Assembly (NCBI RefSeq): GCF_900099965.1
Contig: NZ_FNDJ01000004.1
Location: 1 to 64,000, forward strand
Source: Nonomuraea jiangxiensis
GTDB taxonomy: Bacteria; Actinomycetota; Actinomycetes; Streptosporangiales; Streptosporangiaceae
Reading direction: 5' to 3'
Length of the DNA: 64,000 nucleotides
Shown here piece after piece: positions 1-64,000 of the stretch. Numbering within the stretch: position 1 is the first letter of the stretch; the number at the start of each line of letters is the position of its first letter. The notes beneath the pieces were generated by a model. It was not told where the DNA came from, ran no database searches, and saw only the letters and a program-made list of their open reading frames with translations. A program made the translations under genes and the position numbers.

Positions 1-135
1 AGCTCCCCGGCTCCCAGCTCCCCGGCTCCCAGCTCCCCGGCTCCCAGCTCCCCGGCTCCCAGCTCCCCGGCTCCCAGCTCCCCGGCTCCCAGCTCGCGGG
101 CTCGCAGCCCCACGTCTCCCAGCTCCCGGGCCCCC
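1..135 (+). repeat. 15-bp tandem repeat tract, probably coding
   Basis: Six perfect 15-bp units (AGCTCCCCGGCTCCC) run from base 1 to 90, followed by three diverged units to about 135. The array is cut by the window edge, so its full copy number is unknown. Read in frame 3 it gives LPGSQ repeats with every codon ending in G or C, the best codon bias of the three frames. It is probably part of the disordered N-terminal region of the protein that follows, although the frames do not join (see the next gene). Confidence 0.85.
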
Positions 136-331
136 AGCAGCCGCGTGAGGCCGCGCCTGTGCGGTCCCAGGCGGCCGCGCCCCTCCAGGGCCACCCCGCC
201 ACCGCCGTGCCCCTCCAGGACCACCCGCCGCTTCCCTCCCGTCCCAGCCGGCCGCGCTCCTCCGGCAGGGCAGCGCGGCCGCCGCGACGCCCCCGGCACC
301 GCCCGGACCCTCGCATCCGCCGTACCCGGCG

Positions 332-1423
332 ATGCCCACCCAGCCCGGTCCGCGGCGGGGCACCGGCTGGATCGTCGCGGCCGGTGTGGCGGGCGTGCTG
401 GTGCTCGTGGCCGCCACCGCCTTCGTCGCCCTCCGCCTCGCCGGCCGCTCCGGCGCCACCACGCCTCCCACCTCGTCCGCCGCCGTGTCCAACACGCCCA
501 CGCCCGTGTCCACCGCCACCCGGATCTCCTCTCCCGCCCCCACGAGCCGCACGATCACCCTGCCCGGCACGTCGGTGAAGGTCATCGAGAGGGCCGGTGA
601 CCCACTCAGGCTCACCTCCTACACCGTGAACAGCGGCAAGCGCCTCTACGTCAGGAAGCACGCCACCGGCGCCTTCGCCCAGAACTCCCGCTATTTCGAC
701 TACGTCCTCAACCTCCGGACCAACCAGGCCCTCGGCACCGACGTGGACTACAGCAGCGACTTCTTCTCCACGGTGTCCGTCGTCGACCACTCCACAGGCG
801 ACAAGCGGGTCGTCAAGATCAGCCGCAGGCCGGTCTATCCCACCACCCCCCGCTGGTCGCCCGACGGCGCGTACGGCCTGGTCACCCTCTACAAGGGCAC
901 GGCCGCCGGCGACACCGACGAGTACGGCTACGCCATCATCGACGTGGCCGCCGGCACCGCCCGCGCCTTCGAGATCAAGGAGCAGGGCGCGGGGGAGTGG
1001 CGCTTCTTCTGGGACGCGGGCGGCCGGGCGGTCGGGACCTGGGTGGCGGGCAGGATGAAGTTCTATGACCTGAACGGCAAGCACCTGCGGACCCTGTCGG
1101 ACGTGGGCTCGCCGGTGTGGGTGGAGGGCGACGACGTCTCACCGTCGGGCAGCCGCTTCCTGGCCCTCTGCACGACCGAGGGCACCTCGCTCTGCGCCCG
1201 CTCCACCTCGGGCGACGACCCGGCCCCGATCACCGTTCCGGTCGCCGGCAAGCGCCTCATCGGCTGGTGGGACGACGACCACCTGGCGGTGTGGCGGGCC
1301 GAGGGCGCCGGGTACGAGGCCGTGGTGACCGACCTGTCCGGCCAGGTGCGCCGGGTGCTCGCGACGGCCCCGCGCAAGGCCGAGTTCGATCGCATGGGCT
1401 TCCGCTTCAGCCGTACCGGGTAG
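332..1423 (+). CDS. membrane-anchored beta-propeller-like protein, 5' end uncertain
   Basis: I do not recognise a named family. From the ATG at 332 the protein has a short proline-rich lead, one transmembrane segment (residues about 10-33), a Ser/Thr/Pro linker, and an extracytoplasmic domain of about 270 residues. That domain carries TolB/WD-like strands such as PRWSPDGAYG, so a membrane-tethered propeller is likely. The true start is probably upstream. In-frame Pro-rich coding continues back to about 149 but has no start codon and is closed by a TGA at 146-148. The repeat tract before it reads best in frame 3, one base out of register. The gene is therefore either frameshifted near 235-260 or carries a sequencing error; 332 is simply the only usable start in this frame. 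Confidence 0.7.
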   Translation: MPTQPGPRRGTGWIVAAGVAGVLVLVAATAFVALRLAGRSGATTPPTSSAAVSNTPTPVSTATRISSPAPTSRTITLPGTSVKVIERAGDPLRLTSYTVNSGKRLYVRKHATGAFAQNSRYFDYVLNLRTNQALGTDVDYSSDFFSTVSVVDHSTGDKRVVKISRRPVYPTTPRWSPDGAYGLVTLYKGTAAGDTDEYGYAIIDVAAGTARAFEIKEQGAGEWRFFWDAGGRAVGTWVAGRMKFYDLNGKHLRTLSDVGSPVWVEGDDVSPSGSRFLALCTTEGTSLCARSTSGDDPAPITVPVAGKRLIGWWDDDHLAVWRAEGAGYEAVVTDLSGQVRRVLATAPRKAEFDRMGFRFSRTG

Positions 1424-1478
1424 TCCTTGGGCACCGGCATCCCTAGGATCAAGGCTGAACCCATTCGAGGGGGTTGGC

Positions 1479-2081
1479 GTGGATATCACCGTCGTCGGCG
1501 AGGGCGCCGTACTGGCCGCGCCCGACATCCTGCGGCTGCACGCGGGGGTCGAGGTCCGCAGGGCGTCGGCCGCGGAGGCGTTCACCGCCGTCCGGGCCGC
1601 CGCCGCCCGGCTGGCCGAGGCGCTGAGCCGGGCGGGAGTGGCGGCGCAGGACGTGCGCACGGTGGAGCTCTCCCTGGGCCCTGAGTACGAGGCGTACCCG
1701 AAGGTGACCGCCTACCGGGCGGCGCAGGGGGTGGAGGTGGTCGTGCGCGACCTCTCCCGGGCCGACCACGTCATCGACACCGTGGCCGGGGTGGGGGAGG
1801 AGGCCAGGCTGAACGGCCTGGCCTTCGAGCTGTCCGACCCCTCGGTCCCGCTGCGGGAGGCCAGGACGAGGGCGTTCCGGGACGCCGCCGCCAAGGCGGC
1901 CCAGTTCGCCGAGCTGGCCGGGCGCCCGCTGGGCCGGGTGGTCTCGGTGAAGGAGGAGCTCAGGGGCGGCCCGGTGCCGATGAGGGCGGCGCTGGAGGTG
2001 GCCGACACCAAGGCCTCGGTCAGTCCCGGCCGCCAGACCCTCTCCGTCACGGTCGAGGTCGGCTACGACTTCGCCGCGTAA
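1479..2081 (+). CDS. SIMPL domain-containing protein (DUF541)
   Basis: A 200-residue protein of the SIMPL/DUF541 family, with the typical opening ITVVGEGAV and the alternating alpha/beta pattern through to SVTVEVGYDF. Family members are usually periplasmic or cell-surface proteins of uncertain biochemical role. No signal peptide is visible here, so this copy may be cytoplasmic. The GTG start is supported by a GAGGGGG ribosome site about 8 bases upstream and a TAGGAT -10 hexamer at 1444-1449, which gives a leader of roughly 25 nt. It is transcribed alone, convergent with nadA. Confidence 0.88.
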   Translation: MDITVVGEGAVLAAPDILRLHAGVEVRRASAAEAFTAVRAAAARLAEALSRAGVAAQDVRTVELSLGPEYEAYPKVTAYRAAQGVEVVVRDLSRADHVIDTVAGVGEEARLNGLAFELSDPSVPLREARTRAFRDAAAKAAQFAELAGRPLGRVVSVKEELRGGPVPMRAALEVADTKASVSPGRQTLSVTVEVGYDFAA

Positions 2082-2084
2082 CCA

Positions 2085-2134
2085 GCCGCCTGGCCGGCCG
2101 CGACCGTAGCCGGCCGCCTGACCGGCCGCGACCG
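2085..2134. repeat. short direct repeat between convergent genes
   Basis: A 22-bp unit beginning GCCGCCTGGCCGG occurs at 2085-2106 and again at 2113-2134 with one mismatch. It fills most of the gap between the convergent SIMPL and nadA genes. It is GC-rich and can fold, so it may take part in termination, but no U-tract is present. Confidence 0.6.
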
Positions 2135-2151
2135 GATTCGCGGCGGCCGGG

Positions 2152-3303
2152 TCAGGGGAGGGCCAGCATGCGGTCCAGCGCCACCTTGGCCCAGTGGGTG
2201 GTGTCCGGGTCCACCGTGATCTGGTTGACGACCTCGCCCAGCACCAGCGACTCCAGCGCCCACACCAGGTGCGGCAGGTCGATGCGGTTCATCGTCGAGC
2301 AGTAGCAGACCGTCCGGTCGAGGAACGAGATGCTCTTGTCGGGGAACGTCTGCGCCAGCCGCTTGACCAGGTTCAGCTCCGTACCGATCGCCCAGCTCGA
2401 ACCCGCCGGCGCCGCCTCCAGCGTCTGGATGATGTGCTCCGTCGAGCCCACGTGGTCCGCCTTGAGCACGACCTCGTGACGGCACTCCGGGTGCACCAGC
2501 ACGTTCACGCCGGGGATGCGGGCGCGGACCTCGTCGACCGAGCCGGCCGTGAAGCGGCCGTGGACCGAGCAGTGGCCGCGCCAGAGGATCATGCGGGCGC
2601 GTTCGAGCTCCTCCCGGGTGAGCCCCCCGTTCGGCCGGTGCGGGTTCCAGACGACGCAGTCCTCCAGCGACATGCCCATCTCCAGCACCGCCGTGTTGCG
2701 CCCCAGGTGCTGGTCGGGCAGGAAAAGCACCTTGTCCCCCTGCTCGAAGGCCCAGTCCAGGGCGCGGCGGGCGTTGGAGGAGGTGCAGACCGCGCCGCCG
2801 TTCCTGCCGCAGAAGGCCTTGATGTCGGCGCTGGAGTTCATGTACGTGACCGGGACCACCCGATCGGCCAGCCCCGCGTCCTCCAGGGCCTCCCAGCACT
2901 CCTCGACCTGGTCGAACGTCGCCATGTCCGCCATTGAGCAGCCGGCCGCCAGATCGGGCAGGACCACCTTCTGGGCGTCGGAGGTCAGGATGTCGGCGGA
3001 CTCGGCCATGAAGTGCACGCCGCAGAACACGATGAACTCCGCCTCCGGCCGGGCGGCGGCCTGCCGGGCGAGCTTGAAGGAGTCGCCCGTCACGTCGGCG
3101 AACTGGATGACCTCGTCGCGCTGGTAATGGTGGCCGAGCACGAACAAGCGGTCGCCGAGCGTCTCCTTGGCCCGGCGCGCGCGCTCCACCAGCGCGGGGT
3201 CGGAGGCCGCCGGCAGCTCGCCGGGGCAGTCGACCCCCCTCTCGCTGTGCGGATCGGTGCCCTGGCCGAGGACGAACAACGGCAGCTCAGTACGGGTGGT
3301 CAT
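2152..3303 (-). CDS. nadA: quinolinate synthase NadA
   Basis: NadA condenses iminoaspartate with dihydroxyacetone phosphate to quinolinate in de novo NAD synthesis, using an oxygen-sensitive 4Fe-4S cluster. The three cluster cysteines are visible in CGVHF (about residue 94), HPECRHE (about 273) and the CYCSTMN region (about 330). At 383 residues it fits the long actinobacterial form. Two in-frame ATGs exist, at 3309 and 3303. The AAGGGGG ribosome site is one base from the first and seven from the second, so 3303 is preferred. nadB and nadC are not adjacent in this window. A 19-bp palindrome lies directly upstream and probably serves as an operator. Confidence 0.96.
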   Translation of the reverse strand: MTTRTELPLFVLGQGTDPHSERGVDCPGELPAASDPALVERARRAKETLGDRLFVLGHHYQRDEVIQFADVTGDSFKLARQAAARPEAEFIVFCGVHFMAESADILTSDAQKVVLPDLAAGCSMADMATFDQVEECWEALEDAGLADRVVPVTYMNSSADIKAFCGRNGGAVCTSSNARRALDWAFEQGDKVLFLPDQHLGRNTAVLEMGMSLEDCVVWNPHRPNGGLTREELERARMILWRGHCSVHGRFTAGSVDEVRARIPGVNVLVHPECRHEVVLKADHVGSTEHIIQTLEAAPAGSSWAIGTELNLVKRLAQTFPDKSISFLDRTVCYCSTMNRIDLPHLVWALESLVLGEVVNQITVDPDTTHWAKVALDRMLALP

Positions 3304-3316
3304 GGCCATACCCCCT

Positions 3317-3335
3317 TATCGTCGGTTTGACGATA
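3317..3335 (-). promoter_or_regulatory. nadA operator-like palindrome
   Basis: TATCGTC and GACGATA form a perfect 7-bp inverted repeat around a 5-base spacer, just before the nadA ribosome site. NAD-synthesis genes in other actinobacteria are repressed by NrtR/NdnR-type regulators, so a similar role is plausible here. The motif itself has not been matched to a known site. Confidence 0.55.
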
Positions 3336-3464
3336 CTCATCATGACACACCGACAAAAGCGGTTATTCCTGGAGGAGGCGACCCGGGAATGTGTGGCAGG
3401 GCGCAGGTGTTGGTAGCGTCATTAGTAGGACGTCAACCAGACAGCCTGGGTAGGGAGTCAGCAG

Positions 3465-3818
3465 ATGACGGTTGAGAGCAGCGAGACCACGACGCAGGGC
3501 CTGATCCTGACTGACGCGGCCGCCGCAAAGGTCAAGAGCCTGCTGGAGCAGCAGGGTGAAGAGGGCCTGCAGCTGCGTGTCGCGGTGCAGCCGGGCGGCT
3601 GCTCGGGCCTGCGCTACCAGCTCTTCTTCGATGACCGGTCGATGGACGGCGATGTGGTGTCGGACTTCGGCGGGGTCAGCGTGGTCACCGACCGGATGAG
3701 TGCCCCCTACCTGATGGGCGCGTCCATCGACTTCGTGGACACGATCGAGAAGCAGGGCTTCACCATCGACAACCCCAACGCCACGGGCTCGTGCGCCTGC
3801 GGCGACTCGTTCAACTAG
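3465..3818 (+). CDS. erpA: iron-sulfur cluster insertion protein ErpA
   Basis: An A-type Fe-S carrier (HesB/IscA family) of 117 residues that delivers clusters to apo-proteins. The three ligand cysteines are present in GGCSGLRY (about residue 46) and the C-terminal SCACGDSF (about 111 and 113). A GGGAG site precedes the ATG, and a TAGCGT -10 hexamer is seen at 3414-3419, giving a short leader. The gene is monocistronic, ending in a strong hairpin. Its position opposite nadA, a 4Fe-4S enzyme, and near a cysteine desulfurase fits a role in Fe-S enzyme maturation. Confidence 0.95.
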   Translation: MTVESSETTTQGLILTDAAAAKVKSLLEQQGEEGLQLRVAVQPGGCSGLRYQLFFDDRSMDGDVVSDFGGVSVVTDRMSAPYLMGASIDFVDTIEKQGFTIDNPNATGSCACGDSFN

Positions 3819-3831
3819 CCGGTGGTCCCCG

Positions 3832-3861
3832 GGTCCCGCTCGCCTTTGTGCGGGCGGGACC
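3832..3861 (+). terminator. hairpin terminator after erpA
   Basis: A 12-bp stem (GGTCCCGCTCGC with GCGGGCGGGACC, one G-U pair) closes a 6-base loop, 13 bases after the erpA stop. There is no clear U-tract, as is common in high-GC actinobacteria. Confidence 0.8.
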
Positions 3862-3920
3862 TTCGCGTATTCTCGGGGGGCCCAATTTTGGCCCTGCTGA
3901 CAACGAGGAAGAAGAATCCC

Positions 3921-4907
3921 GTGCGCATCGCCGTCACCGGCTCCATCGCGACAGATCACCTGATGACATTCCCCGGAAGCTTCGGCGACCAGCTCATCGC
4001 CGAGCAGCTCGATCGGGTGTCACTCTCGTTCCTGGTCGACGACCTCCAGATCCGGCGCGGGGGCTGCGCCGCGAACATCGCCTTCGGCATGGCGTGCCTG
4101 GGTCTCCAGCCGATCCTCGTGGGCGCCGTCGGAAACGACTTCGCGGACTACCGTTCGTGGCTGGAGCGCCATGGCGTGGACTGCGGATCCGTACACATCT
4201 CGGAGACCCAGCACACCGCGCGCTTCCTGTGCACCACCGACGAGCACCACAACCAGATCGCCTCGTTCTACACCGGCGCGATGGCCGAGGCGCGGCTGAT
4301 CGAGCTGCAGCCCGTCGCCGACCGCGTGGGCGGGCTCGACCTGGTGCTGATCAGCCCCAACGACCCCGACGCGATGCTGCGCCACACCGACGAGTGCCGC
4401 CGGCGCGGCATCCCGTTCGCCGCCGACATCTCCCAGCAGCTCGCGCGCATGGCCGACGAGGACATCCGCAAGCTCGTCGACGGGGCCGCCTACCTGTTCT
4501 CCAACGACTACGAGAAGGGGCTCATCGAGCAGAAGACCGGCTGGTCCGACCAGGAGATCCTGGACCGGGTCGGCGTCCGGGTCACCACGCTCGGCCCCAA
4601 GGGCGCCGTCATCGACCGCGAGGGCGAGCCGTCCATCCAGGTCGCCCCCGCCCCCGAGAACGGCAAGGCCGACCCCACCGGCGTCGGCGACGCCTTCCGC
4701 GCCGGGTTCATGTCCGGCGTGGCCTGGGGGCTGTCGCTGGAGCGGTGCGGCCAGCTCGGCAACCTCACCGCCACCCACGTGCTGGAGCGCGTCGGCGGCC
4801 AGGAATACGAGCTCGGCCAGCAGGGCTTCCTCGAGCGTTTCGGCTCGGCCTACGGCGCCGAGGCGAGCGCGGAGATCGCCGAGCACATCCGCTGCTACCA
4901 CCCCTGA
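3921..4907 (+). CDS. PfkB-family carbohydrate kinase
   Basis: A ribokinase/PfkB-type sugar or nucleoside kinase of 328 residues. The N-terminal TGSIATDHL, the GGCAANIAFG substrate region (about residue 47) and the C-terminal signature DPTGVGDAFRAGF (anion hole and catalytic Asp, about 252-264) are all clear. The actual substrate cannot be fixed from sequence; adenosine or a sugar is possible. The GTG at 3921 is chosen because GAGGAAGAAG lies just upstream. A longer in-frame start at 3822 would overlap the erpA terminator. The gene sits in a conserved actinobacterial neighbourhood with erpA and the respiratory genes. Confidence 0.92.
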   Translation: MRIAVTGSIATDHLMTFPGSFGDQLIAEQLDRVSLSFLVDDLQIRRGGCAANIAFGMACLGLQPILVGAVGNDFADYRSWLERHGVDCGSVHISETQHTARFLCTTDEHHNQIASFYTGAMAEARLIELQPVADRVGGLDLVLISPNDPDAMLRHTDECRRRGIPFAADISQQLARMADEDIRKLVDGAAYLFSNDYEKGLIEQKTGWSDQEILDRVGVRVTTLGPKGAVIDREGEPSIQVAPAPENGKADPTGVGDAFRAGFMSGVAWGLSLERCGQLGNLTATHVLERVGGQEYELGQQGFLERFGSAYGAEASAEIAEHIRCYHP

Positions 4908-4918
4908 GCCGCAGGGCC

Positions 4919-4949
4919 GCGATCCCCGTCGCCCGGCGGCGGGGATCGC
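4919..4949. terminator. bidirectional hairpin between convergent genes
   Basis: GCGATCCCC and GGGGATCGC form a perfect 9-bp stem with further pairing inside the loop. It lies between the convergent kinase and TusA-like genes and could end transcription from both sides. Confidence 0.7.
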
Positions 4950-4979
4950 CTGGACGGGCCGGGGGCAGTCCCGGGAAGC

Positions 4980-5225
4980 TCAGTAATTACGCCTGACGTG
5001 GATGGCCCAGCCGCCCTCGGGCAGCTCGTACGACCCCACATGCCGATGTGACTTCAGCCTGCACCACGCCGGCACGTCCGTGTAGGCCGCCGGGTCGTCG
5101 GCCAGCACGGCCACGACGGCGTTCAGCGGGACGAAGTTGATCTGCTCGGCGAGCATGATGATCGGGATCGGGCACTTCTTGCCGAGCGCGTCGATCGTCA
5201 AAGCCGGCTGGGTAACCTCGGTCAT
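4980..5225 (-). CDS. TusA-like sulfur carrier protein
   Basis: An 81-residue member of the TusA/SirA/YeeD family. The CPIPIIML segment contains the CPxP motif whose cysteine accepts persulfide sulfur. The start codon overlaps the stop of the cysteine desulfurase upstream (ATGA), so the two are translationally coupled. The likely role is to receive sulfur from that desulfurase and pass it to thiolation or cofactor pathways; the final acceptor is unknown. Confidence 0.9.
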   Translation of the reverse strand: MTEVTQPALTIDALGKKCPIPIIMLAEQINFVPLNAVVAVLADDPAAYTDVPAWCRLKSHRHVGSYELPEGGWAIHVRRNY

Positions 5226-6364
5226 GCGACTCCTGCGTCCTGGCGGATGCGGCGCACCAGCTCGGGCAGCACGGCGAGAAACCTGTCGACCTCGGCCGCG
5301 GACGTGCCCCTGGGCAGCGACACCCGGACATTCCCATGGGTCAGCACGCCCATGGCTTCAAGAACGTGCGATGGACGAAGCGTACTAGCGGTGCACGAAC
5401 TTCCGGACGATACGGCGAATCCGGCCTTGTCCAGCTCCGTCAGCAGCGCCTCCCCGTCGACGTAGAGACACGAGAAGGTCACGATGTGCGGCGCTCGCTC
5501 GGCGGGATCGCCGATCACCTCCACGTCGGGGACGGTCTTCGGCACCATGTCGCGGATCCTGCCCACCAGCTCCGACAGCCTGGCCTGCTCCTGAGCCGCC
5601 TCCGCGGCCATCGCGCGCAGCGCCGCCGCCGCGGCGACGATGCCCGGCACGTTCTCGAACCCCGGCACCCGCCGCCGCTCCCGCTCGTCCTCCGGCAGGA
5701 ACGAGCGGAACCGCGTGCCCTTGCGCACCACCAGCACGCCCACCCCGGCCGGACCGCCCCACTTGTGGGCGCTGGCGGTCAGCACCGACCAGCCGGGCGG
5801 GATCGGCATGCGGCCGGCCGTCTGCGCCGCGTCCACCAGCAGCGGCACGCCGTGCGCCCGGCAGGCGGCGGCCGCCTCCGCCACCGGCTGCAGGGTGCCG
5901 ACCTCGTGGTTGGCGGTCTGCAGGCAGGCCAGCGCGGTCCCCGGCCGGGCCACCGCGGCGGCGAACCCGTCGAGATCCACCCGCCCGGTCAGATCCACGC
6001 CCACGGTTTCGACCGTGCCGCCGTCGCGTTCGTGCACGCCACCCGCGTGCAGGACGCTGGAGTGCTCCACGGCGCTGGTGACCAGATGGCGCCCGACCCT
6101 TCGCCTGCCGTGTAGGGTGCCGAGCACGCCGAGATGCACGGCCTGCGTGCCGGACGAGGTGAACGACACCTCGTCGGACCGCGCGCCGAGCGCCTCGGCC
6201 ACCTCCGTGCGGGCCTGTTCGAGCAGCAGGTGCGCACGGCGGGCCTGGCCGTAGAGTCTCGCGGGGTCGGCCCAGCCGACGTCGATCGCCGCCAGCAGCG
6301 CCTCGCGCGCCTGAGGGTGGAGCGGCTCGCTCGAAGCCGCGTCGAAATACGCCACGAGACTCAT
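5222..6364 (-). CDS. cysteine desulfurase (NifS/IscS family, class V aminotransferase fold)
   Basis: A PLP enzyme of 380 residues that removes sulfur from cysteine as an enzyme-bound persulfide. The PLP lysine lies in SAHKWGG (about residue 200) and the catalytic cysteine in SSGSSCTAS (about 325). The start is placed at the ATG beginning MSLVAYFDAA, the usual N-terminus of the family; a longer frame to 6466 adds residues unlike the family. It overlaps the TusA-like gene by four bases, so the sulfur donor and a carrier are made together. It is divergent from ctaC. Confidence 0.94.
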   Translation of the reverse strand: MSLVAYFDAASSEPLHPQAREALLAAIDVGWADPARLYGQARRAHLLLEQARTEVAEALGARSDEVSFTSSGTQAVHLGVLGTLHGRRRVGRHLVTSAVEHSSVLHAGGVHERDGGTVETVGVDLTGRVDLDGFAAAVARPGTALACLQTANHEVGTLQPVAEAAAACRAHGVPLLVDAAQTAGRMPIPPGWSVLTASAHKWGGPAGVGVLVVRKGTRFRSFLPEDERERRRVPGFENVPGIVAAAAALRAMAAEAAQEQARLSELVGRIRDMVPKTVPDVEVIGDPAERAPHIVTFSCLYVDGEALLTELDKAGFAVSSGSSCTASTLRPSHVLEAMGVLTHGNVRVSLPRGTSAAEVDRFLAVLPELVRRIRQDAGVA

Positions 6365-6506
6365 CGTCCCACTTGCGGCGCCATCGAGGGGTCGCGCGGG
6401 AGGGCAAGGCACGTGCACGCTAATGTGTCTGCAATCAGCTGTGCATCTGGAAATACGAGCGCCCAAGGGAGAGACTCTTGGGCTTCATCTGTGGGGTAGG
6501 CGATCC

Positions 6507-7337
6507 GTGAGTCCGACTCGCCGTACGACGCGGCGTTCGTTGGCCCGGCGCAGGGTGCCGCGCGCCGCCGCATTGGCGTTGCTGCTGGCCACCGCGACGG
6601 CGTGTGCTAATGACGTTCCTAAGGCCGACTGGTCTCGTGGCCTTCTTCCTGAGCACGTCACCGAGCAGGGCGATGTGGTGCAAAGCCTGTGGAACGGGGC
6701 CTGGATCGCCGCACTCGCCACGGGTGCCGTCGTCATCGCGCTGATCCTGTGGGCGGCCATCTTCCACCGCAAGCGCAGGGCCAAGGCCGAGCTCCCGCCG
6801 CAGGTTCGCTACAACCTGCCGATCGAGATGCTCTACACCTTGATCCCGCTCGTCATGGTGTCGGTGTTCTTCTTCTTCACCGCCCGTGACAGCAACGTGC
6901 TCACCCGCGTTGACGGTGACGCGACGGTGAAGGTCAAGGTGGAGGCGTTCCAGTGGAGCTGGCGCTTCACCACGACCGTCAACGGCAAGACGCTGCAGCC
7001 GGTGGCCGGCGTGCCCGTGAGTGACTACCACCAGGGCCCCCAACTCGTCCTGCCGACGAAGTCGAAGGTCGAGTTCGATCTGTCGACCGACGACGTCATC
7101 CACTCGTTCTGGGTGCCGGAGTTCCTCTTCAAGCGAGACGTCATCCCCGGCATCCCCGAGAACAACCCGGGCCGCAAGTTCGAGATCACGACGCTCGACA
7201 GGACCGGCGTCTTCGCCGGCCGGTGCGCCGAGCTGTGCGGTGTCGACCACAGCCGGATGCTCTTCTCGGTGAAGCTCGTTCCGCAGGCTGAGTTCGACCA
7301 GTACATCGCGACCCACCAGGCTGGGAGTGCCCAGTGA
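6507..7337 (+). CDS. ctaC: cytochrome c oxidase subunit II CtaC
   Basis: Subunit II of aa3 oxidase, 276 residues. It has a lipoprotein-type signal peptide (LLLATATAC), two transmembrane helices (about residues 60-80 and 105-130), and an outer cupredoxin domain. The CuA ligands are in place: His in DVIHSFW (about 198) and [12 protein letters not shown] (about 239-250). The GTG at 6507 gives a proper signal peptide; the frame also opens at 6423 but would add a non-signal extension. Its stop overlaps the ctaD start (GTGA). Confidence 0.96.
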
Positions 7338-8998
7338 CCGCCATTCAAGAACCACTAGTCGCGCGCGCGAGGCCCGTCACCAAGGGCCAAGTGATCGCCA
7401 AGTGGCTGTCCTCCACTGATCACAAGATCATCGGGCACCTTTACCTGATCACGTCGTTCGTGTTCTTCCTGATCGGCGGCGTCATGGCGCTGATCATGCG
7501 GGCCGAGCTGGCGCATCCGGGGCTGCAGTTCACCAGTAACGAGCAGTTCAACCAGCTGTTCACCATGCACGGCACGATCATGCTGCTGATGTTCGCGACG
7601 CCGTTGTTCGCCGGCTTCGCCAACGAGCTGATGCCGCTCCAGATCGGCGCCCCCGACGTGGCCTTCCCCCGTCTCAACATGGTGAGCTACTGGCTCTACC
7701 TGTTCGGCAGCATCATCGCCGTGTCGGGCTTCTTCACCCCCGGTGGCGCGGCGTCGTTCGGCTGGTTCGCCTACACGCCGCTGTCCAACGCGATCAACTC
7801 GCCCGGCATCGGCGGCGACCTGTGGATCATGGGCCTGGCCCTGTCCGGCCTCGGTACGATCCTCGGCTCGGTCAACTTCATCACCACGATCATCTGCATG
7901 CGCGCCCCCGGCATGACCATGTTCCGCATGCCGATCTTCACCTGGAACGTGCTGCTGACCAGCATGCTCGTGCTGATGGCCTTCCCCGTGCTGGCCGCCG
8001 CGCTGCTGGCCCTGGAGTCCGACCGCAAGCTGGGCACCCACATCTTCGCCTCGGAGAACGGCGGTGCGCTGCTGTGGCAGCACCTGTTCTGGTTCTTCGG
8101 CCATCCCGAGGTCTACATCATCGCGTTGCCGTTCTTCGGCATCGTGACCGAGGTGCTGCCGGTCTTCAGCCGCAAGCCGGTCTTCGGTTACATCAGCCTG
8201 GTGGCCGCGACGATCTCGATCGCGGGCCTGTCGATCACGGTCTGGGCGCACCACATGTTCCCGACCGGGCAGGTGTTGCTGCCGTTCTTCTCGTTCATGA
8301 CGTTCCTCATCGCGGTGCCGACAGGTGTGAAGTTCTTCAACTGGGTCGGCACGATGTGGCGCGGGCATCTGTCGTTCGAGTCGCCGATGCTGTTCTCGAT
8401 CGGCTTCCTCATCACGTTCCTGCTGGGCGGTCTGACGGGTGTCATCCTGGCCTCGCCGCCGCTCGACTTCCACATCAGCGACACCTACTTCGTGGTGGCC
8501 CACTTCCACTACGTGGTCTTCGGCACGGTCGTGTTCGCCATGTTCGCGGGCTTCTACTTCTGGTGGCCCAAGTTCACCGGCAGGATGCTCGACGACAAGC
8601 TGGGCAAGGTGCACTTCTGGCTGCTGTTCATCGGCTTCCACACCACGTTCCTGGTGCAGCACTGGCTCGGCATGCTCGGCTTCCCGCGCCGCTACGCCGA
8701 CTACAGCGCGGCCGACGGCTTCACCGACCTCAACCTGATCTCGTCGGTGGGCGCGTTCATCTTGGGCGCCTCGACGCTGCCGTTCTTCTACAACGTCTGG
8801 AAGACCTGGCGCAGCGCGCCCAAGGTCACCGTCGACGACCCCTGGGGCTACGGCGGCTCGCTCGAATGGGCGACCTCCTGCCCGCCGCCGCGGCACAACT
8901 TCACCTCCCTGCCGCGCATCAGGTCCGAGCGCCCCGCGTTCGACCTGCACTATCCGCACGTGTCCGCCAAGCCCGCCAAGGCGGAGGTGGAGGCCTGA
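7334..8998 (+). CDS. ctaD: cytochrome c oxidase subunit I CtaD
   Basis: The catalytic subunit of aa3 oxidase, 554 residues and about twelve transmembrane helices. The heme-copper motifs are intact: the CuB His and cross-linked Tyr in GHPEVYI (about 257), the HH pair in WAHHMFP (about 306), and the heme ligands in AHFHYVVFG (about 390). It sits in the ctaC-ctaD-ctaF operon with overlapping starts. It reduces oxygen and pumps protons in the bcc:aa3 supercomplex. Confidence 0.98.
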
Positions 8999-9411
8999 TG
9001 AAAGTCCAAGGTTGGCTGTTCCTGCTGTGCGGACTGTTCTTCGCCGGCGTCGACATCGCCTACTGGTTCTGGACCAAGGCCGAGACGGGCCACGGTGAGC
9101 CGGTCGGCACCACCGCCATGGCCATCTCGGTCGGGTTCGCGTTCATGGTGGGCTACTACCTGATGTTCACCGCGCGCCGCATCGGCGAGCAGCCGGAGGA
9201 CAACAAGCAGGCCGAGATCAGCGACGGTGCCGGTGAGATCGGGTTCTTCAGCCCGAGCAGCTGGTGGCCGCTGTTCCTGTGCCTGGCGGCGGCCTTCGCC
9301 TTCGCCGGGTTCGTGATCGGCTTCTGGATGTTCCTGATCGGCGTCTTCATGGTGATCATGGCCATGATCGGGTTCGTGTTCCAGTACTACCGGGGTCACT
9401 TCTCGCACTGA
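8998..9411 (+). CDS. ctaF: actinobacterial cytochrome c oxidase subunit IV CtaF
   Basis: A 137-residue membrane protein beginning [15 protein letters not shown], matching the actinobacteria-specific subunit IV. Four hydrophobic helices are visible, in pairs separated by a polar loop (about residues 60-78). The ATG shares one base with the ctaD stop (TGATG), so translation is coupled. It is required for assembly of the bcc:aa3 supercomplex in related bacteria. A strong hairpin follows 12 bases after the stop. Confidence 0.94.
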   Translation: MKVQGWLFLLCGLFFAGVDIAYWFWTKAETGHGEPVGTTAMAISVGFAFMVGYYLMFTARRIGEQPEDNKQAEISDGAGEIGFFSPSSWWPLFLCLAAAFAFAGFVIGFWMFLIGVFMVIMAMIGFVFQYYRGHFSH

Positions 9412-9422
9412 AGTATCCACCG

Positions 9423-9460
9423 AAGCGGGCGTCTCTCTTGGGAGAGGACGCCCGCTTTTT
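9423..9460 (+). terminator. Rho-independent terminator after ctaCDF
   Basis: AAGCGGGCGTC pairs with GACGCCCGCTT, with extra TCTC/GAGA pairing inside, and ends in a run of five T. This is the clearest intrinsic terminator in the window. Confidence 0.9.
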
Positions 9461-9553
9461 GGTGTTCTTTGCCAGTGCACGGATGTGGTGATTCGATCAC
9501 TCAGGGTAGTAAAGGAGGCAGAAGCGGTTCGATCTTGGACGAGGGAGTCACCC

Positions 9554-10768
9554 GTGGGTCGCGTAGCGTATGGATCGTCAGGCCTGCTGGCCCTGGCGCT
9601 GCTGACGGCGTGCTCGGCGTGCTCGGCGGAACCGGCCGAGGAATCCAAGGGAGTCGCCATTGCGGGAGGCGTCAAGGCGGCGTCCGCGGGGGTCTTCCCG
9701 CCGGACAAGAGCCGGAACGTGCCCACCGACCAGAGCGTGGTCGTGTCGGCCCAGGGAGGCACGCTCAAGAGCGTACGGGTGACCGGCGGCAAGGCCGGGA
9801 TCCTGCCGGGCGAGCTGAGCGCCGACCGCACCCGCTGGCGCAGCCTCGGCAACGTCCGCCCCAACAGCACCTACACGGTCACCGCGGTCTCCGTGAACTC
9901 CGCGGGCCAGCAGAACGAGACCACCAGCACGTTCCAGACGGTCAAGGGCACCAAGACGTTCGACATCAAGACGATCACCCCCAACAAGGAGGACACCGGC
10001 CTCACGGTCGGCGTCGGCATGCCCATCATGATCACCTTCGACCAGCCGGTCGCCGACCGGGTCTCCGTCGAGCGCAACCTGTCCGTGCAGAGCTCCAAGC
10101 CGGTGGAGGGCGCCTGGCACTGGTTCGACGACACCCACGTGGACTTCCGGCCGCGCAAATACTGGCCGGCGCACACGAAGGTGCGGGTGGAGGCGAAGCT
10201 GGCCGGCGTACGCGGCGGACCCAACATGTACGGCAAGCGCGACGTCGCGCTCGACTTCAAGATCGGCCGTTCCCAGATCACCGAGGGCAGCCTCAAGGAG
10301 CACGTGCTCTACGTACGGCGGGACGGCAAGCAGATCCGCGAGATGCCGATGAGCGCCGGCCAGGGGGGTGTGTGGAAGTACTACACCACCTCGGGCATCC
10401 ACCTGGCGATGTCCCGCGAGGAGGCCACGCTCATGACCTCGCCGGGGATCGGCCCCGGCCAGTCCGGCTACTACTCGCTCATGGTCTACAAGACCGTCCG
10501 CATCTCCAACAGCGGCGAGTACATCCACAGCGCGCCCTGGTCGGTGGGCTCGCAGGGCAACTCGAACGTCAGCCACGGATGCGTGAACATCAGCCCGGCC
10601 AACGCCAGCTGGTTCCTCAAGAACACCCTGATCGGGGACCCGATCATCCTCACCGGGTCCCCGCGCAAACTGGAGCCCACCAACGGCTGGGGGCACTGGC
10701 AGGAGAACTGGAAGGAGTGGCTCCAGTGGAGCGTACTGAAGGACGCCCCGACGATGGCACTGCCGTAG
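9554..10768 (+). CDS. L,D-transpeptidase lipoprotein (Ig-like domains plus YkuD)
   Basis: A 404-residue cell-wall enzyme that makes 3-3 peptidoglycan cross-links. A lipoprotein signal (LLALALLTAC) is followed by two Ig-like domains (about residues 50-270) and a C-terminal YkuD catalytic domain. The active-site motif SHGCVNIS (about 350) with the nucleophilic Cys and the preceding His are present. This layout matches LdtMt2-type proteins. The GTG at 9554 is chosen because GAGGGAG lies seven bases upstream and the signal peptide begins there; an earlier frame start at 9485 lacks a ribosome site. Confidence 0.92.
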   Translation: MGRVAYGSSGLLALALLTACSACSAEPAEESKGVAIAGGVKAASAGVFPPDKSRNVPTDQSVVVSAQGGTLKSVRVTGGKAGILPGELSADRTRWRSLGNVRPNSTYTVTAVSVNSAGQQNETTSTFQTVKGTKTFDIKTITPNKEDTGLTVGVGMPIMITFDQPVADRVSVERNLSVQSSKPVEGAWHWFDDTHVDFRPRKYWPAHTKVRVEAKLAGVRGGPNMYGKRDVALDFKIGRSQITEGSLKEHVLYVRRDGKQIREMPMSAGQGGVWKYYTTSGIHLAMSREEATLMTSPGIGPGQSGYYSLMVYKTVRISNSGEYIHSAPWSVGSQGNSNVSHGCVNISPANASWFLKNTLIGDPIILTGSPRKLEPTNGWGHWQENWKEWLQWSVLKDAPTMALP

Positions 10769-10819
10769 CCCCATCACCCCGGGCGGCCGTCAGGGGCCCT
10801 CTGAGGCCCTCCCAGGGGG

Positions 10820-11857
10820 TCAGCAGGCGCCGCTGACCCGCACCCAGCGGTCGAGGGTGGCCGCGGCGGCGCCGGAGTCGACCGCCTCGGTCGCGTGGGC
10901 GTAGCCGTCGATCATGGCCGCGTCGAGATCGTCACCGGGGCCCCGCAGCGCCACCAGGGCGGCGGCGGCGTTGAGCAGCACGGCGTCGCGCACCGGACCC
11001 GTCTTGCCGCCCACCAGGTCGTGCACCGCCCGCGCGTTGAACGCCACGTCGCCGCCGCGCAGCGCGTCGACCTCGGCGCGCGCGATGCCGAGCACCGCGG
11101 GGTCGAACGTCCGCTGGGTCGCCGTGCCGTCCCTGACCACCCAGACCGTCGAGGTGCCGGCGATGGTCAGCTCGTCGAGACCGTCGTCGCCGCGGAACAC
11201 CAGGGCGGACACGCCGCGCTCGGCGAAGACGCCCGCGAGCACCGGCAGCATGCGGGCGTCGAACACGCCGATGGCCTGGGCCGCGGGACGGGCGGGATTG
11301 GTGAGGGGGCCGAGGAAGTTGAAGACCGTGGGCACGCCGATCTCCTTGCGGGTCGGTCCGGCGAAGCGCAGCGCGGGGTGATAGACCGGGGCGAAGCAGA
11401 ACGCGATGCCCGCCTCCTCGGCCACCCGAGCCGTCTGCTCCGGCGTGAGGTCGAGCCGGATGCCCAGGTGCTCCAGGACGTCGGCGGCGCCGCACGAGGA
11501 CGACGCGGCCCGGTTGCCGTGCTTGACCACCCGGGCGCCCGCGGCCGCGGCCACGATGGCGGCCATCGTCGAGACGTTGACGGTGTGGGCGCGGTCGCCG
11601 CCGGTGCCGACGACGTCGACCACCGGCCCCTCCACGGTCAGCGGCGTGGCCAGGTCGAGCATGGTGCGGGCCAGGCCCACCACCTCGGCCACCGTCTCAC
11701 CCTTGGCGCGCAGGGCCACGGCGAAGCCGGCGATCTGGGCGGACGTGGCGGCGCCGGACATGATCTCCCGCATCGCCCAGGCCGTCTCGTCGGCGGTGAG
11801 GTGCTCTCCGGACAGGAGAGCGGACAGCAGGGCGGGCCAGGTCGTCCGGGAGTCCAT
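10820..11857 (-). CDS. trpD: anthranilate phosphoribosyltransferase TrpD
   Basis: The second enzyme of tryptophan synthesis, transferring phosphoribose to anthranilate. At 345 residues it is typical. The PRPP site [17 protein letters not shown] (about 80-96), [12 protein letters not shown] (about 110) and the [14 protein letters not shown] region (about 166) are intact. The ATG at 11857 has a weak site five bases upstream; a GTG two codons earlier is possible. Other trp genes are absent nearby, so this is a detached trpD, as in Streptomyces beside the respiratory genes. Confidence 0.95.
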
Positions 11858-11864
11858 GGGCACC

Positions 11865-11925
11865 TACTTGGCGTCGAGTCGGGTGGAGAACGGCTATTTG
11901 GCGTTGAGCCGGGTCGAGGAACGGC
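11865..11925 (-). repeat. adjacent 30-bp duplication at the 3' end of the receiver-like gene
   Basis: Bases 11865-11894 and 11895-11925 are diverged copies of one another (TTGGCGTCGAGTCGGGTGGAG against TTGGCGTTGAGCCGGGTCGAG). The second copy encodes the last residues of the receiver-like protein; the first repeats them beyond its stop. It looks like a small tandem duplication that left a ghost C-terminus in the trpD leader. Confidence 0.7.
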
Positions 11926-12292
11926 GCCGCATCAGGTCGGCCACGGTGTCGGCCAGGACCATCGGCTCCAGGGGTTGCGGCACGACGGCGTCGGCCTTGG
12001 ACCAGTCGGCCAGCCAGCGGTCGTCCCGCCGGGCGATGATCAGGCAGATGGGCGGGCAGTCGTAGACCTCGTCCTTGGCCTGGCGGGAGACGCCCATGCC
12101 GCCCGCCGGCTGCGTCTCGCCGTCGAGGACGGCCACGTCGATCTCGCCCGATCCCAGCCACTGGTGGACCTTGGGCTCCGTGGCGCACTCCACGATCTCC
12201 ACGAGAGGCACGTCGGCCGCGGGCCGCCTGCCGATGGCCTGGATCACCTCGGCCCTGGTGGCGGCGTCGTCGCTGTAGACGAGGACCCTCAT
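11894..12292 (-). CDS. stand-alone receiver-like protein
   Basis: A 132-residue protein with a response-regulator-like fold, opening MRVLVYSDDAATRAEV. A possible Asp position lies in DVAVLDGE (about residue 61) and a C-terminal KADAVVPQPLEP matches the receiver Lys region. No DNA-binding or enzyme domain follows. It may be a single-domain signalling protein or a degenerate receiver that is not phosphorylated. The start is the ATG at 12292, which begins the first beta strand; upstream residues of the open frame are unlike the family. It precedes trpD on the same strand. Confidence 0.75.
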   Translation of the reverse strand: MRVLVYSDDAATRAEVIQAIGRRPAADVPLVEIVECATEPKVHQWLGSGEIDVAVLDGETQPAGGMGVSRQAKDEVYDCPPICLIIARRDDRWLADWSKADAVVPQPLEPMVLADTVADLMRRRSSTRLNAK

Positions 12293-12511
12293 CGTGTCGT
12301 CTGTGCTCCCGGTGGACGTCACTTTCGCGCTCGCTATCGCTTGTAGGGGTAGGGTCACCTGGGATCGTACCGGTGCGGCGGCGTGCAATCCCAGGCCGCC
12401 CGGCCGGTGGCCGGGTTCCTGGGGGATTTCTGATGATTATCCCAGGTTGCTTGGTGGTTTGTACCTGCTAACGGGGGGTCGTGCGCCGGACCGACCACCG
12501 GAGCCGCAATA

Positions 12512-13162
12512 ATGCTGCCCGTGGCGACAGCATCCGCAATAACTTCGACGACGGCAGCTCAGTCGTCCCGGCGGCCAAACCTGGTCAGCGTCGGGACGAT
12601 CGTGTGGCTGTCCTCCGAGCTCATGTTCTTCGCGGCGCTGTTCGCGATGTACTTCACCATCCGGTCGGTGAGCGAGGGCAAAGGCATCGAGTGGGGACCC
12701 GCGTTCCTGCCCGTGGGCGCCGAGGCCGAAGGCGCTCACCTGAACATCCCGTTCGCGACGGTCAACACGATCATCCTGGTGCTGTCGAGTGTGACGTGCC
12801 AGCTCGGCGTGTGGGCCGCGGAGAAGGGGCAGGTCGGAAAGCTCCGCTTCTGGTACATCGTCAGCTTCCTCATGGGCGCGATCTTCGTCGCCGGGCAGCT
12901 GTACGAGTACGGCGAGCTGGCGTCAGAGGGCGCGACCCTGTCCGCCAACGCCTACACCTCGGTGTTCTACCTGACGACGGGCTTCCATGGCCTGCACGTG
13001 ACCGGTGGCCTGATCGCGTTCCTGTTCATGCTGGGACGCACGTACGCCGCGAAGCGCTTTACGCATGAGCAGGCCACCAGCGCGATCGTCGTGTCCTACT
13101 ACTGGCACTTCGTCGACGTCGTCTGGATCGGTCTTTTCGCGACCATCTACATCATTCGATAA
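12512..13162 (+). CDS. ctaE: cytochrome c oxidase subunit III CtaE
   Basis: Subunit III of aa3 oxidase, 216 residues with five transmembrane helices, the short actinobacterial form. Typical segments are [15 protein letters not shown] (about 34-48), TTGFHGLHV (about 158) and [11 protein letters not shown] (about 195). GGAG lies eight bases before the ATG at 12512; a GTG nine bases later is a weaker choice. It leads the ctaE-qcrC-qcrA-qcrB operon, separated from ctaCDF by about 3 kb as in Streptomyces and mycobacteria. Confidence 0.96.
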
Positions 13163-13176
13163 GGAACGGGATCTCT

Positions 13177-13986
13177 GTGACTAGGATCACCGCTTGGCGG
13201 CGGCATCCCCTCGCGAGATATGCCGTCCTGATTTTCGCGTTGGCGCTGGTCGGGATGACATACACCGCCTTCGCCCAGGCGGGTAAGCCCGCCGACGCGG
13301 CGATGGCGGCCGGCAAGGTCGATGACGTGGCCGAGGGCAAGAGCCTGTTCGTCCTGCACTGCGCGAGCTGCCACGGCATGAACGCGCAGGGCACCACGAC
13401 GGCCCCCACGCTCATCGGTGTCGGCGCCGCGGCCGTCGACTTCCAGATGAGCACCGGCCGCATGCCCGCCGCCGCCCCCGGGCCCCAGGCGCCGCGCAAG
13501 CCCCAGGCCAAGTGGGTCAACGAGGAGACGACCCGCCAGATCGCCGCCTACGTGCAGTCGCTCGGCGGCGGTCCCCAGGTGCCCCCCGCCGAGGCCGTCG
13601 ACCCCAAGCTCGGCGACGCCGGCAAGGGCGGCGAGCTCTTCCGCGCCAACTGCATCCAGTGCCACAACTGGGCAGGTGCCGGAGGCGCGCTCACGCAGGG
13701 CAAATACGCGCCCAACCTGAACTCGGCGACCCCGCAGCAGATCTACGAGGCGATGGTCACGGGCCCGCAGGCCATGCCGGTCTTCAACGACTCGACGATC
13801 ACGCCTGAGGAGAAGCGCAGCATGATCGCGTACATCACCCAGGTGCGCGAGCAGCAGGACCCGGGCGGATTCGGTCTCGGGCGCATCGGCCCCGTCACCG
13901 AAGGTCTCGTAGCTTGGATAGTGGGCCTGAGCGCCCTCGCACTCGCCGCCATCTGGATCACCGCGAAGAAGCGACAGAAGTCATGA
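13177..13986 (+). CDS. qcrC: diheme cytochrome c subunit QcrC
   Basis: The cytochrome cc subunit of the bcc complex, 269 residues. It replaces soluble cytochrome c by carrying two heme c groups. The binding motifs are CASCH (about residue 61) and CIQCH (about 159). An N-terminal signal/anchor (about 12-30) and a C-terminal helix (about 242-262) hold it in the membrane. The GTG start has AAGGAACGGG upstream. Its end overlaps the qcrA start (ATGA). Confidence 0.97.
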   Translation: MTRITAWRRHPLARYAVLIFALALVGMTYTAFAQAGKPADAAMAAGKVDDVAEGKSLFVLHCASCHGMNAQGTTTAPTLIGVGAAAVDFQMSTGRMPAAAPGPQAPRKPQAKWVNEETTRQIAAYVQSLGGGPQVPPAEAVDPKLGDAGKGGELFRANCIQCHNWAGAGGALTQGKYAPNLNSATPQQIYEAMVTGPQAMPVFNDSTITPEEKRSMIAYITQVREQQDPGGFGLGRIGPVTEGLVAWIVGLSALALAAIWITAKKRQKS

Positions 13987-15095
13987 CAGACAACGAGCAC
14001 GAGATCGAGCAGCCGGAAGAGCGCGTCCCCAAGCGCGTCATCGGCACCCCCCCGCCTGGCACCTCGATGCTCGGCACCGCGGAAGTGGCGGAGGCCGACC
14101 AGGAGATCCCCGGGGTCATACTGCCGGACGAGGCCAAGGCCCGGAAGGCCGAGAAGATCGTGGCGCTCTGCTTCACGATCACCTTCCTGGCCGCCATCGG
14201 GTTCCTCATCTCCTATGTGGTGTTCCAGGTCGGCAGCCCCGAGGCGACCGGCGTGTCGAACCTCGCGCTGGGCAGCACGCTGACGGTCGCCATCCTGGGG
14301 CTGGCGATCGGCATCGTGGTCTGGGTCCGCCAGATCATGCCGAAATACTCCCTGGTCCAGGAGCGCCACCCGATGGCCTCCGCCGAGGACGACCGCGAAT
14401 ACGTGGCCGACACCTTCGTGCGGGGCGCCAACGAGAGCGGCTTCGTCAAGCGCAAGCTGCTGCGCCGTACGCTGCTGCTGGCCGCGGCGCCGCTGGGCCT
14501 GGTGCCGCTGGTGCTGCTGCGTGACCTCGACAACAGCAAGATGCCCGGCTCCCAGTTCAACAAGCTGCTGCGGCACACGGTCTGGGGCACCAAGACCAAG
14601 GAGGGCAAGCCGCTCAGGCTCGTCGTCGAGGGCACGGGCCAGCCGATCCGCGCCGCCGACTTCAACTCGCCGGGCGGCATCCTGTCCGTCGTCCCCGAGG
14701 GCTACGAGCACGACCTCAACGCCCTGGCCAAGGCCACGCTCATCTTGATCAAGTTCCGGCCGGAGGAGCTCAAGAGCGGCGTACGCCAGAACTGGACGCA
14801 CGACGGCATCGTGGCCTACTCCAAGATCTGCACCCACGTGGGCTGCCCGGCGGCCCTGTACGAGCAGAACACCCACCACATCCTGTGCCCGTGCCACCAG
14901 TCGACGTTCGACGCCGCCGACGGTGCGAAGGTCATCTTCGGCCCGGCCGCCCGGCCGCTGCCGCAGTTGCCGATCACGGTGGACCAGGAGGGATACCTCA
15001 TCGCCCAGGGAGACTTCGAAGTGCCACCCGGCCCCAGCTACTGGGAGCGCGGTGACGCCGAGGCCGAGGCCAGGGCGAAGGGAGGCCAGGCATGA
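13983..15095 (+). CDS. qcrA: Rieske iron-sulfur subunit QcrA
   Basis: The actinobacterial Rieske subunit, 370 residues. Three transmembrane helices (about 58-80, 95-116 and 162-180) are followed by the Rieske fold. The 2Fe-2S ligands are in CTHVGC (about 283) and CPCHQS (about 302). An acidic cytoplasmic tail precedes the first helix. The ATG at 13983 overlaps the qcrC stop; an upstream extension of the frame is a read-through of qcrC sequence. It transfers electrons from menaquinol to QcrC. Confidence 0.97.
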   Translation: MTDNEHEIEQPEERVPKRVIGTPPPGTSMLGTAEVAEADQEIPGVILPDEAKARKAEKIVALCFTITFLAAIGFLISYVVFQVGSPEATGVSNLALGSTLTVAILGLAIGIVVWVRQIMPKYSLVQERHPMASAEDDREYVADTFVRGANESGFVKRKLLRRTLLLAAAPLGLVPLVLLRDLDNSKMPGSQFNKLLRHTVWGTKTKEGKPLRLVVEGTGQPIRAADFNSPGGILSVVPEGYEHDLNALAKATLILIKFRPEELKSGVRQNWTHDGIVAYSKICTHVGCPAALYEQNTHHILCPCHQSTFDAADGAKVIFGPAARPLPQLPITVDQEGYLIAQGDFEVPPGPSYWERGDAEAEARAKGGQA

Positions 15096-16750
15096 GCGAC
15101 GACCTGAAGACCGTGCCCAAGGCCATCACGGGCCCGTCGACCTTCCTCGACGACCGGCTCGGCGGTGCCAACTTCCTCAAGCGCAACCTGCGCAAGATCT
15201 TCCCCGACCACTGGTCGTTCCTGCTGGGTGAGATCGCGCTCTACTCGTTCATCATCCTGCTGCTGACCGGTACGTTCCTGACGTTCTGGTTCAAGCCCAG
15301 CATGATGGAGATCGCCTACGACGGCTCCTACGCGCCCCTCAAGGGCGTGATGATGTCGCAGGCCTACGCGTCGTCGCTGGAGATCAGCTTCGACGTCCGC
15401 GGTGGTCTGCTGATCCGGCAGATGCACCACTGGGCGGCCCTGCTGTTCGTGGCCGGCATGATGGTGCACATGCTCCGGGTGTTCTTCACCGGCGCATACC
15501 GCAAGCCGCGCGAGCTCAACTGGATCATCGGCGTGCTGCTGCTGACGCTGGCGCTGGCCGAGGGTCTGACCGGTTACTCGCTGCCCGACGACCTGCTGTC
15601 CGGCGCCGGTCTGCGGATCACCGAGGGCGTGGCGATCTCGCTGCCGCTGGTCGGTACGTACATCACGTTCTTCCTGTTCGGCGGGGAATATCCGGGTGAG
15701 GATGTCATCTCCCGGTTCTACTCGCTGCACATCCTGCTCATCCCGGGCATCCTGCTGGCGCTGATCTCGGCGCACATGGTGCTCATGTGGGTGCAGAAGC
15801 ACACCCAGATGCCCGGCAAGGGACGCGACAACAAGAACGTGGTGGGCGCGCCGTTCTACCCGGCCTTCATGCTCAAGGCCGGCGCGTACTTCCTGTTCAC
15901 GCTCGCCGTGGTGGCGGGGCTGGCGACGTTCACCCAGATCAACCCGATCTGGTTGTTCGGGCCTTATACCCCCGCCGACGTGTCGGCCGGTTCGCAGCCG
16001 GACTTCTACATGGGCTTCCTCGAAGGCGCGCTGCGGATCATGGTGCCGTGGGAGATCAACCTCTTCGGCACCTCCCATGCCGGCACCCTGCCACTGAGCG
16101 TCATCATCCCGGCCCTGGTGCCGATGGGCATCATCATGACCGGGCTGGCGCTCTATCCGTTCCTGGAACGCTGGGTGACGGGCGACAACCGCGAGCACCA
16201 CATCGCGGACCGGCCGCGCAACAACCCGCACCGGACCTCGATCGGCATGTCGGCCATCACGTTCTACGGTGTGCTGTGGGTGCTCGGCGCCAACGACGAG
16301 ATCTCGGCGTTCTTCCACATCAGCCTCAACTGGACCACCTACATCGGCCGGGTGCTGATCTTCGTGGCGCCGGCGCTGGCCTACCTGATCACCTACCGCA
16401 TGTGCCTCGGCCTGCAGCGCTTCGACCAGGCGGTCATCGGGCACGGGGTGGAGTCCGGGGTCATCAAGCGGCTGCCGCACGGTGAGTTCATCGAGGTGCA
16501 CACGCCGGTGGCCGAGGACATCGAGGCCCACCTGCGCGGCAAGGAGGCGGTGCCGATGCTGCCGGTGGCCGAGGATGGCGCGGGCATCCCGCCCAAGGGC
16601 ATGCGCGGGCCGCTCGGCAAGCTGCGCGGGCGCATGTCGAAGGCGTACGGCGGGGAGAAGATCCCGCTGGACGACGGGCATGGGCACGGGCACGAGGAGG
16701 AGCACGCCGCCATCGAGTCGGGCGACGACGACCGCAGCCTCACCCACTGA
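15092..16750 (+). CDS. qcrB: cytochrome b subunit QcrB
   Basis: The cytochrome b subunit of the bcc complex, 552 residues, with eight or nine helices and the extended actinobacterial C-terminus. Heme-ligand helices with HHWAALLFVAGMMVH (about 111-125) and the later HILLIPGI and AHMVL histidines (about 215-230) are present. The Qp-site motif appears as PWEIN rather than the common PEWY type (about 326). It starts in an ATGA overlap with qcrA and ends with a His-rich tail and a hairpin. Confidence 0.97.
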   Translation: MSDDLKTVPKAITGPSTFLDDRLGGANFLKRNLRKIFPDHWSFLLGEIALYSFIILLLTGTFLTFWFKPSMMEIAYDGSYAPLKGVMMSQAYASSLEISFDVRGGLLIRQMHHWAALLFVAGMMVHMLRVFFTGAYRKPRELNWIIGVLLLTLALAEGLTGYSLPDDLLSGAGLRITEGVAISLPLVGTYITFFLFGGEYPGEDVISRFYSLHILLIPGILLALISAHMVLMWVQKHTQMPGKGRDNKNVVGAPFYPAFMLKAGAYFLFTLAVVAGLATFTQINPIWLFGPYTPADVSAGSQPDFYMGFLEGALRIMVPWEINLFGTSHAGTLPLSVIIPALVPMGIIMTGLALYPFLERWVTGDNREHHIADRPRNNPHRTSIGMSAITFYGVLWVLGANDEISAFFHISLNWTTYIGRVLIFVAPALAYLITYRMCLGLQRFDQAVIGHGVESGVIKRLPHGEFIEVHTPVAEDIEAHLRGKEAVPMLPVAEDGAGIPPKGMRGPLGKLRGRMSKAYGGEKIPLDDGHGHGHEEEHAAIESGDDDRSLTH

Positions 16751-16767
16751 TTCTGTCGCCACACCGT

Positions 16768-16802
16768 ACGGGCCCGTCCGGAACCTTTCCGGGCGGGCCC
16801 GT
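16768..16802 (+). terminator. terminator after qcrB
   Basis: ACGGGCCCG pairs with CGGGCCCGT, and CCGGAA with TTTCCGG inside, forming a long stem-loop 18 bases after the qcrB stop. Confidence 0.82.
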
Positions 16803-16995
16803 CGGCGTTCCTGGCGGCGTTCTGCGGCCTTCGCACAGGGGAGTGGGTTGCTGGGCGCTTTGTCGGCTGTGGGGCGCGCTGAGGAGGTTGTGAGCGGTCG
16901 TCCGTGCCGGGCCCCGGCCGCCCCGGCTCGTTACGGCCCTTGCGGGGTGCTCATGGGGGTGGCCCGCGCCGACGGCCGGTCCGGCACGCGAAAGG

Positions 16996-17019
16996 GCCGT
17001 GCCGCCGCGGGCACGGCCG
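16996..17019 (-). terminator. terminator after the Lrp-like gene
   Basis: GGCCGTGCC and GGCACGGCC form a perfect 9-bp stem around six bases. On the minus strand it is followed by CTTTC, a short U-tract, 16 bases beyond the stop of the Lrp-like gene. Apart from this hairpin and the qcrB terminator, bases 16751-17034 hold nothing I can identify. Confidence 0.75.
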
Positions 17020-17034
17020 GGGGCTCGGCAGGGA

Positions 17035-17322
17035 TCAGTCGGCCTCGGGGAAACCGATGGAGAAGGCCGCGTCGAGATCGTGCCTGGAGTACGCGCGGAA
17101 GGCGATGTGCGTCTCGGTGTGCAGCACCCCGGCGACCTTGTTGATCCGCCCGGGAACCACCTCGGCGATCTCCTCGTAGGCCGCGACCCGGACCATGGCC
17201 ATCAGGTCGTATTCGCCGGTGATGGAGTAGACCTCGCTGACCCCGTCGATCTCGGCGATCGTCTGGGCGACCTCCGGGATGCGGTCTACCTCTGCATTTA
17301 TGTGGACGATAGCCGTGACCAT
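17035..17322 (-). CDS. Lrp/AsnC ligand-binding (RAM) domain protein without HTH
   Basis: A 95-residue protein consisting only of the RAM ligand-binding domain of Lrp/AsnC regulators (MVTAIVHINAE, then EVYSITGEYDLMAMVR). The helix-turn-helix half is missing. Such stand-alone RAM proteins form oligomers that bind amino acids; their partners are mostly unknown. The ATG at 17322 begins the first beta strand, and the longer frame upstream is non-homologous. It lies 17 bases after the exonuclease gene on the same strand, so the two are likely co-transcribed. Confidence 0.88.
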   Translation of the reverse strand: MVTAIVHINAEVDRIPEVAQTIAEIDGVSEVYSITGEYDLMAMVRVAAYEEIAEVVPGRINKVAGVLHTETHIAFRAYSRHDLDAAFSIGFPEAD

Positions 17323-17339
17323 GCCCCAACTGTATCGGG

Positions 17340-19112
17340 TCACCTCAAAGGTCGCCCCTCCTCCCGCCCACGTCGCTGGTCGAGGTGGCGATAGGCCAGG
17401 TCGATGCGGGCCTTGTGGCGGCCCGCGCCCCGGGCGGGCAGGCTCCACTGGCCGTCCACCTCCACCAGCCGCACCCCGGGGGACTCCAGCCAGCGCAGGA
17501 TGCACTCGGTCTCCTCGGCGCTGGCGGCGTGGACGGGACCGGGACCGGGGATGACAGCCTCGGCGGTGGCGGTCAGGGAGGCCACGAAGGGGGTCGGGTG
17601 GGTGCCCCTCCGCATGACCCCGGCCCCCGCGAGCCGGCCGTAGCGGACCACGTGGATGTCCCAGCCGCCGTCGAACGTCGGGCTGGCGGCCACCAGCTGC
17701 GGGATGCGCGTGATGGCGGTCAGCCGCTGCATGCGGGCCGCCGTGCGGACGAACGCGGCCAGCCGGTCACGATCGACGGAGGCCTCCTCGTAGCGCTGCT
17801 CGACCGACAGGCGCTCCATGCGGGCCGAGACGGCGCTGTAGACCATCGAGGCGTCGAGCGTCATCGCGCGCCGGGCGCTCTCCACGTGGACCGCGTATTC
17901 CTCCTGGCTCTCCCTGCCCTCGCACGGCGCGCCGCACCGGCCCATCTCGTGCAGCACGCAGGCCGCCCGCCGGGTGCGCAACGTGATCGGCTGGGTGCAC
18001 TGGCGCAGCGGGACCGCCTCGTGCAGCGCGATGCGGGCCTCGTCGGCCAGCCGGGCGTTGCCGAACGGGCCGAGGTAGGTGGCGCCGTCGTCCTTGAGCT
18101 CGCGGACGATCGACAGGCGCGGGAACGGCTCGACGGTGAGCTTGAGCCAGACGACCTTCTCGGGGAAGCGGGAACGGCGGTTGTAGCGGGGCTTGGCGCC
18201 GCCGATCAGGCGCAGCTCCCTGACCTCCGCCTCCAGGGCGGTCGAGCAGACGATGTGGCGCACCCGCTCGGCGATGCCGATCATCTCGCGGATGCGGGGG
18301 CGGGTCTCGGCGGCGGTGAAGTAGGAGCGCACCCGGTTGCGCAGGTTGGTGCTCTTGCCGATGTAGAGCACCTCGCCGCGCTCGTCCTCGAACAGGTAGA
18401 CCCCCGGCGCGTGCGGCACGGAGTCGGCCAGGTGGCGCTTGCGCTGCTGCTCCGGCGTGGGCGCGCGGACGAACGACTTGAGCTCCTCCAGCGTGTGCAC
18501 CTGGAACGAGCCGGCCCGCTCGATGAGCCCGTGCAGCACGTCGACGGTGGCCCTGGCGTCCTGCAGGGCGCGGTGGCACGGATCGACGGAGCTGCGGAAG
18601 AACCTCGCCAGCGTGGCGAGCTTGGCGTTGGGCGTCTCGTCGCGGGTCAGCACCCTGCGGGCCAGGTCGACGGTGTCGACGACCGGGTTGGCCGGCGGGG
18701 GATAGCCGTGGGCGGCGCAGGCCGCCTTGACGAAGCGGGTGTCGAAACCGGCGTTGTGGGCCACCAGGGTGGTGCCCCGGATGAACTCCAGGAAGCTCGG
18801 CAGCACCGCCTCGATCCGCGGCGCGGCCATCACCATGGCGTCGGTGATGCCGGTCAGCACGGAGATGAACGGCGGTATCGGCCCGCCGGGATCGACCAGC
18901 GTGGAGAACTCGCCGAGCACCTCGCCCGCCCGCACCTTGACCGCGCCGATCTCGGTGATCGCGTCGTCGGCGGGGGCGCCGCCGGTCGTCTCGAGGTCGA
19001 ACACGACGAACGTGACCTCGCTCAGCGGGGTGCCGAGCTCGTCGAGAGTGCCTTGAACCGGATCCACGAACCAAGACCATAGAGTCGGCGACCGACAGGA
19101 ACGAATCACCAT
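17340..19112 (-). CDS. DEDD exonuclease / UvrC-type GIY-YIG fusion protein
   Basis: A 590-residue two-part nuclease. The N-terminus is a DnaQ-type 3'-5' exonuclease with FDLETTG (about 39), HNAGFDTRF (about 118) and HRALQDARATVD (about 182). The middle holds a GIY-YIG domain (GVYLFEDERGEVLYIGKS, about 238), followed by a UvrC-like region with a Cys cluster (CVLHEMGRCGAPC, about 385). Family members are annotated as DEDD exonuclease domain proteins and presumed to act in DNA repair. The ATG at 19112 has AGGA nine bases upstream; a GTG at 19067 is an alternative. Confidence 0.9.
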   Translation of the reverse strand: MVIRSCRSPTLWSWFVDPVQGTLDELGTPLSEVTFVVFDLETTGGAPADDAITEIGAVKVRAGEVLGEFSTLVDPGGPIPPFISVLTGITDAMVMAAPRIEAVLPSFLEFIRGTTLVAHNAGFDTRFVKAACAAHGYPPPANPVVDTVDLARRVLTRDETPNAKLATLARFFRSSVDPCHRALQDARATVDVLHGLIERAGSFQVHTLEELKSFVRAPTPEQQRKRHLADSVPHAPGVYLFEDERGEVLYIGKSTNLRNRVRSYFTAAETRPRIREMIGIAERVRHIVCSTALEAEVRELRLIGGAKPRYNRRSRFPEKVVWLKLTVEPFPRLSIVRELKDDGATYLGPFGNARLADEARIALHEAVPLRQCTQPITLRTRRAACVLHEMGRCGAPCEGRESQEEYAVHVESARRAMTLDASMVYSAVSARMERLSVEQRYEEASVDRDRLAAFVRTAARMQRLTAITRIPQLVAASPTFDGGWDIHVVRYGRLAGAGVMRRGTHPTPFVASLTATAEAVIPGPGPVHAASAEETECILRWLESPGVRLVEVDGQWSLPARGAGRHKARIDLAYRHLDQRRGREEGRPLR

Positions 19113-19130
19113 CCGTCTTGATCCTTAGTT

Positions 19131-19136
19131 ACCCTT
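19131..19136 (+). promoter_or_regulatory. leaderless -10 hexamer for the first kinase
   Basis: TACCCT ends six bases before the ATG at 19143. This spacing puts the transcription start at or next to the start codon, and no ribosome site is present. Confidence 0.5.
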
Positions 19137-19142
19137 CCCTTT

Positions 19143-20648
19143 ATGTCCGCGGGAAGACTTGCCGGCCGCTACTCCCTGCTCCGCCCTCTGGGCGCCGGCG
19201 GCATGGGAAAGGTGTGGCTGGCCAGGGATGAGATGCTTGTTCGCGAAGTCGCGGTCAAGGAGCTCACGCTGGCCGAGGGCATGTCCCCGAAGGAGCGGGC
19301 CGACTCGGTGACCAGGGCCGTGCGCGAGGCGCAGGCCACGGCGCGCCTGCGCCACCCCGGCATCGTGGCCCTGCACGACGTCGTGGTCGAGAACGACCGG
19401 CCGTGGCTGGTCATGGAGCTGCTGCGGGGCCGCACGCTCGCCGAGACGGTGAGCCGGTTCGGACCCATGCCGGCGGAGCATGCCGCCCGGATCGGCGCCG
19501 ACGTGCTCGAGGCGCTGATGGCCGCGCACGCCCAGGGCATGCAGCACCGCGACGTCAAGCCGGGCAACGTGTTCCTGACCGAGAGCGGCCGGGTCGTGCT
19601 CACCGACTTCGGCATCGCCCGCCAGGAGGGCCAGGCCACGCTCACCGAGCAGGGGCTGATGATCGGCTCGCCCGGGTTCATCGCGCCGGAGCGGCTGGAG
19701 GGCCAGCCCGGCGGCCCGGCCAGCGACCTGTGGTCGCTCGGCGCCACCCTCTACGTCGCGCTGGCGGGCGTGCCCGCCTACGAGGGGTCGGCGGCCCAGC
19801 GGGTGCGCGACACGCTGACCCAGCCGCCCCCGGTCCCGCCGGGGCCGCTCGGGCCGCTGGTGACGGCCATGATGGCGCAGCACCCCGCCGCCCGCCCCGA
19901 TCCGCGCCAGATCGTCGCCGCCTTACGGCAGGTCGCCGCGGGCGGTCAGGCCCCGCGGCTGCCGGCCGGCCACGACACGACCGTGCCCGGCAAGGTCAGG
20001 CGGCGCGGCAGGCTCACGCTCTGGATCGCCGCCGTGGCGGTGCTCGTCGTCGCGGCCGGCGTGACGGGCTTCGTCGTGCTGGGCAACAACCCGACCGGCG
20101 GGACCCCGGCGGCCTTCACCGCGCCCATGGACGTGTGCACGCTGATGAACCCGGAGGACCTCGGCGGCCTGCTGCGCACCCAGCGGCCGCCCAAGGGGCA
20201 GCTGAGCGCCGACGAGAAGGGCCCCACGTGCGGCTGGCCGATCGCCGAGACCGGCGTCGGCGTGCAGGTGCAGAAGGACTCCGACACCGTCGACCCGTGG
20301 TCGATGACCCCGGCGTCGGCCCGTACGCTCTTCCAGAACCAGAAGCGCTTCTGGGACAAGTACGACGAGCTGCAGTGGTCCTGGCCCGAGATCGGGGTCA
20401 AGGAGCAGCTGAAGGTCGAGCGCACCCCGGTGCGCCAGGTCGGCGGCGTCGCGGAGGAGGCGTTCGCCTTCGAGCTCAAGGGCCCCACGGGCCGGGTGGT
20501 CGCGGCCTACGTCTACTACCGGCTGGCCAACCTGGTGGTGTCCGCCGAGTTCGCCACCACGGCCGACAGGCCGACCGACGAGGACATCAAGCAGTCGGCG
20601 CTGAGAGTGGCCCAGACGAGTGAGCGGATGTTGCGCGATGCCGGGTGA
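19143..20648 (+). CDS. membrane Ser/Thr protein kinase with sensor ectodomain
   Basis: A Hanks-type kinase of 501 residues. The glycine loop GAGGMG (about 17-22), Lys in VAVKEL (about 36), HRDVKPGN (about 135), DFGIA (about 156) and APERLEG are all intact, so it should be active. One transmembrane segment (about 291-313) leads to an ectodomain of about 180 residues with a Cys pair (CTLMN ... CGW) and a GGVAEEAF motif. This resembles DUF3558-type lipoprotein domains. The same arrangement recurs in the next two genes. The start has no ribosome site, consistent with a leaderless message. Confidence 0.93.
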   Translation: MSAGRLAGRYSLLRPLGAGGMGKVWLARDEMLVREVAVKELTLAEGMSPKERADSVTRAVREAQATARLRHPGIVALHDVVVENDRPWLVMELLRGRTLAETVSRFGPMPAEHAARIGADVLEALMAAHAQGMQHRDVKPGNVFLTESGRVVLTDFGIARQEGQATLTEQGLMIGSPGFIAPERLEGQPGGPASDLWSLGATLYVALAGVPAYEGSAAQRVRDTLTQPPPVPPGPLGPLVTAMMAQHPAARPDPRQIVAALRQVAAGGQAPRLPAGHDTTVPGKVRRRGRLTLWIAAVAVLVVAAGVTGFVVLGNNPTGGTPAAFTAPMDVCTLMNPEDLGGLLRTQRPPKGQLSADEKGPTCGWPIAETGVGVQVQKDSDTVDPWSMTPASARTLFQNQKRFWDKYDELQWSWPEIGVKEQLKVERTPVRQVGGVAEEAFAFELKGPTGRVVAAYVYYRLANLVVSAEFATTADRPTDEDIKQSALRVAQTSERMLRDAG

Positions 20649-22098
20649 CCTCTACCAGCTGGCGGGCCGCTACCGGCTGATCGAGCGCCTCGGGCAGGGC
20701 GGCGCGGGCACGGTGTGGCGGGCGATCGACGAGCTGCTCGACCGGCAGGTGGCGGTCAAGCAGGTACGCGTGCCCGAAGGGCTCAACCCCCACGAACGTG
20801 CGCAGTTCACCGACCGGGCCATCCACGAGGCCAGGTCCGCCGGCCGGCTCCGCGACCCCGCCATCGTGCTCGTGCACGACGTCGTCCTTGAGGGCGCCCA
20901 GCCGTGGATCATCATGGACCTGGTCACCGGCCGCTCGCTCGACAAGGTGATCAAGGAGCAGGGGCCGCTGCCCCCGGCGTTCGTGGCCGCGGTCGGCCTG
21001 CGCGTGCTGTCGGCGCTGGAGGTCGCGCACGCGCATGGCATGCTGCACCAGGACGTCAAGCCGGCCAACATCCTGCTCGATCACGACGGCTCGGCCATGC
21101 TGACCGACTTCGGCATCGCCGTCTCCATGGGCGGGCACGACGCGAGGTTCGCCGGCGGGGGATCGCTCGGCTACATGGCCCCCGAGCGGCTCAACGAGCA
21201 GCCCTCGGGACCGGAGTCCGACCTGTGGTCGCTGGGCGCCAGCCTCTACACGGCCGTGGAGGGCCGCGCGCCGTTCGAGCGGGACCTGCCCGCCGCGGTG
21301 GCGGCGGCGGTGCTGCTGCACGAGCCGCCGTTCCCGGCCAGGGCCGGCCGGGACCTCGGCGGCCTGCTGCTGGCCATGCTCGCCAAGCAGCCCGGTGCCC
21401 GCCCCACGGCGGCGCAGGTTCGCCAGGCGCTGGCCGCCATGACCGGCGGGGCCGGCCTGGCCGCCCACCAGGGCCGGGCGCCCCGGCGCCGCGGTCGCGG
21501 CCGGCTGCCGGCCGCCGCGCTCGCCGCCGTCCTGGCGGTGGGCGCGGGCGGCTGGTACGCCGCCGACGCGCTCAGCGCCGAGCCCTACCCGGGGACGTTC
21601 GTCCAGGCGCCCGACCCGTGCTCGCTCCTCAGCGACGCCCAGGCCGCCGAGCTGATGAAGGAGACCCCCGAACGCAGCCTCACCAGGCCGGGCGAGTGCC
21701 AGTGGCTGGTCCAGGGCACGGACCTGGCCCGCCGCCTCATCGTCCGAGCCTGGGCGGAGAAGCCCAGCGGCGACCTCGACGGCCCCGGGGTGGCGCAGCG
21801 GCGCTTCGCCAGCGAGCGGAGCAGCCGCAGCGCGTCGAAGGGCGAGGCCATGCGCGAGGCCCGCGGCCAGGTGCACGACGTCACGGGGGTCGGCGAGTCG
21901 GCGATCGTCCAGAACTCCTACCGCTTCTACCTCAACAGCACCGAAAGCGGCTCATCCGACAGCACGCTGCTCTTCCGGACGAGTAATCTGCTCTGCGAAG
22001 TGATCTGGCATCGCGAGGACGTGCCGGCCTCCGCCCCTTCGGACCAGAAGACGGCCGTCGCCGCCGGCCGGTTGGTCGCCGCGGCGTTGCCGAAGTGA
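20638..22098 (+). CDS. membrane Ser/Thr protein kinase, HQD variant
   Basis: A second Hanks-type kinase, 486 residues, overlapping the first by 11 bases and probably co-translated. The glycine loop GQGGAG, VAVKQ and DFGIA are present, but the catalytic loop reads HQDVKPAN (about 137): the Arg of HRD is Gln, so it is a non-RD kinase. One transmembrane segment (about 290-308) precedes an ectodomain with CSLLSDAQ ... CQW and GVGESAI, like its neighbours. Arg loss usually changes activation control rather than abolishing catalysis, because Asp and Lys remain. Confidence 0.92.
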   Translation: MPGDLYQLAGRYRLIERLGQGGAGTVWRAIDELLDRQVAVKQVRVPEGLNPHERAQFTDRAIHEARSAGRLRDPAIVLVHDVVLEGAQPWIIMDLVTGRSLDKVIKEQGPLPPAFVAAVGLRVLSALEVAHAHGMLHQDVKPANILLDHDGSAMLTDFGIAVSMGGHDARFAGGGSLGYMAPERLNEQPSGPESDLWSLGASLYTAVEGRAPFERDLPAAVAAAVLLHEPPFPARAGRDLGGLLLAMLAKQPGARPTAAQVRQALAAMTGGAGLAAHQGRAPRRRGRGRLPAAALAAVLAVGAGGWYAADALSAEPYPGTFVQAPDPCSLLSDAQAAELMKETPERSLTRPGECQWLVQGTDLARRLIVRAWAEKPSGDLDGPGVAQRRFASERSSRSASKGEAMREARGQVHDVTGVGESAIVQNSYRFYLNSTESGSSDSTLLFRTSNLLCEVIWHREDVPASAPSDQKTAVAAGRLVAAALPK

Positions 22099-22177
22099 TC
22101 GTCGCGGGGTGCAAGCGCCTTGCAAGCGATGTCACTAGCATCCTTCCCCGCAAGTCAGGGCAACCCCAGGAGTCTCC

Positions 22178-23782
22178 GTGAATCCCGGTAGCGAGTACCA
22201 GCCGCCTCCCACCCCCCACCAGGTGCCGGGCGGGCGGTTCGAGCCACCGATCGGGCCACCGGCCATGCCACCCGGCCGGCCGCCCGGCATGCCGCCGACC
22301 CCGCCGCCCACCCCGCCGCCCACCCCGCCGCCCACCATGCCGCAGATGCCGCCGCCCTGGCCGCCCCAGCCGCCCCCGCGGCCGGCCTGGCTGCTGCCCA
22401 CGCTGGCCGCCGCCCTGGTCGTGCTGGTCGCGGCGGGCGGCGTCGGCGCCTTCGTCGTCTACGACAACATGTCCCGCGGGACGGCGGTCGCGCAGCGGCC
22501 CGAGACGTCGAGGCCCGCGCCCGCCGCCGCCAAGGCCCCCGACGTGTGCGCCATGCTGCCCCGGGACCAGGTCGACCGGCTCGTGCCCGACGCGACCGTG
22601 AGCCGCTCCTCCAGGGACGACGGCGAGTACACCGTCACCTTCACCTGCAACTGGCAGAACCAGCGCATCTCGTTCGGCGAGTACTGGCGCTCCAGGGAGG
22701 TCGACGTCAGGGTCGAGCAGTGGAGGGGCGAGGGGGTCAAGACCGGCCGGTCCATGGCCCAGAACTCGTACGAGGTGGACTACCGCGGCGGCCAGTACGG
22801 CGCCACCGCCACGCCGTCGATGGAGCCGGACGAGAAACAGTACGTCTCCCCCGTCAAGGACATCCCGGGTGTGGGCGACAGCGCGTTCGCGCAGTACACG
22901 TGGAGACGCGACGGGAAGCTGTTGTGGTATTCCTTCGGCCAGGCGTTCGCCCGGGTCGGCGACATGACGATCAAGATCAAATATCAGGCGGGCCAGCAGC
23001 GCAAGGACGCCGAGATCCTGTCCAACGAGACCACGCAGTCCGTCACCGAGGCGAACGCCATCCGTGAGGTCTCCGCCCTGGCCGGCTATTTCGCCAAGGG
23101 GGTGGCCGCCTGGCAGGCCGAGAACCCCGGCGTGCTGGCCCAGCCGGAGACGTCGCGGGCCACGGTCACGCCGACCGTCCAGGCGACGCCCACGCCGACG
23201 GTCCTGGCCGCGTTCCCGGGCGACTGCGTGGCCGTGGGGGAGACGGCCACCCGGCTCGTGCCCGAGCCGACCACCCGCGCGCGGGGCAGCGAGGTCGGCG
23301 GCGACAACCAGACCGAGTGCCGCTGGCTCAACCGGGAGCTGCCCGGCGGGCCGGGCATGACGAAGATCCGCAGCGCTCTGATCACCGTTCACCGCTTCAC
23401 CAACCGGGCGGGCGACGCCGACGAGCCCGCGGCCAAGTCGTACTACGTCAGCGAGAACGGCGGCGCCAAGTCCACCGAGAGCTCCTCGATCGGCGGCATC
23501 ACCTGGGGCAAGCTGATCGACGTGGAGGGGCTGGGCGACCAGGCGTACCGGCAGTTCGTGCAGACCAGGCGTGGTGAGGTCTCCGCGTCCAGCGCCTCGG
23601 TGATCATGCGCAGGGGGCCGGTCGTCATCAGGGTCGACTACTCCGGCCACCAGCGGCCGGAGGATGAGCCGACCAACTCGCCCAAGGTCGAGTTCATGAC
23701 CGAGAAGGAAGCGATGGCCGGCGCGCTCAACCTGGCCAGGGCGTACCTGGCGGCGCTGGACAAGCAGCCGGTGGGCAGCTGA
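22178..23782 (+). CDS. proline-rich single-pass membrane protein with two kinase-type ectodomains
   Basis: A 534-residue protein. Residues 1-72 are a cytoplasmic Pro-rich tail with TPPP repeats (12-bp DNA units at about 22290-22340). One transmembrane segment (about 73-95) follows, then two tandem extracytoplasmic domains. Both repeat the pattern seen in the two kinases upstream: CAMLPRDQ ... CNW with GVGDSAF, and CVAVGETA ... CRW with GLGDQAY. There is no kinase domain. It could be a co-receptor or decoy for the same ligand. The GTG has AGGAG nearby, and a TAGCAT hexamer lies at about 22136. Confidence 0.8.
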   Translation: MNPGSEYQPPPTPHQVPGGRFEPPIGPPAMPPGRPPGMPPTPPPTPPPTPPPTMPQMPPPWPPQPPPRPAWLLPTLAAALVVLVAAGGVGAFVVYDNMSRGTAVAQRPETSRPAPAAAKAPDVCAMLPRDQVDRLVPDATVSRSSRDDGEYTVTFTCNWQNQRISFGEYWRSREVDVRVEQWRGEGVKTGRSMAQNSYEVDYRGGQYGATATPSMEPDEKQYVSPVKDIPGVGDSAFAQYTWRRDGKLLWYSFGQAFARVGDMTIKIKYQAGQQRKDAEILSNETTQSVTEANAIREVSALAGYFAKGVAAWQAENPGVLAQPETSRATVTPTVQATPTPTVLAAFPGDCVAVGETATRLVPEPTTRARGSEVGGDNQTECRWLNRELPGGPGMTKIRSALITVHRFTNRAGDADEPAAKSYYVSENGGAKSTESSSIGGITWGKLIDVEGLGDQAYRQFVQTRRGEVSASSASVIMRRGPVVIRVDYSGHQRPEDEPTNSPKVEFMTEKEAMAGALNLARAYLAALDKQPVGS

Positions 23783-23938
23783 GGCGGGACGCGGACCGGC
23801 GCCCCTGACTGGCGATCCGCAACCTGGTTAATGAGGCTGCAACCGGGTTGCAAGTGTGACAAATACGGTTATCTCTGCAAGCACTTGAGCCGCGAGATCG
23901 TGTTTGTCCAGTACAGGGGCATGGGCAAGCCGTACGGA

Positions 23939-25534
23939 TCACGCGGCTCTTTGCTTTTGCCGGACCAGGAAGGGCTCCAGCAGGCCGGGTACGGCGTGCG
24001 CGGCCAGCTCCAGTCCTTCACCGTGGCCCACGTCCACCACGTCATAGTGGCCCTTGCCGGCGGCGGTGGTGGCCGAGACGGTGAGCAGCCCGGAACGCCG
24101 CTGGAAGTACGACTCCGTGACCGTCCAGCCGGAGATGCCCCTGCGGTCGAGCGCTATCGTGCGCCGCACCAGCGCGCCGCTCCTGGAGATCAGGTGCCGC
24201 TCGCCCAGCGCGTGGCCGAGACTCCTGGCACTCGACACGGCGAGCCGGAGCCCGGCCACCAGGGCCAGCGCGGGCGCCAGCCACACCCAGGCGCGCCACG
24301 GCCACGGCAGCAGCCAGGTGGCCGTGCCCGCACCCGCGGCCAGCACCGCCGCCGTCACGACCGCCCGCACGAAGCGCCTGCGCCGCGCAGCGGCCGGATG
24401 CGTGAGCAGCACGGATTCGCCCAGCATGGAACCGGCAGGGTTGGAGTCGCCAGGTGCGGAGTCGCCAGGTGTGGAGTCGCCCGGGGCGGGGGAGTGCGTG
24501 CCCGCGATGTCGGCGGCGAGGCGCCCGGCCAGGGCGCGGGGGAGCGGCGGGGTGAGGGCGGCCACGTCCTCGGTCTCGTGCTCGGCGGCCTTGCCCAGCC
24601 CGGTGGCGATGGTCTTGACGCGGGCCCCGCCCGCCAGCCGCAGCAGCAGCGGCTCGCTGACCTCCACCCCGCGCAGCCGGCGCTCCTCCAGCGTCAATGA
24701 GCGGGTGGTCAGCAGGCCGCGGCGCAGCCGGAGGCGGCCGGGCTCGCGTTCCAGGCGGTAGCGGCCCCACGACTCGGCGAACAGCAGCCCGGCGCCGAGC
24801 GTGCCGACGACAATGTTCACCACCACCAGCAGCGGCACCGCGACCAGCGGCTGCGTCGTCACCCAGTCCCACAGGTCGGTGACCATCCGCCCGGCGAACC
24901 CCTTGAGCCCGAGCGGGCTGAGCACCTTGTAGAGCCCGGCGAGCGCCAGCGCCGTCCCGGTGAACGTCCACACCGACAGGGGCGCGTACCTGATCCACGA
25001 CCAGCGCAGCTCCGCCAGCGTCCCGTCCCGCCCCGCGGGCTCGGCGTCCTGGAGCAGCAGCGTGCGGCGCAGCGTCTCGGCCTCGTGCCTGGTCAGCCCG
25101 TCGAGGACGAGCTCGGTCCCGTCGCCGGCGTGCTCGCCGGTGCCCACCTTGGCCACGGCCAACCGGAACACCCGCAGCACCGGATCGGCCCGCAGGTCCA
25201 CACTGCGCACCCGTTCGCGCGGGATCGAGCGGTGCTGGCGGACGGTGATGCCCGAGCGCAGTTCGAGGCGTTCGGGGGTGAGCCGCCACCGGGTCGTACG
25301 GAGCTTGGCCGCGGTGTAACCGACCACCGCGGCGACGACCAGCACCGTGGCCCCCGCGCAGGCGGCCACGACGGCGCCGGCCGGCCAGTCGAGCCCCGTC
25401 AGGACGCGCACCAGCGCGATCACCGCGCCCACCGCGACCGGCACCGACTTGACCCCGTCGGCCCACAGACGCCGCCGGGACAGCGGCATCCAGACGGACA
25501 CGTCCTGCGTCAGCCGCGCGGCCGGGCCGTTCAC
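23939..25534 (-). CDS. YdbT-type membrane protein with bacterial PH domains
   Basis: A 531-residue membrane protein with three bPH2 (DUF304-type) domains separated by pairs of transmembrane helices, matching Bacillus YdbT. Examples are TTRWRLTPERLELRSG (about 90) and ERRLRGVEVSEP. The GTG at 25534 overlaps the stop of the next PH gene (GTGA); the much longer open frame upstream is antisense-like read-through. Between two domains lies a PGDS-type repeat from a 15-bp tandem array. YdbS/YdbT proteins have been linked to resistance to antimicrobial compounds; the role here is unproven. Confidence 0.85.
   Translation of the reverse strand: MNGPAARLTQDVSVWMPLSRRRLWADGVKSVPVAVGAVIALVRVLTGLDWPAGAVVAACAGATVLVVAAVVGYTAAKLRTTRWRLTPERLELRSGITVRQHRSIPRERVRSVDLRADPVLRVFRLAVAKVGTGEHAGDGTELVLDGLTRHEAETLRRTLLLQDAEPAGRDGTLAELRWSWIRYAPLSVWTFTGTALALAGLYKVLSPLGLKGFAGRMVTDLWDWVTTQPLVAVPLLVVVNIVVGTLGAGLLFAESWGRYRLEREPGRLRLRRGLLTTRSLTLEERRLRGVEVSEPLLLRLAGGARVKTIATGLGKAAEHETEDVAALTPPLPRALAGRLAADIAGTHSPAPGDSTPGDSAPGDSNPAGSMLGESVLLTHPAAARRRRFVRAVVTAAVLAAGAGTATWLLPWPWRAWVWLAPALALVAGLRLAVSSARSLGHALGERHLISRSGALVRRTIALDRRGISGWTVTESYFQRRSGLLTVSATTAAGKGHYDVVDVGHGEGLELAAHAVPGLLEPFLVRQKQRAA
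24443..24487 (-). repeat. 15-bp tandem repeat inside the YdbT-type gene
   Basis: Three consecutive 15-bp units (GGAGTCGCCAGGTGC and variants) begin at 24443, 24458 and 24473. On the coding strand they encode repeated PGDS-like pentapeptides in a linker between PH domains. The period is the same as in the array at the window start. Confidence 0.85.
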
Positions 25535-26025
25535 GTCGCGTCCCCGGGGGTCGCGTGGGTGATGGCGATCAGTCGTTCGGCCAGCTCGGCGGCCACCTCG
25601 TGGTCCAGCGCCTCGATCTTGACCGCCCCGGCGGACGAGGCCGTGGTGACCGTGACGGCCGCCAGCCCGAACAGCCGCTGCACCGGACCGCGCGCGGTGT
25701 CGACCCGCTGGATCCGCGACATCGGCGCCACCTGCCAGGTGTGCGTCAGAATTCCCTTGCGCGTGTAGACCGCCTGGTCCGTGACCTCCCACCGCTCCAC
25801 CCGGTAGGACGCCCGCGGCGCCACCAGCGCCACCGCGAGGCAGCCCACGGCGAACACCACCACCACCGCCCCGAGCCAGACCGGCCGCTCGGTGAGGGTC
25901 CAGTACGCCGCCACCGCCGCGGCGGCCACCGGAACCATGAGGATGAGCCACTGCACCGTCCACCACGCGACCGCCCGGGGATCGGCCTGGTGACGCGGCG
26001 GGCGCAGCGTCGTCGTCGCTCTCAC
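25531..26025 (-). CDS. YdbS-type membrane protein with one bacterial PH domain
   Basis: A 164-residue protein with two transmembrane helices (about 22-42 and 50-70) and one bPH2 domain (YRVERWEVTDQAVYTRKGIL through VTVTTASSAG). It pairs with the YdbT-type gene, overlapping it by GTGA, and itself starts in a GTGA overlap with the small membrane gene upstream. The two PH proteins probably form one membrane complex. Confidence 0.88.
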   Translation of the reverse strand: MRATTTLRPPRHQADPRAVAWWTVQWLILMVPVAAAAVAAYWTLTERPVWLGAVVVVFAVGCLAVALVAPRASYRVERWEVTDQAVYTRKGILTHTWQVAPMSRIQRVDTARGPVQRLFGLAAVTVTTASSAGAVKIEALDHEVAAELAERLIAITHATPGDAT

Positions 26026-26321
26026 GTCCCGTCCTCCGCCTTCTTCGCCGAGCCGGCCAGGGACTCGGCCACCGCCAGCAGGACGAACCCCAGCACGCCG
26101 ATCACGATCGAGGCGAAAACCTCATATCCCTTCAGGAAGGGCACCTGGTTGACCACCAGCAGGTCGTGCGCCCACGTCCACCATCCGAACAGGGTGTTCA
26201 GCAGGCCGCCCACCCCCTGCATGAGGAGCAGCCAGCCGAACACCTCCAGCACCGGTTTCATGGACATCAGCGTCGTGCCCGCGAGCCGCCGCCGGCGTCG
26301 GCCATAGGTCTCGCGCGCCAC
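26022..26321 (-). CDS. small three-helix membrane protein
   Basis: A 99-residue hydrophobic protein of no recognised family. A basic N-terminus (GRRRRR) is followed by three predicted helices (about 25-45, 50-62 and 65-90). It overlaps the YdbS-type gene by four bases and is its likely partner. The GTG at 26321 has no clear ribosome site; a start at 26267 (MSMKPVLEV) is equally possible. Confidence 0.6.
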   Translation of the reverse strand: MARETYGRRRRRLAGTTLMSMKPVLEVFGWLLLMQGVGGLLNTLFGWWTWAHDLLVVNQVPFLKGYEVFASIVIGVLGFVLLAVAESLAGSAKKAEDGT

Positions 26322-26358
26322 CGACTTTGGTCGCTGTCGCGCGGCCCCCGAGAGGCCC

Positions 26359-26364
26359 TACGCT
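26359..26364 (+). promoter_or_regulatory. leaderless -10 hexamer for the histidine kinase
   Basis: TACGCT ends eight bases before the GTG at 26373. This spacing supports that GTG rather than the one at 26367 and implies a leaderless message. Confidence 0.5.
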
Positions 26365-26372
26365 CGGTGAGC

Positions 26373-27593
26373 GTGACGGAAGTGCGGGGCGAGGGGGGCC
26401 ACGAATACCGGTGGGCACTGCCGTCGGTGCTGCTCGGCGATGCCTGGGAGGGCCGGCGCGTCAAGCGCTCGACGCGCGACTGGATCGTCGACATCGTCAT
26501 GTTCCTGCTGGCGAGCGGCCTGACGCTGGTGGGCATTCCCGAGCTCCACGACCGCCCGGAGCCGCTGCAGGCGATCGAACAGGTGACCGGGGCGCTGAGC
26601 TGCGCGGGCGTGTGGCTGCGGCGCAGGTGGCCGGTGGGGTTCGCGGTGGTGACCACGCTGCTGTCGTCCTACCTGGAGCTCGTCGGCGGCGCCTCGGTCG
26701 TCGCCCTGTTCACCGTGGCCGTGCACCGGCCGTTCAAGGTCTCCGGGCCGATCATGCTGCTCGGCGCCGTCTCCCTGGTGCCGTACGTCCTGCTGCGGGC
26801 GCAGACCGACCTGAGCACGCCGCTGGAGGCCCTGCTCGGCGGGACCATCCTGGTGGCCGTGTTCGGCTGGGGCATCGTCGTCCGCGCCAGGCGGCAGCTC
26901 GTCTGGTCACTCAGGGAGCGCGCCGCGAACGCCGCCGAGGACGCCAAGCGGCACGAACGCGAGCGCATCGCCAGGGAGATGCACGACGTGCTCGCCCACC
27001 GCCTCTCGATGCTCAGCCTGCACGCGGGCGCCCTGGAGTTCCGGCCCGACGCGCCGCCCCCGGAGATCGCCAGGGCGGCCGGGGCCATCAGGACCAACGC
27101 CCACCTGGCACTGCAGGACCTGCGCGAGGTGATCGGCGTGCTGCGGCAGGCGCCGCCCGATGCGGACGACCTCGTGCCCGACCGGCCGCAACCCACGCTC
27201 GCCGACCTGCCCACGCTGGTCGAGGAGTGCCGCCAGGCGGGCATGGACGTACGGCTCGACCTGCGGGCCGCCGACGCGCCCGAGGGGCTCGGCCGCAACC
27301 TCTACCGCATCGTGCAGGAGGCGCTCACCAACGCCCGCAAGCACGCGCACGGTGCGCCGGTGACCGTCACGGTCACGGGCTCGCGCGGCAAGGAGCTGTC
27401 CGTGGAGGTGCGCAACCCGCTCTGGGCCCGGCCCGGCACGCGCCTGCCCGGGGCCGGGGCCGGGCTCATCGGGCTGACCGAGCGGGCGGAGCTGGCCGGC
27501 GGGCGGCTCCGGCACGGCGCCACGCCGGAAGGGGAGTTCGTGGTGGGAGCCTGGCTACCGTGGCCGGTGGAGACGACGCGGGAGGACGCTTGA
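26373..27593 (+). CDS. NarL-type sensor histidine kinase
   Basis: A two-component sensor of 406 residues. Four to five membrane helices (about 30-170) are followed by a HisKA_3 dimerisation domain with EMHDVLAHRLSML (phospho-His about 204) and a HATPase domain (NLYRIVQEALTNARKHA, about 310, with a Gly-rich GAGLIGL, about 365). There is no large extracellular domain, so it is an intramembrane-sensing type. Its stop overlaps the regulator start (TTGA). Start choice rests on the -10 spacing. Confidence 0.93.
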   Translation: MTEVRGEGGHEYRWALPSVLLGDAWEGRRVKRSTRDWIVDIVMFLLASGLTLVGIPELHDRPEPLQAIEQVTGALSCAGVWLRRRWPVGFAVVTTLLSSYLELVGGASVVALFTVAVHRPFKVSGPIMLLGAVSLVPYVLLRAQTDLSTPLEALLGGTILVAVFGWGIVVRARRQLVWSLRERAANAAEDAKRHERERIAREMHDVLAHRLSMLSLHAGALEFRPDAPPPEIARAAGAIRTNAHLALQDLREVIGVLRQAPPDADDLVPDRPQPTLADLPTLVEECRQAGMDVRLDLRAADAPEGLGRNLYRIVQEALTNARKHAHGAPVTVTVTGSRGKELSVEVRNPLWARPGTRLPGAGAGLIGLTERAELAGGRLRHGATPEGEFVVGAWLPWPVETTREDA

Positions 27594-28237
27594 TCAGGGT
27601 GCTGATAGTCGACGACGACGCGATGGTCCGGGCCGGGCTGTCGATGATCCTCGGCGGTGTGGAGGACATCAAGATCGTGGCCGAGGCGGGCGACGGGGCC
27701 GAGGTGCCGCGGCAGGTGGCCGAGCACCGGCCCGACGTGGTCCTGATGGACATCCGCATGCCGGGCGTCGACGGCCTCACCGCGACCGAGGCGCTGCGCC
27801 GCACCTCCGCGCCGCCCGAGGTGGTGGTGCTGACCACCTTCCACGCCGACGCGCAGGTGCTGCGGGCGCTGCGCGGCGGGGCCGCCGGGTTCCTGCTGAA
27901 GGACATCGCGCCGGGCGACCTGGTGGCGGCGATCAGGAAGGTGGCCTCGGGGGAGCCGATCCTGTCGCCGGCGGTGACCCGGCAGCTCATCACCGTGGTG
28001 TCCGACGGCGGGGCGGGGCGGCGTACCGAACGGGCGCGCGAGCTGCTCGGGCGGCTCAGCGGGCGGGAGCGGGAGGTGGCGCTGGCCGTGGGGCGGGGCA
28101 GGTCGAACGCCGAGATCGGGCGGGAGCTCTACATGAGCGTGCCGACGGTCAAGGCGCACGTGTCGCGCATCCTGACCAAGCTCGACCTCAACAACCGGGT
28201 GCAGGTCGCGCTGCTGGTCTACGATGCAGGGGCGTGA
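27590..28237 (+). CDS. NarL/FixJ-family response regulator
   Basis: A 215-residue regulator with an N-terminal receiver (acidic VDDDAM, phospho-Asp in LMDIRMPG at about 53, Lys in LLKDIAPG at about 104) and a C-terminal LuxR-type HTH (LSGREREVALAVGRGRSNAEIG, split around residue 150-170). The TTG start overlaps the kinase stop, and GGAGG lies five bases upstream. It is the partner of the preceding histidine kinase. Confidence 0.94.
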   Translation: MIRVLIVDDDAMVRAGLSMILGGVEDIKIVAEAGDGAEVPRQVAEHRPDVVLMDIRMPGVDGLTATEALRRTSAPPEVVVLTTFHADAQVLRALRGGAAGFLLKDIAPGDLVAAIRKVASGEPILSPAVTRQLITVVSDGGAGRRTERARELLGRLSGREREVALAVGRGRSNAEIGRELYMSVPTVKAHVSRILTKLDLNNRVQVALLVYDAGA

Positions 28238-28241
28238 GGGG

Positions 28242-29303
28242 TCACCTGGTCAGCAGCTCCTCGATCGTGGCCCGGTGCAGCACCAGGTCGTCGGGGTCGT
28301 CGGGGGCGGGTTGCTCGCCGAAGTGGATCCTGCGCTGCCAGATCCTGGCCATGATGATGCCGTGGCGCAGGGCCGCGTACATCTCGTAGAAGTCCAGGTC
28401 GCGGGGCTCGTAGCCGGTGAGCTCGCGATACTGCCGGCAGACGTCGTCGCGGCGCATGAAGTCGGGCATGCCGGGAAGGCCGCCACCGACCGTGAAATCC
28501 TGGAAGAAGCGGTGCAGGAAGAGCATCCAGGACAGGTCCAGCTCGCGCGGCGCGATCGCGGCCATCTCCCAGTCGAGCACCGCGACCGGGGTGAAATCGC
28601 GGAACATCAGGTTCCCGATCCTGGCGTCGCCCCAGCACAGCACGTCCGGCCCGGGAGCGTCCGGCCAGTGCGCCTCCAGCCAGTCGAAGGCCCGCTCCAG
28701 CACGGGGACGGGGCGCGAGCCGTGCGCCCACGCGTAGTAGGCGCGCTGCCTGTCGACGTGGGCACGTAGTCCCGGCCGGCCCAGCGGGGACAACTCCTCC
28801 GGGGTGAAGGCGGTCTCGTGCAGCGCCGCCACGATCGCGACGCTCGCCTCCTGCAGCCTGCGCCGGTCCGCCGGGGCCGCGTCGTGCAGCCAGCCGCCGA
28901 ACGTGTACGGCAGCACGTCCGGCGGCACGTCGCCGTCCGCGCGTTCCATGACGAAGAACGGCGTGCCGAGCGGTCCCGGGTCGGGCTCGAACCAGAGGGC
29001 GCGCGGCGCTGGGATTCCAGCTTTTTCCCTGGCCAGTCGCATGATCTCGAACTGCGCCCGCAGATCGTAGGAGGGAAAGACGGGAACCGCTTCCACCGCC
29101 GGTGCGAGCCTGGCTACGCAGCGCGTTCTACCCTGACTCCAGGTGGCGGTGAAGAACAGGGTCTCGCTCGACAGGCCGTTCTCCGACGGTCTGGACAGTT
29201 CGGACACCGTGGCGTGCTCGCCGAGCCTGCCGCGAAGCCAGCCGGCCACCTGTTCGCGCAGTTTTTCCAGGTCGCGGGTGGAGGTGCGCATCTGCTCGGT
29301 CAC
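28242..29303 (-). CDS. phosphotransferase family protein (APH/ACAD10-like)
   Basis: A 353-residue aminoglycoside-phosphotransferase-fold kinase. The catalytic loop appears as CWGDARIGNLMF (about 225) and the metal site as VLDWEMAAI (about 245). In this subfamily the substrate is usually not an antibiotic but a small metabolite, so resistance should not be assumed. The GTG at 29303 is chosen because GGAGG sits six bases upstream; upstream codons in the same frame lack family similarity. It is convergent with the response regulator, only four bases apart. Confidence 0.88.
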   Translation of the reverse strand: MTEQMRTSTRDLEKLREQVAGWLRGRLGEHATVSELSRPSENGLSSETLFFTATWSQGRTRCVARLAPAVEAVPVFPSYDLRAQFEIMRLAREKAGIPAPRALWFEPDPGPLGTPFFVMERADGDVPPDVLPYTFGGWLHDAAPADRRRLQEASVAIVAALHETAFTPEELSPLGRPGLRAHVDRQRAYYAWAHGSRPVPVLERAFDWLEAHWPDAPGPDVLCWGDARIGNLMFRDFTPVAVLDWEMAAIAPRELDLSWMLFLHRFFQDFTVGGGLPGMPDFMRRDDVCRQYRELTGYEPRDLDFYEMYAALRHGIIMARIWQRRIHFGEQPAPDDPDDLVLHRATIEELLTR

Positions 29304-29447
29304 GGTCCGCCTCCAGGGTGAACGCCTGTCCTGGATCTGTCGTATACCCCCCACCAAGCGCTTGTCCATATCGTGGTGACCGTTACGGTCAGGTACGCGG
29401 CAGCCGTACCCTTGTCTGAAAGGGCATGTCACGAAGGGACAAGTGGG

Positions 29448-30770
29448 ATGAGTTCAGCGGGTGAAGGCTTGTCTCGCCCGCTTCCCGAGCAGGTGCGGGT
29501 GAATGTCGTCGACCTGGCGGCCCAGGTTCTTGGGTCGGTGCCCGCTGCCTCCATCCCGCCGCCCCTGCGGGGGATCGCCAAGTTCGACCCGCGCAAGCGG
29601 GCCAAGCTGGGCAGCGCGCCCATAGCCGCGCAGCTGGAGAACGACAAGAAGTTCCGCGAGCTGGTCGCCGAGTCGGTGGCGGCCGGGTGGCCGGAGCTGG
29701 TCACGGCGCTGGCCGACGGCAACGTCCCGCCCGCCGCCGATCCGGTGCTGGTGGCCGCGGCCGCCTATCTGACCCGGCCGCCGGGGTGGGCGGAGATGAT
29801 CGAGGCCGCCCGTACGGACCTGGAGCAGTCGGCCGTGGCCGCCGAGGGGTCCGAGCGCGAGGAGGTGGTCGCCCGGCTGCGCGAGCAGCTCGCCACGCAG
29901 AAGACCGCCGCCAAGGAGGACGCCGACCGGCTGCGCGAGCAGATCAAACTGGCCCGCGCGGAAAACTCCGACCTGCGCCGCAAACTCCACGACGCCCGCG
30001 AGCGGGCCAAGAGCGCGATGCGCCGGGCCGAGGAGATGGAGCGAGCGGCGGAGGAGGCCAGGGTGGCCGCCTCCGCCGCGGGCAGTGCGGGGGAGTCGGA
30101 GCTGCGGCGGCTGCGCGAGCGGCTGGCCGACGCGGAGAGACAGCTCGAAGCCTCCCGCCGGGCCGCCCGCGAGGGCAGGAGCATCGAGGAGGCGCGCATC
30201 CGGGTGCTGCTCGACGCGCTGCAGGACGCCTCCGCCGGGCTGCGCAGGGAGCTCGCCCTGCCCGCTACGATCAGCCGGCCCGCCGATTCGGTCGCGGCGA
30301 GCACCGGCGAGCGGCCGGGGGTGCGCGGGGTGCCCGCGCGGGCCCTGGCCGACGACGACCCGCAACTGCTCGACCAGTTGCTGGCGCTGCCGCAGGTGCA
30401 CCTGATCATCGACGGCTACAACGTCACCAAGACCGGCTACGGCACGCTCACCCTCGCCGACCAGCGCAACCGGCTGATGGCCGGGCTCGGCGGGCTGGTG
30501 GCGCAGACCAGGGTCGAGGTGACCGTGGTGTTCGACGGCGCCGAGCTGAACTCCCCGGTCCAGGTGGTGGCGCCGCGCGGGGTGCGGGTGCTGTTCAGCG
30601 CGCCGGGGGAGATCGCCGACGACCTGATCCGCCGGCTCGTACGCGCCGAGCCGCCCGGCCGGGCCATCGCCGTGGTGTCGTCCGACCGCGAGGTGGCCGA
30701 GTCCGTCAGGCGGATGGGAGCCAGACCCGTTCCGTCGGGTTTGCTGCTGCGCAGGCTGGGTCGGGCCTAA
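29448..30770 (+). CDS. NYN domain (YacP-like) RNA-binding protein with coiled coil
   Basis: A 440-residue protein. The N-terminal half is helical, followed by a long charged coiled coil (about 140-265) rich in Arg, Glu and Ala. The C-terminus is a NYN/YacP nuclease-type domain (LIIDGYNVTKTGYG at about 323, VVFDGAE at about 362, VVSSDREV at about 414). Such proteins are predicted RNases or RNA-binding factors. The ATG at 29448 is preferred to an upstream frame start that overlaps the divergent promoter region. Confidence 0.85.
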   Translation: MSSAGEGLSRPLPEQVRVNVVDLAAQVLGSVPAASIPPPLRGIAKFDPRKRAKLGSAPIAAQLENDKKFRELVAESVAAGWPELVTALADGNVPPAADPVLVAAAAYLTRPPGWAEMIEAARTDLEQSAVAAEGSEREEVVARLREQLATQKTAAKEDADRLREQIKLARAENSDLRRKLHDARERAKSAMRRAEEMERAAEEARVAASAAGSAGESELRRLRERLADAERQLEASRRAAREGRSIEEARIRVLLDALQDASAGLRRELALPATISRPADSVAASTGERPGVRGVPARALADDDPQLLDQLLALPQVHLIIDGYNVTKTGYGTLTLADQRNRLMAGLGGLVAQTRVEVTVVFDGAELNSPVQVVAPRGVRVLFSAPGEIADDLIRRLVRAEPPGRAIAVVSSDREVAESVRRMGARPVPSGLLLRRLGRA

Positions 30771-30865
30771 GTTACGAGTTGCTGGATTTTCGCTGGATTG
30801 GCGGCTTCCTCAGCTGTCACTTCTGTACTATTTCGCCCCAGATGTAATCCCTGGGAGGCGACGCT

Positions 30866-31840
30866 GTGAGGTTTGGCCGGGTGCCGGTGGCGGTGGGTCT
30901 CGCGATCGGCCTGGTGCTGTTGCCGACGGGCCCCGCGGGGGCCGATCCCGAGCCGACGATCGGGCAGGCGAAGGCCAAGCTCGACAAGCTCAACGACCGG
31001 GCGGACAAGGTCGTCGACCGGTTCAACACGGCCAACGAGCGTTACAAGAAGGCCAGGACCGCCTACACCAAGCTGAACGACAGCTACAAGCGCAAGCTGG
31101 CGACGGTCGCGGACCTGCGTGACCAGGTGATCAGCATGGCCGTCGAGAGCTACAAGACGGGCAACGACGTCACCGCCTTCCCCGGGTTGTTCGGCACGAC
31201 CGATCCCGAGGACCGGCTGGCGGAGCTGGCGCTGGCCGAGCAGGTGACGCGGGAGCGGGCCGAGAAGCTGGCCGCCTTCGACCGGGCGAACCGCGGGCTG
31301 AAGGCCGACCGGGACAAGGCGCAGGAGGCGCTGGAGTCGGCCGACAAGGAGCGCGACGGCGTGGAGAAGGAGCGCTCGGAGGTCCTCAAGCTGATCGTCC
31401 AGCAGAAGAAGCTCCTGCGGAAGCTGGGCGCCTACAACCAGGGCAACCCGAACAGCACCGGCATCGAATACACCGGGCCGGCCTCGGGGAACGCGGCGGC
31501 GGTGCTGCGGTTCGCGTTCGCGCAGGTGGGCAAGCCGTATGTGTTCGGCGGGACGGGGCCGGGGGGTTACGACTGCTCGGGGCTGACCCAGGCGGCCTGG
31601 CGGGCGGCCGGGGTGTCACTGCCTCGTACGACGTGGGAGCAGTGGGCGTGGGGCGCCAAGCGCAAGGTTCCGCTCAATTCGCTGCAGCCCGGTGACCTGA
31701 TCTTCAGTGAGGGGCTGGGGCACGTGAGCATCTACGCCGGGAACGGGAAGATCGTCCACGCGCCGCAGACCGGGGACGTGGTCAAGGTCGTCCCCCTTGC
31801 CTCCTCCGGCCGCTCGATCGTCGGCGCCGTCCGCCCGTAG
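30866..31840 (+). CDS. NlpC/P60 (C40) peptidoglycan hydrolase with N-terminal coiled coil
   Basis: A secreted 324-residue hydrolase of the RipA type. A signal peptide ends near AGADPEP (about 28). A coiled-coil domain spans about 30-190 and a C-terminal NlpC/P60 domain about 210-324, with catalytic Cys in YDCSGLTQ (about 236) and His in GHVSIYAG (about 285). These enzymes cut between D-Glu and meso-DAP. GGGAGG precedes the GTG, and TACTAT at 30826-30831 is a likely -10. Confidence 0.92.
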   Translation: MRFGRVPVAVGLAIGLVLLPTGPAGADPEPTIGQAKAKLDKLNDRADKVVDRFNTANERYKKARTAYTKLNDSYKRKLATVADLRDQVISMAVESYKTGNDVTAFPGLFGTTDPEDRLAELALAEQVTRERAEKLAAFDRANRGLKADRDKAQEALESADKERDGVEKERSEVLKLIVQQKKLLRKLGAYNQGNPNSTGIEYTGPASGNAAAVLRFAFAQVGKPYVFGGTGPGGYDCSGLTQAAWRAAGVSLPRTTWEQWAWGAKRKVPLNSLQPGDLIFSEGLGHVSIYAGNGKIVHAPQTGDVVKVVPLASSGRSIVGAVRP

Positions 31841-32078
31841 CGGCTCGTTCGCTTGGTTCGCTGAGTCCGTCGCCGGGCGGTTCCGGTCACGGGCGATACG
31901 GGTTTCGGCTGTCCACTGGTCGGCTCGCGATCGTTCCGCCGCATTGGCGGCCCCTCTACTACGAGGGGTGACGTGTTGAACGTTGAGGCTGGGCCGTGTG
32001 CGCCCGCCGGGGTTGGCGCTTGACCAACATTCTCCCTGCTTGGCGGGGTGCGCTGCCATTCCTGAAGAGGTCTGTGCG

Positions 32079-32101
32079 ATCTACGATGCTGCATCGTAGA
32101 T
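32079..32101. promoter_or_regulatory. perfect 10-bp palindrome, operator-like
   Basis: ATCTACGATG and CATCGTAGAT are exact inverted repeats around CTG. The site lies alone in non-coding DNA, 150 bases before the CRP-type box. The length and symmetry suggest a dimeric repressor site; the regulator is unknown. Confidence 0.5.
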
Positions 32102-32250
32102 GACTGCCGCGCGGCGAGAGGGCCGTGAAGCGGGCGGTGCTCCGGGCGGAGGAGCGGCGGGAGTGCTCGCAGTGACATGGCTCACGATGGCCATGTGAAA
32201 GGTGTGACAAAAGAGACAATCGGGACCTGACAGGGCGGCGTGCCGGGAAG

Positions 32251-32266
32251 TGTGAGTAGGGTCACA
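32251..32266 (+). promoter_or_regulatory. consensus CRP/GlxR-type binding site
   Basis: TGTGAGTAGGGTCACA is an exact match to TGTGA-N6-TCACA, the cAMP-receptor-protein consensus. In Streptomyces and mycobacteria, Crp controls rpfA, whose leader also carries a c-di-AMP riboswitch. The arrangement here is the same type. Confidence 0.7.
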
Positions 32267-32514
32267 TTTCGATAACAGCGCCTGGGGTTCCAGCAGGGGT
32301 TTCTCACCTTACTCACCCCTTTATCTGATCTTTACAGGACGACAGTCGCTTTGCTGTTTTTCAGCCTTTCGACGTAGCTTCTGGCGTCGTCGCGGTGAAC
32401 AAGCCATGTCATCGCGAACCGGCATCGGTCCCCCCGATGTGAGACAGATAACGATCCATTGGCCGCCGTCGATATCCCCATTTCGACACCTCAATCGGAT
32501 GGCGGCCTGCCGAA

Positions 32515-32662
32515 TTCGTGCAGCCAGGAGGCACGGAGCCGGGGAACCAGCGATCCCACATTCCCCTAGGGATCAGGGGTGAATCGGCGCGCCTATCGCG
32601 CCGTAGGGCTACTTCCAGGCCCGAATCCGTCAGCTAACCCGGTAGGCGTTCGTGGAAGACAC
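32515..32662 (+). ncRNA. c-di-AMP riboswitch (ydaO/yuaA type)
   Basis: The conserved blocks of this class appear in order: GGAGCCGGGGAACCA (32535-32549), GGGGTGAAT (32577-32585), then CCGAATCCGTCAGCTAACCC (32621-32640) and GGTAGGCG (32641-32648). Variable hairpins CCCTAGGG and GGCGCGCCTATCGCGCC lie between. In actinobacteria this RNA senses c-di-AMP and usually lowers expression of cell-wall hydrolases. It ends just before the ribosome site of the NlpC/P60 gene. The outer boundaries are approximate. Confidence 0.92.
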
Positions 32663-32673
32663 AAGGAGAAATC

Positions 32674-33261
32674 CTGTCTATCTCCCTGCATAACCCCCGC
32701 CTGTCCCGCCTTACCGTGAGTGGCGTAGCGCTCACGATGACCGTGACGGCCGGAGGTTTGATCCTCCATGCCCCCACGGCTCAGGCGAAGACGACCAGCG
32801 ATTCGGCCCGTACCTCGACGGCGGCAACGGCAGCGACCGCTGCGACGTCGAGCAAGGCCACGGCCGCCCGGCAGCGGGCCGCCAAGGTCGCCCGTCAGAA
32901 GGCGATGGCCCGCAAGGCCGTCGCCGTGGCCAAGCACCAGGTCGGTGTCCCGTACCGTTACGGAGGCACAGGATCGGGTGGGTTCGACTGCTCCGGTCTC
33001 GTCCAGTTCGCCTGGCGCAAGGCCGGAGTGAAGCTCCCGCGCGTGACGAGCAGCCAGTTCGCGCGCACCAGGACCAAGGTCTCCTGGCGGCATCTCAAGC
33101 CGGGTGACCTGATGTTCTTCAGCGGGCTCGGCCACGTGGGCATGTACGTCGGCAAGGGCAAGATGGTCCATTCGCCACGGACAGGCGAACGGGTGCGCAT
33201 CGACAAGCTGGGCGGATGGCGCAGGTCGTCATTCGTCGGCGCAGTCCGCCCCGGCATGTGA
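32674..33261 (+). CDS. NlpC/P60 (C40) peptidoglycan hydrolase under riboswitch control
   Basis: A 195-residue secreted hydrolase. The catalytic Cys is in DCSGLVQ (about 106) and His in GHVGMY (about 154). A low-complexity Ala/Thr/Lys linker precedes the catalytic domain. The start is placed at an unusual CTG (32674), because AAGGAG lies five bases before it and the resulting N-terminus forms a full signal peptide ending APTAQA. A GTG at 32716 lacks a ribosome site and truncates the signal. Expression is likely set by Crp/cAMP at the promoter and c-di-AMP in the leader. Confidence 0.85.
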   Translation: MSISLHNPRLSRLTVSGVALTMTVTAGGLILHAPTAQAKTTSDSARTSTAATAATAATSSKATAARQRAAKVARQKAMARKAVAVAKHQVGVPYRYGGTGSGGFDCSGLVQFAWRKAGVKLPRVTSSQFARTRTKVSWRHLKPGDLMFFSGLGHVGMYVGKGKMVHSPRTGERVRIDKLGGWRRSSFVGAVRPGM

Positions 33262-33262
33262 C

Positions 33263-33298
33263 GAAGGCCCCGCCCGACGATTTTCGGGCGGGGCCTTC
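33263..33298 (+). terminator. strong hairpin after the riboswitch-controlled hydrolase
   Basis: GAAGGCCCCGCCCG and CGGGCGGGGCCTTC form a perfect 14-bp stem with an eight-base loop, two bases after the stop codon. Confidence 0.9.
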
Positions 33299-33452
33299 AC
33301 ATGACACCCAGCTGGTACGGCAGGCCAACGTCACGCCACCCGCCGCACGGTGGCCGGCCACGTCTGAGCGCCGCTGACGACGCCAAGCGCGGGCCGGACC
33401 CCCGAACGCGCATCCGACGGCCGGTGGCGGGAACGTAGGGGCGTGGGCCGAC

Positions 33453-33458
33453 TACGAT
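33453..33458 (+). promoter_or_regulatory. leaderless -10 hexamer for the MA-type peptidase
   Basis: TACGAT ends eight bases before the GTG at 33467, with no ribosome site between. Confidence 0.5.
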
Positions 33459-33466
33459 CGGGCAGC

Positions 33467-34357
33467 GTGTCCGTGCAGGTGAGACGACGAGCCGTGGTGG
33501 CCGGTCTGCTGCTTCTCGCCTTCGCCAGCCCGGCCAGCATCCCTACGGGCATCTCAACCCCCACAGCCACTCCAACTCCCCTCAATGCCCTGACTCCGTT
33601 CGTGACCCCCACGGGCACTTCGGGCCCCGTCGTTCCCCCCGAGCTGCGTGCCCTCTGGTCCGATGGCATGAGCGTGTCGCGGGGGAGGCACTCACTGGTC
33701 GTCGGCCACCACGCCACGCCCGCCTCGCTCGATGAGCTGGCACGCAGGGCCGACGCGGCCGGGCAGCGGGTGGCGAGCGTGCTGGGCGGGCCGGTACGCC
33801 CCCTGGTGGTCGTGCCCCGGAGCGCCCGGGAGGCCGCCGAACTGGCCGGAGTCGAGCACGTCGACGGGCTGGCCGCGGTGGCGGACGGTGGGCGGGTGAT
33901 CATCGTGCCCGAGTTCTACGCCCTGCTCAACTCCACGGGCAAGGACGTGGTCCTCACCCATGAGCTCACCCACGTCGTGGCGGGCACCGGCGGCCTGCCT
34001 CCCTGGCTCTACGAGGGGTTCGCCGACTACGTGGGCTACCGCGACTCCGGGCTCCCCGTGAAGACGGCCGCCGCCGAGCTGGCCGCCGAGGTCCGGGCCG
34101 GGCGCCTGCCGCGCGCATTGCCAGGGCCTGCGGCTTTTGCGGTGGACGGGCGGGACCCGGTACGGCTCGCGCGGGCGTACCAGGAGGCTTGGCTGGCGTG
34201 TCGGTTCCTGGCTGACAGGTTCGGTGAGGAGACGCTGGTGGGGTTCTACCGTGAAGCCCGGGCGACCGGCGTCGACAAGGCACTAGCCTCACTGGGGCTC
34301 TCCACGGCCGGCTTGACGGCGCGGTGGCGCGATTACGTGCGGGACCAGCTCGCGTAA
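33467..34357 (+). CDS. secreted zinc metallopeptidase (peptidase MA-like)
   Basis: A 296-residue exported gluzincin-type protease. An N-terminal signal (RRRAVVAGLLLLAFASPAS) is followed by a Thr/Pro-rich stretch. The zinc motif HELTH (about 165-169) and the downstream Glu in YEGFADYVG (about 183) are present. The start at 33467 puts the signal at the N-terminus and fits the -10 spacing; an earlier in-frame GTG at 33443 lies inside the promoter. It precedes a second membrane metallopeptidase by ten bases, so the two may share a transcript. Confidence 0.85.
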   Translation: MSVQVRRRAVVAGLLLLAFASPASIPTGISTPTATPTPLNALTPFVTPTGTSGPVVPPELRALWSDGMSVSRGRHSLVVGHHATPASLDELARRADAAGQRVASVLGGPVRPLVVVPRSAREAAELAGVEHVDGLAAVADGGRVIIVPEFYALLNSTGKDVVLTHELTHVVAGTGGLPPWLYEGFADYVGYRDSGLPVKTAAAELAAEVRAGRLPRALPGPAAFAVDGRDPVRLARAYQEAWLACRFLADRFGEETLVGFYREARATGVDKALASLGLSTAGLTARWRDYVRDQLA

Positions 34358-34367
34358 GGGGAGGCAT

Positions 34368-35999
34368 GTGAGGGAACGGCGAGAAACGGACGAACCATCC
34401 CAGGAGAGCGCCCATCCCGGCACACCGCCCACCGCCGTCGCGGACCCCACAAGCGCCCACCGCCCGCGCACGGTGGGCTCTGAACGGCCCGGAGACGACG
34501 CGAACCCGGCGGGGCCGCAGCGGCTCCCTGAGGACACCGGCCCGACGGACGCGAACCGGCCACACGACGCGGGAGGCCCGGCGGCGGCCGAGCGGTCGGA
34601 CGACGGGCTGAGCCCTGCGGAAGGGGAGCGGGTGCCGGACTCCGGCGGCCGGCCCCGGCGGACGAAGGCGATGCCGGGCACAACGGAGACTCAGGAGGCC
34701 GGGTGGGGGCATGGTGGAGGCGTGTCCGTGACGAGCGGTGAGCAAGACGAGGGCGCCGGCGACCGGCGGTTGAGGCGGCAGGCCGGGGTGGCGCTGGCGC
34801 TGCTGGCCGTCGTGCTGGTGGCCGTGGCGGGGTTCAGCACCCCGTGGGGCGTGCTGGCCGCGGGACCACCCGATCCCGCCCGGGACTTCACCGCCGCGCA
34901 GATCGCCAGGGCCCAGGCGTTCGACGCGATGACGAGCCTGCCCAGCTATCTCGCCCTGATCATCACGATCGTGTTCGCGGTGGTGCTGGTCGTCACCCCG
35001 TTCGGGGCGAAGGTGCTCGGCCGGCTGAGAGGCCCGTGGTGGCTGCGGGTGATCCTGGGCGTCGTGGTGATCAGCCTGATCACCGAGGCGCTCAAGTGGC
35101 CGCTCGGCATGTGGTTCGAGACGCTGCTGCGCGACTACGGCCTGTCCACCCAGAACTGGACGACCTGGACCGCCGACCGGCTCAAGAGCCTGGGCGTCGA
35201 GATCTTCCTGCTCTCCCTGACGCTGCTGGCCCTGGTGGCGCTGGCGCGCAAGATCAGGCGCTGGTGGATCCCGGCCGCCGCGGGCGCGTTCGCGCTGGTG
35301 GTGGTGGCGTCGTTCGCCTATCCGGTGGTCTTCGAGCCGCTGTTCAACGACTTCACCTCCATGCGCCAGGGCCCGCTGCGTACGAACCTGCTGGCCATGG
35401 CCGCGCGTGACGGCGTCCCTGTCGAGGACGTGCTGGTCGCCGACGCCTCGCGCAGGACGACGGCGCTCAACGCGTACGTGTCCGGCTTCGGCGCCACCCG
35501 CCGGATCGTCGTCTACGACACGCTGCTGCGGGCCCCGCAGCCCGAGGTGGAGCTCGTCGTGGCGCACGAGCTGGGCCACGCCAAGCACGACGACGTGCTC
35601 TACGGCACGCTCGTCGGCGGCCTGGCCTCCGCGCTGGCCGCGATCGCGCTGTTCCTGATCTTCGGCCCGGTACGGCGGCGCGCCGGCGTCACCTCGATCA
35701 CCGATCCCCGCGCGGTCGGCGCGCTCCTGGGCCTGACGACCCTGGGCTCGCTGCTCATCAGCCCCGCCCACAACCTGCTCAGCCGGCACATCGAGGCCAG
35801 GGCCGACGAACACTCGCTGCAGATCACGCGGGACCCGGCCACGTTCATCGCGATGCAGAAGCGCCTGGCAATCACCAATATTTCCGACTTGTCGCCGGAT
35901 GCGGTGGAATATGTGCTCTATGCCTCCCATCCCTCCAGCCCCGAGCGCATCGCCATGGCCCGCGCATGGGCCAAGCTGAACGGCGTCCCAGTGCCGTGA
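34368..35999 (+). CDS. M48-family membrane metallopeptidase (Ste24/CAAX-type)
   Basis: A multi-pass zinc protease. The catalytic HELGH (about 400-404) and distal Glu in ARADEHS (about 479) are intact, and six or seven helices surround them, as in M48A Ste24-like enzymes. From the GTG at 34368 the first 120 residues are acidic and disordered, an unusual extension with normal codon bias. A GTG at 34728, with GGAGG seven bases upstream, gives the usual family length and may be the real start. Its stop overlaps the glycosyltransferase start. Confidence 0.9.
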   Translation: MRERRETDEPSQESAHPGTPPTAVADPTSAHRPRTVGSERPGDDANPAGPQRLPEDTGPTDANRPHDAGGPAAAERSDDGLSPAEGERVPDSGGRPRRTKAMPGTTETQEAGWGHGGGVSVTSGEQDEGAGDRRLRRQAGVALALLAVVLVAVAGFSTPWGVLAAGPPDPARDFTAAQIARAQAFDAMTSLPSYLALIITIVFAVVLVVTPFGAKVLGRLRGPWWLRVILGVVVISLITEALKWPLGMWFETLLRDYGLSTQNWTTWTADRLKSLGVEIFLLSLTLLALVALARKIRRWWIPAAAGAFALVVVASFAYPVVFEPLFNDFTSMRQGPLRTNLLAMAARDGVPVEDVLVADASRRTTALNAYVSGFGATRRIVVYDTLLRAPQPEVELVVAHELGHAKHDDVLYGTLVGGLASALAAIALFLIFGPVRRRAGVTSITDPRAVGALLGLTTLGSLLISPAHNLLSRHIEARADEHSLQITRDPATFIAMQKRLAITNISDLSPDAVEYVLYASHPSSPERIAMARAWAKLNGVPVP

Positions 36000-37093
36000 C
36001 GGACGCCACGACCAGCGTGGTCATCGTCACGAACGACTTCCCGCCCCGCGCGGGCGGCATCCAGTCGTTCGTCCACGGGCTGGCGCTGCGAACGCCGGGC
36101 GTGGTGGTCTACGCCCCCGCCTGGCCGGGTTGCGCGGAGTTCGACCGGCGCCAGCCGTTCCGCGTCGTCCGGCATCCGACGCGGCTGATGCTGCCCACCC
36201 CGGCCGTCGCGCACAGGGCGGCCGGGCTGGTGGCCGAGCACGGCGCCGGCACCGTCGTGTTCGGCGCGGCGGCGCCGCTCGGCCTGCTCGCCCCGCGCCT
36301 GCGCCGGGCGGGCGCGCGGCGCGTGGTGATGCTCACCCACGGCCACGAGGCGTCGTGGGCGGGCGCGCCGGGGTTCCGCGCCACGCTGCGCAGGATCGGC
36401 CGGCACGCCGACGTGGTGACCTATCTCGGCGACTACACCCGCGAGCGGCTGGCCGCCGTCATCCCGGCGGCCAAGCTCGTACGGCTCGCGCCCGGCGTGG
36501 ACGTGGCCCAGTTCCATCCCGGGGCGCGCAAGGCGGAGCTGGGCCTGGCCGGCCGGCCGGTCGTCGCCTGCGTGTCCCGGCTGGTGCCGCGCAAGGGCCA
36601 GGACCAGCTCATCAGGGCCTGGCCCCTGGTGCTGCGCTCGGTGCCGGAGGCGGTGCTGCTGCTGGTGGGCGACGGCCCCTACCGGCGCACCCTGGAGCGG
36701 CTGGCGGCGGGGCGGGAGTCCATCAGGTTCACCGGCACGGTGCCGGCCGCGAGCCTGCCCGGCTACTACGCGGCTGCCGACGTGTTCGCGATGCCGTGCC
36801 GTACCCGGTGGCAGGGGGTGGACGTGGAGGGGCTCGGGATCGTGTTCCTGGAGGCGTCCGCGACCGGGCTGCCGGTGGTGGCGGGGGCGTCCGGCGGCGC
36901 GCCCGACGCCGTCAGGCCCGGCGAGACCGGGCTGGTCGTGGACGGCACGGACGTGGCGGAGATCGCCCAGGCCGTGGTCGAGTTGCTGAGCGACCCGGAG
37001 AAGGCGCGCAAGATGGGCGCGGGCGGCCGCGACTGGATCGCCCGCGAATGGGCCTGGGACCAGGTCGCGGCCCGCTTCCACACCCTTCTGTGA
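35996..37093 (+). CDS. GT4-family glycosyltransferase (PimB-like)
   Basis: A GT-B glycosyltransferase of 365 residues. The N-terminal VIVTNDFPPRAGGIQSF is typical of PimB-type mannosyltransferases that act on phosphatidylinositol mannosides. The donor-site motif includes GLGIVFLEASATGLPVV (split, about 281-297), with the conserved Glu. The GTG at 35996 overlaps the M48 stop, giving coupling. The exact acceptor cannot be assigned from sequence. Confidence 0.9.
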   Translation: MTDATTSVVIVTNDFPPRAGGIQSFVHGLALRTPGVVVYAPAWPGCAEFDRRQPFRVVRHPTRLMLPTPAVAHRAAGLVAEHGAGTVVFGAAAPLGLLAPRLRRAGARRVVMLTHGHEASWAGAPGFRATLRRIGRHADVVTYLGDYTRERLAAVIPAAKLVRLAPGVDVAQFHPGARKAELGLAGRPVVACVSRLVPRKGQDQLIRAWPLVLRSVPEAVLLLVGDGPYRRTLERLAAGRESIRFTGTVPAASLPGYYAAADVFAMPCRTRWQGVDVEGLGIVFLEASATGLPVVAGASGGAPDAVRPGETGLVVDGTDVAEIAQAVVELLSDPEKARKMGAGGRDWIAREWAWDQVAARFHTLL

Positions 37094-37096
37094 GAG

Positions 37097-38014
37097 TCAG
37101 CCCTTCGTCGACCCCAGCGTGAGCCCGGCGACGAACTGCTTGTGCAGGAGCTGGAAGACGATCAGCGTCGGCAGCGCCACCAGCATCGATCCGGCCGCCA
37201 GCAGGTTGTAGTCGGTGAAGAACTGGCCGCGCAGGTTGTTCAGCGCCGAGGTGACGGGCAGCTTGTCGCCCGAGGACATCAGCACCAGCGCCCACAGGAA
37301 GTCGTTGTACATCCAGGTGAACTGGAGGGTGGACAGCGCCGCCAGCACCGGCCGGCACAGCGGCAGCGTCAGCCGCCAGTACCGCTTCCACACCCCCGCC
37401 CCGTCCACCAGCGCGGCCTCGCTGATCTCCTCCGGGATCGTGCGCATGAAGTTCGCCATCACGAAGACGCAGAAGCCGAACTGGAACGCCACGTGGATGA
37501 GGATCAACCCCAGGTAGGAGTCGTAGAGCGACTGGGAGTCCGACAGCCACCCGGGCAGCGGGACCAGGGTGTAGACGGTGTAGAGGGGAGTGATGAGCAC
37601 CTGGGGCGGCAGCAGGTTCCCGGCGGTGAACACGATCAGCAGCACCTTGCGCCCCGGAATGCGCAGCCGGGCGATCGCGAACGCCGTGAACGACGCCAGG
37701 AACAACGTGATCACCACGCCGGGCACCACGATGATCAACGTATTCAGATAGTAGTGCGGCAGCTCGGCCTGGCTCCACGCCTGACCGTAGTAGTCCAGCG
37801 TGAGGTGCTCGGGCAGCGAGAGGTAGCCCAGGCGGCCGGTCTCCTCGTACGGGCGCAGCGACGCGTACAGGGCCAGTGCGAGCGGCAGCAGCCACCCCAG
37901 CGCCACCAGGACGAGGAAGGCGTGCAGCAGCACCCGCAGCGGACGCACCGGACGCCGCGCGGGAGGACGCCGGGCCTGGGAGGGAGGGGCGGAGGCGGGC
38001 GCGGTGAGCGTCAT
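37097..38014 (-). CDS. carbohydrate ABC transporter permease (MalG type)
   Basis: A 305-residue inner-membrane subunit with six helices and an EAA loop (EISEAALVDGAGVWKRYWRL, split at about 200). The ATG at 38014 overlaps the stop of the companion permease (ATGA). It forms an importer with the MalF-type permease and the lipoprotein binding protein. No ATP-binding subunit is in the operon. Confidence 0.94.
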   Translation of the reverse strand: MTLTAPASAPPSQARRPPARRPVRPLRVLLHAFLVLVALGWLLPLALALYASLRPYEETGRLGYLSLPEHLTLDYYGQAWSQAELPHYYLNTLIIVVPGVVITLFLASFTAFAIARLRIPGRKVLLIVFTAGNLLPPQVLITPLYTVYTLVPLPGWLSDSQSLYDSYLGLILIHVAFQFGFCVFVMANFMRTIPEEISEAALVDGAGVWKRYWRLTLPLCRPVLAALSTLQFTWMYNDFLWALVLMSSGDKLPVTSALNNLRGQFFTDYNLLAAGSMLVALPTLIVFQLLHKQFVAGLTLGSTKG

Positions 38015-38883
38015 CGCTCCTCCCTGAACAACTGCGACAGGTACGTCACGATGAACCCCAGCGAGATCGCCAGCAGGATCACCGCGATGGCCGAGCCGAA
38101 CCCGATCCTGCTCGCCTCGCCCACGATGTTCTCCGTGACCAGCACGGACAGCAGCTCCAGCCCGTTCCTGCCCTTGTTGATGGCGTAGACGATGTCGAAC
38201 GCCCGCAGCGCCTCGATCACCGTGATGACCAGCACGATCACGTTCACGGGCCGCAGCGTGGGGAAGACCACCCGGAAGAACGACTGCCGCTCGTTGGCCC
38301 CGTCGATCGCCGCCGCCTCCTTCAGCGCCGGATCGACCGCCTTCAACCCGGCCAGGTAAATGATCATGACGTAGCCGACGTGCCGCCAGGCGGCCGCCAC
38401 CATGACCACCCAGATGTTGACGGAGCTGTCGCCGAGCCAGTCCACGGTCAGCCCGGTCACCGCGTTCAGCACGCCGTAGTCGGAGGAGTAGACGAGCTGG
38501 GCGATGAAGCCCACTACGGCGAGCGATAGTACGACGGGCATGTAGAGCGCGCTCTGGTAGACCCGTGACAACCGCAGCCGCCGGTCCAGCAGCACCGCGC
38601 AGAACAGCCCGAACGGGGTCGCGACCAGGCCGAGGAAGCCCAGCCACAGCAGGTTGTTGCGGACCGCCGACCAGAACGGCGGGTATTCGGCGGACAGGTC
38701 GTGGTAGTTCTGTCCGCCCACCCACTCGATGGGCCCGATGCCGTTCCAGTCGGTGCCGGACAGTCCGATGGAGGCCAGTGTGGGCGCCCAGATGAGACCC
38801 AGGTTGACGATGACGGCCACCCCCAGCCCGATGACCAGGACGGTCATGTCGCGGGCGGAGTAGCGACGGGTTCTGACGGCCAT
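38011..38883 (-). CDS. carbohydrate ABC transporter permease (MalF type)
   Basis: A 290-residue permease with six helices and the EAA motif KEAAAIDGANERQSF (about 187). Its start overlaps the stop of the binding-protein gene (TGATG). Together with the MalG-type subunit it makes the membrane channel of a sugar importer. Confidence 0.94.
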   Translation of the reverse strand: MAVRTRRYSARDMTVLVIGLGVAVIVNLGLIWAPTLASIGLSGTDWNGIGPIEWVGGQNYHDLSAEYPPFWSAVRNNLLWLGFLGLVATPFGLFCAVLLDRRLRLSRVYQSALYMPVVLSLAVVGFIAQLVYSSDYGVLNAVTGLTVDWLGDSSVNIWVVMVAAAWRHVGYVMIIYLAGLKAVDPALKEAAAIDGANERQSFFRVVFPTLRPVNVIVLVITVIEALRAFDIVYAINKGRNGLELLSVLVTENIVGEASRIGFGSAIAVILLAISLGFIVTYLSQLFREER

Positions 38884-40163
38884 CAGCGGAAGATGTTGGC
38901 CTTCTGCTTCTCGATGCTGGCCAGTAAGGGGTCGATCTCGTCCGGCTTGCCGACGAACGTCTGCAATGAGGGGATCATCACGGTGGAGGCGAAGTCCGGC
39001 CGCGTGTCACGGTCGAGGAACTGGGCGATGTGCGTGGCCTTCGACACCAGCTCCGCGCCGCGCTTTTGCAGGGCGCTGTAGCCGGAGGTGTCGGCCTTGG
39101 AGCTGGCCGCCAGCATGCCCGGGTCCAGCTTGGTGGCGATGTTCTGCGACGAGGGCTGGGCGAGGAGCTTGAGCAGGGCCTTGGCGCCGTCCACGTTCTT
39201 GGCCTTGGCGGAGAGCATGTAGCCGTCGATGGGGGCGTCGATCGAGTCGGTGCCGTACGCCGGGTCGACCTCGGGGAAGGTGAAGAAGTCGAGGTCGTCG
39301 AGATCGGCCTCGGGGAACTGCTGGGCCACGAACATGCCGAGCAGGTACATCCCGGTCTTCTTCTGCGCGAGCGACTGCCCGGCCTCCTGCCACGTGCGGC
39401 CGAGCGCCGCGGGCTGGTGGAACTCCATCAACCCGCGCCAGGTGTCGAAGACCCGCCGCACCCGCGGGTCGGTCCAGGACTCCTTGCCGCCCATGAGCGA
39501 GATGTGGAAGTCGTAGCCGTTCATCCGCATGTTGAGGATGTCGAACGTGCCCATGGCCGGCCAGCCGTCCTTGTCGGCGAAGGCGATCGGGATGATCCCG
39601 TCGGCCTTCATCCGCCTGGCCAGCGCGGTGAACTCGTCCAGCGTGGCCGGGGGCGCGTATCCCTTCTCCTGCCAGAGGCTCTTGCGGTAGAAGACCGCCC
39701 ACGGATAGTACGTGGACGGCACGAAGTACTGCTTGCCGTCGGTGCCGGTCGACTGGTCCTTGAAGGCCTGCGTGTAGTCGGCGCCGATCTCCCGCCACAC
39801 GTCCGAGATGTCGATGGCCAGCCCCTGCTCGGCGAAGAACTGCATGCGGTATCCCGCGAACCAGGTGAACACGTCGTCGGGCGTGCCGCGCAGGTAGCGG
39901 TTGATGTTCTCCTGGAACGTGTTGTGGTCCACGGTGTTGATTTTCGTCGTGGCCTGGGTGAAGGCTTTGACCTGGCTTTCGAGGGATCTCTTCGGGATCT
40001 CGTCGGAGGCGTTCGAGCCGATCGTGACCGTGCCGAGGTTGCCGGAGGCCGTGCCTCCGGGGGCGGGTGTGTCGGAGCCGCATCCTACGAGGGCGGCTGG
40101 GACGCCGAGCGCGGCGGCGCCGAGCAGGAGATTGCGGCGGGAGATCGGCAGACGTTGGGCCAT
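38883..40163 (-). CDS. sugar-binding lipoprotein of an ABC importer
   Basis: An extracellular solute-binding protein of 426 residues (family 1). The N-terminus has a twin-arginine motif (SRRNLLLG) and a lipobox (ALVGC), so it is probably exported folded through Tat and then lipidated. AAGGAGG lies eight bases before the ATG. It is first in the operon. The sugar is unknown; no glycosidase is adjacent to give a clue. Confidence 0.93.
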   Translation of the reverse strand: MAQRLPISRRNLLLGAAALGVPAALVGCGSDTPAPGGTASGNLGTVTIGSNASDEIPKRSLESQVKAFTQATTKINTVDHNTFQENINRYLRGTPDDVFTWFAGYRMQFFAEQGLAIDISDVWREIGADYTQAFKDQSTGTDGKQYFVPSTYYPWAVFYRKSLWQEKGYAPPATLDEFTALARRMKADGIIPIAFADKDGWPAMGTFDILNMRMNGYDFHISLMGGKESWTDPRVRRVFDTWRGLMEFHQPAALGRTWQEAGQSLAQKKTGMYLLGMFVAQQFPEADLDDLDFFTFPEVDPAYGTDSIDAPIDGYMLSAKAKNVDGAKALLKLLAQPSSQNIATKLDPGMLAASSKADTSGYSALQKRGAELVSKATHIAQFLDRDTRPDFASTVMIPSLQTFVGKPDEIDPLLASIEKQKANIFR

Positions 40164-40213
40164 GGTGGGTTCCTCCTTGCCGGACCCTTCAGATTCCCCC
40201 GAGTTCGCTCACC

Positions 40214-40228
40214 TTTTTCATCGAAAAA
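40214..40228 (-). promoter_or_regulatory. operator-like inverted repeat upstream of the sugar ABC operon
   Basis: TTTTTC and GAAAAA are exact inverted repeats around ATC, in an unusually AT-rich patch 50 bases before the binding-protein gene. It may be the repressor site of the importer. Confidence 0.4.
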
Positions 40229-40409
40229 CGAACATTTCTGACTGTCAACGCACGGTTTAATGGCGAATTGACCACATTCCCCATGTCTCCGGCCGTGTCA
40301 TGATGCGAGCGGCACTGTTCGAACCTGTTTGGATCTGGTGAGGCGATGCTCCGCGCCACAGCGTCAGCAGGCGATTCTGAAGCTCGTCAGGCATGAACAC
40401 GGGTGACCA

Positions 40410-40550
40410 CCGTCGGCTCCACCGGGCGGCGTGCGCACCCCGTCCGACGCCCTGGTGGGACCCGTGGCGGTGGCCGCGATCCGCGAGCTCAACGCGACCT
40501 GCTGTTCCTCGGCGTCCGAGCGCGTGAGGGATCTCATCATCGCCGACAAA
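40410..40550 (+). pseudogene. remnant of a DeoR-family sugar regulator
   Basis: In one frame 40425-40496 reads GGVRTPSDALVGPVAVAAI then RELNA, matching the sensor domain of actinobacterial DeoR/GlpR regulators (sugar-phosphate-binding region). It continues one base out of frame as DLLFLGV from 40496. There is no HTH half, no start codon and no further match, so it is a frameshifted, truncated relic. It lies beside and divergent from the sugar ABC importer, the position expected for that operon's regulator. The remainder of 40164-40635 holds the AT-rich promoter patch and nothing else I recognise. Confidence 0.6.
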
Positions 40551-40585
40551 CCCGACCCCGCCCTACCCCGCCCGCGGACATGAAA

Positions 40586-40615
40586 AGGCGGGCCTGTGAC
40601 GAACCAGGCCCGCCT
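40586..40615 (-). terminator. terminator after the coiled-coil gene
   Basis: AGGCGGGCCTG and CAGGCCCGCCT form a perfect 11-bp stem. On the minus strand it is followed by TTTTCA, 20 bases after the coiled-coil stop. Confidence 0.82.
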
Positions 40616-40635
40616 GTCGGTGCGGAATCAGCCGA

Positions 40636-41019
40636 TCAGTTGACGTCCAGCTTGCGCTGGATGGCAACGAGAACCTTCAGTATCTCCGTCTGACCCACCA
40701 CCAGGCCCTTCTGGCCCTCGTGCAGGCTCTTCTGTCCTTCCTGCAAGGTATGTACCTGCTCCTGCAGGCCCTTCTGGCCCTCCTGCAGGGCATATACCTG
40801 CTCCTGCAGGCGCTGCTGGCCCTGCTGCAGGTCGGTGATCTTGAGGTCCATCATCGTGAACCTGGCTTCGACCTTGGCGTCGAGCTCCTTGACGCGGTTG
40901 TCGACGGCGTTGATGCGGTGCGTGAGGACCTCTCCGAGCTCCCGGATGTCCGCCCGGATCTGAATGTGCTCATTTTCGATCTTGGTGCCGAATTCCATGG
41001 CGGCTTCCTTGATGCTCAT
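40636..41019 (-). CDS. coiled-coil protein with 14-residue repeats
   Basis: A 127-residue soluble protein of no recognised family. Residues 20-60 are amphipathic helix. From about 64 to 106 there are three 14-residue (two-heptad) repeats based on LQEGQKGLQEQV. This predicts a long, Gln-rich, parallel coiled coil. No signal peptide, membrane segment or cysteine is present. The ATG at 41019 has GGGGAG six bases upstream. It is monocistronic and lies between the sugar importer and the acyl-CoA ligase. A structural or adaptor role is possible but not shown. Confidence 0.8.
   Translation of the reverse strand: MSIKEAAMEFGTKIENEHIQIRADIRELGEVLTHRINAVDNRVKELDAKVEARFTMMDLKITDLQQGQQRLQEQVYALQEGQKGLQEQVHTLQEGQKSLHEGQKGLVVGQTEILKVLVAIQRKLDVN
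40702..40830 (-). repeat. 42-bp coding repeats in the coiled-coil gene
   Basis: Three degenerate 42-bp units encode the 14-residue LQEGQ repeats. The DNA copies (CTCCTGCAGGCCCTTCTGG type) remain very similar, which suggests recent expansion. Confidence 0.75.
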
Positions 41020-41229
41020 CTTGATCTCCCCTACCGTTGTGGGTAAGGGACCGGGGATGTTAGCGATCTCCGGTCCCGCTTCTTTGCCAAGAGGATACCC
41101 CTCGGATCGCCGCTCAAAGGCCGAAGTCGAAAGAAGATTCCCCTGGTCAGGGGGAAGGTTGGGGCTTAAATCGGAAAGTATCGGCAAATGTCATGACGCC
41201 ATTTTTCGGACGGTCCTACCGACACACGG

Positions 41230-42978
41230 TCAGTGCGTGTCGTAGAGTTCGTCGATTTCCTGGGCGAAGTCGCGCATGACCAGGTTGCGCTTGACCTTCA
41301 GCGTAGGCGTGAGATGCCCGCTGTCCTCAGTGATGTCCCTGTCCAGGATCACGAACTTCTTGATCTGCTCGGCCTTCGACACCGACAGGTTCGCCCGGTC
41401 CACGGCCCCCTGGACTTCGGCCAGCACCTTCGGGTCCGAGCGCAGCTCCTTCACCACGGCCCCGGCCGGCAGGGCCTCAGGGTCGAGGGTGATCAGGGCC
41501 GCCACGAACGGCCGGCCCTCGCCCACCAGCATGGCCTGGGAGATCAGCGGGTGGGCGCGCAGCGCGTCCTCCAGCGGACCCGGGGCGACGTTCTTGCCCG
41601 CCGCCGTCACCAGGATCTCCTTCTTGCGCCCGGTGATCCGCAGGTAGCCGTCGGCGTCCAGGTCGCCCACGTCGCCGGTGTGGAACCAGCCGTCGGGATC
41701 GAGCACCTCGGCCGTGGCGGCGTCGTTGTGCCAGTAGCCGGGGAAGACGTGCCTGCCCTTGGCGAGGATCTCACCGTCGTCCGCGATGCGCAGCGTGACG
41801 CCGGGCAGCGGCTTGCCCACGGTGCCGATCTTGTTGGCGCCCGGCATGTTGACCGAGCAGGGCGCCGTGGTCTCGGTCAGACCGTACCCCTCGAAGACCT
41901 CGATGCCGACGCCCCTGAAGAAGTGGCCGAGCCGGTCACCCAGCGCCGAGCCGCCGCACACCGCCGCCGCGAGCCGCCCGCCGGTGGCCGCGCGGAGCTT
42001 GGTGTAGACCAGCCGGTCGAACAGCGCCCGCCTCAGCCGCAGCCCGAGCGGCGCGCCGCCGGAGCTCTCGGCGCGGCTCCAGGCCACCGCCGTGTCCACC
42101 GCGCGGGCGAAGATCTTGCCCTTGCCGCCCGCGATGGCCTTCTGCTCGGCGCCGTTGTAGACCTTCTCGAACACGCGCGGCACGCCCAGCAGGAACGTCG
42201 GCTTGAAGTCCTGCAGGTCGGGCGCGACGTTCTTCATGTTGGGGGTGTGCGCCAAGATCGCGCCCGCCTCGATGAGCACCACCTGGATGATCCGCGCGAA
42301 GATGTGCGCCAGCGGCAGGAACAGCAGCGCCGCCGGCTCCTTGATGGCGAACAGCGGCTCCAGCGGCCCGCGCAGCACGTTGAGCGCGGTGAAGAGCAGG
42401 TTGTCGTGGGTGATCCGGCAGCCCTTGGGCCGCCCCGTGGTGCCGGAGGTGTAGACGATCGTGGCCAGGTCGGCGGCGGCGACCTGCTGCCGGCGCTCCT
42501 CGACGGCCGTGGCGGGCACGTCGCCGCTGTCCGGCGTTCCGTCCACCCGCCAGATCGCCTTCAGCTCGGGCGCGGCCTCGCGCACCGTCTGCTCGTGCGC
42601 GTCCAGCTCCACGAACACCGCCTTGGCCGCGCTGTCGGACAGGATCCACCTGACCTGCTCGACCGAGGACGTCTCGTAGATCGGCACGGTGACCGCGCCG
42701 ATCGCCCAGACGGCGTAGTCGACCAGCGTCCACTCGTAGCGGGTGCGCGACATCAGCGCGACCCGGTCGCCGTGCTCGACACCCGCCGCGATCAGGCCCC
42801 TGGCCACCTCGACCACCTGGTCACGGAACTCGGCCGCGGTGACCACCGGCCATCCGGCGTCGGTCTTGCGCCGCATCACCACGGCGCCCGGCTGCTGCAC
42901 GGCCCGCTTGAAGACCGTGTCGGTCAGGCTCGCGGAGGCAGGCACGTCGACCAGGACGGGAACGCTGTACTCACGCAC
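41230..42978 (-). CDS. long-chain fatty-acid-CoA ligase
   Basis: An AMP-dependent synthetase of 582 residues that activates fatty acids to acyl-CoA. The P-loop-like motif YTSGTTGRPKGC (about 175-186), the adenylate motif FEGYGLTETTAP (about 362) and the C-terminal RKKEILVTAAGKNVAP region (about 450-465) are intact. It belongs to the FadD15/FAA1-like group. The GTG at 42978 is supported by AGGAG seven bases upstream; the longer frame to 43062 has no such site. It is divergent from the phosphoesterase gene. Confidence 0.93.
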   Translation of the reverse strand: MREYSVPVLVDVPASASLTDTVFKRAVQQPGAVVMRRKTDAGWPVVTAAEFRDQVVEVARGLIAAGVEHGDRVALMSRTRYEWTLVDYAVWAIGAVTVPIYETSSVEQVRWILSDSAAKAVFVELDAHEQTVREAAPELKAIWRVDGTPDSGDVPATAVEERRQQVAAADLATIVYTSGTTGRPKGCRITHDNLLFTALNVLRGPLEPLFAIKEPAALLFLPLAHIFARIIQVVLIEAGAILAHTPNMKNVAPDLQDFKPTFLLGVPRVFEKVYNGAEQKAIAGGKGKIFARAVDTAVAWSRAESSGGAPLGLRLRRALFDRLVYTKLRAATGGRLAAAVCGGSALGDRLGHFFRGVGIEVFEGYGLTETTAPCSVNMPGANKIGTVGKPLPGVTLRIADDGEILAKGRHVFPGYWHNDAATAEVLDPDGWFHTGDVGDLDADGYLRITGRKKEILVTAAGKNVAPGPLEDALRAHPLISQAMLVGEGRPFVAALITLDPEALPAGAVVKELRSDPKVLAEVQGAVDRANLSVSKAEQIKKFVILDRDITEDSGHLTPTLKVKRNLVMRDFAQEIDELYDTH

Positions 42979-43111
42979 GAACAAACTCCTCTCCGAGGGG
43001 ATCGCCGACGTTACCGGGTAGAAAAACCCACCGGTAGCCTCTGCCCGCCGCTCGTGGGGCAATCCTCACGCTAGCAGTCACCGCCGAGCCCGCCGCCCAG
43101 CCGGGGGCGCC

Positions 43112-43117
43112 TAGGAT
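43112..43117 (+). promoter_or_regulatory. leaderless -10 hexamer for the phosphoesterase
   Basis: TAGGAT ends six bases before the ATG at 43124, with no ribosome site, so the message is probably leaderless. Confidence 0.5.
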
Positions 43118-43123
43118 TTGCCC

Positions 43124-43891
43124 ATGAGGGTCCATGTTGTGAGCGACGTGCACGGCCGGGCCGACGCGCTGGCCAGGGCGGGCGACGGCGCGGACGCGCT
43201 GGTCTGCCTGGGTGACCTGATCCTCTTCATCGACTACGCCGACCACGCGCAGGGCATCTTCGCCGACCTGTTCGGCGCGGACAACGCGGCCGTGTTCATC
43301 GGGCTGCGGACCGCCAAGCGGTTCGACGAGGCCAGGGAGCTGTCGGCGCGGCTGTGGGCCACGCTCGACGGCGACCCCCGCGAGCACATCGAACGCAACG
43401 TACGCGCCCAGTACGAGACCCTCTTCGCCGCCATGCCCGCCCCCGCCTACCTCACGTACGGCAATGTGGACATCCCACGGTTGTGGGCCGACTACGCCCG
43501 TCCCGGGCACCACGTGCTCGACGGGCAGGTCGCGGAGATCGGCGGCCTGCGGTTCGGGTTCGTCGGAGGCGGCCTCAAGACCCCCTACCGGACTCCGTAC
43601 GAGCTGGCCGACGAGGAGTTCGCGGCCAAGGTGGAGGCGGTCGGCGCGGTGGACGTGCTGTGCTGCCACATCCCGCCGGCGGTGCCCGAACTGCTCTACG
43701 ACGTGGTGGCCAGGCGGTTCGAGCGGGGGAGCGAGGCCACCCTGGAGCTGATCAGGCGTACCCAGCCGCGATACGCGCTGTTCGGTCACGTGCACAACCC
43801 CCTGCACCGGCGCACGCGCGTGGGACGCACCGAATGCGTGAACGTGGGTCACTTCCGCGGAAGGGGCGTTCCGTACGTGCTCGAATGGTGA
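43124..43891 (+). CDS. calcineurin-like metallophosphoesterase
   Basis: A 255-residue phosphoesterase. Metal-site motifs are visible in order: VVSDVHGRADA (about 5), CLGDLILF (about 29), TYGNVDIP (about 112), CCHIPPAV (about 184) and FGHVHNPL (about 224). The substrate is unknown. It starts at the ATG set by the -10 spacing and heads a conserved group with the SRPBCC, ArsA-like and glucokinase genes. Confidence 0.9.
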   Translation: MRVHVVSDVHGRADALARAGDGADALVCLGDLILFIDYADHAQGIFADLFGADNAAVFIGLRTAKRFDEARELSARLWATLDGDPREHIERNVRAQYETLFAAMPAPAYLTYGNVDIPRLWADYARPGHHVLDGQVAEIGGLRFGFVGGGLKTPYRTPYELADEEFAAKVEAVGAVDVLCCHIPPAVPELLYDVVARRFERGSEATLELIRRTQPRYALFGHVHNPLHRRTRVGRTECVNVGHFRGRGVPYVLEW

Positions 43892-43951
43892 TCCGCCGCC
43901 CCGCCGGGGAGCGTGAGTCCGGCGTTCCGCCGCAACCGGAGGAATCTGCAC

Positions 43952-43957
43952 TACCGT
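43952..43957 (+). promoter_or_regulatory. leaderless -10 hexamer for the SRPBCC gene
   Basis: TACCGT ends seven bases before the ATG at 43965. Confidence 0.5.
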
Positions 43958-43964
43958 GGTCGGC

Positions 43965-44402
43965 ATGGCAGATCGCACCACGTCGAGCACCACCATCAGC
44001 GCCGATCGCGCCGAGATCATGGCGGTCATCGCGGACTTCCCCAGCTACCCCGAGTGGGCCGGGCAGGTCAAGAGCGCCGAGGTCCTCACCACCGACGCGG
44101 ACGGCAGGCCGGAGACGGTGCGGTTCACCCTCGACGCCGGCATGATCAGCGATACCTACACCCTCGGCTACGCCTGGCAGGACGGCGACGGCGTGAGCTG
44201 GCAGGTGGTCGAGCCCGGCAAGATGGTCGCCCAGCTGCGCGGGAGTTACCGGCTCGCCGAGACGGGCAGGGGCACCGACGTGACATACGAGCTGACGGTC
44301 GACCTCAGCGTGCCGATGATCGGCATGATCAAGCGCAAGGCGGAGAAGGTCATCGTGGACACCGCGCTCAAGGGTCTCAAGAAGCGCGTCGAGGGCAGTT
44401 GA
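43965..44402 (+). CDS. SRPBCC-family (polyketide cyclase/dehydrase-like) protein
   Basis: A 145-residue START-fold protein with a hydrophobic pocket (ISADRAEIMAVIADF, PSYPEWAGQVKSAEV, and a C-terminal long helix IKRKAEKVIVDTALKGLKKR). Family members bind lipids or polyketides; the ligand here is unknown. The next gene begins two bases after its stop, so the two form an operon with the ArsA-like ATPase. Confidence 0.9.
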   Translation: MADRTTSSTTISADRAEIMAVIADFPSYPEWAGQVKSAEVLTTDADGRPETVRFTLDAGMISDTYTLGYAWQDGDGVSWQVVEPGKMVAQLRGSYRLAETGRGTDVTYELTVDLSVPMIGMIKRKAEKVIVDTALKGLKKRVEGS

Positions 44403-44403
44403 G

Positions 44404-45615
44404 TTGAGCCCACGAGTCCTGCTCTTCACCGGCAAGGGCGGCGTCGGCAAGACCACGGCCGCCGCCGCGACCGCCACCCTCGCCGCCGGCCGCGGGCTCA
44501 AGACGCTCGTCGTGTCGACCGACACCGCCCACTCCCTGGCCGACGCGCTCGCCGTCGAGCCGGGCGAGATCGCGCCCGGCCTGCACCTGCACCAGGTGGA
44601 CACGCAGAAGTCGCTGGAGCGCCACTGGGGCGAGCTGCGGGACTACGCCCAGGGGCTGCTGACCGAGCTGGGCCTCGACGAGATCACCTCCGAGGAGATC
44701 ACGGTGCTGCCCGGCGCCGAGGAGGTCATCGCCCTGCTGGAGCTGCGCGAGCACGCCCGCGAGGGCCGCTGGGACGTGATCGTGGTCGACTGCGCGCCCA
44801 CCGCCGAGACGCTGCGGCTGCTGGCCCTGCCGGAGGCGCTTGACTGGCACGTCACCAAGCTCATGCCGGTCGGCCGCAAGATCATGCGGGTGGTGTCGCC
44901 GTTCGTCCGCAGCGTGGCCCACGTCAGCACCCCGGGCGAGGACGTCATGAGCGCGGGCGAGCGCTTCCACCGCGGCCTGATGGAGGTGCGCGACCTGCTC
45001 ACCGGCGACCACGCCTCCGTCCGGCTCGTGCTGACGCCGGAGTCCGTGGTGCTCGCCGAGGCCAGGCGCACCCTGACCTCCCTCAGCCTGTACGGCTACC
45101 GCGTCGACGCCGTCATCGCCAACCGCGTCTTCCCGGCCGGCGGCGCGGACCAGTGGCGTACCCAGTGGGTGGAGGCACAGTCCAGGCTGCTGACCGAGGC
45201 GGAGCAGTCGTTCGCGCCGCTGCCCGTCCACGTCGTCCCGTACCTGCCCGCCGAGCCCGTCGGCAGGCAGGCGCTGGCCGAGCTGGGCGAGGCGATGTAC
45301 GGCGGGCACGACCCGTTCGCCGCCCACTCCGTCGAGCCCCCGCTGAGGCTGAGCACCGACGAGCTGACCCTCGCCCTGCCCGGCGCCGACCGGGGCGAGG
45401 TCGACCTGGCCCGCAAGGGTGACGAGCTGATCGTCACCGCCGGGCCCTACCGGCGGATCCTGGCCCTGCCCGCGGCCCTGGCCCGCAGGCGGATCAGCGG
45501 CGCGAAGCTCCGCGACGGCGCCCTGCGCGTCCGGTTCTCCGCGCCCGACGACACGCCCGAAGACGCGGAGACTGGATTACGGTCTACCTCGGGGAGCGAA
45601 TCCGTCACTTCATGA
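44404..45615 (+). CDS. ArsA/GET3-like ATPase
   Basis: A 403-residue P-loop ATPase. The deviant Walker A GKGGVGKTT (about 10-18), STDTAHSLADAL (switch I, about 39) and VVDCAPTAETLRLL (switch II, about 128) are typical of ArsA/Get3. No arsenic genes are nearby and no ArsA cysteine triad is evident, so resistance is unlikely. Actinobacteria keep this gene beside an SRPBCC protein and glucokinase. The TTG start follows the previous stop closely, giving coupling. The C-terminal 70 residues form a small alpha-crystallin-like beta domain. Confidence 0.9.
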   Translation: MSPRVLLFTGKGGVGKTTAAAATATLAAGRGLKTLVVSTDTAHSLADALAVEPGEIAPGLHLHQVDTQKSLERHWGELRDYAQGLLTELGLDEITSEEITVLPGAEEVIALLELREHAREGRWDVIVVDCAPTAETLRLLALPEALDWHVTKLMPVGRKIMRVVSPFVRSVAHVSTPGEDVMSAGERFHRGLMEVRDLLTGDHASVRLVLTPESVVLAEARRTLTSLSLYGYRVDAVIANRVFPAGGADQWRTQWVEAQSRLLTEAEQSFAPLPVHVVPYLPAEPVGRQALAELGEAMYGGHDPFAAHSVEPPLRLSTDELTLALPGADRGEVDLARKGDELIVTAGPYRRILALPAALARRRISGAKLRDGALRVRFSAPDDTPEDAETGLRSTSGSESVTS

Positions 45616-45654
45616 GTTGAGAGGATGAGCGACCCCATAAGCAGGGAGGGCCAC

Positions 45655-46041
45655 ATGACCGAGAGCAACGAAAGAGACCCGATCGGGACCGTCGCCGACG
45701 AGGCGCGCAAACTGTTCGAGTCGATCCAGGGGCGCGCCACGCGCCAGGTCGGCAAGAGCGTGCTCAACTCGTTCACCGGCGGCGGGCGCAGGGAGCGGGA
45801 CGTCTGGGAGGAGGCCGTGTCCGAGCCCCACGACGAGTACATCTGCCGCGCCTGCCCGGTCTGCCGGGCCATCGCGGCGCAGCGTGAGTCGGGTTCGGAC
45901 GTCACCGGGCACCTGGTGGCCGCGGGCGGCGAGCTGTTCGCCGCCTTCCGCGGCGCGCTCGACGCGCTGAGCAGGCCCGCCCCCCGCGGGCCCCGTGAAC
46001 GTGATCGGCGTGGCGACGTCGAGCACATAGATCTGGGATAG
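45655..46041 (+). CDS. small CxxC protein of unknown function
   Basis: A 128-residue protein conserved beside the ArsA-like and glucokinase genes in actinobacteria. It has an N-terminal helical region and one CRACPVC segment (about 63-69), which could bind a metal or form a disulfide. The rest is charged and helical, ending in EHIDLG. The ATG at 45655 is supported by GGGAGG just upstream; an earlier ATG at 45625 lacks good spacing. No function is assigned. Confidence 0.8.
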   Translation: MTESNERDPIGTVADEARKLFESIQGRATRQVGKSVLNSFTGGGRRERDVWEEAVSEPHDEYICRACPVCRAIAAQRESGSDVTGHLVAAGGELFAAFRGALDALSRPAPRGPRERDRRGDVEHIDLG

Positions 46042-46055
46042 GAGAAGACGGGGCA

Positions 46056-46988
46056 ATGCTCACGATCGGTGTCGACATCGGCGGGACGAAGGTCGCCGCC
46101 GGTGTGGTCGACGAGAACGGCGAGATCGTCGCGGAAACGCTCAGGCCGACCGCCGCCGACCGCCCCGACGTGGTGGCCGAGACGGTGGCCGACGTCGTTC
46201 GCGAGCTGGCCACGGGCAGGGAGATCGAGGCCGTGGGGGTCGGCGCGGCCGGGTTCGTGGACGAGAGCCGGTCGATGGTGCGCTTCGCCCCCAACCTCGC
46301 CTGGCGCGAGGAGCCGCTGCAGAAGAAGATCAGCGGCCTGGTCGGCCTGCCGGTGGTGGTGGAGAACGACGCCAACGCCATGGCCTGGGGCGAGACCAGG
46401 TTCGGCGCCGGCCGCGGCCAGTCCCACGTGGTGTGCATGACGCTCGGCACCGGCATCGGCGGCGGCCTGGTCTTCGACGGCTCGCTCTACCGCGGGCGCT
46501 GGGGCATGGGCGCCGAGATGGGTCACATGCAGGTCCTGCCGGGCGGGCGGCCGTGCGGCTGCGGCAACGTCGGCTGCTGGGAGCAGTACGCCAGCGGCCA
46601 GTCCCTCGTCAAGGAGGCCAGGGAGATCGCCGCGGCCCACCCGGAGCGGGCCCGCATCCTGCTCGGGCTGGCCGGCGGCACCATCGAGGGCGAGGAGGTG
46701 ACCGAGGCCGCGCGCCTGGGCGACGAGGCCTCGCTCGCCTCGTTCGCCAGCTTCGCCGACTGGCTCGGCCAGGGCATGGCCGACCTGGCCTCCGTGCTCG
46801 ATCCCGGCTGCTTCATCCTCGGCGGCGGCGTCTCCCGGGCCGCCGACCTGTTCCTCGACCGGGCCCGCGCCGCCTTCGCCGAACGGCTCACCGGGCGCGG
46901 ACACCGGCCGCTGGCCGAGATCCGGCTGGCCGAGCTGGGGGCCTCCGCCGGCATGGTGGGCGCCGCCGACCTGGCGAGGCTGCGGTAG
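46056..46988 (+). CDS. glkA: ROK-family glucokinase
   Basis: A 310-residue sugar kinase matching the Streptomyces glkA type, which phosphorylates glucose and mediates carbon repression there. The ATP motif DIGGTK (about 7-12), ENDANAMAWGE (about 105) and the ROK zinc motif CGCGNVGCWEQY (about 167-178) are intact. AGGAG lies upstream of the ATG. The neighbourhood (ArsA-like, CxxC protein) also matches that of glkA. Confidence 0.92.
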   Translation: MLTIGVDIGGTKVAAGVVDENGEIVAETLRPTAADRPDVVAETVADVVRELATGREIEAVGVGAAGFVDESRSMVRFAPNLAWREEPLQKKISGLVGLPVVVENDANAMAWGETRFGAGRGQSHVVCMTLGTGIGGGLVFDGSLYRGRWGMGAEMGHMQVLPGGRPCGCGNVGCWEQYASGQSLVKEAREIAAAHPERARILLGLAGGTIEGEEVTEAARLGDEASLASFASFADWLGQGMADLASVLDPGCFILGGGVSRAADLFLDRARAAFAERLTGRGHRPLAEIRLAELGASAGMVGAADLARLR

Positions 46989-46999
46989 AGCCCGCGTAC

Positions 47000-47722
47000 G
47001 TGAAAGTCAGGGTCGCCACCTACAACCTCCGCGGGCTGCGTGACAGCGCGTCCGCACTGACCAGGGTCATCACCTCCCTGCGGGCCGACGTGCTGTGCGT
47101 GCAGGAGGCGCCCAGGCTCGTACGCTGGCGGGCCAGGCGTCAGGCGCTGGCCGCCGCCGCGGGGCTGCGGGTGGCCACGCCGGGCAGGGTCGGCGGCGTG
47201 GCCGTGCTCACCGGGCCGCGTGTCGGCGTGCTGCACGCCGAGACCCATCCGCTGCGGGTCTTCCTCGGGCTGGAGGCCCGCGGGCTGGCCGTGGCCGTCG
47301 TGCAGACGGAGGGGGCCCGGCTGGCGGTCGGCTCGCTCCATCTCGACCTCAACGACCCGGCCAGGGTGCACCACGCCGCCGAGGCCATGGCGATCATGGA
47401 GCGGGCGGCCACCCGGTTCGGCGCGGCCATCGTGCTCGGTGGCGATCTCAACGAGCAGGCGCACCAGCCGGCCTGGCGCTTTCTCGCCGGGCGGCTGGCC
47501 GACTGCTACGCGACGGCGCCCCGGGGCGACGGCCCGACGTTCACCGCCCGCAATCCCGCGGTCCGCATCGACGGGGTGTTCGCCGCGCGCGAGGCGCAGG
47601 TCGTGGCCTGCGGGGGAGCGGAGGCCTCCGGCGCCGATCTGGCCGCCGCTTCCGACCACCTGCCGGTCGTCGCCGAGTTGCGTGTCGGGGTCTGCCGGGC
47701 AAGTGCATCCGCCAACCCGTAG
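47000..47722 (+). CDS. endonuclease/exonuclease/phosphatase (EEP) family hydrolase
   Basis: A 240-residue hydrolase. EEP motifs are present: ATYNLRGLRD (about 6), CVQEAP (about 33), GGDLNEQAH (about 147), RIDGVF (about 190) and ASDHLPV (about 217). No signal peptide is present, so it is cytoplasmic; the substrate could be nucleic acid or a phosphoester. The GTG at 47000 begins the first beta strand and lies 12 bases after glkA, so it is probably in the same operon. Confidence 0.88.
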   Translation: MKVRVATYNLRGLRDSASALTRVITSLRADVLCVQEAPRLVRWRARRQALAAAAGLRVATPGRVGGVAVLTGPRVGVLHAETHPLRVFLGLEARGLAVAVVQTEGARLAVGSLHLDLNDPARVHHAAEAMAIMERAATRFGAAIVLGGDLNEQAHQPAWRFLAGRLADCYATAPRGDGPTFTARNPAVRIDGVFAAREAQVVACGGAEASGADLAAASDHLPVVAELRVGVCRASASANP

Positions 47723-47725
47723 CAT
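47720..47725 (+). promoter_or_regulatory. leaderless -10 hexamer for the WAVG-repeat gene
   Basis: TAGCAT ends six bases before the ATG at 47732. Confidence 0.5.
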
Positions 47726-47731
47726 TTGTTC

Positions 47732-48844
47732 ATGACCCGTCGCTTTCGGCGGCGTGCGATCTCCTTGATCTTGGCGACGTCCGTGGCCTGGTCTCAGGTC
47801 ACGCCCGCCGCGCATGCCGATCCTCGCCGCCCGTCCACGATCGAGGCGTGGCAGCAGTCGACCAGCGTGCGCCTGCAGGCCGACGCCTCGCTGTCGGACG
47901 TGCTGGCGATCTCGCCAACCGACGTGTGGGCGGTGGGCCAGCAGGAGATCTGGGATGTCTGGAAGAACCGCGGCACCATCCGGCACTGGAACGGCAGCGC
48001 GTGGGCCGAGGTGCCCGTGCGCGACGCCACGGCCGCCGGAAACCTGCGCGGGCTGGCCGCCGTCTCGTCCTCCAACGTGTGGGCGGTCGGCGACGGGCAC
48101 GACGGGGTGCCCTACCTGGCGCACGGCGACGCGGCCGGGTTCGACCGGGTCAGGCCACCGGTGCTGCGGGCCGGTGACTGGCTCGGCGGCATCGACGCCA
48201 AGTCCGGGAAGGTCGTCGCGGTCGGCAGCCGGGACAAGCAGGCCCTCGTCCTCACCGGCGAGGACAACACCTGGACGGTGCAGGAGATCGAGGAGGACGG
48301 CGCGCTCTACGCGGTGGCCGGCGGGTTCGCCGTCGGTGACACCGGCGCGGAGCCGATGATCGTGCACTACACCGACGGCTCGTGGGAGCGGATGCCGCTG
48401 CCTTCGATCCCCGGCGGCTATCTGCGTGACGTGCAGGTCGACAGCTCCAAACGGGCGATGGCCGTGGGCGGCGTCTACCACGGCCCCGGCGACGTCTCGC
48501 CGCTCGTGCTCACCTGGAACGGCAAGCGCTGGCGGCAGCAGCCGGTGCCCGAGCCCGACGCCCGGCTCTACGGGGTGACCGGCGACGGCAAGGGCCGCTA
48601 CTGGATGGTCGGCTACGACGACTCGCAGGAGGCGGAGCCGTTCATGATCCGCTGCGAGAAGGCCGACTGCGAGGCCATCCGCGGCGCCACCCAGCAGGGC
48701 AGGAGCAGCGTACGCCTCCAGTCGGTGGCCTATCTCGCGGGCAAGGGGACGGTCTGGGCGGTCGGGCACGCGGTCGACACCGCCGACCGCTACACCGACG
48801 TGGTGGAGACGTTCGCGCCCAGGAGCACGACGGCGAAATCCTGA
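47732..48844 (+). CDS. secreted WAVG-repeat (beta-propeller-like) protein
   Basis: A 370-residue exported protein with a signal peptide (RRRAISLILATSVAW, cleaved near PAAHA). The mature part has regularly spaced WAVG strands (DVWAVGQQ, NVWAVGDG, VWAVGHA), and the body is rich in beta strands. This suggests a propeller or similar solenoid. No catalytic motif is recognised. Proteins of this kind are common in actinomycetes and poorly studied. Confidence 0.8.
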   Translation: MTRRFRRRAISLILATSVAWSQVTPAAHADPRRPSTIEAWQQSTSVRLQADASLSDVLAISPTDVWAVGQQEIWDVWKNRGTIRHWNGSAWAEVPVRDATAAGNLRGLAAVSSSNVWAVGDGHDGVPYLAHGDAAGFDRVRPPVLRAGDWLGGIDAKSGKVVAVGSRDKQALVLTGEDNTWTVQEIEEDGALYAVAGGFAVGDTGAEPMIVHYTDGSWERMPLPSIPGGYLRDVQVDSSKRAMAVGGVYHGPGDVSPLVLTWNGKRWRQQPVPEPDARLYGVTGDGKGRYWMVGYDDSQEAEPFMIRCEKADCEAIRGATQQGRSSVRLQSVAYLAGKGTVWAVGHAVDTADRYTDVVETFAPRSTTAKS

Positions 48845-48850
48845 GGCGCC

Positions 48851-48886
48851 CTCCCGGAGCACCGCCGCCAGGACGGCCTCCGGGAG
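48851..48886. terminator. hairpin between convergent genes
   Basis: CTCCCGGAG and CTCCGGGAG are exact inverted repeats around 18 bases that can pair further. The hairpin lies between the convergent WAVG-repeat gene and a small membrane gene. Confidence 0.6.
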
Positions 48887-48915
48887 CACTCCCGCCGGCG
48901 TGGAGCGCCGGCCTC

Positions 48916-49371
48916 CTAGAGCACCGCGCCGTCGTCCCAGCCCGAGTCGTTGGGCCGGTCGTCGCCCATGCGCACCACCAGCGCCACAAACCCCCCGATG
49001 AACGCCGCCACCGCCGTGAACAGCGCCCAGCCCTCCATGTGCCAGCTCGCCATGGCCGCCACCAGCAGATAGGCAGGCCCGCCGAACAGCGCCACCCACG
49101 CCAGCTTGGTCGGCAGGTCCAGCTTGGGCAGCGGCGGCGGTGGAGGCGGCTCGAAGTGCCCCTCGTCCTCCTCGTCGCCGCGGGCCCGCTCATCCTCCGG
49201 CTCCTCCGGTGTCTCGGGGTCCTCGGAGGGTTTGACCACCCGGCGGGTGGGCTCGGCGGGGACGTTTTCGCTGTCCGGCCAGGGCTGGTCGGCCGAGTCG
49301 CGCTCGGCTGTGTCGTTGAAGGACGCGACGATCTGCCGCCAGATCTCGTCCTCATCACGCTGGGGCGTCAC
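48916..49371 (-). CDS. small two-helix membrane protein with acidic tail
   Basis: A 151-residue protein found widely in actinobacteria. Residues 1-85 are acidic and Pro-rich (PETPEEPEDE, then six consecutive Pro). Two transmembrane helices follow (about 90-108 and 115-134), and the tail ends DDGAVL. No function is known. GGAGAGG lies nine bases before the GTG start. Confidence 0.8.
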   Translation of the reverse strand: MTPQRDEDEIWRQIVASFNDTAERDSADQPWPDSENVPAEPTRRVVKPSEDPETPEEPEDERARGDEEDEGHFEPPPPPPLPKLDLPTKLAWVALFGGPAYLLVAAMASWHMEGWALFTAVAAFIGGFVALVVRMGDDRPNDSGWDDGAVL

Positions 49372-49417
49372 CTAGATGGGCCTCTCCGCAACGATCGCGA
49401 CTTCCCCCTGGGTGCGA

Positions 49418-50176
49418 TCAGTCCCTCTGCAAGGGTACCGAGGCATGTGTCCGGATGAAGTCGAGGCTCCCGGCAAAGATCCTGTCGGCATCGTTGTCCA
49501 GCGTCGCAACATGGTAGCTATCGGTAAGCTCCTCGATCGTGGCCTGCGGGACCTTCCGGCGAATGATGGCCACGCTGGTCGGCTTCACCACGTGGTCCTC
49601 CCTGCTGTGGAAGACCAGCAGCGGTTGTGTCACTTTCGCCAGGTCCGCCTGCACCAGCGACCACAGGCCCGGCAGCGACGCCGCCGCCTTCACCGGTGTG
49701 CGGGTGTAGGCCAGCTCGGTCACGCCGGGCTTCTTGACGTCGTTGGCGACGCCGGGAACCGACGGCACGAACCATTTGAGCAGCGGAGCCAGCCTCAGTA
49801 GCGGCACGTCGTTCACGATGGAGGGGTTGACCACCATCACGCCCCTGATCGCCGCGCCGTGCACCTCGGCGAGCCGTAACGCCATGCAGCCGCCCAGGGA
49901 CAGCCCCGCCACGAACACCTCCGGGCAGCGGCCCTGGAGGTCCGCGAACGCCTTCTCCAGCTCGGCGTACCAGTCACCCCAGCGGGTCCGGTTCATCTCC
50001 TGCCACCGCGTGCCGTGCCCGGGCTGGCGGGGCAGCGACACGCTCACCCCGTGCCCGGCCAGGAACTCGGCCCAGGGCCGCAGCGACTGCGGCGTGCCGG
50101 TGAATCCGTGGCAGAGCAGCACGCCGACTTGACCCGCGTCGTGGTGATAGGGCTCCGCGCCTGGCATGAGCGGCAT
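49418..50176 (-). CDS. alpha/beta hydrolase (carboxylesterase / monoacylglycerol lipase-like)
   Basis: A 252-residue hydrolase of the Est30 type. The oxyanion region LCHGFTGTP (about 22), nucleophile GLSLGG (about 92), Asp in SREDHVV (about 193) and His in DSYHVATLD (about 221) form a full catalytic triad. GGAGGAG precedes the ATG at 50176, so the longer frame to 50200 is rejected. It is divergent from the acyltransferase gene, and both act on lipids. Confidence 0.9.
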   Translation of the reverse strand: MPLMPGAEPYHHDAGQVGVLLCHGFTGTPQSLRPWAEFLAGHGVSVSLPRQPGHGTRWQEMNRTRWGDWYAELEKAFADLQGRCPEVFVAGLSLGGCMALRLAEVHGAAIRGVMVVNPSIVNDVPLLRLAPLLKWFVPSVPGVANDVKKPGVTELAYTRTPVKAAASLPGLWSLVQADLAKVTQPLLVFHSREDHVVKPTSVAIIRRKVPQATIEELTDSYHVATLDNDADRIFAGSLDFIRTHASVPLQRD

Positions 50177-50337
50177 AACAGCTCCTCCATGCGATTTCAT
50201 TCCGGCAATTTCATGCTGGAACGGCCCGATCGTCGCACGTTTTGGGTTATTTGTGCGAGTGCTGGTGTAGGACCATGACGTTCGGGATGGGAAGATGACT
50301 CTGCCCGCCGACGTCGCGCTGGAGAAGAGGTGCCGGG

Positions 50338-51054
50338 GTGTTCTACTGGGTGGTCAAGGCCATCTTGGGTCCGATGCTCCTCGCAGTCTTCCGCCCGTGG
50401 ACCGAGGGCGCGGAAAACGTCCCCAGGCAGGGGCCCGCGATCCTGGCCGGCAACCACCTCTCGTTCGCCGACCACTTCTTCGGCCCGCTCCAGATCCGCC
50501 GCAAGGTGATCTCGCTCGGCAAGGCCGACTACTTCACCGGGCGCGGCATCAAGGGCTTCTTCACCCGGCTGTTCTTCAGCGGCGTCGGCACCGTGCCGAT
50601 CGACCGCTCGGGCGGCAAGGCCAGCGAGGCGGCGCTGCGCACCGGGCTGCGCATCCTGCGCGAGGGCAACGTGCTGGGCATCTACCCCGAGGGCACCCGC
50701 TCGCCCGACGGCCGCCTCTACAAGGGCAAGACCGGGGTGGCCAGGCTCGCCCTGGAGTCGCGGGCGCCGGTGATCCCGTGGGCCATGGTCAACACCTACG
50801 AGATGATGCCGCCGGGGCGGCCGCTGCCCAAGCTCGGCATCCGGCCGGGGGTGCGGTTCGGCAAGCCGCTCGACTTCTCCCGCTATTACGGGATGGAGGA
50901 TGACCGCCTGGTCCTGCGCGCGGTGACCGACGAGATCATGTACGCGCTGATGGAGCTGTCGGGGCAGGAATACGTCGACAAATACGCGGCCAGCGCCAGG
51001 GTGGAGATGGAGCGCGCGGCCCGCGCGGCCGCGGCCGCGGCCGCGAAAAACTAG
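50338..51054 (+). CDS. lysophospholipid acyltransferase (PlsC family)
   Basis: A 238-residue membrane-associated acyltransferase making phosphatidic acid or a related lipid. The catalytic NHLSFAD (H-x4-D, about 39-45), the GTVPIDRSGG region (about 84) and YPEGTRSPDG (about 116-125) are present. The C-terminus is a run of alanines. The GTG start has GAGG nearby. It is a likely paralogue of several in the genome. Confidence 0.92.
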   Translation: MFYWVVKAILGPMLLAVFRPWTEGAENVPRQGPAILAGNHLSFADHFFGPLQIRRKVISLGKADYFTGRGIKGFFTRLFFSGVGTVPIDRSGGKASEAALRTGLRILREGNVLGIYPEGTRSPDGRLYKGKTGVARLALESRAPVIPWAMVNTYEMMPPGRPLPKLGIRPGVRFGKPLDFSRYYGMEDDRLVLRAVTDEIMYALMELSGQEYVDKYAASARVEMERAARAAAAAAAKN

Positions 51055-51109
51055 CCAGGGGACGGCCTTCACGTGGTCGGGCCCGTGACGCCATGGCCCG
51101 CCGTGCCGG

Positions 51110-51571
51110 TCATGCGGTGGTCCGTAACGCCTCTTCGGTGCGCAGCATGGCGCTGGTCATCGCGTCGAGCTCCGCGCGGCTGAGCCGGTCGATCAGGTAG
51201 GCCCGCACGACCTCCACGTGACCGGGCGCCACCCGGTCCAGGCAACGCGTGCCGGCCTCGGTGAGCACCGCCAGCACGCCCCGGTCGTCGGACGGGCACG
51301 TGGTGCGCTCCACCAGCCCCGCCTTCTCGAGCTGGGTGATCTGGTAGGTCAGCGCGCTCTTCGACACCACGACCACCCTTGCCAGCTCCGTCATGCGCAT
51401 CTGGCGTCCGGGGGCCTCGGCGAGCCGCGCAAGGATCTCGTATTGGGGGTGCGTCAGCCCGGCCGTGGCCTTGAGCTGCTCTTCGATGCGTCGCTCCAGC
51501 AGATGGGACGTGTTCAGGAAGGCGCGCCACGCCGCCAGCTCCGTCGCGTCCAGCCATCGGGTGTCTGTCAC
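51110..51571 (-). CDS. MarR-family transcriptional regulator
   Basis: A 153-residue winged-helix repressor. The HTH is in LARVVVVSKSALTYQITQLE (about 63-82), and the wing includes CPSDDRGVLAVLT. It is divergent from doxX with two matching operator sites between them, so it probably represses both. The GTG at 51571 is six bases from a TAGACT -10, consistent with a leaderless message; a GTG two codons upstream lies too near. Confidence 0.92.
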   Translation of the reverse strand: MTDTRWLDATELAAWRAFLNTSHLLERRIEEQLKATAGLTHPQYEILARLAEAPGRQMRMTELARVVVVSKSALTYQITQLEKAGLVERTTCPSDDRGVLAVLTEAGTRCLDRVAPGHVEVVRAYLIDRLSRAELDAMTSAMLRTEEALRTTA

Positions 51572-51577
51572 CGCCAC

Positions 51578-51583
51578 AGTCTA
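51578..51583 (-). promoter_or_regulatory. leaderless -10 hexamer for the MarR gene
   Basis: On the minus strand TAGACT ends six bases before the GTG at 51571. One MarR-type operator lies directly upstream of it. Confidence 0.5.
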
Positions 51584-51589
51584 CTTCTC

Positions 51590-51603
51590 GTTCGAATTTG
51601 AAC
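51590..51603. promoter_or_regulatory. MarR-type operator, site 1
   Basis: GTTCGAATTTGAAC is a near-perfect palindrome next to the marR -10. It matches site 2 in 12 of 14 bases. Confidence 0.7.
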
Positions 51604-51621
51604 ATTCGATGCTAAGGTGAT

Positions 51622-51635
51622 GTTCAAATCTGAAC
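51622..51635. promoter_or_regulatory. MarR-type operator, site 2
   Basis: GTTCAAATCTGAAC lies 32 bases (three helical turns) from site 1, just before the doxX ribosome site. The pair fits cooperative repression of both genes. Confidence 0.7.
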
Positions 51636-51653
51636 GACATCCAAGGAGTGCGC

Positions 51654-52082
51654 ATGCTCGACCACGCGCGTCCCGTGGCACTGCTCATCGCGCGGATCGC
51701 CATCGGGGCGATCTTCCTCGTGCACGGATACCAGAAGTTCGCGAAGATGGGCATCGCGGGCACGACCAAGTTCTTCGAGTCCGTGGGCATCCCGCTGGCC
51801 GGGCTGGCCGCTCCTGGGGTGGCGGCGCTGGAGGTGGTGGGCGGCCTGGCGATGATCCTGGGCGCGGCACTGCCTGTCGTGGGCACGCTGCTGGCGATCA
51901 ACATGGTCGGCGCGATCGTGTTCGTCCACGGCGCCAGCGGGTTCAGTGCGGACGGCGGTGGTTACGAGTTCGTCATGGCGCTGGCCGCGGCCAGCCTGGC
52001 GATCGGCTTCACCGGGGGCGGCGCGCTGGCCCTGGACAACCGGATGAGCCGGCGCCGCCGCACGCTCATCGCGCCCGCCTAG
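51654..52082 (+). CDS. DoxX-family membrane protein
   Basis: A 142-residue protein with four helices and the DoxX signature (LIARIAIGAIFLVHGYQKF, then GIPLAGLAAPGVAALEVVGG). DoxX proteins are linked to redox or thiol stress and are often controlled by an adjacent MarR regulator, as here. The ATG at 51654 is five bases after AAGGAG; the GTG at 51648 overlaps that site and is rejected. Confidence 0.92.
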   Translation: MLDHARPVALLIARIAIGAIFLVHGYQKFAKMGIAGTTKFFESVGIPLAGLAAPGVAALEVVGGLAMILGAALPVVGTLLAINMVGAIVFVHGASGFSADGGGYEFVMALAAASLAIGFTGGGALALDNRMSRRRRTLIAPA

Positions 52083-52128
52083 CACCTCTGCCGGCGAATG
52101 ACGGTACGGCGGCCCCGGGGGAGGTGCT
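52081..52128 (+). terminator. hairpin after doxX
   Basis: AGCACCTC and GAGGTGCT form a perfect 8-bp outer stem, with GC-rich pairing possible inside. It overlaps the doxX stop and precedes the convergent methyltransferase gene. Confidence 0.6.
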
Positions 52129-52147
52129 TCGGGGCCCGGCCGGTGGT

Positions 52148-53014
52148 TCAGGACAGGTGCGCGCGGATCTGCCTGATGTGCTCGGGAGTGGTACGGCAGC
52201 AGCCGCCGATCAGCGCGGCACCCGCCTGCTGCCACTCCCGGGCGGCCTGGCCGAACTCGGCAGGATCGGCCAGGCCCGCCCAGCGGCGGTGCTCGGCGTC
52301 CCACGTCTCGCCCGAGTTCGGGTAGACCACCACGGGCAGGCCGCCGGCCAGGCACGAGATCAGCCCGGGGATGTGGCTCGGCGCGGTGCAGTTGGCACCC
52401 ACCGCCACCACCTGCGGGTTTCCGCTGAAGAGAGCGGCCGCCGTGTGGATCGGCGTGCCGTCGCTGATCCGCTCGCCGTCCCGGCAGGAGAAGCTCACCC
52501 ACGCCTTGACCTTGGGCGTCATGTCGAGCAGCCGGGCCAGCGCCCGGGCCTCGGCATAGGACGGGATCGTCTCGCAGGCCAGCAGGTCGGCGCCGGCCGA
52601 GGCGAGGATCTCCCAGCGCGGCAGGTGCCAGGCGAACAGGCCGTCCTCGTCGAGGTCGTAGTCGCCGGTGTATTCGGCGCCGTTGGCCAGATAGGCGCCG
52701 TACGGGCCGACCGAGGCGGCCACCAGCCCGCCGCCCGCCTCGTCACGCGCCTGCCCCGCCAGCTCCACCGACAGCTTGATCAGCCGCTCGGCCCCCGCCA
52801 CGCCGAGTCCGCGGCGGACGAACCCCGGGATCGTGGCCTGGTAGCTCGCGGTCGTGGCCACATCGGCGCCCGCGGCGAAATAGTCGGCGTGCACCCGCCG
52901 GATCAGGTCGGGCTTCTCCATCAGCAGCCGGGCCGACCAGAGCTCGTCGCCGAGGTCGGCACCGAGGTGTTCGAGCTGGGTGGACAGGCCGCCGTCCAGG
53001 ACGAGTGTGGTCAC
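52148..53014 (-). CDS. mmuM: homocysteine S-methyltransferase
   Basis: A 288-residue zinc enzyme that makes methionine from homocysteine, with S-methylmethionine or SAM as donor in the MmuM family. The zinc cysteines are in VGANCTAP (about 216) and GGCCRTTPEH (about 273-274). The GTG start is six bases from a TACCCT hexamer, so the message is probably leaderless. No transporter for S-methylmethionine is adjacent. Confidence 0.93.
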   Translation of the reverse strand: MTTLVLDGGLSTQLEHLGADLGDELWSARLLMEKPDLIRRVHADYFAAGADVATTASYQATIPGFVRRGLGVAGAERLIKLSVELAGQARDEAGGGLVAASVGPYGAYLANGAEYTGDYDLDEDGLFAWHLPRWEILASAGADLLACETIPSYAEARALARLLDMTPKVKAWVSFSCRDGERISDGTPIHTAAALFSGNPQVVAVGANCTAPSHIPGLISCLAGGLPVVVYPNSGETWDAEHRRWAGLADPAEFGQAAREWQQAGAALIGGCCRTTPEHIRQIRAHLS

Positions 53015-53020
53015 CCATCC

Positions 53021-53026
53021 AGGGTA
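53021..53026 (-). promoter_or_regulatory. leaderless -10 hexamer for mmuM
   Basis: On the minus strand TACCCT ends six bases before the GTG at 53014. Confidence 0.5.
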
Positions 53027-53114
53027 TGAGCCCGGCCGAGTGCCGGGGAACGCGCTGAAGACCGGGTCGCGGGCGAGCTCCCATCACTCCAGCCGATCAC
53101 CGGGGCCGGCGCCT

Positions 53115-53774
53115 TCACCCCACCGCGACGGCGGCCAGGCGAGCCAGCGCCCGCCGGTCCAGTACGGTCACCTCACCGGCGCGGATCTCGATCATCCCCC
53201 GGCGCTCGAACCCGCGCAGGGCCCGGTTGACGCTCACCCTGGTCGCCCCGATCTCGGCGCCCAACCCGGCCTGCCCGCCATAGAGCGGGACGGGGCCGCC
53301 GGTGGCGCAGCGGCGGACCAGCCAGGTGGCCACGCGCGAGGGCACGTCACGCACCGCGGCGTCGATGAGGCGCTCGTCCAGGTCGCGTACGGTCGCCGCC
53401 AGCGTGCGCAGCAGCCGCGCCGCCACGGACGGCTCGGTCGCCACGAGCTCCAGCACCGCCGGGCGCGGCAGGTAGGCCACCTCCACCGGCGTCATGGCCG
53501 TGCGCGTGGCCCGGTGCGGGCCGTCCACGAGCAGCGCCGTCTTGTCGAACGCGACCGGCGCGGCCTCCACGGCCAGCACCACCTCCCGGCCCTCCGCGCT
53601 CACCCGCGCCGCCTTGACCCGCCCGTCGAGCAGCACGATGAGCTGGTCCGCCGGATCGCCCTCGGTGCACAACACCTGCCCGGCCGGGTAGCTCCGCCGC
53701 CGCGCCGTCAGCCCGCGCAGCACCGCCATGTCGAGGTCGGCGAACATCGGGAGGTCGGCCAGCGTGTACGTCAT
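53115..53774 (-). CDS. Crp/Fnr-family transcriptional regulator
   Basis: A 219-residue regulator with an N-terminal cNMP-binding-like beta barrel (about 10-130) and a C-terminal winged HTH (GAEIGATRVSVNRALRGFE, about 170-188). The phosphate-binding motif of true CRP is not evident, so the effector may be something other than cAMP. No Fnr cysteines are present. The ATG at 53774 is chosen from domain length. A 10-bp palindrome lies immediately upstream. Confidence 0.9.
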   Translation of the reverse strand: MTYTLADLPMFADLDMAVLRGLTARRRSYPAGQVLCTEGDPADQLIVLLDGRVKAARVSAEGREVVLAVEAAPVAFDKTALLVDGPHRATRTAMTPVEVAYLPRPAVLELVATEPSVAARLLRTLAATVRDLDERLIDAAVRDVPSRVATWLVRRCATGGPVPLYGGQAGLGAEIGATRVSVNRALRGFERRGMIEIRAGEVTVLDRRALARLAAVAVG

Positions 53775-53775
53775 G

Positions 53776-53785
53776 TATCCGGATA
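53776..53785. promoter_or_regulatory. palindrome at the start of the Crp-like gene
   Basis: TATCCGGATA is a perfect palindrome one base before the start codon. It could be an autoregulatory site or overlap the -10; it is short, so chance is possible. Confidence 0.35.
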
Positions 53786-53834
53786 TACACCACCATGGTG
53801 ACCTGCGATGCTGAGCGTCCGGGTGGCCGGGCTC

Positions 53835-53840
53835 TAGCGT
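53835..53840 (+). promoter_or_regulatory. leaderless -10 hexamer for the YciI-like gene
   Basis: TAGCGT ends seven bases before the ATG at 53848. Confidence 0.5.
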
Positions 53841-53847
53841 GCCGGGC

Positions 53848-54111
53848 ATGGCGAGATACGTACTGCACCTGGCGTTCGACGGCGATCCCCGGCGGCTGGA
53901 GGTCCGGCCCGCGCACCGCGAGCACCTGCGGCGGCTCAAGGACCAGGGGCGGCTGGTGAGCGCCGGGCCCTGGGCGGACGACACCGGGGCGATGCACGTC
54001 TACGAGGTCGCCGACGAGGCCGAACTGCGGGACATCCTCCGGGAGGACCCGTACACGGCGGTGGACGGCTACGAGATCGTGCTGCTGAAGGAGTGGACCC
54101 CGATCCTGTGA
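53848..54111 (+). CDS. YciI-like protein
   Basis: An 87-residue ferredoxin-fold protein of the YciI family. The His-Asp pair expected in the putative active site appears as RPAHREHL (about 21-28) and the later REDPYTAVDGYE (about 66). Function is poorly known. It is leaderless by -10 spacing. Confidence 0.88.
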   Translation: MARYVLHLAFDGDPRRLEVRPAHREHLRRLKDQGRLVSAGPWADDTGAMHVYEVADEAELRDILREDPYTAVDGYEIVLLKEWTPIL

Positions 54112-54221
54112 CCACCCGATCCTGTGACCACCCTGGGACGACCACCCCGATCCTGTGGCCCCGGGACGGCCATCCCGGAACAGTCCTCCGGGGAGGCCGC
54201 CCGGGAGAGCCTCCACAGCCG

Positions 54222-54251
54222 GGGGCGCCCGCGTGGTGGCGGGCGCCCCCG
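54222..54251. terminator. hairpin, first copy
   Basis: GGGGGCGCCCGC and GCGGGCGCCCCC form a perfect 12-bp stem with a six-base loop. Confidence 0.75.
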
Positions 54252-54318
54252 GGAGACAGGCGGGCGATGTCCTGGAACGGTTGTCCGGGGAGGGCGCTTG
54301 GGAGAGCCGCCGCAGTAG

Positions 54319-54348
54319 GGGCGCCCGCCTGCGGTGGCGGGCGCCCCG
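54319..54348. terminator. hairpin, second copy
   Basis: GGGGCGCCCGCC and GGCGGGCGCCCC form a perfect 12-bp stem with a six-base loop. It is the paralogue of the hairpin 97 bases earlier. Confidence 0.75.
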
Positions 54349-54368
54349 GAGACACGCAGGCCGTGGGG

Positions 54369-56813
54369 TCAGGTGCGCTTCCAGAACGGGCCGCGGCGCC
54401 CGCCCGGACCCGGTGAGCCGCCCGGACCCGGCGAACCGCTCGGACCCTGTGAGCCGCCGGAACCCGGCGCGGTGCCGTCGGTCAGCGCCGTCAGGACCTC
54501 GACGGCGCGATCGTGCAGGGCCCGCGCGTCCGCGCCCGGCTGCTCGGCCGCCTCCAGCTCGCGGGCCAGCGCCTCCAGCCGCGGCTCCCCCCCGAGGTAG
54601 GCCGCCAGCGCCGCCAGCCGGGACCCGAGGTCGGCCAGGAACAGCAGGTCGGGTACGGGCATCGCCTTGAGCCGGTCGAGCTCGGCCACGAGTTGCGGCC
54701 TGACCGAGTCCAGCGGGTGCCCCGGCCGCGGGTGCTGCGGCAGGCGCCCGCGTCCGCCCCCGGGCCTGCCGCCGGGCGTCCCGGAGGGAGGCGGAGGCAT
54801 GCGGCCGGGGATTCCCGGCATTGCCGGCATCCTGGGGGGCGGGGGCGGCGGCCCGCCGAACGCCTCACCCGTCCCACCGGCGATGAGGCCCTGGTCCATA
54901 TTGGAGGTGTCGAAACCGGGCGCAGGTGTCCGCATCCGCCCGAACCCCGCGGGCGCCGCCATGACGGCCTGCCCCGCGAATCCGCCCATCAGCGGCGTCG
55001 CCTGCGGCGGCTCCCACCCGCTCGGCGGCTCGACCGGCTGGATGACGCGGTGCTCGGGCCCGCCGTCCGTCACCTGCCGGGTGTCGATCGCCACGTATGC
55101 GGTGAAGCGACACAACACGCCGTGCTCCAGGGACGTGCGTACGATCTGCGACTCCAGGTCGTGCTCGCCCATGGCGTACCGGTCTTCCAGCTCGCGCAGG
55201 TGCGCGCGGGCCCAGACGGCGCGCAGGGCCGGATTGTCCACCGCCACGCCCGCGATCTGCTCCTCCCACGGCATGCCGGCCGCCATGCCGCGTACGGTCA
55301 GCGAGGAGCCCTCCCGGTAGCGCCCGTACACGCGCAGCGGGACGCCGGGGAAGATCGAGCCGAGGTGCGTGACCGTGCCGGGCTCGACCTCGAGGCCCTT
55401 GATGGACAGGTCGGTCACCAGGGGAGCGCCGATCCTGCGGTGGATCTGCTCCATGGCGGCGTCCAGCCGGTCCTCCGACTCGACCAGCTCGCACCGGCCC
55501 GCGCCCAGCCCGGCGAGCCTGCCGAGGAACCCGGCGTTCACGGCTCTGTCGATGCCGACCGTGTGCACGCGCATGGCCGACAACGGGCCGCCCGCCTGCT
55601 CCAGGATCTGGTCCTCGTTGCCCACCTGACCGTCGGTGACGAGCACGACGACGCGTTCGCGCTCCGTACCGGCGCCCAGCAGGGCGGTGGCCTGGCGCAG
55701 CGGTTCGAGCAGCTCGGTGCCGCCGCGGGCGTCCACCCGCGCCAGGTGCTCGACGGCGCGGAAGCGGTTGCGGTCCGACGCCTCCACGAGCCCCTCGAAC
55801 GCCTGCTCCACCACCGAGTCGAACGTCAGCACCGCGAACCTGTCACGCGGCGTCAGCGTGTCGACGATGCGCGCGGCGGCCCGGCGGGCGGCGACCATCT
55901 TCCAGCCGCCCATGCTGCCGGAACGATCGAGCAGCAGGACGAGGTCACGAGGCGTGCGGGTGCCTTCGAGTGCCGGCGGCACGACCGTGAGCGCGAACGT
56001 GCCCGGCCCCTCGGCTCCGCGGTCGAGCTGCAACGACGTGGACGCCTCGAACGACATCCGGAGGATGAAGTCGCGGTCCAGGCGTTCGTCGGGGCGCAGG
56101 CGTACCGTGTGGCCCTGTTCCTCCACCACGTGCAGGCTGGAGGCGAGCTCGCGCAGCTCCAGGCCCGCCGCGTCCACGCTCGCGGTGAGCGAAAGACGGA
56201 CGGGGTTGGGGAAGCCGGGCAGCAGGACGGGCGGGCTGATCCTGGAGGCGTCCGGCACGGCGTCGGTGTCGGGCGCGACGCCGTCCCCGGCGGGCGCGCC
56301 GTCGATCGGGCTGCCGGGGATGTAGCGCGGGGCCACCACCAGCGGGAAGCGGAACGTGGCCGCGCCGTCCTCGTACGGGAGCGGCTGGCTCATGGTCAGC
56401 CGGACCGAGACGCGCTCGCCGGGCAGGATGTTGCCCACCCGGATCGTGAACACGTCAGGCCGGTCCTCCTCGGCGATGGCGGCCCGCCTGCCCTCGCGCA
56501 GCGCCTGGTCGTAGTCCGCCCTGGCCTGGCCGCGCTCCTTCAGCACGCCTTCGACCACCCGGTCGTCGGCCTCCATCCGGAACCCGGTCACCGCCGCCCG
56601 GTCGGGGAGCGGGAAGACGTACGTGGCCTCCAGCGTGACGTCGAACGGGTTCCGGAACCCCTGCGTGACCTCGACCCCGGCGATGAGCCCCGAGATGCCG
56701 GCCGTCACGTCCACGCTCTCCAGCGGCAGATTGCCGCGTTCCGTCCGCAGTGCGCCGAACCCGGCGTCCGGCACCGGCAGGCACCGTGCGGGCTCCAGCG
56801 AAGTGATCTTCAT
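54369..56813 (-). CDS. VIT and VWA domain protein
   Basis: An 814-residue protein resembling inter-alpha-trypsin inhibitor heavy chains. An N-terminal VIT domain (about 1-130) is followed by a VWA domain with a full MIDAS (DRSGSMGG, about 295). The C-terminal 200 residues are Gly/Pro/Met-rich and then helical. There is no signal peptide, so it is likely cytoplasmic. The ATG at 56813 overlaps the stop of the MerR gene (ATGA), so they are co-translated. The role in bacteria is unknown; VWA domains usually mediate metal-dependent protein binding. Confidence 0.92.
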   Translation of the reverse strand: MKITSLEPARCLPVPDAGFGALRTERGNLPLESVDVTAGISGLIAGVEVTQGFRNPFDVTLEATYVFPLPDRAAVTGFRMEADDRVVEGVLKERGQARADYDQALREGRRAAIAEEDRPDVFTIRVGNILPGERVSVRLTMSQPLPYEDGAATFRFPLVVAPRYIPGSPIDGAPAGDGVAPDTDAVPDASRISPPVLLPGFPNPVRLSLTASVDAAGLELRELASSLHVVEEQGHTVRLRPDERLDRDFILRMSFEASTSLQLDRGAEGPGTFALTVVPPALEGTRTPRDLVLLLDRSGSMGGWKMVAARRAAARIVDTLTPRDRFAVLTFDSVVEQAFEGLVEASDRNRFRAVEHLARVDARGGTELLEPLRQATALLGAGTERERVVVLVTDGQVGNEDQILEQAGGPLSAMRVHTVGIDRAVNAGFLGRLAGLGAGRCELVESEDRLDAAMEQIHRRIGAPLVTDLSIKGLEVEPGTVTHLGSIFPGVPLRVYGRYREGSSLTVRGMAAGMPWEEQIAGVAVDNPALRAVWARAHLRELEDRYAMGEHDLESQIVRTSLEHGVLCRFTAYVAIDTRQVTDGGPEHRVIQPVEPPSGWEPPQATPLMGGFAGQAVMAAPAGFGRMRTPAPGFDTSNMDQGLIAGGTGEAFGGPPPPPPRMPAMPGIPGRMPPPPSGTPGGRPGGGRGRLPQHPRPGHPLDSVRPQLVAELDRLKAMPVPDLLFLADLGSRLAALAAYLGGEPRLEALARELEAAEQPGADARALHDRAVEVLTALTDGTAPGSGGSQGPSGSPGPGGSPGPGGRRGPFWKRT

Positions 56814-57790
56814 ATCAGCTCCCTCTCTTCGAGCACCGCGAGCAGCGGACCCGCCGCCGCCAGCACCGCCTGAACGTCCTCCTCGGACGGCACCCGGCCC
56901 GCGTCCAGCACGAGCCGCACCCCGTCCGCCAGCCACACTCCGCTGACCACGGCCCCACCCCGGCCCGGAGCCTTCCCGGAACGCGTACCCGGCGCTGGGA
57001 CGGGCGCACCCGGGGCCGCGGCGGGCATCCTCGGGCTTACGGCACTCTCCCGCGGCCGCTCCGCCCAGAATCGCCCGCGCACCGACCCTCCAGCGTCCGG
57101 CCCACCACCGTCCGCCCGCAGGCTGTCCGGCCCATCGCCACCAGCTCGCAGGCCGTCCGGCCCACCACCCTGGGCCCGCACTTCGCTCGGACCACCATCA
57201 GCGGCCCGCAGTTCGTCCGGACCACCATCGTCGGTTCGCGAGCCGTCCGGGCCGGCGTGGTCGGCTCGGAGGCCGCCTGGGGCCGTGCTCGTGACAGGTG
57301 GCACGCCGTCATGCGTGGCGTCGCCTTCCATGGCGTCGTGGGCGGCGGTGGTGAGCCCGTGAGCCGTGTGGGCCGGTGGGGCGGCCGCATTGCCCGGCGC
57401 GGTCGCGGACGGCGGGTGGGACGGGCTGAGCGGAGGGTCCATGAGCGGCGTTTCCGCCGGGATCAGGTCCGCGGTGCTCAGCTGGGCCGCCGCCTCCAGC
57501 ATCCGGTCCGTCGCCCCCGTCAGCGCCGTCTGGATCTGCGCGATCGACTGCCCCGCCGCCTGCAGCCGCTTGACGGCCACGAGTTGCAGCAGGTGCCGCC
57601 GTCCGTAACGGGCGACCCGGCCGCGCCTGGTCAGCGGCGGGTCGACCAGGCCGATGGTCGTATACCACCTGATCAGCCGCTCCCCGGGCACATCGCGGAC
57701 CCGGCCGTTGGCCGCCTGCGGCGGGGTGGCGGCACGCAGCGCCCGCGCCGCGTGCGCGGCCAGCTCGCCGATGGTCCAGGTGTCGCTCAT
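56810..57790 (-). CDS. MerR-family regulator with repeat-rich linker
   Basis: A 326-residue protein, far longer than usual MerR regulators. The N-terminal HTH (WTIGELAAHA, then RLIRWYTTIGLVDPP) spans about 1-95. A long disordered middle holds six exact-period decapeptide repeats (xLRAxxGGPD, about 173-232). The last 60 residues form a small folded domain (VVSGVWLADGVRLVLDAGRVPSEEDV). No effector cysteines are seen. It overlaps the VIT/VWA gene, and a TGACACTGTCA-type operator lies upstream, suggesting autoregulation. The GGAGG is only one base from the ATG, so the start context is odd. Confidence 0.85.
   Translation of the reverse strand: MSDTWTIGELAAHAARALRAATPPQAANGRVRDVPGERLIRWYTTIGLVDPPLTRRGRVARYGRRHLLQLVAVKRLQAAGQSIAQIQTALTGATDRMLEAAAQLSTADLIPAETPLMDPPLSPSHPPSATAPGNAAAPPAHTAHGLTTAAHDAMEGDATHDGVPPVTSTAPGGLRADHAGPDGSRTDDGGPDELRAADGGPSEVRAQGGGPDGLRAGGDGPDSLRADGGGPDAGGSVRGRFWAERPRESAVSPRMPAAAPGAPVPAPGTRSGKAPGRGGAVVSGVWLADGVRLVLDAGRVPSEEDVQAVLAAAGPLLAVLEERELI
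57095..57274 (-). repeat. six 30-bp coding repeats in the MerR gene
   Basis: Six consecutive units of exactly 30 bp, each beginning like GTCCGGCCCACCACC on the plus strand, encode decapeptides of the form xLRAxxGGPD. The units differ at scattered positions but keep the period, so length change by whole units is possible. Confidence 0.85.
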
Positions 57791-57800
57791 ACCTCCACAA

Positions 57801-57826
57801 TGACACTGTCATTATTACACTGTCAA
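57801..57826 (-). promoter_or_regulatory. MerR-gene operator and -35 element
   Basis: TGACACTGTCA (57801-57811) is a perfect 11-base palindrome, and a second ACACTGTCA half-site ends at 57825. On the minus strand the outer end gives TTGACA, a consensus -35. This placement is typical of a MerR-controlled promoter. Confidence 0.6.
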
Positions 57827-57880
57827 CAAGGAAGGAGACCGGAAGATCGGTGGGGCATATTTCGTTGTAATGGGGGAAAT

Positions 57881-57908
57881 GTCCGACCGATATGGGAAAA
57901 GTCCGACC
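57881..57908 (+). promoter_or_regulatory. direct repeat upstream of dps
   Basis: GTCCGACC occurs at 57881 and 57901, exactly 20 bases (two helical turns) apart, immediately before dps. It may bind an activator or repressor of the stress gene. Confidence 0.45.
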
Positions 57909-57928
57909 TACGGGGAGGAACAAGGACA

Positions 57929-58396
57929 ATGGCTGCAATCACCGGCCCGATCACGGGCGAAGCCAAGAACACCGTCGCGGAAGTCCTCCAGGGCGCCCTG
58001 GTAGACCTGATCGACCTCTCGCTGGTCGCCAAGCAGGCGCACTGGAACCTCGTCGGGCCTCACTTCCGTCCGATCCACCTCCAGCTCGACGAGGTCACCA
58101 GCCTGGCCCGTACGCACATGGACGAGATCGCGGAACGCGCCGTCGCGCTCGGGATCAACCCGGACGGCCGGGCAGCCACCGTGGCCAGGAGCACGAAGCT
58201 CCCGCAGCCGGACGGTGGCTGGCTGGAGGACGGCAAGGTCGTGGCGACCATGACCGACCTGCTGGACGGCATCAGCAAGCGCATGCACGAGCGCGTCCAC
58301 ACCACCGAGGAGCCCGACCCGGTCACCCAGGACCTGCTCATCGCCGTCGCCCAGGAGATCGACAAGCAGCACTGGATGTTCCAGGCTCAGCGCTGA
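57929..58396 (+). CDS. dps: Dps-family DNA-protecting ferritin
   Basis: A 155-residue miniferritin that stores iron and protects DNA. Ferroxidase ligands are in AHWNLVGPHF (about 31-40) and QLDEVTSLARTHMDEIAERA (about 46-65). The ATG at 57929 has AAGGA just upstream, and the family begins here; the long frame upstream is spurious. It is divergent from the MerR gene. Dps proteins are usually induced by starvation or oxidative stress. Confidence 0.94.
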   Translation: MAAITGPITGEAKNTVAEVLQGALVDLIDLSLVAKQAHWNLVGPHFRPIHLQLDEVTSLARTHMDEIAERAVALGINPDGRAATVARSTKLPQPDGGWLEDGKVVATMTDLLDGISKRMHERVHTTEEPDPVTQDLLIAVAQEIDKQHWMFQAQR

Positions 58397-58410
58397 GCCG
58401 ATATGCGAAG

Positions 58411-58446
58411 AAGGCCCGGGAAGCCGACGCGCGGTACCCGGGCTTT
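58411..58446 (+). terminator. terminator after dps
   Basis: GCCCGGG and CCCGGGC pair around a 15-base loop with a small inner stem, flanked by AAG and CTTT, 15 bases after the dps stop. Confidence 0.75.
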
Positions 58447-58492
58447 CGCGTGTCGTAATCGGCACGTAAGAGCCGCTCGGCCCTTGGTGATC

Positions 58493-58498
58493 TAGCGT
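58493..58498 (+). promoter_or_regulatory. leaderless -10 hexamer for the DUF2064 gene
   Basis: TAGCGT ends eight bases before the ATG at 58507. Confidence 0.5.
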
Positions 58499-58506
58499 GC
58501 GGGAGC

Positions 58507-59145
58507 ATGAGCAAGCGCACGCAGATCGTCGTGCTGGCCAAACGGCCGCGGCCCGGGCACGTGAAGACCCGTCTGACGCCGCCGTACACTCCGGCCGAGG
58601 CGGCGGAGCTGGCCGCGGACGCGCTGGACGACACGCTGGACGCCGTCGCCGCCACACCCGCCGCCGCCCGCGTCCTGGCGCTGGACGACGCCGACGGCTT
58701 CGCCGCGGACGGTTTCACCGTGCTCGCCCAGCGCGGCGACGGCCTGGACGAGCGGCTGGCCTGGGCCTTCGAGGACGCCTACGCCCGCCGCCCGGTGCCC
58801 GTGCTGCTCGTCGGCATGGACACCCCCCAGCTCACCCCTGACCTGCTGGCGCGAGCGGGGGCCGCGCTGGAGGAGCACGACGCGGTGTTCGGGCCCGCCG
58901 CCGACGGCGGTTACTGGCTGCTCGGCCTGCGCAGGCCCGACCCGGCCAGGATCGTCGGCGTCCCCATGTCCAGGCCCGACACGGGCGCCGAGCAGCTGCG
59001 GCGGCTGTGCGGCCTGTCCGTCGCCACGATGCCGTGCCTCACCGACGTGGACGACGCGGCCGACGCCCGCGAGGTGGCGGGTCTGGCCCCGCACACCCGC
59101 TTCGCCGCCACGCTGGCCCGCCTCGGCGCGGAGTCCGCCAGGTGA
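58507..59145 (+). CDS. DUF2064 / TIGR04282-type nucleotidyl- or glycosyltransferase
   Basis: A 212-residue GT-A-fold protein. The N-terminal VVLAKRPRPGHVKTRL and the GMDTPQLTP and GPAADGGYWLLGL motifs are typical of the family named after arsenosugar biosynthesis. No arsenic genes are nearby, so that name should not be taken literally. It overlaps the next gene by GTGA. Confidence 0.9.
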   Translation: MSKRTQIVVLAKRPRPGHVKTRLTPPYTPAEAAELAADALDDTLDAVAATPAAARVLALDDADGFAADGFTVLAQRGDGLDERLAWAFEDAYARRPVPVLLVGMDTPQLTPDLLARAGAALEEHDAVFGPAADGGYWLLGLRRPDPARIVGVPMSRPDTGAEQLRRLCGLSVATMPCLTDVDDAADAREVAGLAPHTRFAATLARLGAESAR

Positions 59146-59774
59146 TCGGCCGGCTCTACGCCGACTCCCTGCGGGGAGCCGGGATCGACCTCGAATACGA
59201 GGACGGCCGCCGTACACCCCTGGACGCGACGCGCTGGCTGGAGCCCATCGACGGGGACGAGGCCATGCTGTCCCGCTGCGGCGGCCCCACGCTCGACGTC
59301 GGCTCGGGCCCGGGGCGGCTGACGGTCGAGCTGGCCCGGCGCGGCGTCCCCGCGCTCGGCATCGACGTCACCCCGCACGCCGTACGCCTGACGCGCCGGG
59401 CCGGCGGCCTGGCCCTGTGCCGGGACGTGTTCGACCGGGTGCCCGGCAGCGGCCGGTGGCCCACGGCGCTGCTGGCCGACGGCAACATCGGCATCGGCGG
59501 CGACCCTGCGGCCCTGCTGCGCCGGATGCGCGAGCTCGTCAGGCCGGACGGCGAGGTGATCGTCGAGGTCGCGCCCCCGGGCACACCCAGCGGCATCGAA
59601 CGTGTCCGTTTACGCCACGGCGAGGTCACCGGCGAGTGGTTCCGCTGGGCGAACGTCTCGGCCTCCGAGGTGTCCCGGCCGGCCGGGGAGAGCGGATTCA
59701 CGGTCGCGGAGTGCCACGAGCGGGCCGGTCGATGGTTCGCGTTCCTGCGCCCGGCCTGCGGAACGGCGCCGTAA
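59142..59774 (+). CDS. class I SAM-dependent methyltransferase
   Basis: A 210-residue Rossmann methyltransferase. The SAM motif LDVGSGPGRLT (about 48) and an acidic ribose-binding residue (GIDVTPHAV, about 68) are clear. The substrate is unknown. The GTG at 59142 overlaps the stop of the DUF2064 gene, so they work from one transcript. A longer frame upstream merely overlaps that gene. Confidence 0.9.
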   Translation: MIGRLYADSLRGAGIDLEYEDGRRTPLDATRWLEPIDGDEAMLSRCGGPTLDVGSGPGRLTVELARRGVPALGIDVTPHAVRLTRRAGGLALCRDVFDRVPGSGRWPTALLADGNIGIGGDPAALLRRMRELVRPDGEVIVEVAPPGTPSGIERVRLRHGEVTGEWFRWANVSASEVSRPAGESGFTVAECHERAGRWFAFLRPACGTAP

Positions 59775-59887
59775 TTCGGAAGATCGCGCAACGGGGGCAC
59801 GAGGTTTGCGCAGAGTTTGGTGTCGCGAGTCCCTGTCATTCATGTCGGTGCGGTCGACTAGCGTGGCACCTAGAGGGAGGCCCCACG

Positions 59888-60910
59888 ATGTCCCACAAGA
59901 CTCTTCTCCGGACGGGCCCGCTCTTGCAGGGCGGCATGAGCCCGTATGGACCGCTCGGCCTGCCGGGCGCCGACGGTCTCGCGCTGCCCTCGGGGTTCGG
60001 CAGCAGGATCGTGGCCCGCTCGGGGCAGAAGGTGGCCGGGCTGACCTGGCACGCCGCCCCCGACGGCGGCGCCTGCTTCCCCGACGGGGCCGGCTGGATC
60101 TATGTGTCCAATTCCGAGCTGCCGCTGCTCGGGGGAGCGTCGGCGCTGCGGTTCCGGGCCGACGGCAGCATCGCCGACGCCTATCGCATCCTGTCGGGCA
60201 CCGACCTCAACTGCGCGGGCGGCGCCACCCCGTGGCACAGCTGGCTGTCGTGCGAGCTCGGCCACCGCGGCCGCGTCTTCGAGTGCGACCCCTACGGCGC
60301 CAGGGCCGCCCGGCCCCGCCTGGCGATGGGCCGCTTCAAACACGAGGCCGCGGCCTGCGACCCGGAGCGGCGCGTGGTCTACATGACCGAGGACGAGCCC
60401 GACGGGTGCTTCTACCGGTTCCGGCCGGGTGACTGGGGCGACCTGACCGAGGGCACGCTGGAGGTGCTGTGCGCCTCCGGGAGCTGGCAGGTGGTGCCCT
60501 CGCCGGCCGCCCTGCTCAAGGCCGCCCGCCACCAGGTCGACGACGCCCGCCACTTCGACGGCGGCGACGGCTGCCACTACGCGGGAGGGGTCTGCTACTT
60601 CACCACCAAGGGCGACACCGGCCTGTGGGCCTACGACGCGCAGACCGGCACGCTCGACCGGCTCTGCGCGGGCGTCCGCGCCATCACCGCCGCGCCCTCT
60701 GGCGACCTCTACGTCGCCAGGGAGACGACGGAGATCGACGTGATCGCGCCCGACCGGGCGGTGACGCCGTTCCTCAGGCTCGACGGGCACGACGGGTTCG
60801 AGCTGACCGGGCTGGCGTTCTCCCCGGGCGGTGACCGGCTCTACTTCTCGGCGAGGCGCGGCCGCGCGGAGGGCTCCACCTTCGAGGTGTCAGGCCGCTT
60901 CCGCGCCTAG
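59888..60910 (+). CDS. PhoX-like (DUF839) beta-propeller protein
   Basis: A 340-residue protein of the DUF839/PhoX family. Typical strands include GWIYVSNSE (about 74), GGATPWHSWLSCE (about 114-126), KHEAAACD (about 153) and a Cys pair in CHYAGGVCYF (about 230). PhoX enzymes are Ca/Fe alkaline phosphatases, but this copy lacks a signal peptide and is shorter, so activity is uncertain. GAGGGAGG lies seven bases before the ATG, and TAGCGT at 59859-59864 is a likely -10. Confidence 0.88.
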   Translation: MSHKTLLRTGPLLQGGMSPYGPLGLPGADGLALPSGFGSRIVARSGQKVAGLTWHAAPDGGACFPDGAGWIYVSNSELPLLGGASALRFRADGSIADAYRILSGTDLNCAGGATPWHSWLSCELGHRGRVFECDPYGARAARPRLAMGRFKHEAAACDPERRVVYMTEDEPDGCFYRFRPGDWGDLTEGTLEVLCASGSWQVVPSPAALLKAARHQVDDARHFDGGDGCHYAGGVCYFTTKGDTGLWAYDAQTGTLDRLCAGVRAITAAPSGDLYVARETTEIDVIAPDRAVTPFLRLDGHDGFELTGLAFSPGGDRLYFSARRGRAEGSTFEVSGRFRA

Positions 60911-60963
60911 GACCAGGGGTCCGGCCCATCCGCGTGCAGGGTCCGCACGTCCGGTTGGTCCGG

Positions 60964-61040
60964 CCCCTTCCGCGCGCCAGCCCCTTCCGCGCGCATGCCC
61001 CTTCCGCGCGCCGGCCCCTTCCGCGCCCATGCCCCCCGCG
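60964..61040. repeat. 17-bp tandem repeat between convergent genes
   Basis: CCCCTTCCGCGCG recurs at 60964, 60981, 60998 and 61015 (period 17), with a partial fifth copy near 61032. It lies between the PhoX-like and TetR genes and is probably non-coding. Confidence 0.8.
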
Positions 61041-61054
61041 CGCCGGGCGGGCGG

Positions 61055-61648
61055 TCAGGCGAGATAGCGCACCAGCAGCACCTTCAGCTCGTTCACCAGC
61101 TCGGCGGCGTGCTCCGGCGACGCCGTGGCGATCAGCGGCATCACCGCCTTCACCGTGGCCAGCGTCATCGTGCCGGCGAGCCGGGCACGCTCCTCTGAGA
61201 CGCCGGGGGAGCGGCGGCGCAGCATGGCGGCGATCCGCCGGGCGAGGTCGTCGTGCAGCCGCTGCGAGGCCGCGGCCAGCCGGTCGCCGGTGGCGGTGCC
61301 GTAGAGCAGCGACCAGTACGCAGGCGACGCGCTCTTGAACGCGACGCTCTCATCCACCAGCTGCCCGACCAGGACCTCCAGCGGCACGTCCGGGGTGACG
61401 GCGGCCAGCCGGGCGGCCCAGAACTCCTGGCGCTCGTCGGTGTAGCGGGCCACCAGCCCGTCCAGGATCTCCTCCTTGTTCCGGAAGAACTGGTACAGCG
61501 ACCCCGGCGACATCCCCGCCCGCGCGGCGACCTGGTTGGTGGTCAGGTCCGGATAGCCGACCTCCGAGACCACCGCCTCGGCGGCGTCGAGGATCTCGGC
61601 CATGCGCTTCAGACCGCGCGCCTGCCGGCGGACCGTGCGTTCAGGCAT
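61055..61648 (-). CDS. TetR/AcrR-family transcriptional regulator
   Basis: A 197-residue repressor. The HTH spans TTNQVAARAGMSPGSLYQFF (split, about 38-57), followed by an all-helical ligand domain. It is divergent from an MMPL transporter with palindromic sites between, so it likely represses that exporter. GGAG lies four bases before the ATG. A much longer open frame upstream is antisense to the transporter. Confidence 0.93.
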   Translation of the reverse strand: MPERTVRRQARGLKRMAEILDAAEAVVSEVGYPDLTTNQVAARAGMSPGSLYQFFRNKEEILDGLVARYTDERQEFWAARLAAVTPDVPLEVLVGQLVDESVAFKSASPAYWSLLYGTATGDRLAAASQRLHDDLARRIAAMLRRRSPGVSEERARLAGTMTLATVKAVMPLIATASPEHAAELVNELKVLLVRYLA

Positions 61649-61664
61649 GGGTCTCCTCATTGAC

Positions 61665-61720
61665 AAATGCGAGCATTTACTTGTATTTCTGGCTCCGGAA
61701 GTAAAACACGAGCAGTTTAC
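61665..61720. promoter_or_regulatory. TetR operator region
   Basis: AAATGCGAGCATTT (61665-61678) is a perfect 6+2+6 palindrome. A second related site, GTAAAACACGAGCAGTTTAC, lies at 61701-61720; both share CGAGCA followed by TTTAC. They sit between the TetR and MMPL genes. Confidence 0.65.
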
Positions 61721-61742
61721 CGACTTCTGATCGGGAGGCCCC

Positions 61743-63935
61743 ATGAGAACCGCGCTCGACGCGCGGAGCGCCGACGCCCGCGAGCAGGGGAGCGGGCCCC
61801 GGCTGCGCAGGCTCGGCTTCCTCCTCGTACGCCGCCGCCGGCTCGTCCTGTCGCTGGCCCTGGCCGCGCTGGTCGTCGCGGGCGCGCTGGCGGCCGGGGT
61901 GGTGCCGCGGCTGTCGCTGGCCAGGTTCGAGGCGCCGGGCTCGGAGTCCGACACGGCGCGGGCCGAGCTGGCAGAGCGGTTCGGCACCGGCAGCCCCGAC
62001 CTGGTGTTCCTGGTGACCGTGCGCCGCGGCACCGTGGACGACCCCGCGGTCGAGGCGGAGGGCAGGGAGCTGACCGCGCGCGTCGGCCGCGCGGAGGGCG
62101 TCGCGGAGTCGGCCTCGTACTGGACCCGCGGCGAGCCCGCCACCCTGCGCAGCCGGGACGGCCGGCAGGCCCTGATCCTGGTGCGCGTCCCGGGAGACGC
62201 CGACCACGTACGGAACCAGGTGCTGCCCCGGCTGGTCCCCGAGATCACCCGGGGCACCGCCCTGTTGCAGGTACGGGCCGGGGGCGGTGAGGAGGTCTTC
62301 AGGCAGACGGTGCCGCTGGCCCGGCAGGACTTCGTCCGCGCGGAGCTGGTCATCTTCCCGCTGGCCTTCGCGCTGCTCTGGCTCTACCAGCGGCGTGCCA
62401 TGGCGGCCCTGGTGCCCATCCTGGCCGGAGTGTTCGCCATGGTGATCGCGCTGGCGCTGCTGAGCGCCGTGCTGCCGTTCGCCGAGATCTCCACCTTCGC
62501 CCTCAACCTGACCCTGGCCATGGGCCTCGGCCTGGGCATCGACTACTGCCTGTTCGTCATCCACCGGTTCCGCGAGGAGACCGGGCGCGGCGCGGACCGG
62601 GCGGCCGCGGTCGCCGGGGCCGTCGAGCACGCGGGCCGGACCGTGCTGTTCAGCGGGATCACCGTGGCCGCGTCGCTGGCGGTGCTGTTCGCGCTGCCGT
62701 TCGACTTCCTGCGGTCCTTCGCGTACGCGGGCATCGCCGTCGTCGCGGGCGGCCTGGTCGCGGCGGTGATCGTGCTGCCCGCCGTGCTCGCCTCGATCGG
62801 CGGCGCGCTGCTGCCGAGGCGGATCCGGCCCGAGCGCGAGACGGGGTTCTGGCACGGCCTGGCGACCCGGGTGATGCGCCGCCCGCTGGTGTTCGGCGGC
62901 CTGGCCACGGCGGTGCTGCTGCTGCTCGCCGCGCCGTTCCTGGGCCTGCGCTTCGGCGTGGCCGACGACCGCATCCTGCCCCCGCAGGCGCCCGCGCGGC
63001 AGGTGCAGGAGGTCATCCGCCAGACCTTCCCGGCGGAGGAGACGGACGCCATCCAAGTGATCTCGAAAACCGCGGCGCCAGGCGATGTTTCGCAGTACGC
63101 GGCGAAGCTGTCGGCGCTGCCCGGCGTCGCCCGGGTCGACTCCGCCACCGGCTCCTACACGAACGGCCTGCGGACCGGCGATGGCGCCCCGGCCAGGTTC
63201 GAGGGCGAGGGCGCCTGGCTCTCCGTGGTCCCGTCCGCCGCGGTCCTGGCCGTCGACCCCGTACGGCTGGTGGAGTCCGTACGCGCCGTCGAGCCGCCCT
63301 TCGAGGTGCTGGTCGGCGGCTACCCGGCCGAGCTGGCCGACTACCGGGCCTCGGTCGTGGACCGGCTCCCGCTGGTCCTGGCGCTCATGCTGGGCGTGAC
63401 GTTCCTGGTCCTGACCCTCATGACCAGGAGCGTGATCCTCCCGGTCAAGGCGACCCTGCTGAACGTCCTCAGCCTCGGCGTCATGTTCGGCGCCGTCGTC
63501 TGGGTCTTCCAGGACGGCAACCTGTCGGGCCTGCTCGGCTTCACCCCGACGGGCACGCTCGACCCGAGCATCCCGATCCTGATGCTCTGCATCGCCTACG
63601 GCCTGTCCATGGACTACGAGGTCTTCCTGCTGTCCAGGATCAAAGAGGAGTACGACAGGACGGGCGACACCGAGCGAGCCGTGGCCGCCGGCCTGCAGCG
63701 GGGGGCGCCGCTGATCACGGCGGCCGGAGGCATCCTGGCGCTCACCTTCGCCGCGTACGCCACCGCCCAGGTGGTGTTCGTGCAGATGCTGGGCGTGGGC
63801 ATGGCGGTGGCCGTGCTGGTGGACGCGACCGTGGTCAGGGCGGTGCTCGTGCCGAGCCTGATGCGGCTGGCGGGCCCGCTCAACTGGTGGCCGGGCGGGC
63901 GCGTCAGAGATCGCGCGTCCACACCTGCTCGGTGA
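61743..63935 (+). CDS. MMPL-family (RND) membrane transporter
   Basis: A 730-residue RND-type exporter with two halves, each with one helix, a periplasmic loop and five helices. Typical MMPL motifs are visible in the first half (LAMGLGLGIDYCLFVIHRF, about 260) and the second (IAYGLSMDYEVFLLSRI, about 619), including the proton-relay Asp-Tyr pair. Substrates of this family are lipids or drugs. GGGAGG lies four bases before the ATG. Regulation is probably by the divergent TetR gene. Confidence 0.94.
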   Translation: MRTALDARSADAREQGSGPRLRRLGFLLVRRRRLVLSLALAALVVAGALAAGVVPRLSLARFEAPGSESDTARAELAERFGTGSPDLVFLVTVRRGTVDDPAVEAEGRELTARVGRAEGVAESASYWTRGEPATLRSRDGRQALILVRVPGDADHVRNQVLPRLVPEITRGTALLQVRAGGGEEVFRQTVPLARQDFVRAELVIFPLAFALLWLYQRRAMAALVPILAGVFAMVIALALLSAVLPFAEISTFALNLTLAMGLGLGIDYCLFVIHRFREETGRGADRAAAVAGAVEHAGRTVLFSGITVAASLAVLFALPFDFLRSFAYAGIAVVAGGLVAAVIVLPAVLASIGGALLPRRIRPERETGFWHGLATRVMRRPLVFGGLATAVLLLLAAPFLGLRFGVADDRILPPQAPARQVQEVIRQTFPAEETDAIQVISKTAAPGDVSQYAAKLSALPGVARVDSATGSYTNGLRTGDGAPARFEGEGAWLSVVPSAAVLAVDPVRLVESVRAVEPPFEVLVGGYPAELADYRASVVDRLPLVLALMLGVTFLVLTLMTRSVILPVKATLLNVLSLGVMFGAVVWVFQDGNLSGLLGFTPTGTLDPSIPILMLCIAYGLSMDYEVFLLSRIKEEYDRTGDTERAVAAGLQRGAPLITAAGGILALTFAAYATAQVVFVQMLGVGMAVAVLVDATVVRAVLVPSLMRLAGPLNWWPGGRVRDRASTPAR

Positions 63936-64000
63936 GCTCGATCCCGTTCTCCCTGCCCGGCTGCTCCGACTCCAGCTCGAACCCGGCCGCCTGGTAGATG
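63904..64000 (-). CDS. GNAT-type acetyltransferase, C-terminal fragment
   Basis: Only the last 31 codons are in the window. They read YQAAGFELESEQ at the window edge and end LTEQVWTRDL, the usual tail of GNAT N-acetyltransferases, where YxxxGF is the final conserved motif. It overlaps the end of the MMPL gene by 32 bases on the opposite strand. Confidence 0.7.
   Translation of the reverse strand, partial: IYQAAGFELESEQPGRENGIELTEQVWTRDL

Follow-up and report, generated by a model that had tools for sequence, protein, structure and literature searches.

Two membrane Ser/Thr kinases and a kinase-less membrane protein with four related ectodomains in Nonomuraea: a candidate multi-subunit receptor

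PknH of Mycobacterium tuberculosis consists of a kinase domain, a transmembrane segment and an ectodomain, an order which it has in common with the two kinases, K1 and K2, described here. A Pro-rich region lies next to its transmembrane segment, and some mycobacterial lineages have a pknH1/pknH2 pair (PMC7785237). According to the same source, this pair flanks tbd2, an FHA-ABC transporter gene, and not a gene for a kinase-less double-ectodomain protein as in the present set. The PknH sensor domain is described with two disulfides (PMC3601408, PMC4118811), in contrast with the one conserved cysteine pair per domain found here; its ligand was given as unknown in a 2012 review (PMC3601408). A PknH-like sensor domain has further been named for a secreted protein and four lipoproteins: Rv3705c, LpqQ, LprH, LppH and LpqA (PMC4118811). 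The third protein of the present set, P3, differs from these in having two domains, a transmembrane segment and a cytoplasmic tail, and in being encoded directly behind two kinases.

Tandem Ser/Thr kinases are likewise found in Streptomyces coelicolor, where SCO4775-4779 encode the five kinases PkaH, SCO4776, PkaD, PkaI and PkaJ. The spore defect of a cluster deletion is described as more severe than that of a strain lacking only pkaI, and PkaI as interacting both with PkaD and with itself (PMC4416010). These genes are, however, reported to be transcribed separately (PMC4416010), and the likeness to the present locus is one of gene arrangement. The actinobacterial pseudokinase families ActPs1-3 have, by description, decayed catalytic motifs and many lie next to a transmembrane segment (PMC12599244), like genes 2 and 4 of a second cluster type discussed below; the main text of that paper has no mention of the words extracellular, tandem, gene neighborhood or Streptosporang. 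In the literature searches made here, no title described a set of two kinases and a kinase-less ectodomain protein.

The set lies in a window of 64,000 nucleotides, the whole stretch of Nonomuraea jiangxiensis DNA that was analysed (contig C40, in a genome of 11.8 Mb). Its features are the following.

19143..20648, + strand: K1, membrane Ser/Thr kinase of apparent RD type (HRD, DFG, VAVK, activation-loop L-T-E), one transmembrane segment, C-terminal ectodomain
20085..20645, + strand: E1, ectodomain of K1, predicted PknH-sensor-like fold, one conserved Cys pair (AlphaFold2 model, 4esq match)
20638..22098, + strand: K2, membrane Ser/Thr kinase of apparent non-RD type (HQD), no activation-loop L-T-E; start overlaps the K1 stop
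21580..22095, + strand: E2, ectodomain of K2 (profile homology only)
22178..23782, + strand: P3, kinase-less, single transmembrane segment, two ectodomains
22178..22399, + strand: N-terminal Pro-rich tail of P3, 74 residues, 49% Pro, taken as cytoplasmic
22400..22465, + strand: transmembrane segment of P3 (hydropathy)
22466..23134, + strand: E3a, first ectodomain of P3 (profile homology, AlphaFold2 model, 4tmd match)
23198..23779, + strand: E3b, second ectodomain of P3 (profile homology, AlphaFold2 model, 4esq match)

The open reading frames of K1, K2 and P3 are consecutive, in that order, on the + strand. K2 starts with an ATG at 20638, overlapping the end of K1 by 11 nt, while P3 starts with a GTG 79 nt past the K2 stop, with AGGAG 5 nt upstream. 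No terminators were found between the three genes; a single terminator-like match lies within P3, where 1.3 would be expected by chance, and a scan of the locus found no sigma-70-like promoter. Pfam places kinase domains in K1 and K2 and reports no kinase match in the window P3. The PASTA kinase model PknB/Stk1 (NF033483) gave 216 and 210.5 bits, over the kinase part only and below its cut-off of 450, and Pfam found no PASTA domain in the window proteins. In having an N-terminal kinase domain with catalytic residues, K1 and K2 agree with PknH-type receptor kinases, of which P3, with no kinase domain, is not one. The preliminary description of this DNA had given the third protein two ectodomains and a Pro-rich cytoplasmic tail in place of a kinase, which agrees with these results; the cytoplasmic side of the tail is inferred from the transmembrane segment and from adjoining basic residues in most orthologues. 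The reading that we favour, with modest confidence, is that K1, K2 and P3 together make up a single hetero-oligomeric receptor, in which P3 acts as a non-catalytic co-receptor.

The four ectodomains are related in sequence. Genus alignments of 24 K1, 23 K2 and 25 P3 rows were converted into four domain profiles, and all six pairs of profiles match in hhalign: E1-E2 with E = 1.5e-13, E2-E3a with 5.4e-13, E3a-E3b with 6.7e-12, E2-E3b with 9.7e-10, E1-E3a with 5.2e-7 and E1-E3b with 2.4e-6, the last over 67 columns only. Reversed profiles and an unrelated kinase stretch, used as controls, gave E values of at least 0.12; the controls were run without -norealign and the ectodomain pairs with it. 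A scan of the same genome with a K1-type ectodomain profile (A5, built without rows from K2 or P3; of 159 first-look candidates, 17 were scored) found three places at E ≤ 1e-5, namely the ectodomains of K1, P3 and K2. A DUF3558 kinase encoded elsewhere in this genome was considered as a further relative and rejected, its matches to the four profiles being weak (best E 4.7e-4 with E1, probability 32.5). The proposal of a receptor set with one ectodomain design in four copies is thus borne out by profile comparison and the genome scan and, for three of the copies, by AlphaFold2 models, and the presence of two membrane kinases and a kinase-less membrane protein by the Pfam matches.

The motifs by which the design was originally recognized hold in part. 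Across the genus alignments, every one of the four domains keeps its first Cys and both the Cys and the Trp of C-x-W without exception, whereas the G-x-G/A-[ED]-x-A element is largely, but not fully, conserved. Each ectodomain has one conserved Cys pair, with the second Cys within C-x-W, and the pair probably forms a disulfide bond. In the window, E2 contains an additional Cys, its third, which is not conserved. A comparison with DUF3558 (PF12079) had also been suggested. Members of the three domain alignments match this family more often than any other in Pfam, at E ≤ 5 in 35/39 K1, 15/36 P3 and 18/23 K2 members. It matches three of the four ectodomains in the window, but all below the cut-off of 34.1 bits (E1, 23.7; E2, 17.0; first P3 domain, 20.2), and no match is reported by Pfam for the second P3 ectodomain; P3 scores 23.1 bits in the genome scan, again below 34.1. 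Pfam also has a PknH family, which was absent from the matches at E ≤ 5 of all 98 sequences (39 + 36 + 23). When the profiles A5 and A4 were searched against PDB sequences, no PknH chain was found at E ≤ 10, and sequence and profile searches of PDB sequences gave no useful link to any entry.

The models of E1 and of the P3 ectodomain pair are both single chains and cover E1, E3a and E3b. E1 was modelled with pLDDT 93.9 and pTM 0.90, and the P3 pair with pLDDT 87.9 and pTM 0.51, indicating that each P3 domain is well modelled while their mutual placement is unsure. E3b has the element order H-H-E-E-E-H-E-E-E-E-H; E3a has the same order, with a very short first helix, and E1 has one strand more. 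The order of elements is common to the three models, and in E1, E3a and E3b the predicted folds agree with one another, as expected for a single design. E1 aligns with 4esq with Z 14.1 (rmsd 2.9, 156 aligned), as does E3b with Z 14.2 (rmsd 3.0, 147 aligned, model residues 251-434); the best match of E3a (model residues 22-215) is 4tmd, with Z 11.2. Judged from the models, the closest solved fold is the sensor domain of M. tuberculosis PknH, with Z about 14. In Foldseek, 4esq was the top match of E1 (E 1.1e-4) and came fourth for the P3 model with both domains, after low-probability aromatase/cyclase chains. PknH resembles the present set in architecture and fold and differs from it in sequence family and disulfide number.

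The next structural neighbour after 4esq is TiME, with Z 13.5 for the E1 model and 13.4 for the P3 model; the literature search found nothing pairing TiME with PknH. PsbP, Mog1 and LpqN follow at Z 7.3-8.6, values that may reflect a common arrangement. By analogy with TiME and with LpqN (Z 7.7 and 8.0 for E1 and P3), whose PDB title refers to cell envelope biogenesis, P3 might bind or transfer an envelope lipid or precursor, as would mycobacterial proteins that have this fold and no kinase, the kinases sensing its loaded state. Such a carrier role would also suit what was seen in genomes of other families, where the E1-type matches read were kinase-less ORFs and six of seven loci had two neighbouring kinase-less ORFs with the domain and, judged by eye, lipoprotein-like N-termini. 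Fold does not, however, give function, Z values near 8 may mean no more than a common arrangement, and P3 has a transmembrane segment and a cytoplasmic tail rather than a lipobox, so that we regard this role as quite improbable beside that of a co-receptor.

The two kinases differ in their catalytic motifs. VA-x-K, the catalytic Asp and DFG are kept in both. In the Nonomuraea alignments, K1 has HRD and an activation-loop [LI]-T-[EQ] in 24/24 sequences; K2 has HQD or HHD in 23/23, and its activation segment, located by pattern in 21 of the 23, has [LI]-T-[EQ] in none. These counts make K1 appear to be an RD kinase under regulation, and the K2 of the Nonomuraea clade a non-RD kinase. K2 orthologues of other genera have HRD in 17 of the 20 read, and HQD or HHD in three (L083, L146, L148). 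The non-RD nature of K2 here, like the second cluster type, was not part of the preliminary description.

The set recurs in related genomes. Of 25 genomes from the genus, that of the window among them, 23 gave a P3 match; of the two others, one is 63% complete and one is in 760 contigs. Among the 25 Nonomuraea loci read, 24 have K1 beside P3 and 23 have an intact K2; in one locus (L059) the contig begins at P3, and in another (L058) the K2 frame is broken while those of K1 and P3 are intact. Across the family, P3 was detected at E ≤ 1e-20 in 38/150 genomes and 14/68 genera, and an E1-type ectodomain at E ≤ 1e-15 in 57 genomes, which include all 38 with P3. In the other 19 of these 57, P3 was not detected at E ≤ 1e-20, and so E1-type kinases can do without it. 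In 36 of the 38, P3 is preceded by the E1-type ectodomain at a distance of 1,547-3,807 bp, with both on one contig and one strand; in the other two (G066, G072) they are split between two contigs, in each case close to a contig end. In six of the 38, P3 is present as a tandem pair of genes. This recurrence in related genera suggests that P3 is a standing partner of both receptor kinases. The genes flanking the set in the window recur in Nonomuraea; they were rejected as part of the system, being unmatched in 20 other-genus loci (compared over about 6 kb or less) except for HK/RR-like genes in L094, a locus without the K1-K2-P3 set.

The Pro-rich tail bears on the idea that P3 is a scaffold or substrate, with K1 and K2 phosphorylating the tail, partners being recruited to it and the ectodomains serving only to co-localise P3. 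The start of the tail could be placed by a motif, NPGS-[EQ], in 18 of the 25 Nonomuraea P3s, in which about the first 20 tail residues are recognisable and a Thr occurs at residues 7-20 in 15; T-Q-P is also seen by eye near the membrane in several P3s of other genera. These short elements would fit a phosphorylated tail. The remainder of the tail varies: it measures 38-291 residues with 27-49% Pro in the 18 Nonomuraea P3s, and among 11 P3s of other genera, with starts set by eye, it is about 9-35 residues in seven and longer in four. Further genera have open low-complexity sequence of at least 300 residues before the transmembrane segment, its start not being fixed, and no tail sequence common across genera was seen in the P3s of other genera. 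With such variation in length and composition the tail is unlikely to be the core function, and since it is not conserved across genera, the ectodomain pair is the part kept by selection. The scaffold role, which the preliminary description had tied to the Pro-rich tail, is weakened by this range, from some nine residues to long low-complexity stretches, and is in our view unlikely; the co-receptor role raised alongside it gains from the linkage over genera and from the paralogous clusters with dead-kinase members.

The history of the ectodomains was followed in a midpoint-rooted tree of 120 domains, in which three rows have long branches and are placed with uncertainty. P3a and P3b each form one clade (100/100 and 99/99), so both domains are older than the split of these genera, and the ectodomains of K1 and K2 cluster by gene position. 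P3a, P3b and a single-domain protein of locus L120 form one group (99/93), the order within it being unresolved. The simplest reading is that the P3 pair arose by internal duplication. A fusion of K1 and K2 ectodomains was considered and found unsupported, as P3a and P3b group apart from the kinase ectodomains (99/93 with the midpoint root). Descent of P3 from a decayed kinase was likewise set aside, with no kinase match in the window P3, 11 other-genus P3s or 12 further loci; a kinase origin rests only on analogy with gene 2 of L089, described below. P3a and P3b are set apart from the kinase ectodomains by stem branches of 1.29 and 0.93 changes per column, respectively. Stems of this length fit a specialised part better than a mimic, and argue, weakly, against the view of P3 as a decoy or sink, competing for ligand with K1 and K2 or forming dead-end heterodimers and thereby damping the signal. 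Two ectodomains with no kinase are what a decoy would need, and dead kinases are also kept in the paralogous clusters; even so, we think it improbable that P3 is a decoy rather than a co-receptor.

Nine family loci were read in which four consecutive genes have a K1/K2/P3-type ectodomain. In seven of them (L084, L087-L091, L124), HRD and DFG are kept in genes 1 and 3, and DFG is missing from genes 2 and 4, so that active and dead kinases would alternate, an active one coming first; gene 2 of L084 retains an HRD. The Lys of VA-x-K is present in gene 1 of five of six aligned clusters (Arg in L089) and in gene 3 of all six. L092 and L093 are arranged otherwise, and L120 has three kinase genes followed by the contig end. 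C-lobe traces are found in gene 2 of six of the seven clusters (in L091 by a 44.6-bit match only), while gene 2 of L089 has a Pro-rich cytoplasmic part as in P3 and no kinase or other Pfam match. From these traces and the L089 tail, kinase-less members of the family arise, and stay in place, more than once. A broader generalization, which we put forward tentatively and at somewhat less than even confidence, is that the family assembles receptor Ser/Thr kinases of several subunits from a single PknH-like ectodomain that was duplicated, the catalytic and non-catalytic members having fixed places, and that the kinase decays repeatedly, from active through a partial C-lobe to a Pro-rich tail, with ectodomain and transmembrane segment kept.

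The linkage of the genes, the long and separate constraint on each of the ectodomains, a K2 of non-RD type and the dead-kinase positions in the sister clusters together point to hetero-oligomeric receptors with non-catalytic subunits. In such a receptor, the four PknH-sensor-like ectodomains outside the membrane would form or change the assembly upon binding a ligand, either from the cell envelope or a small molecule. The regulated enzyme would be K1, which is of RD type and has a conserved Thr in its activation loop, and K2, with no Thr motif and, in Nonomuraea, no HRD arginine, may be either a constitutively competent partner or one driven by K1. P3 would add two ectodomains and no kinase, as a co-receptor setting ligand specificity and stoichiometry. 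Counted against a receptor complex are the unsure placement of the P3 domains, the fact that linkage can reflect co-regulation without contact, the genomes with an E1-type ectodomain and no P3, the tandem P3 genes, the two same-genus genomes lacking P3 and the broken K2 of L058. Overall, the earlier interpretation is partly supported.

The ectodomain switching of bacterial receptor kinases is poorly known. With two kinases and a kinase-less protein built on one sensor fold, the compact set described here, in a genus not known as pathogenic, makes the hetero-oligomeric receptor with a non-catalytic co-receptor testable, and the second cluster type provides natural replicates of the design. If the proposal is true, these bacteria would have dedicated co-receptors, with a logic comparable to that of eukaryotic receptor sets with dead-kinase members.

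The set of two membrane Ser/Thr kinases (K1 and K2) and the kinase-less membrane protein P3 is bordered in the window by the following genes:

17340-19109, reverse strand, exonuclease (RNase_T) domain fused to a GIY-YIG domain, divergent from K1
23939-26025, reverse strand, protein with three bPH_2 stretches, plus a small adjoining ORF

Downstream of P3, a match to the three-bPH_2 protein of the window was found in 10 of the 11 loci compared. The RNase_T/GIY-YIG gene adjoins K1 in Nonomuraea loci too. The reading frame of K2 is broken in the genome of locus L058, with the frames of K1 and P3 intact.

A further kinase of the genome from which the window comes has an ectodomain that matches DUF3558 above the Pfam cut-off, and shows a weak link to the four ectodomains of the window (E1 of K1, E2 of K2, and E3a and E3b of P3):

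L115, 6749-8254, reverse strand, kinase with a DUF3558 ectodomain

Ectodomains of the type of these four also occur outside the set, in the following proteins among others:

L120 (Nonomuraea genome G011), 5147-6328, reverse strand, kinase-less transmembrane protein, single ectodomain, short Pro-rich tail
L089, 6362-7984, forward strand, gene 2 of a four-gene cluster, cytoplasmic part Pro-rich

The L120 gene is divergent from a second kinase cluster in G011. Loci L084, L087-L091 and L124, from other genera of the family of Nonomuraea, hold four-gene clusters in which all four genes share the ectodomain and which, judging by sequence, alternate in the order active, dead, active and dead kinase; no kinase remnant was found in gene 2 of L089. 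Kinase-less ORFs with a domain matching the E1, E2, E3a or E3b profile are also present in genomes of two other families (L133-L139), as adjacent pairs in six of these seven loci; these genomes come mostly from one of the two, by our guess a Streptomyces-like family.
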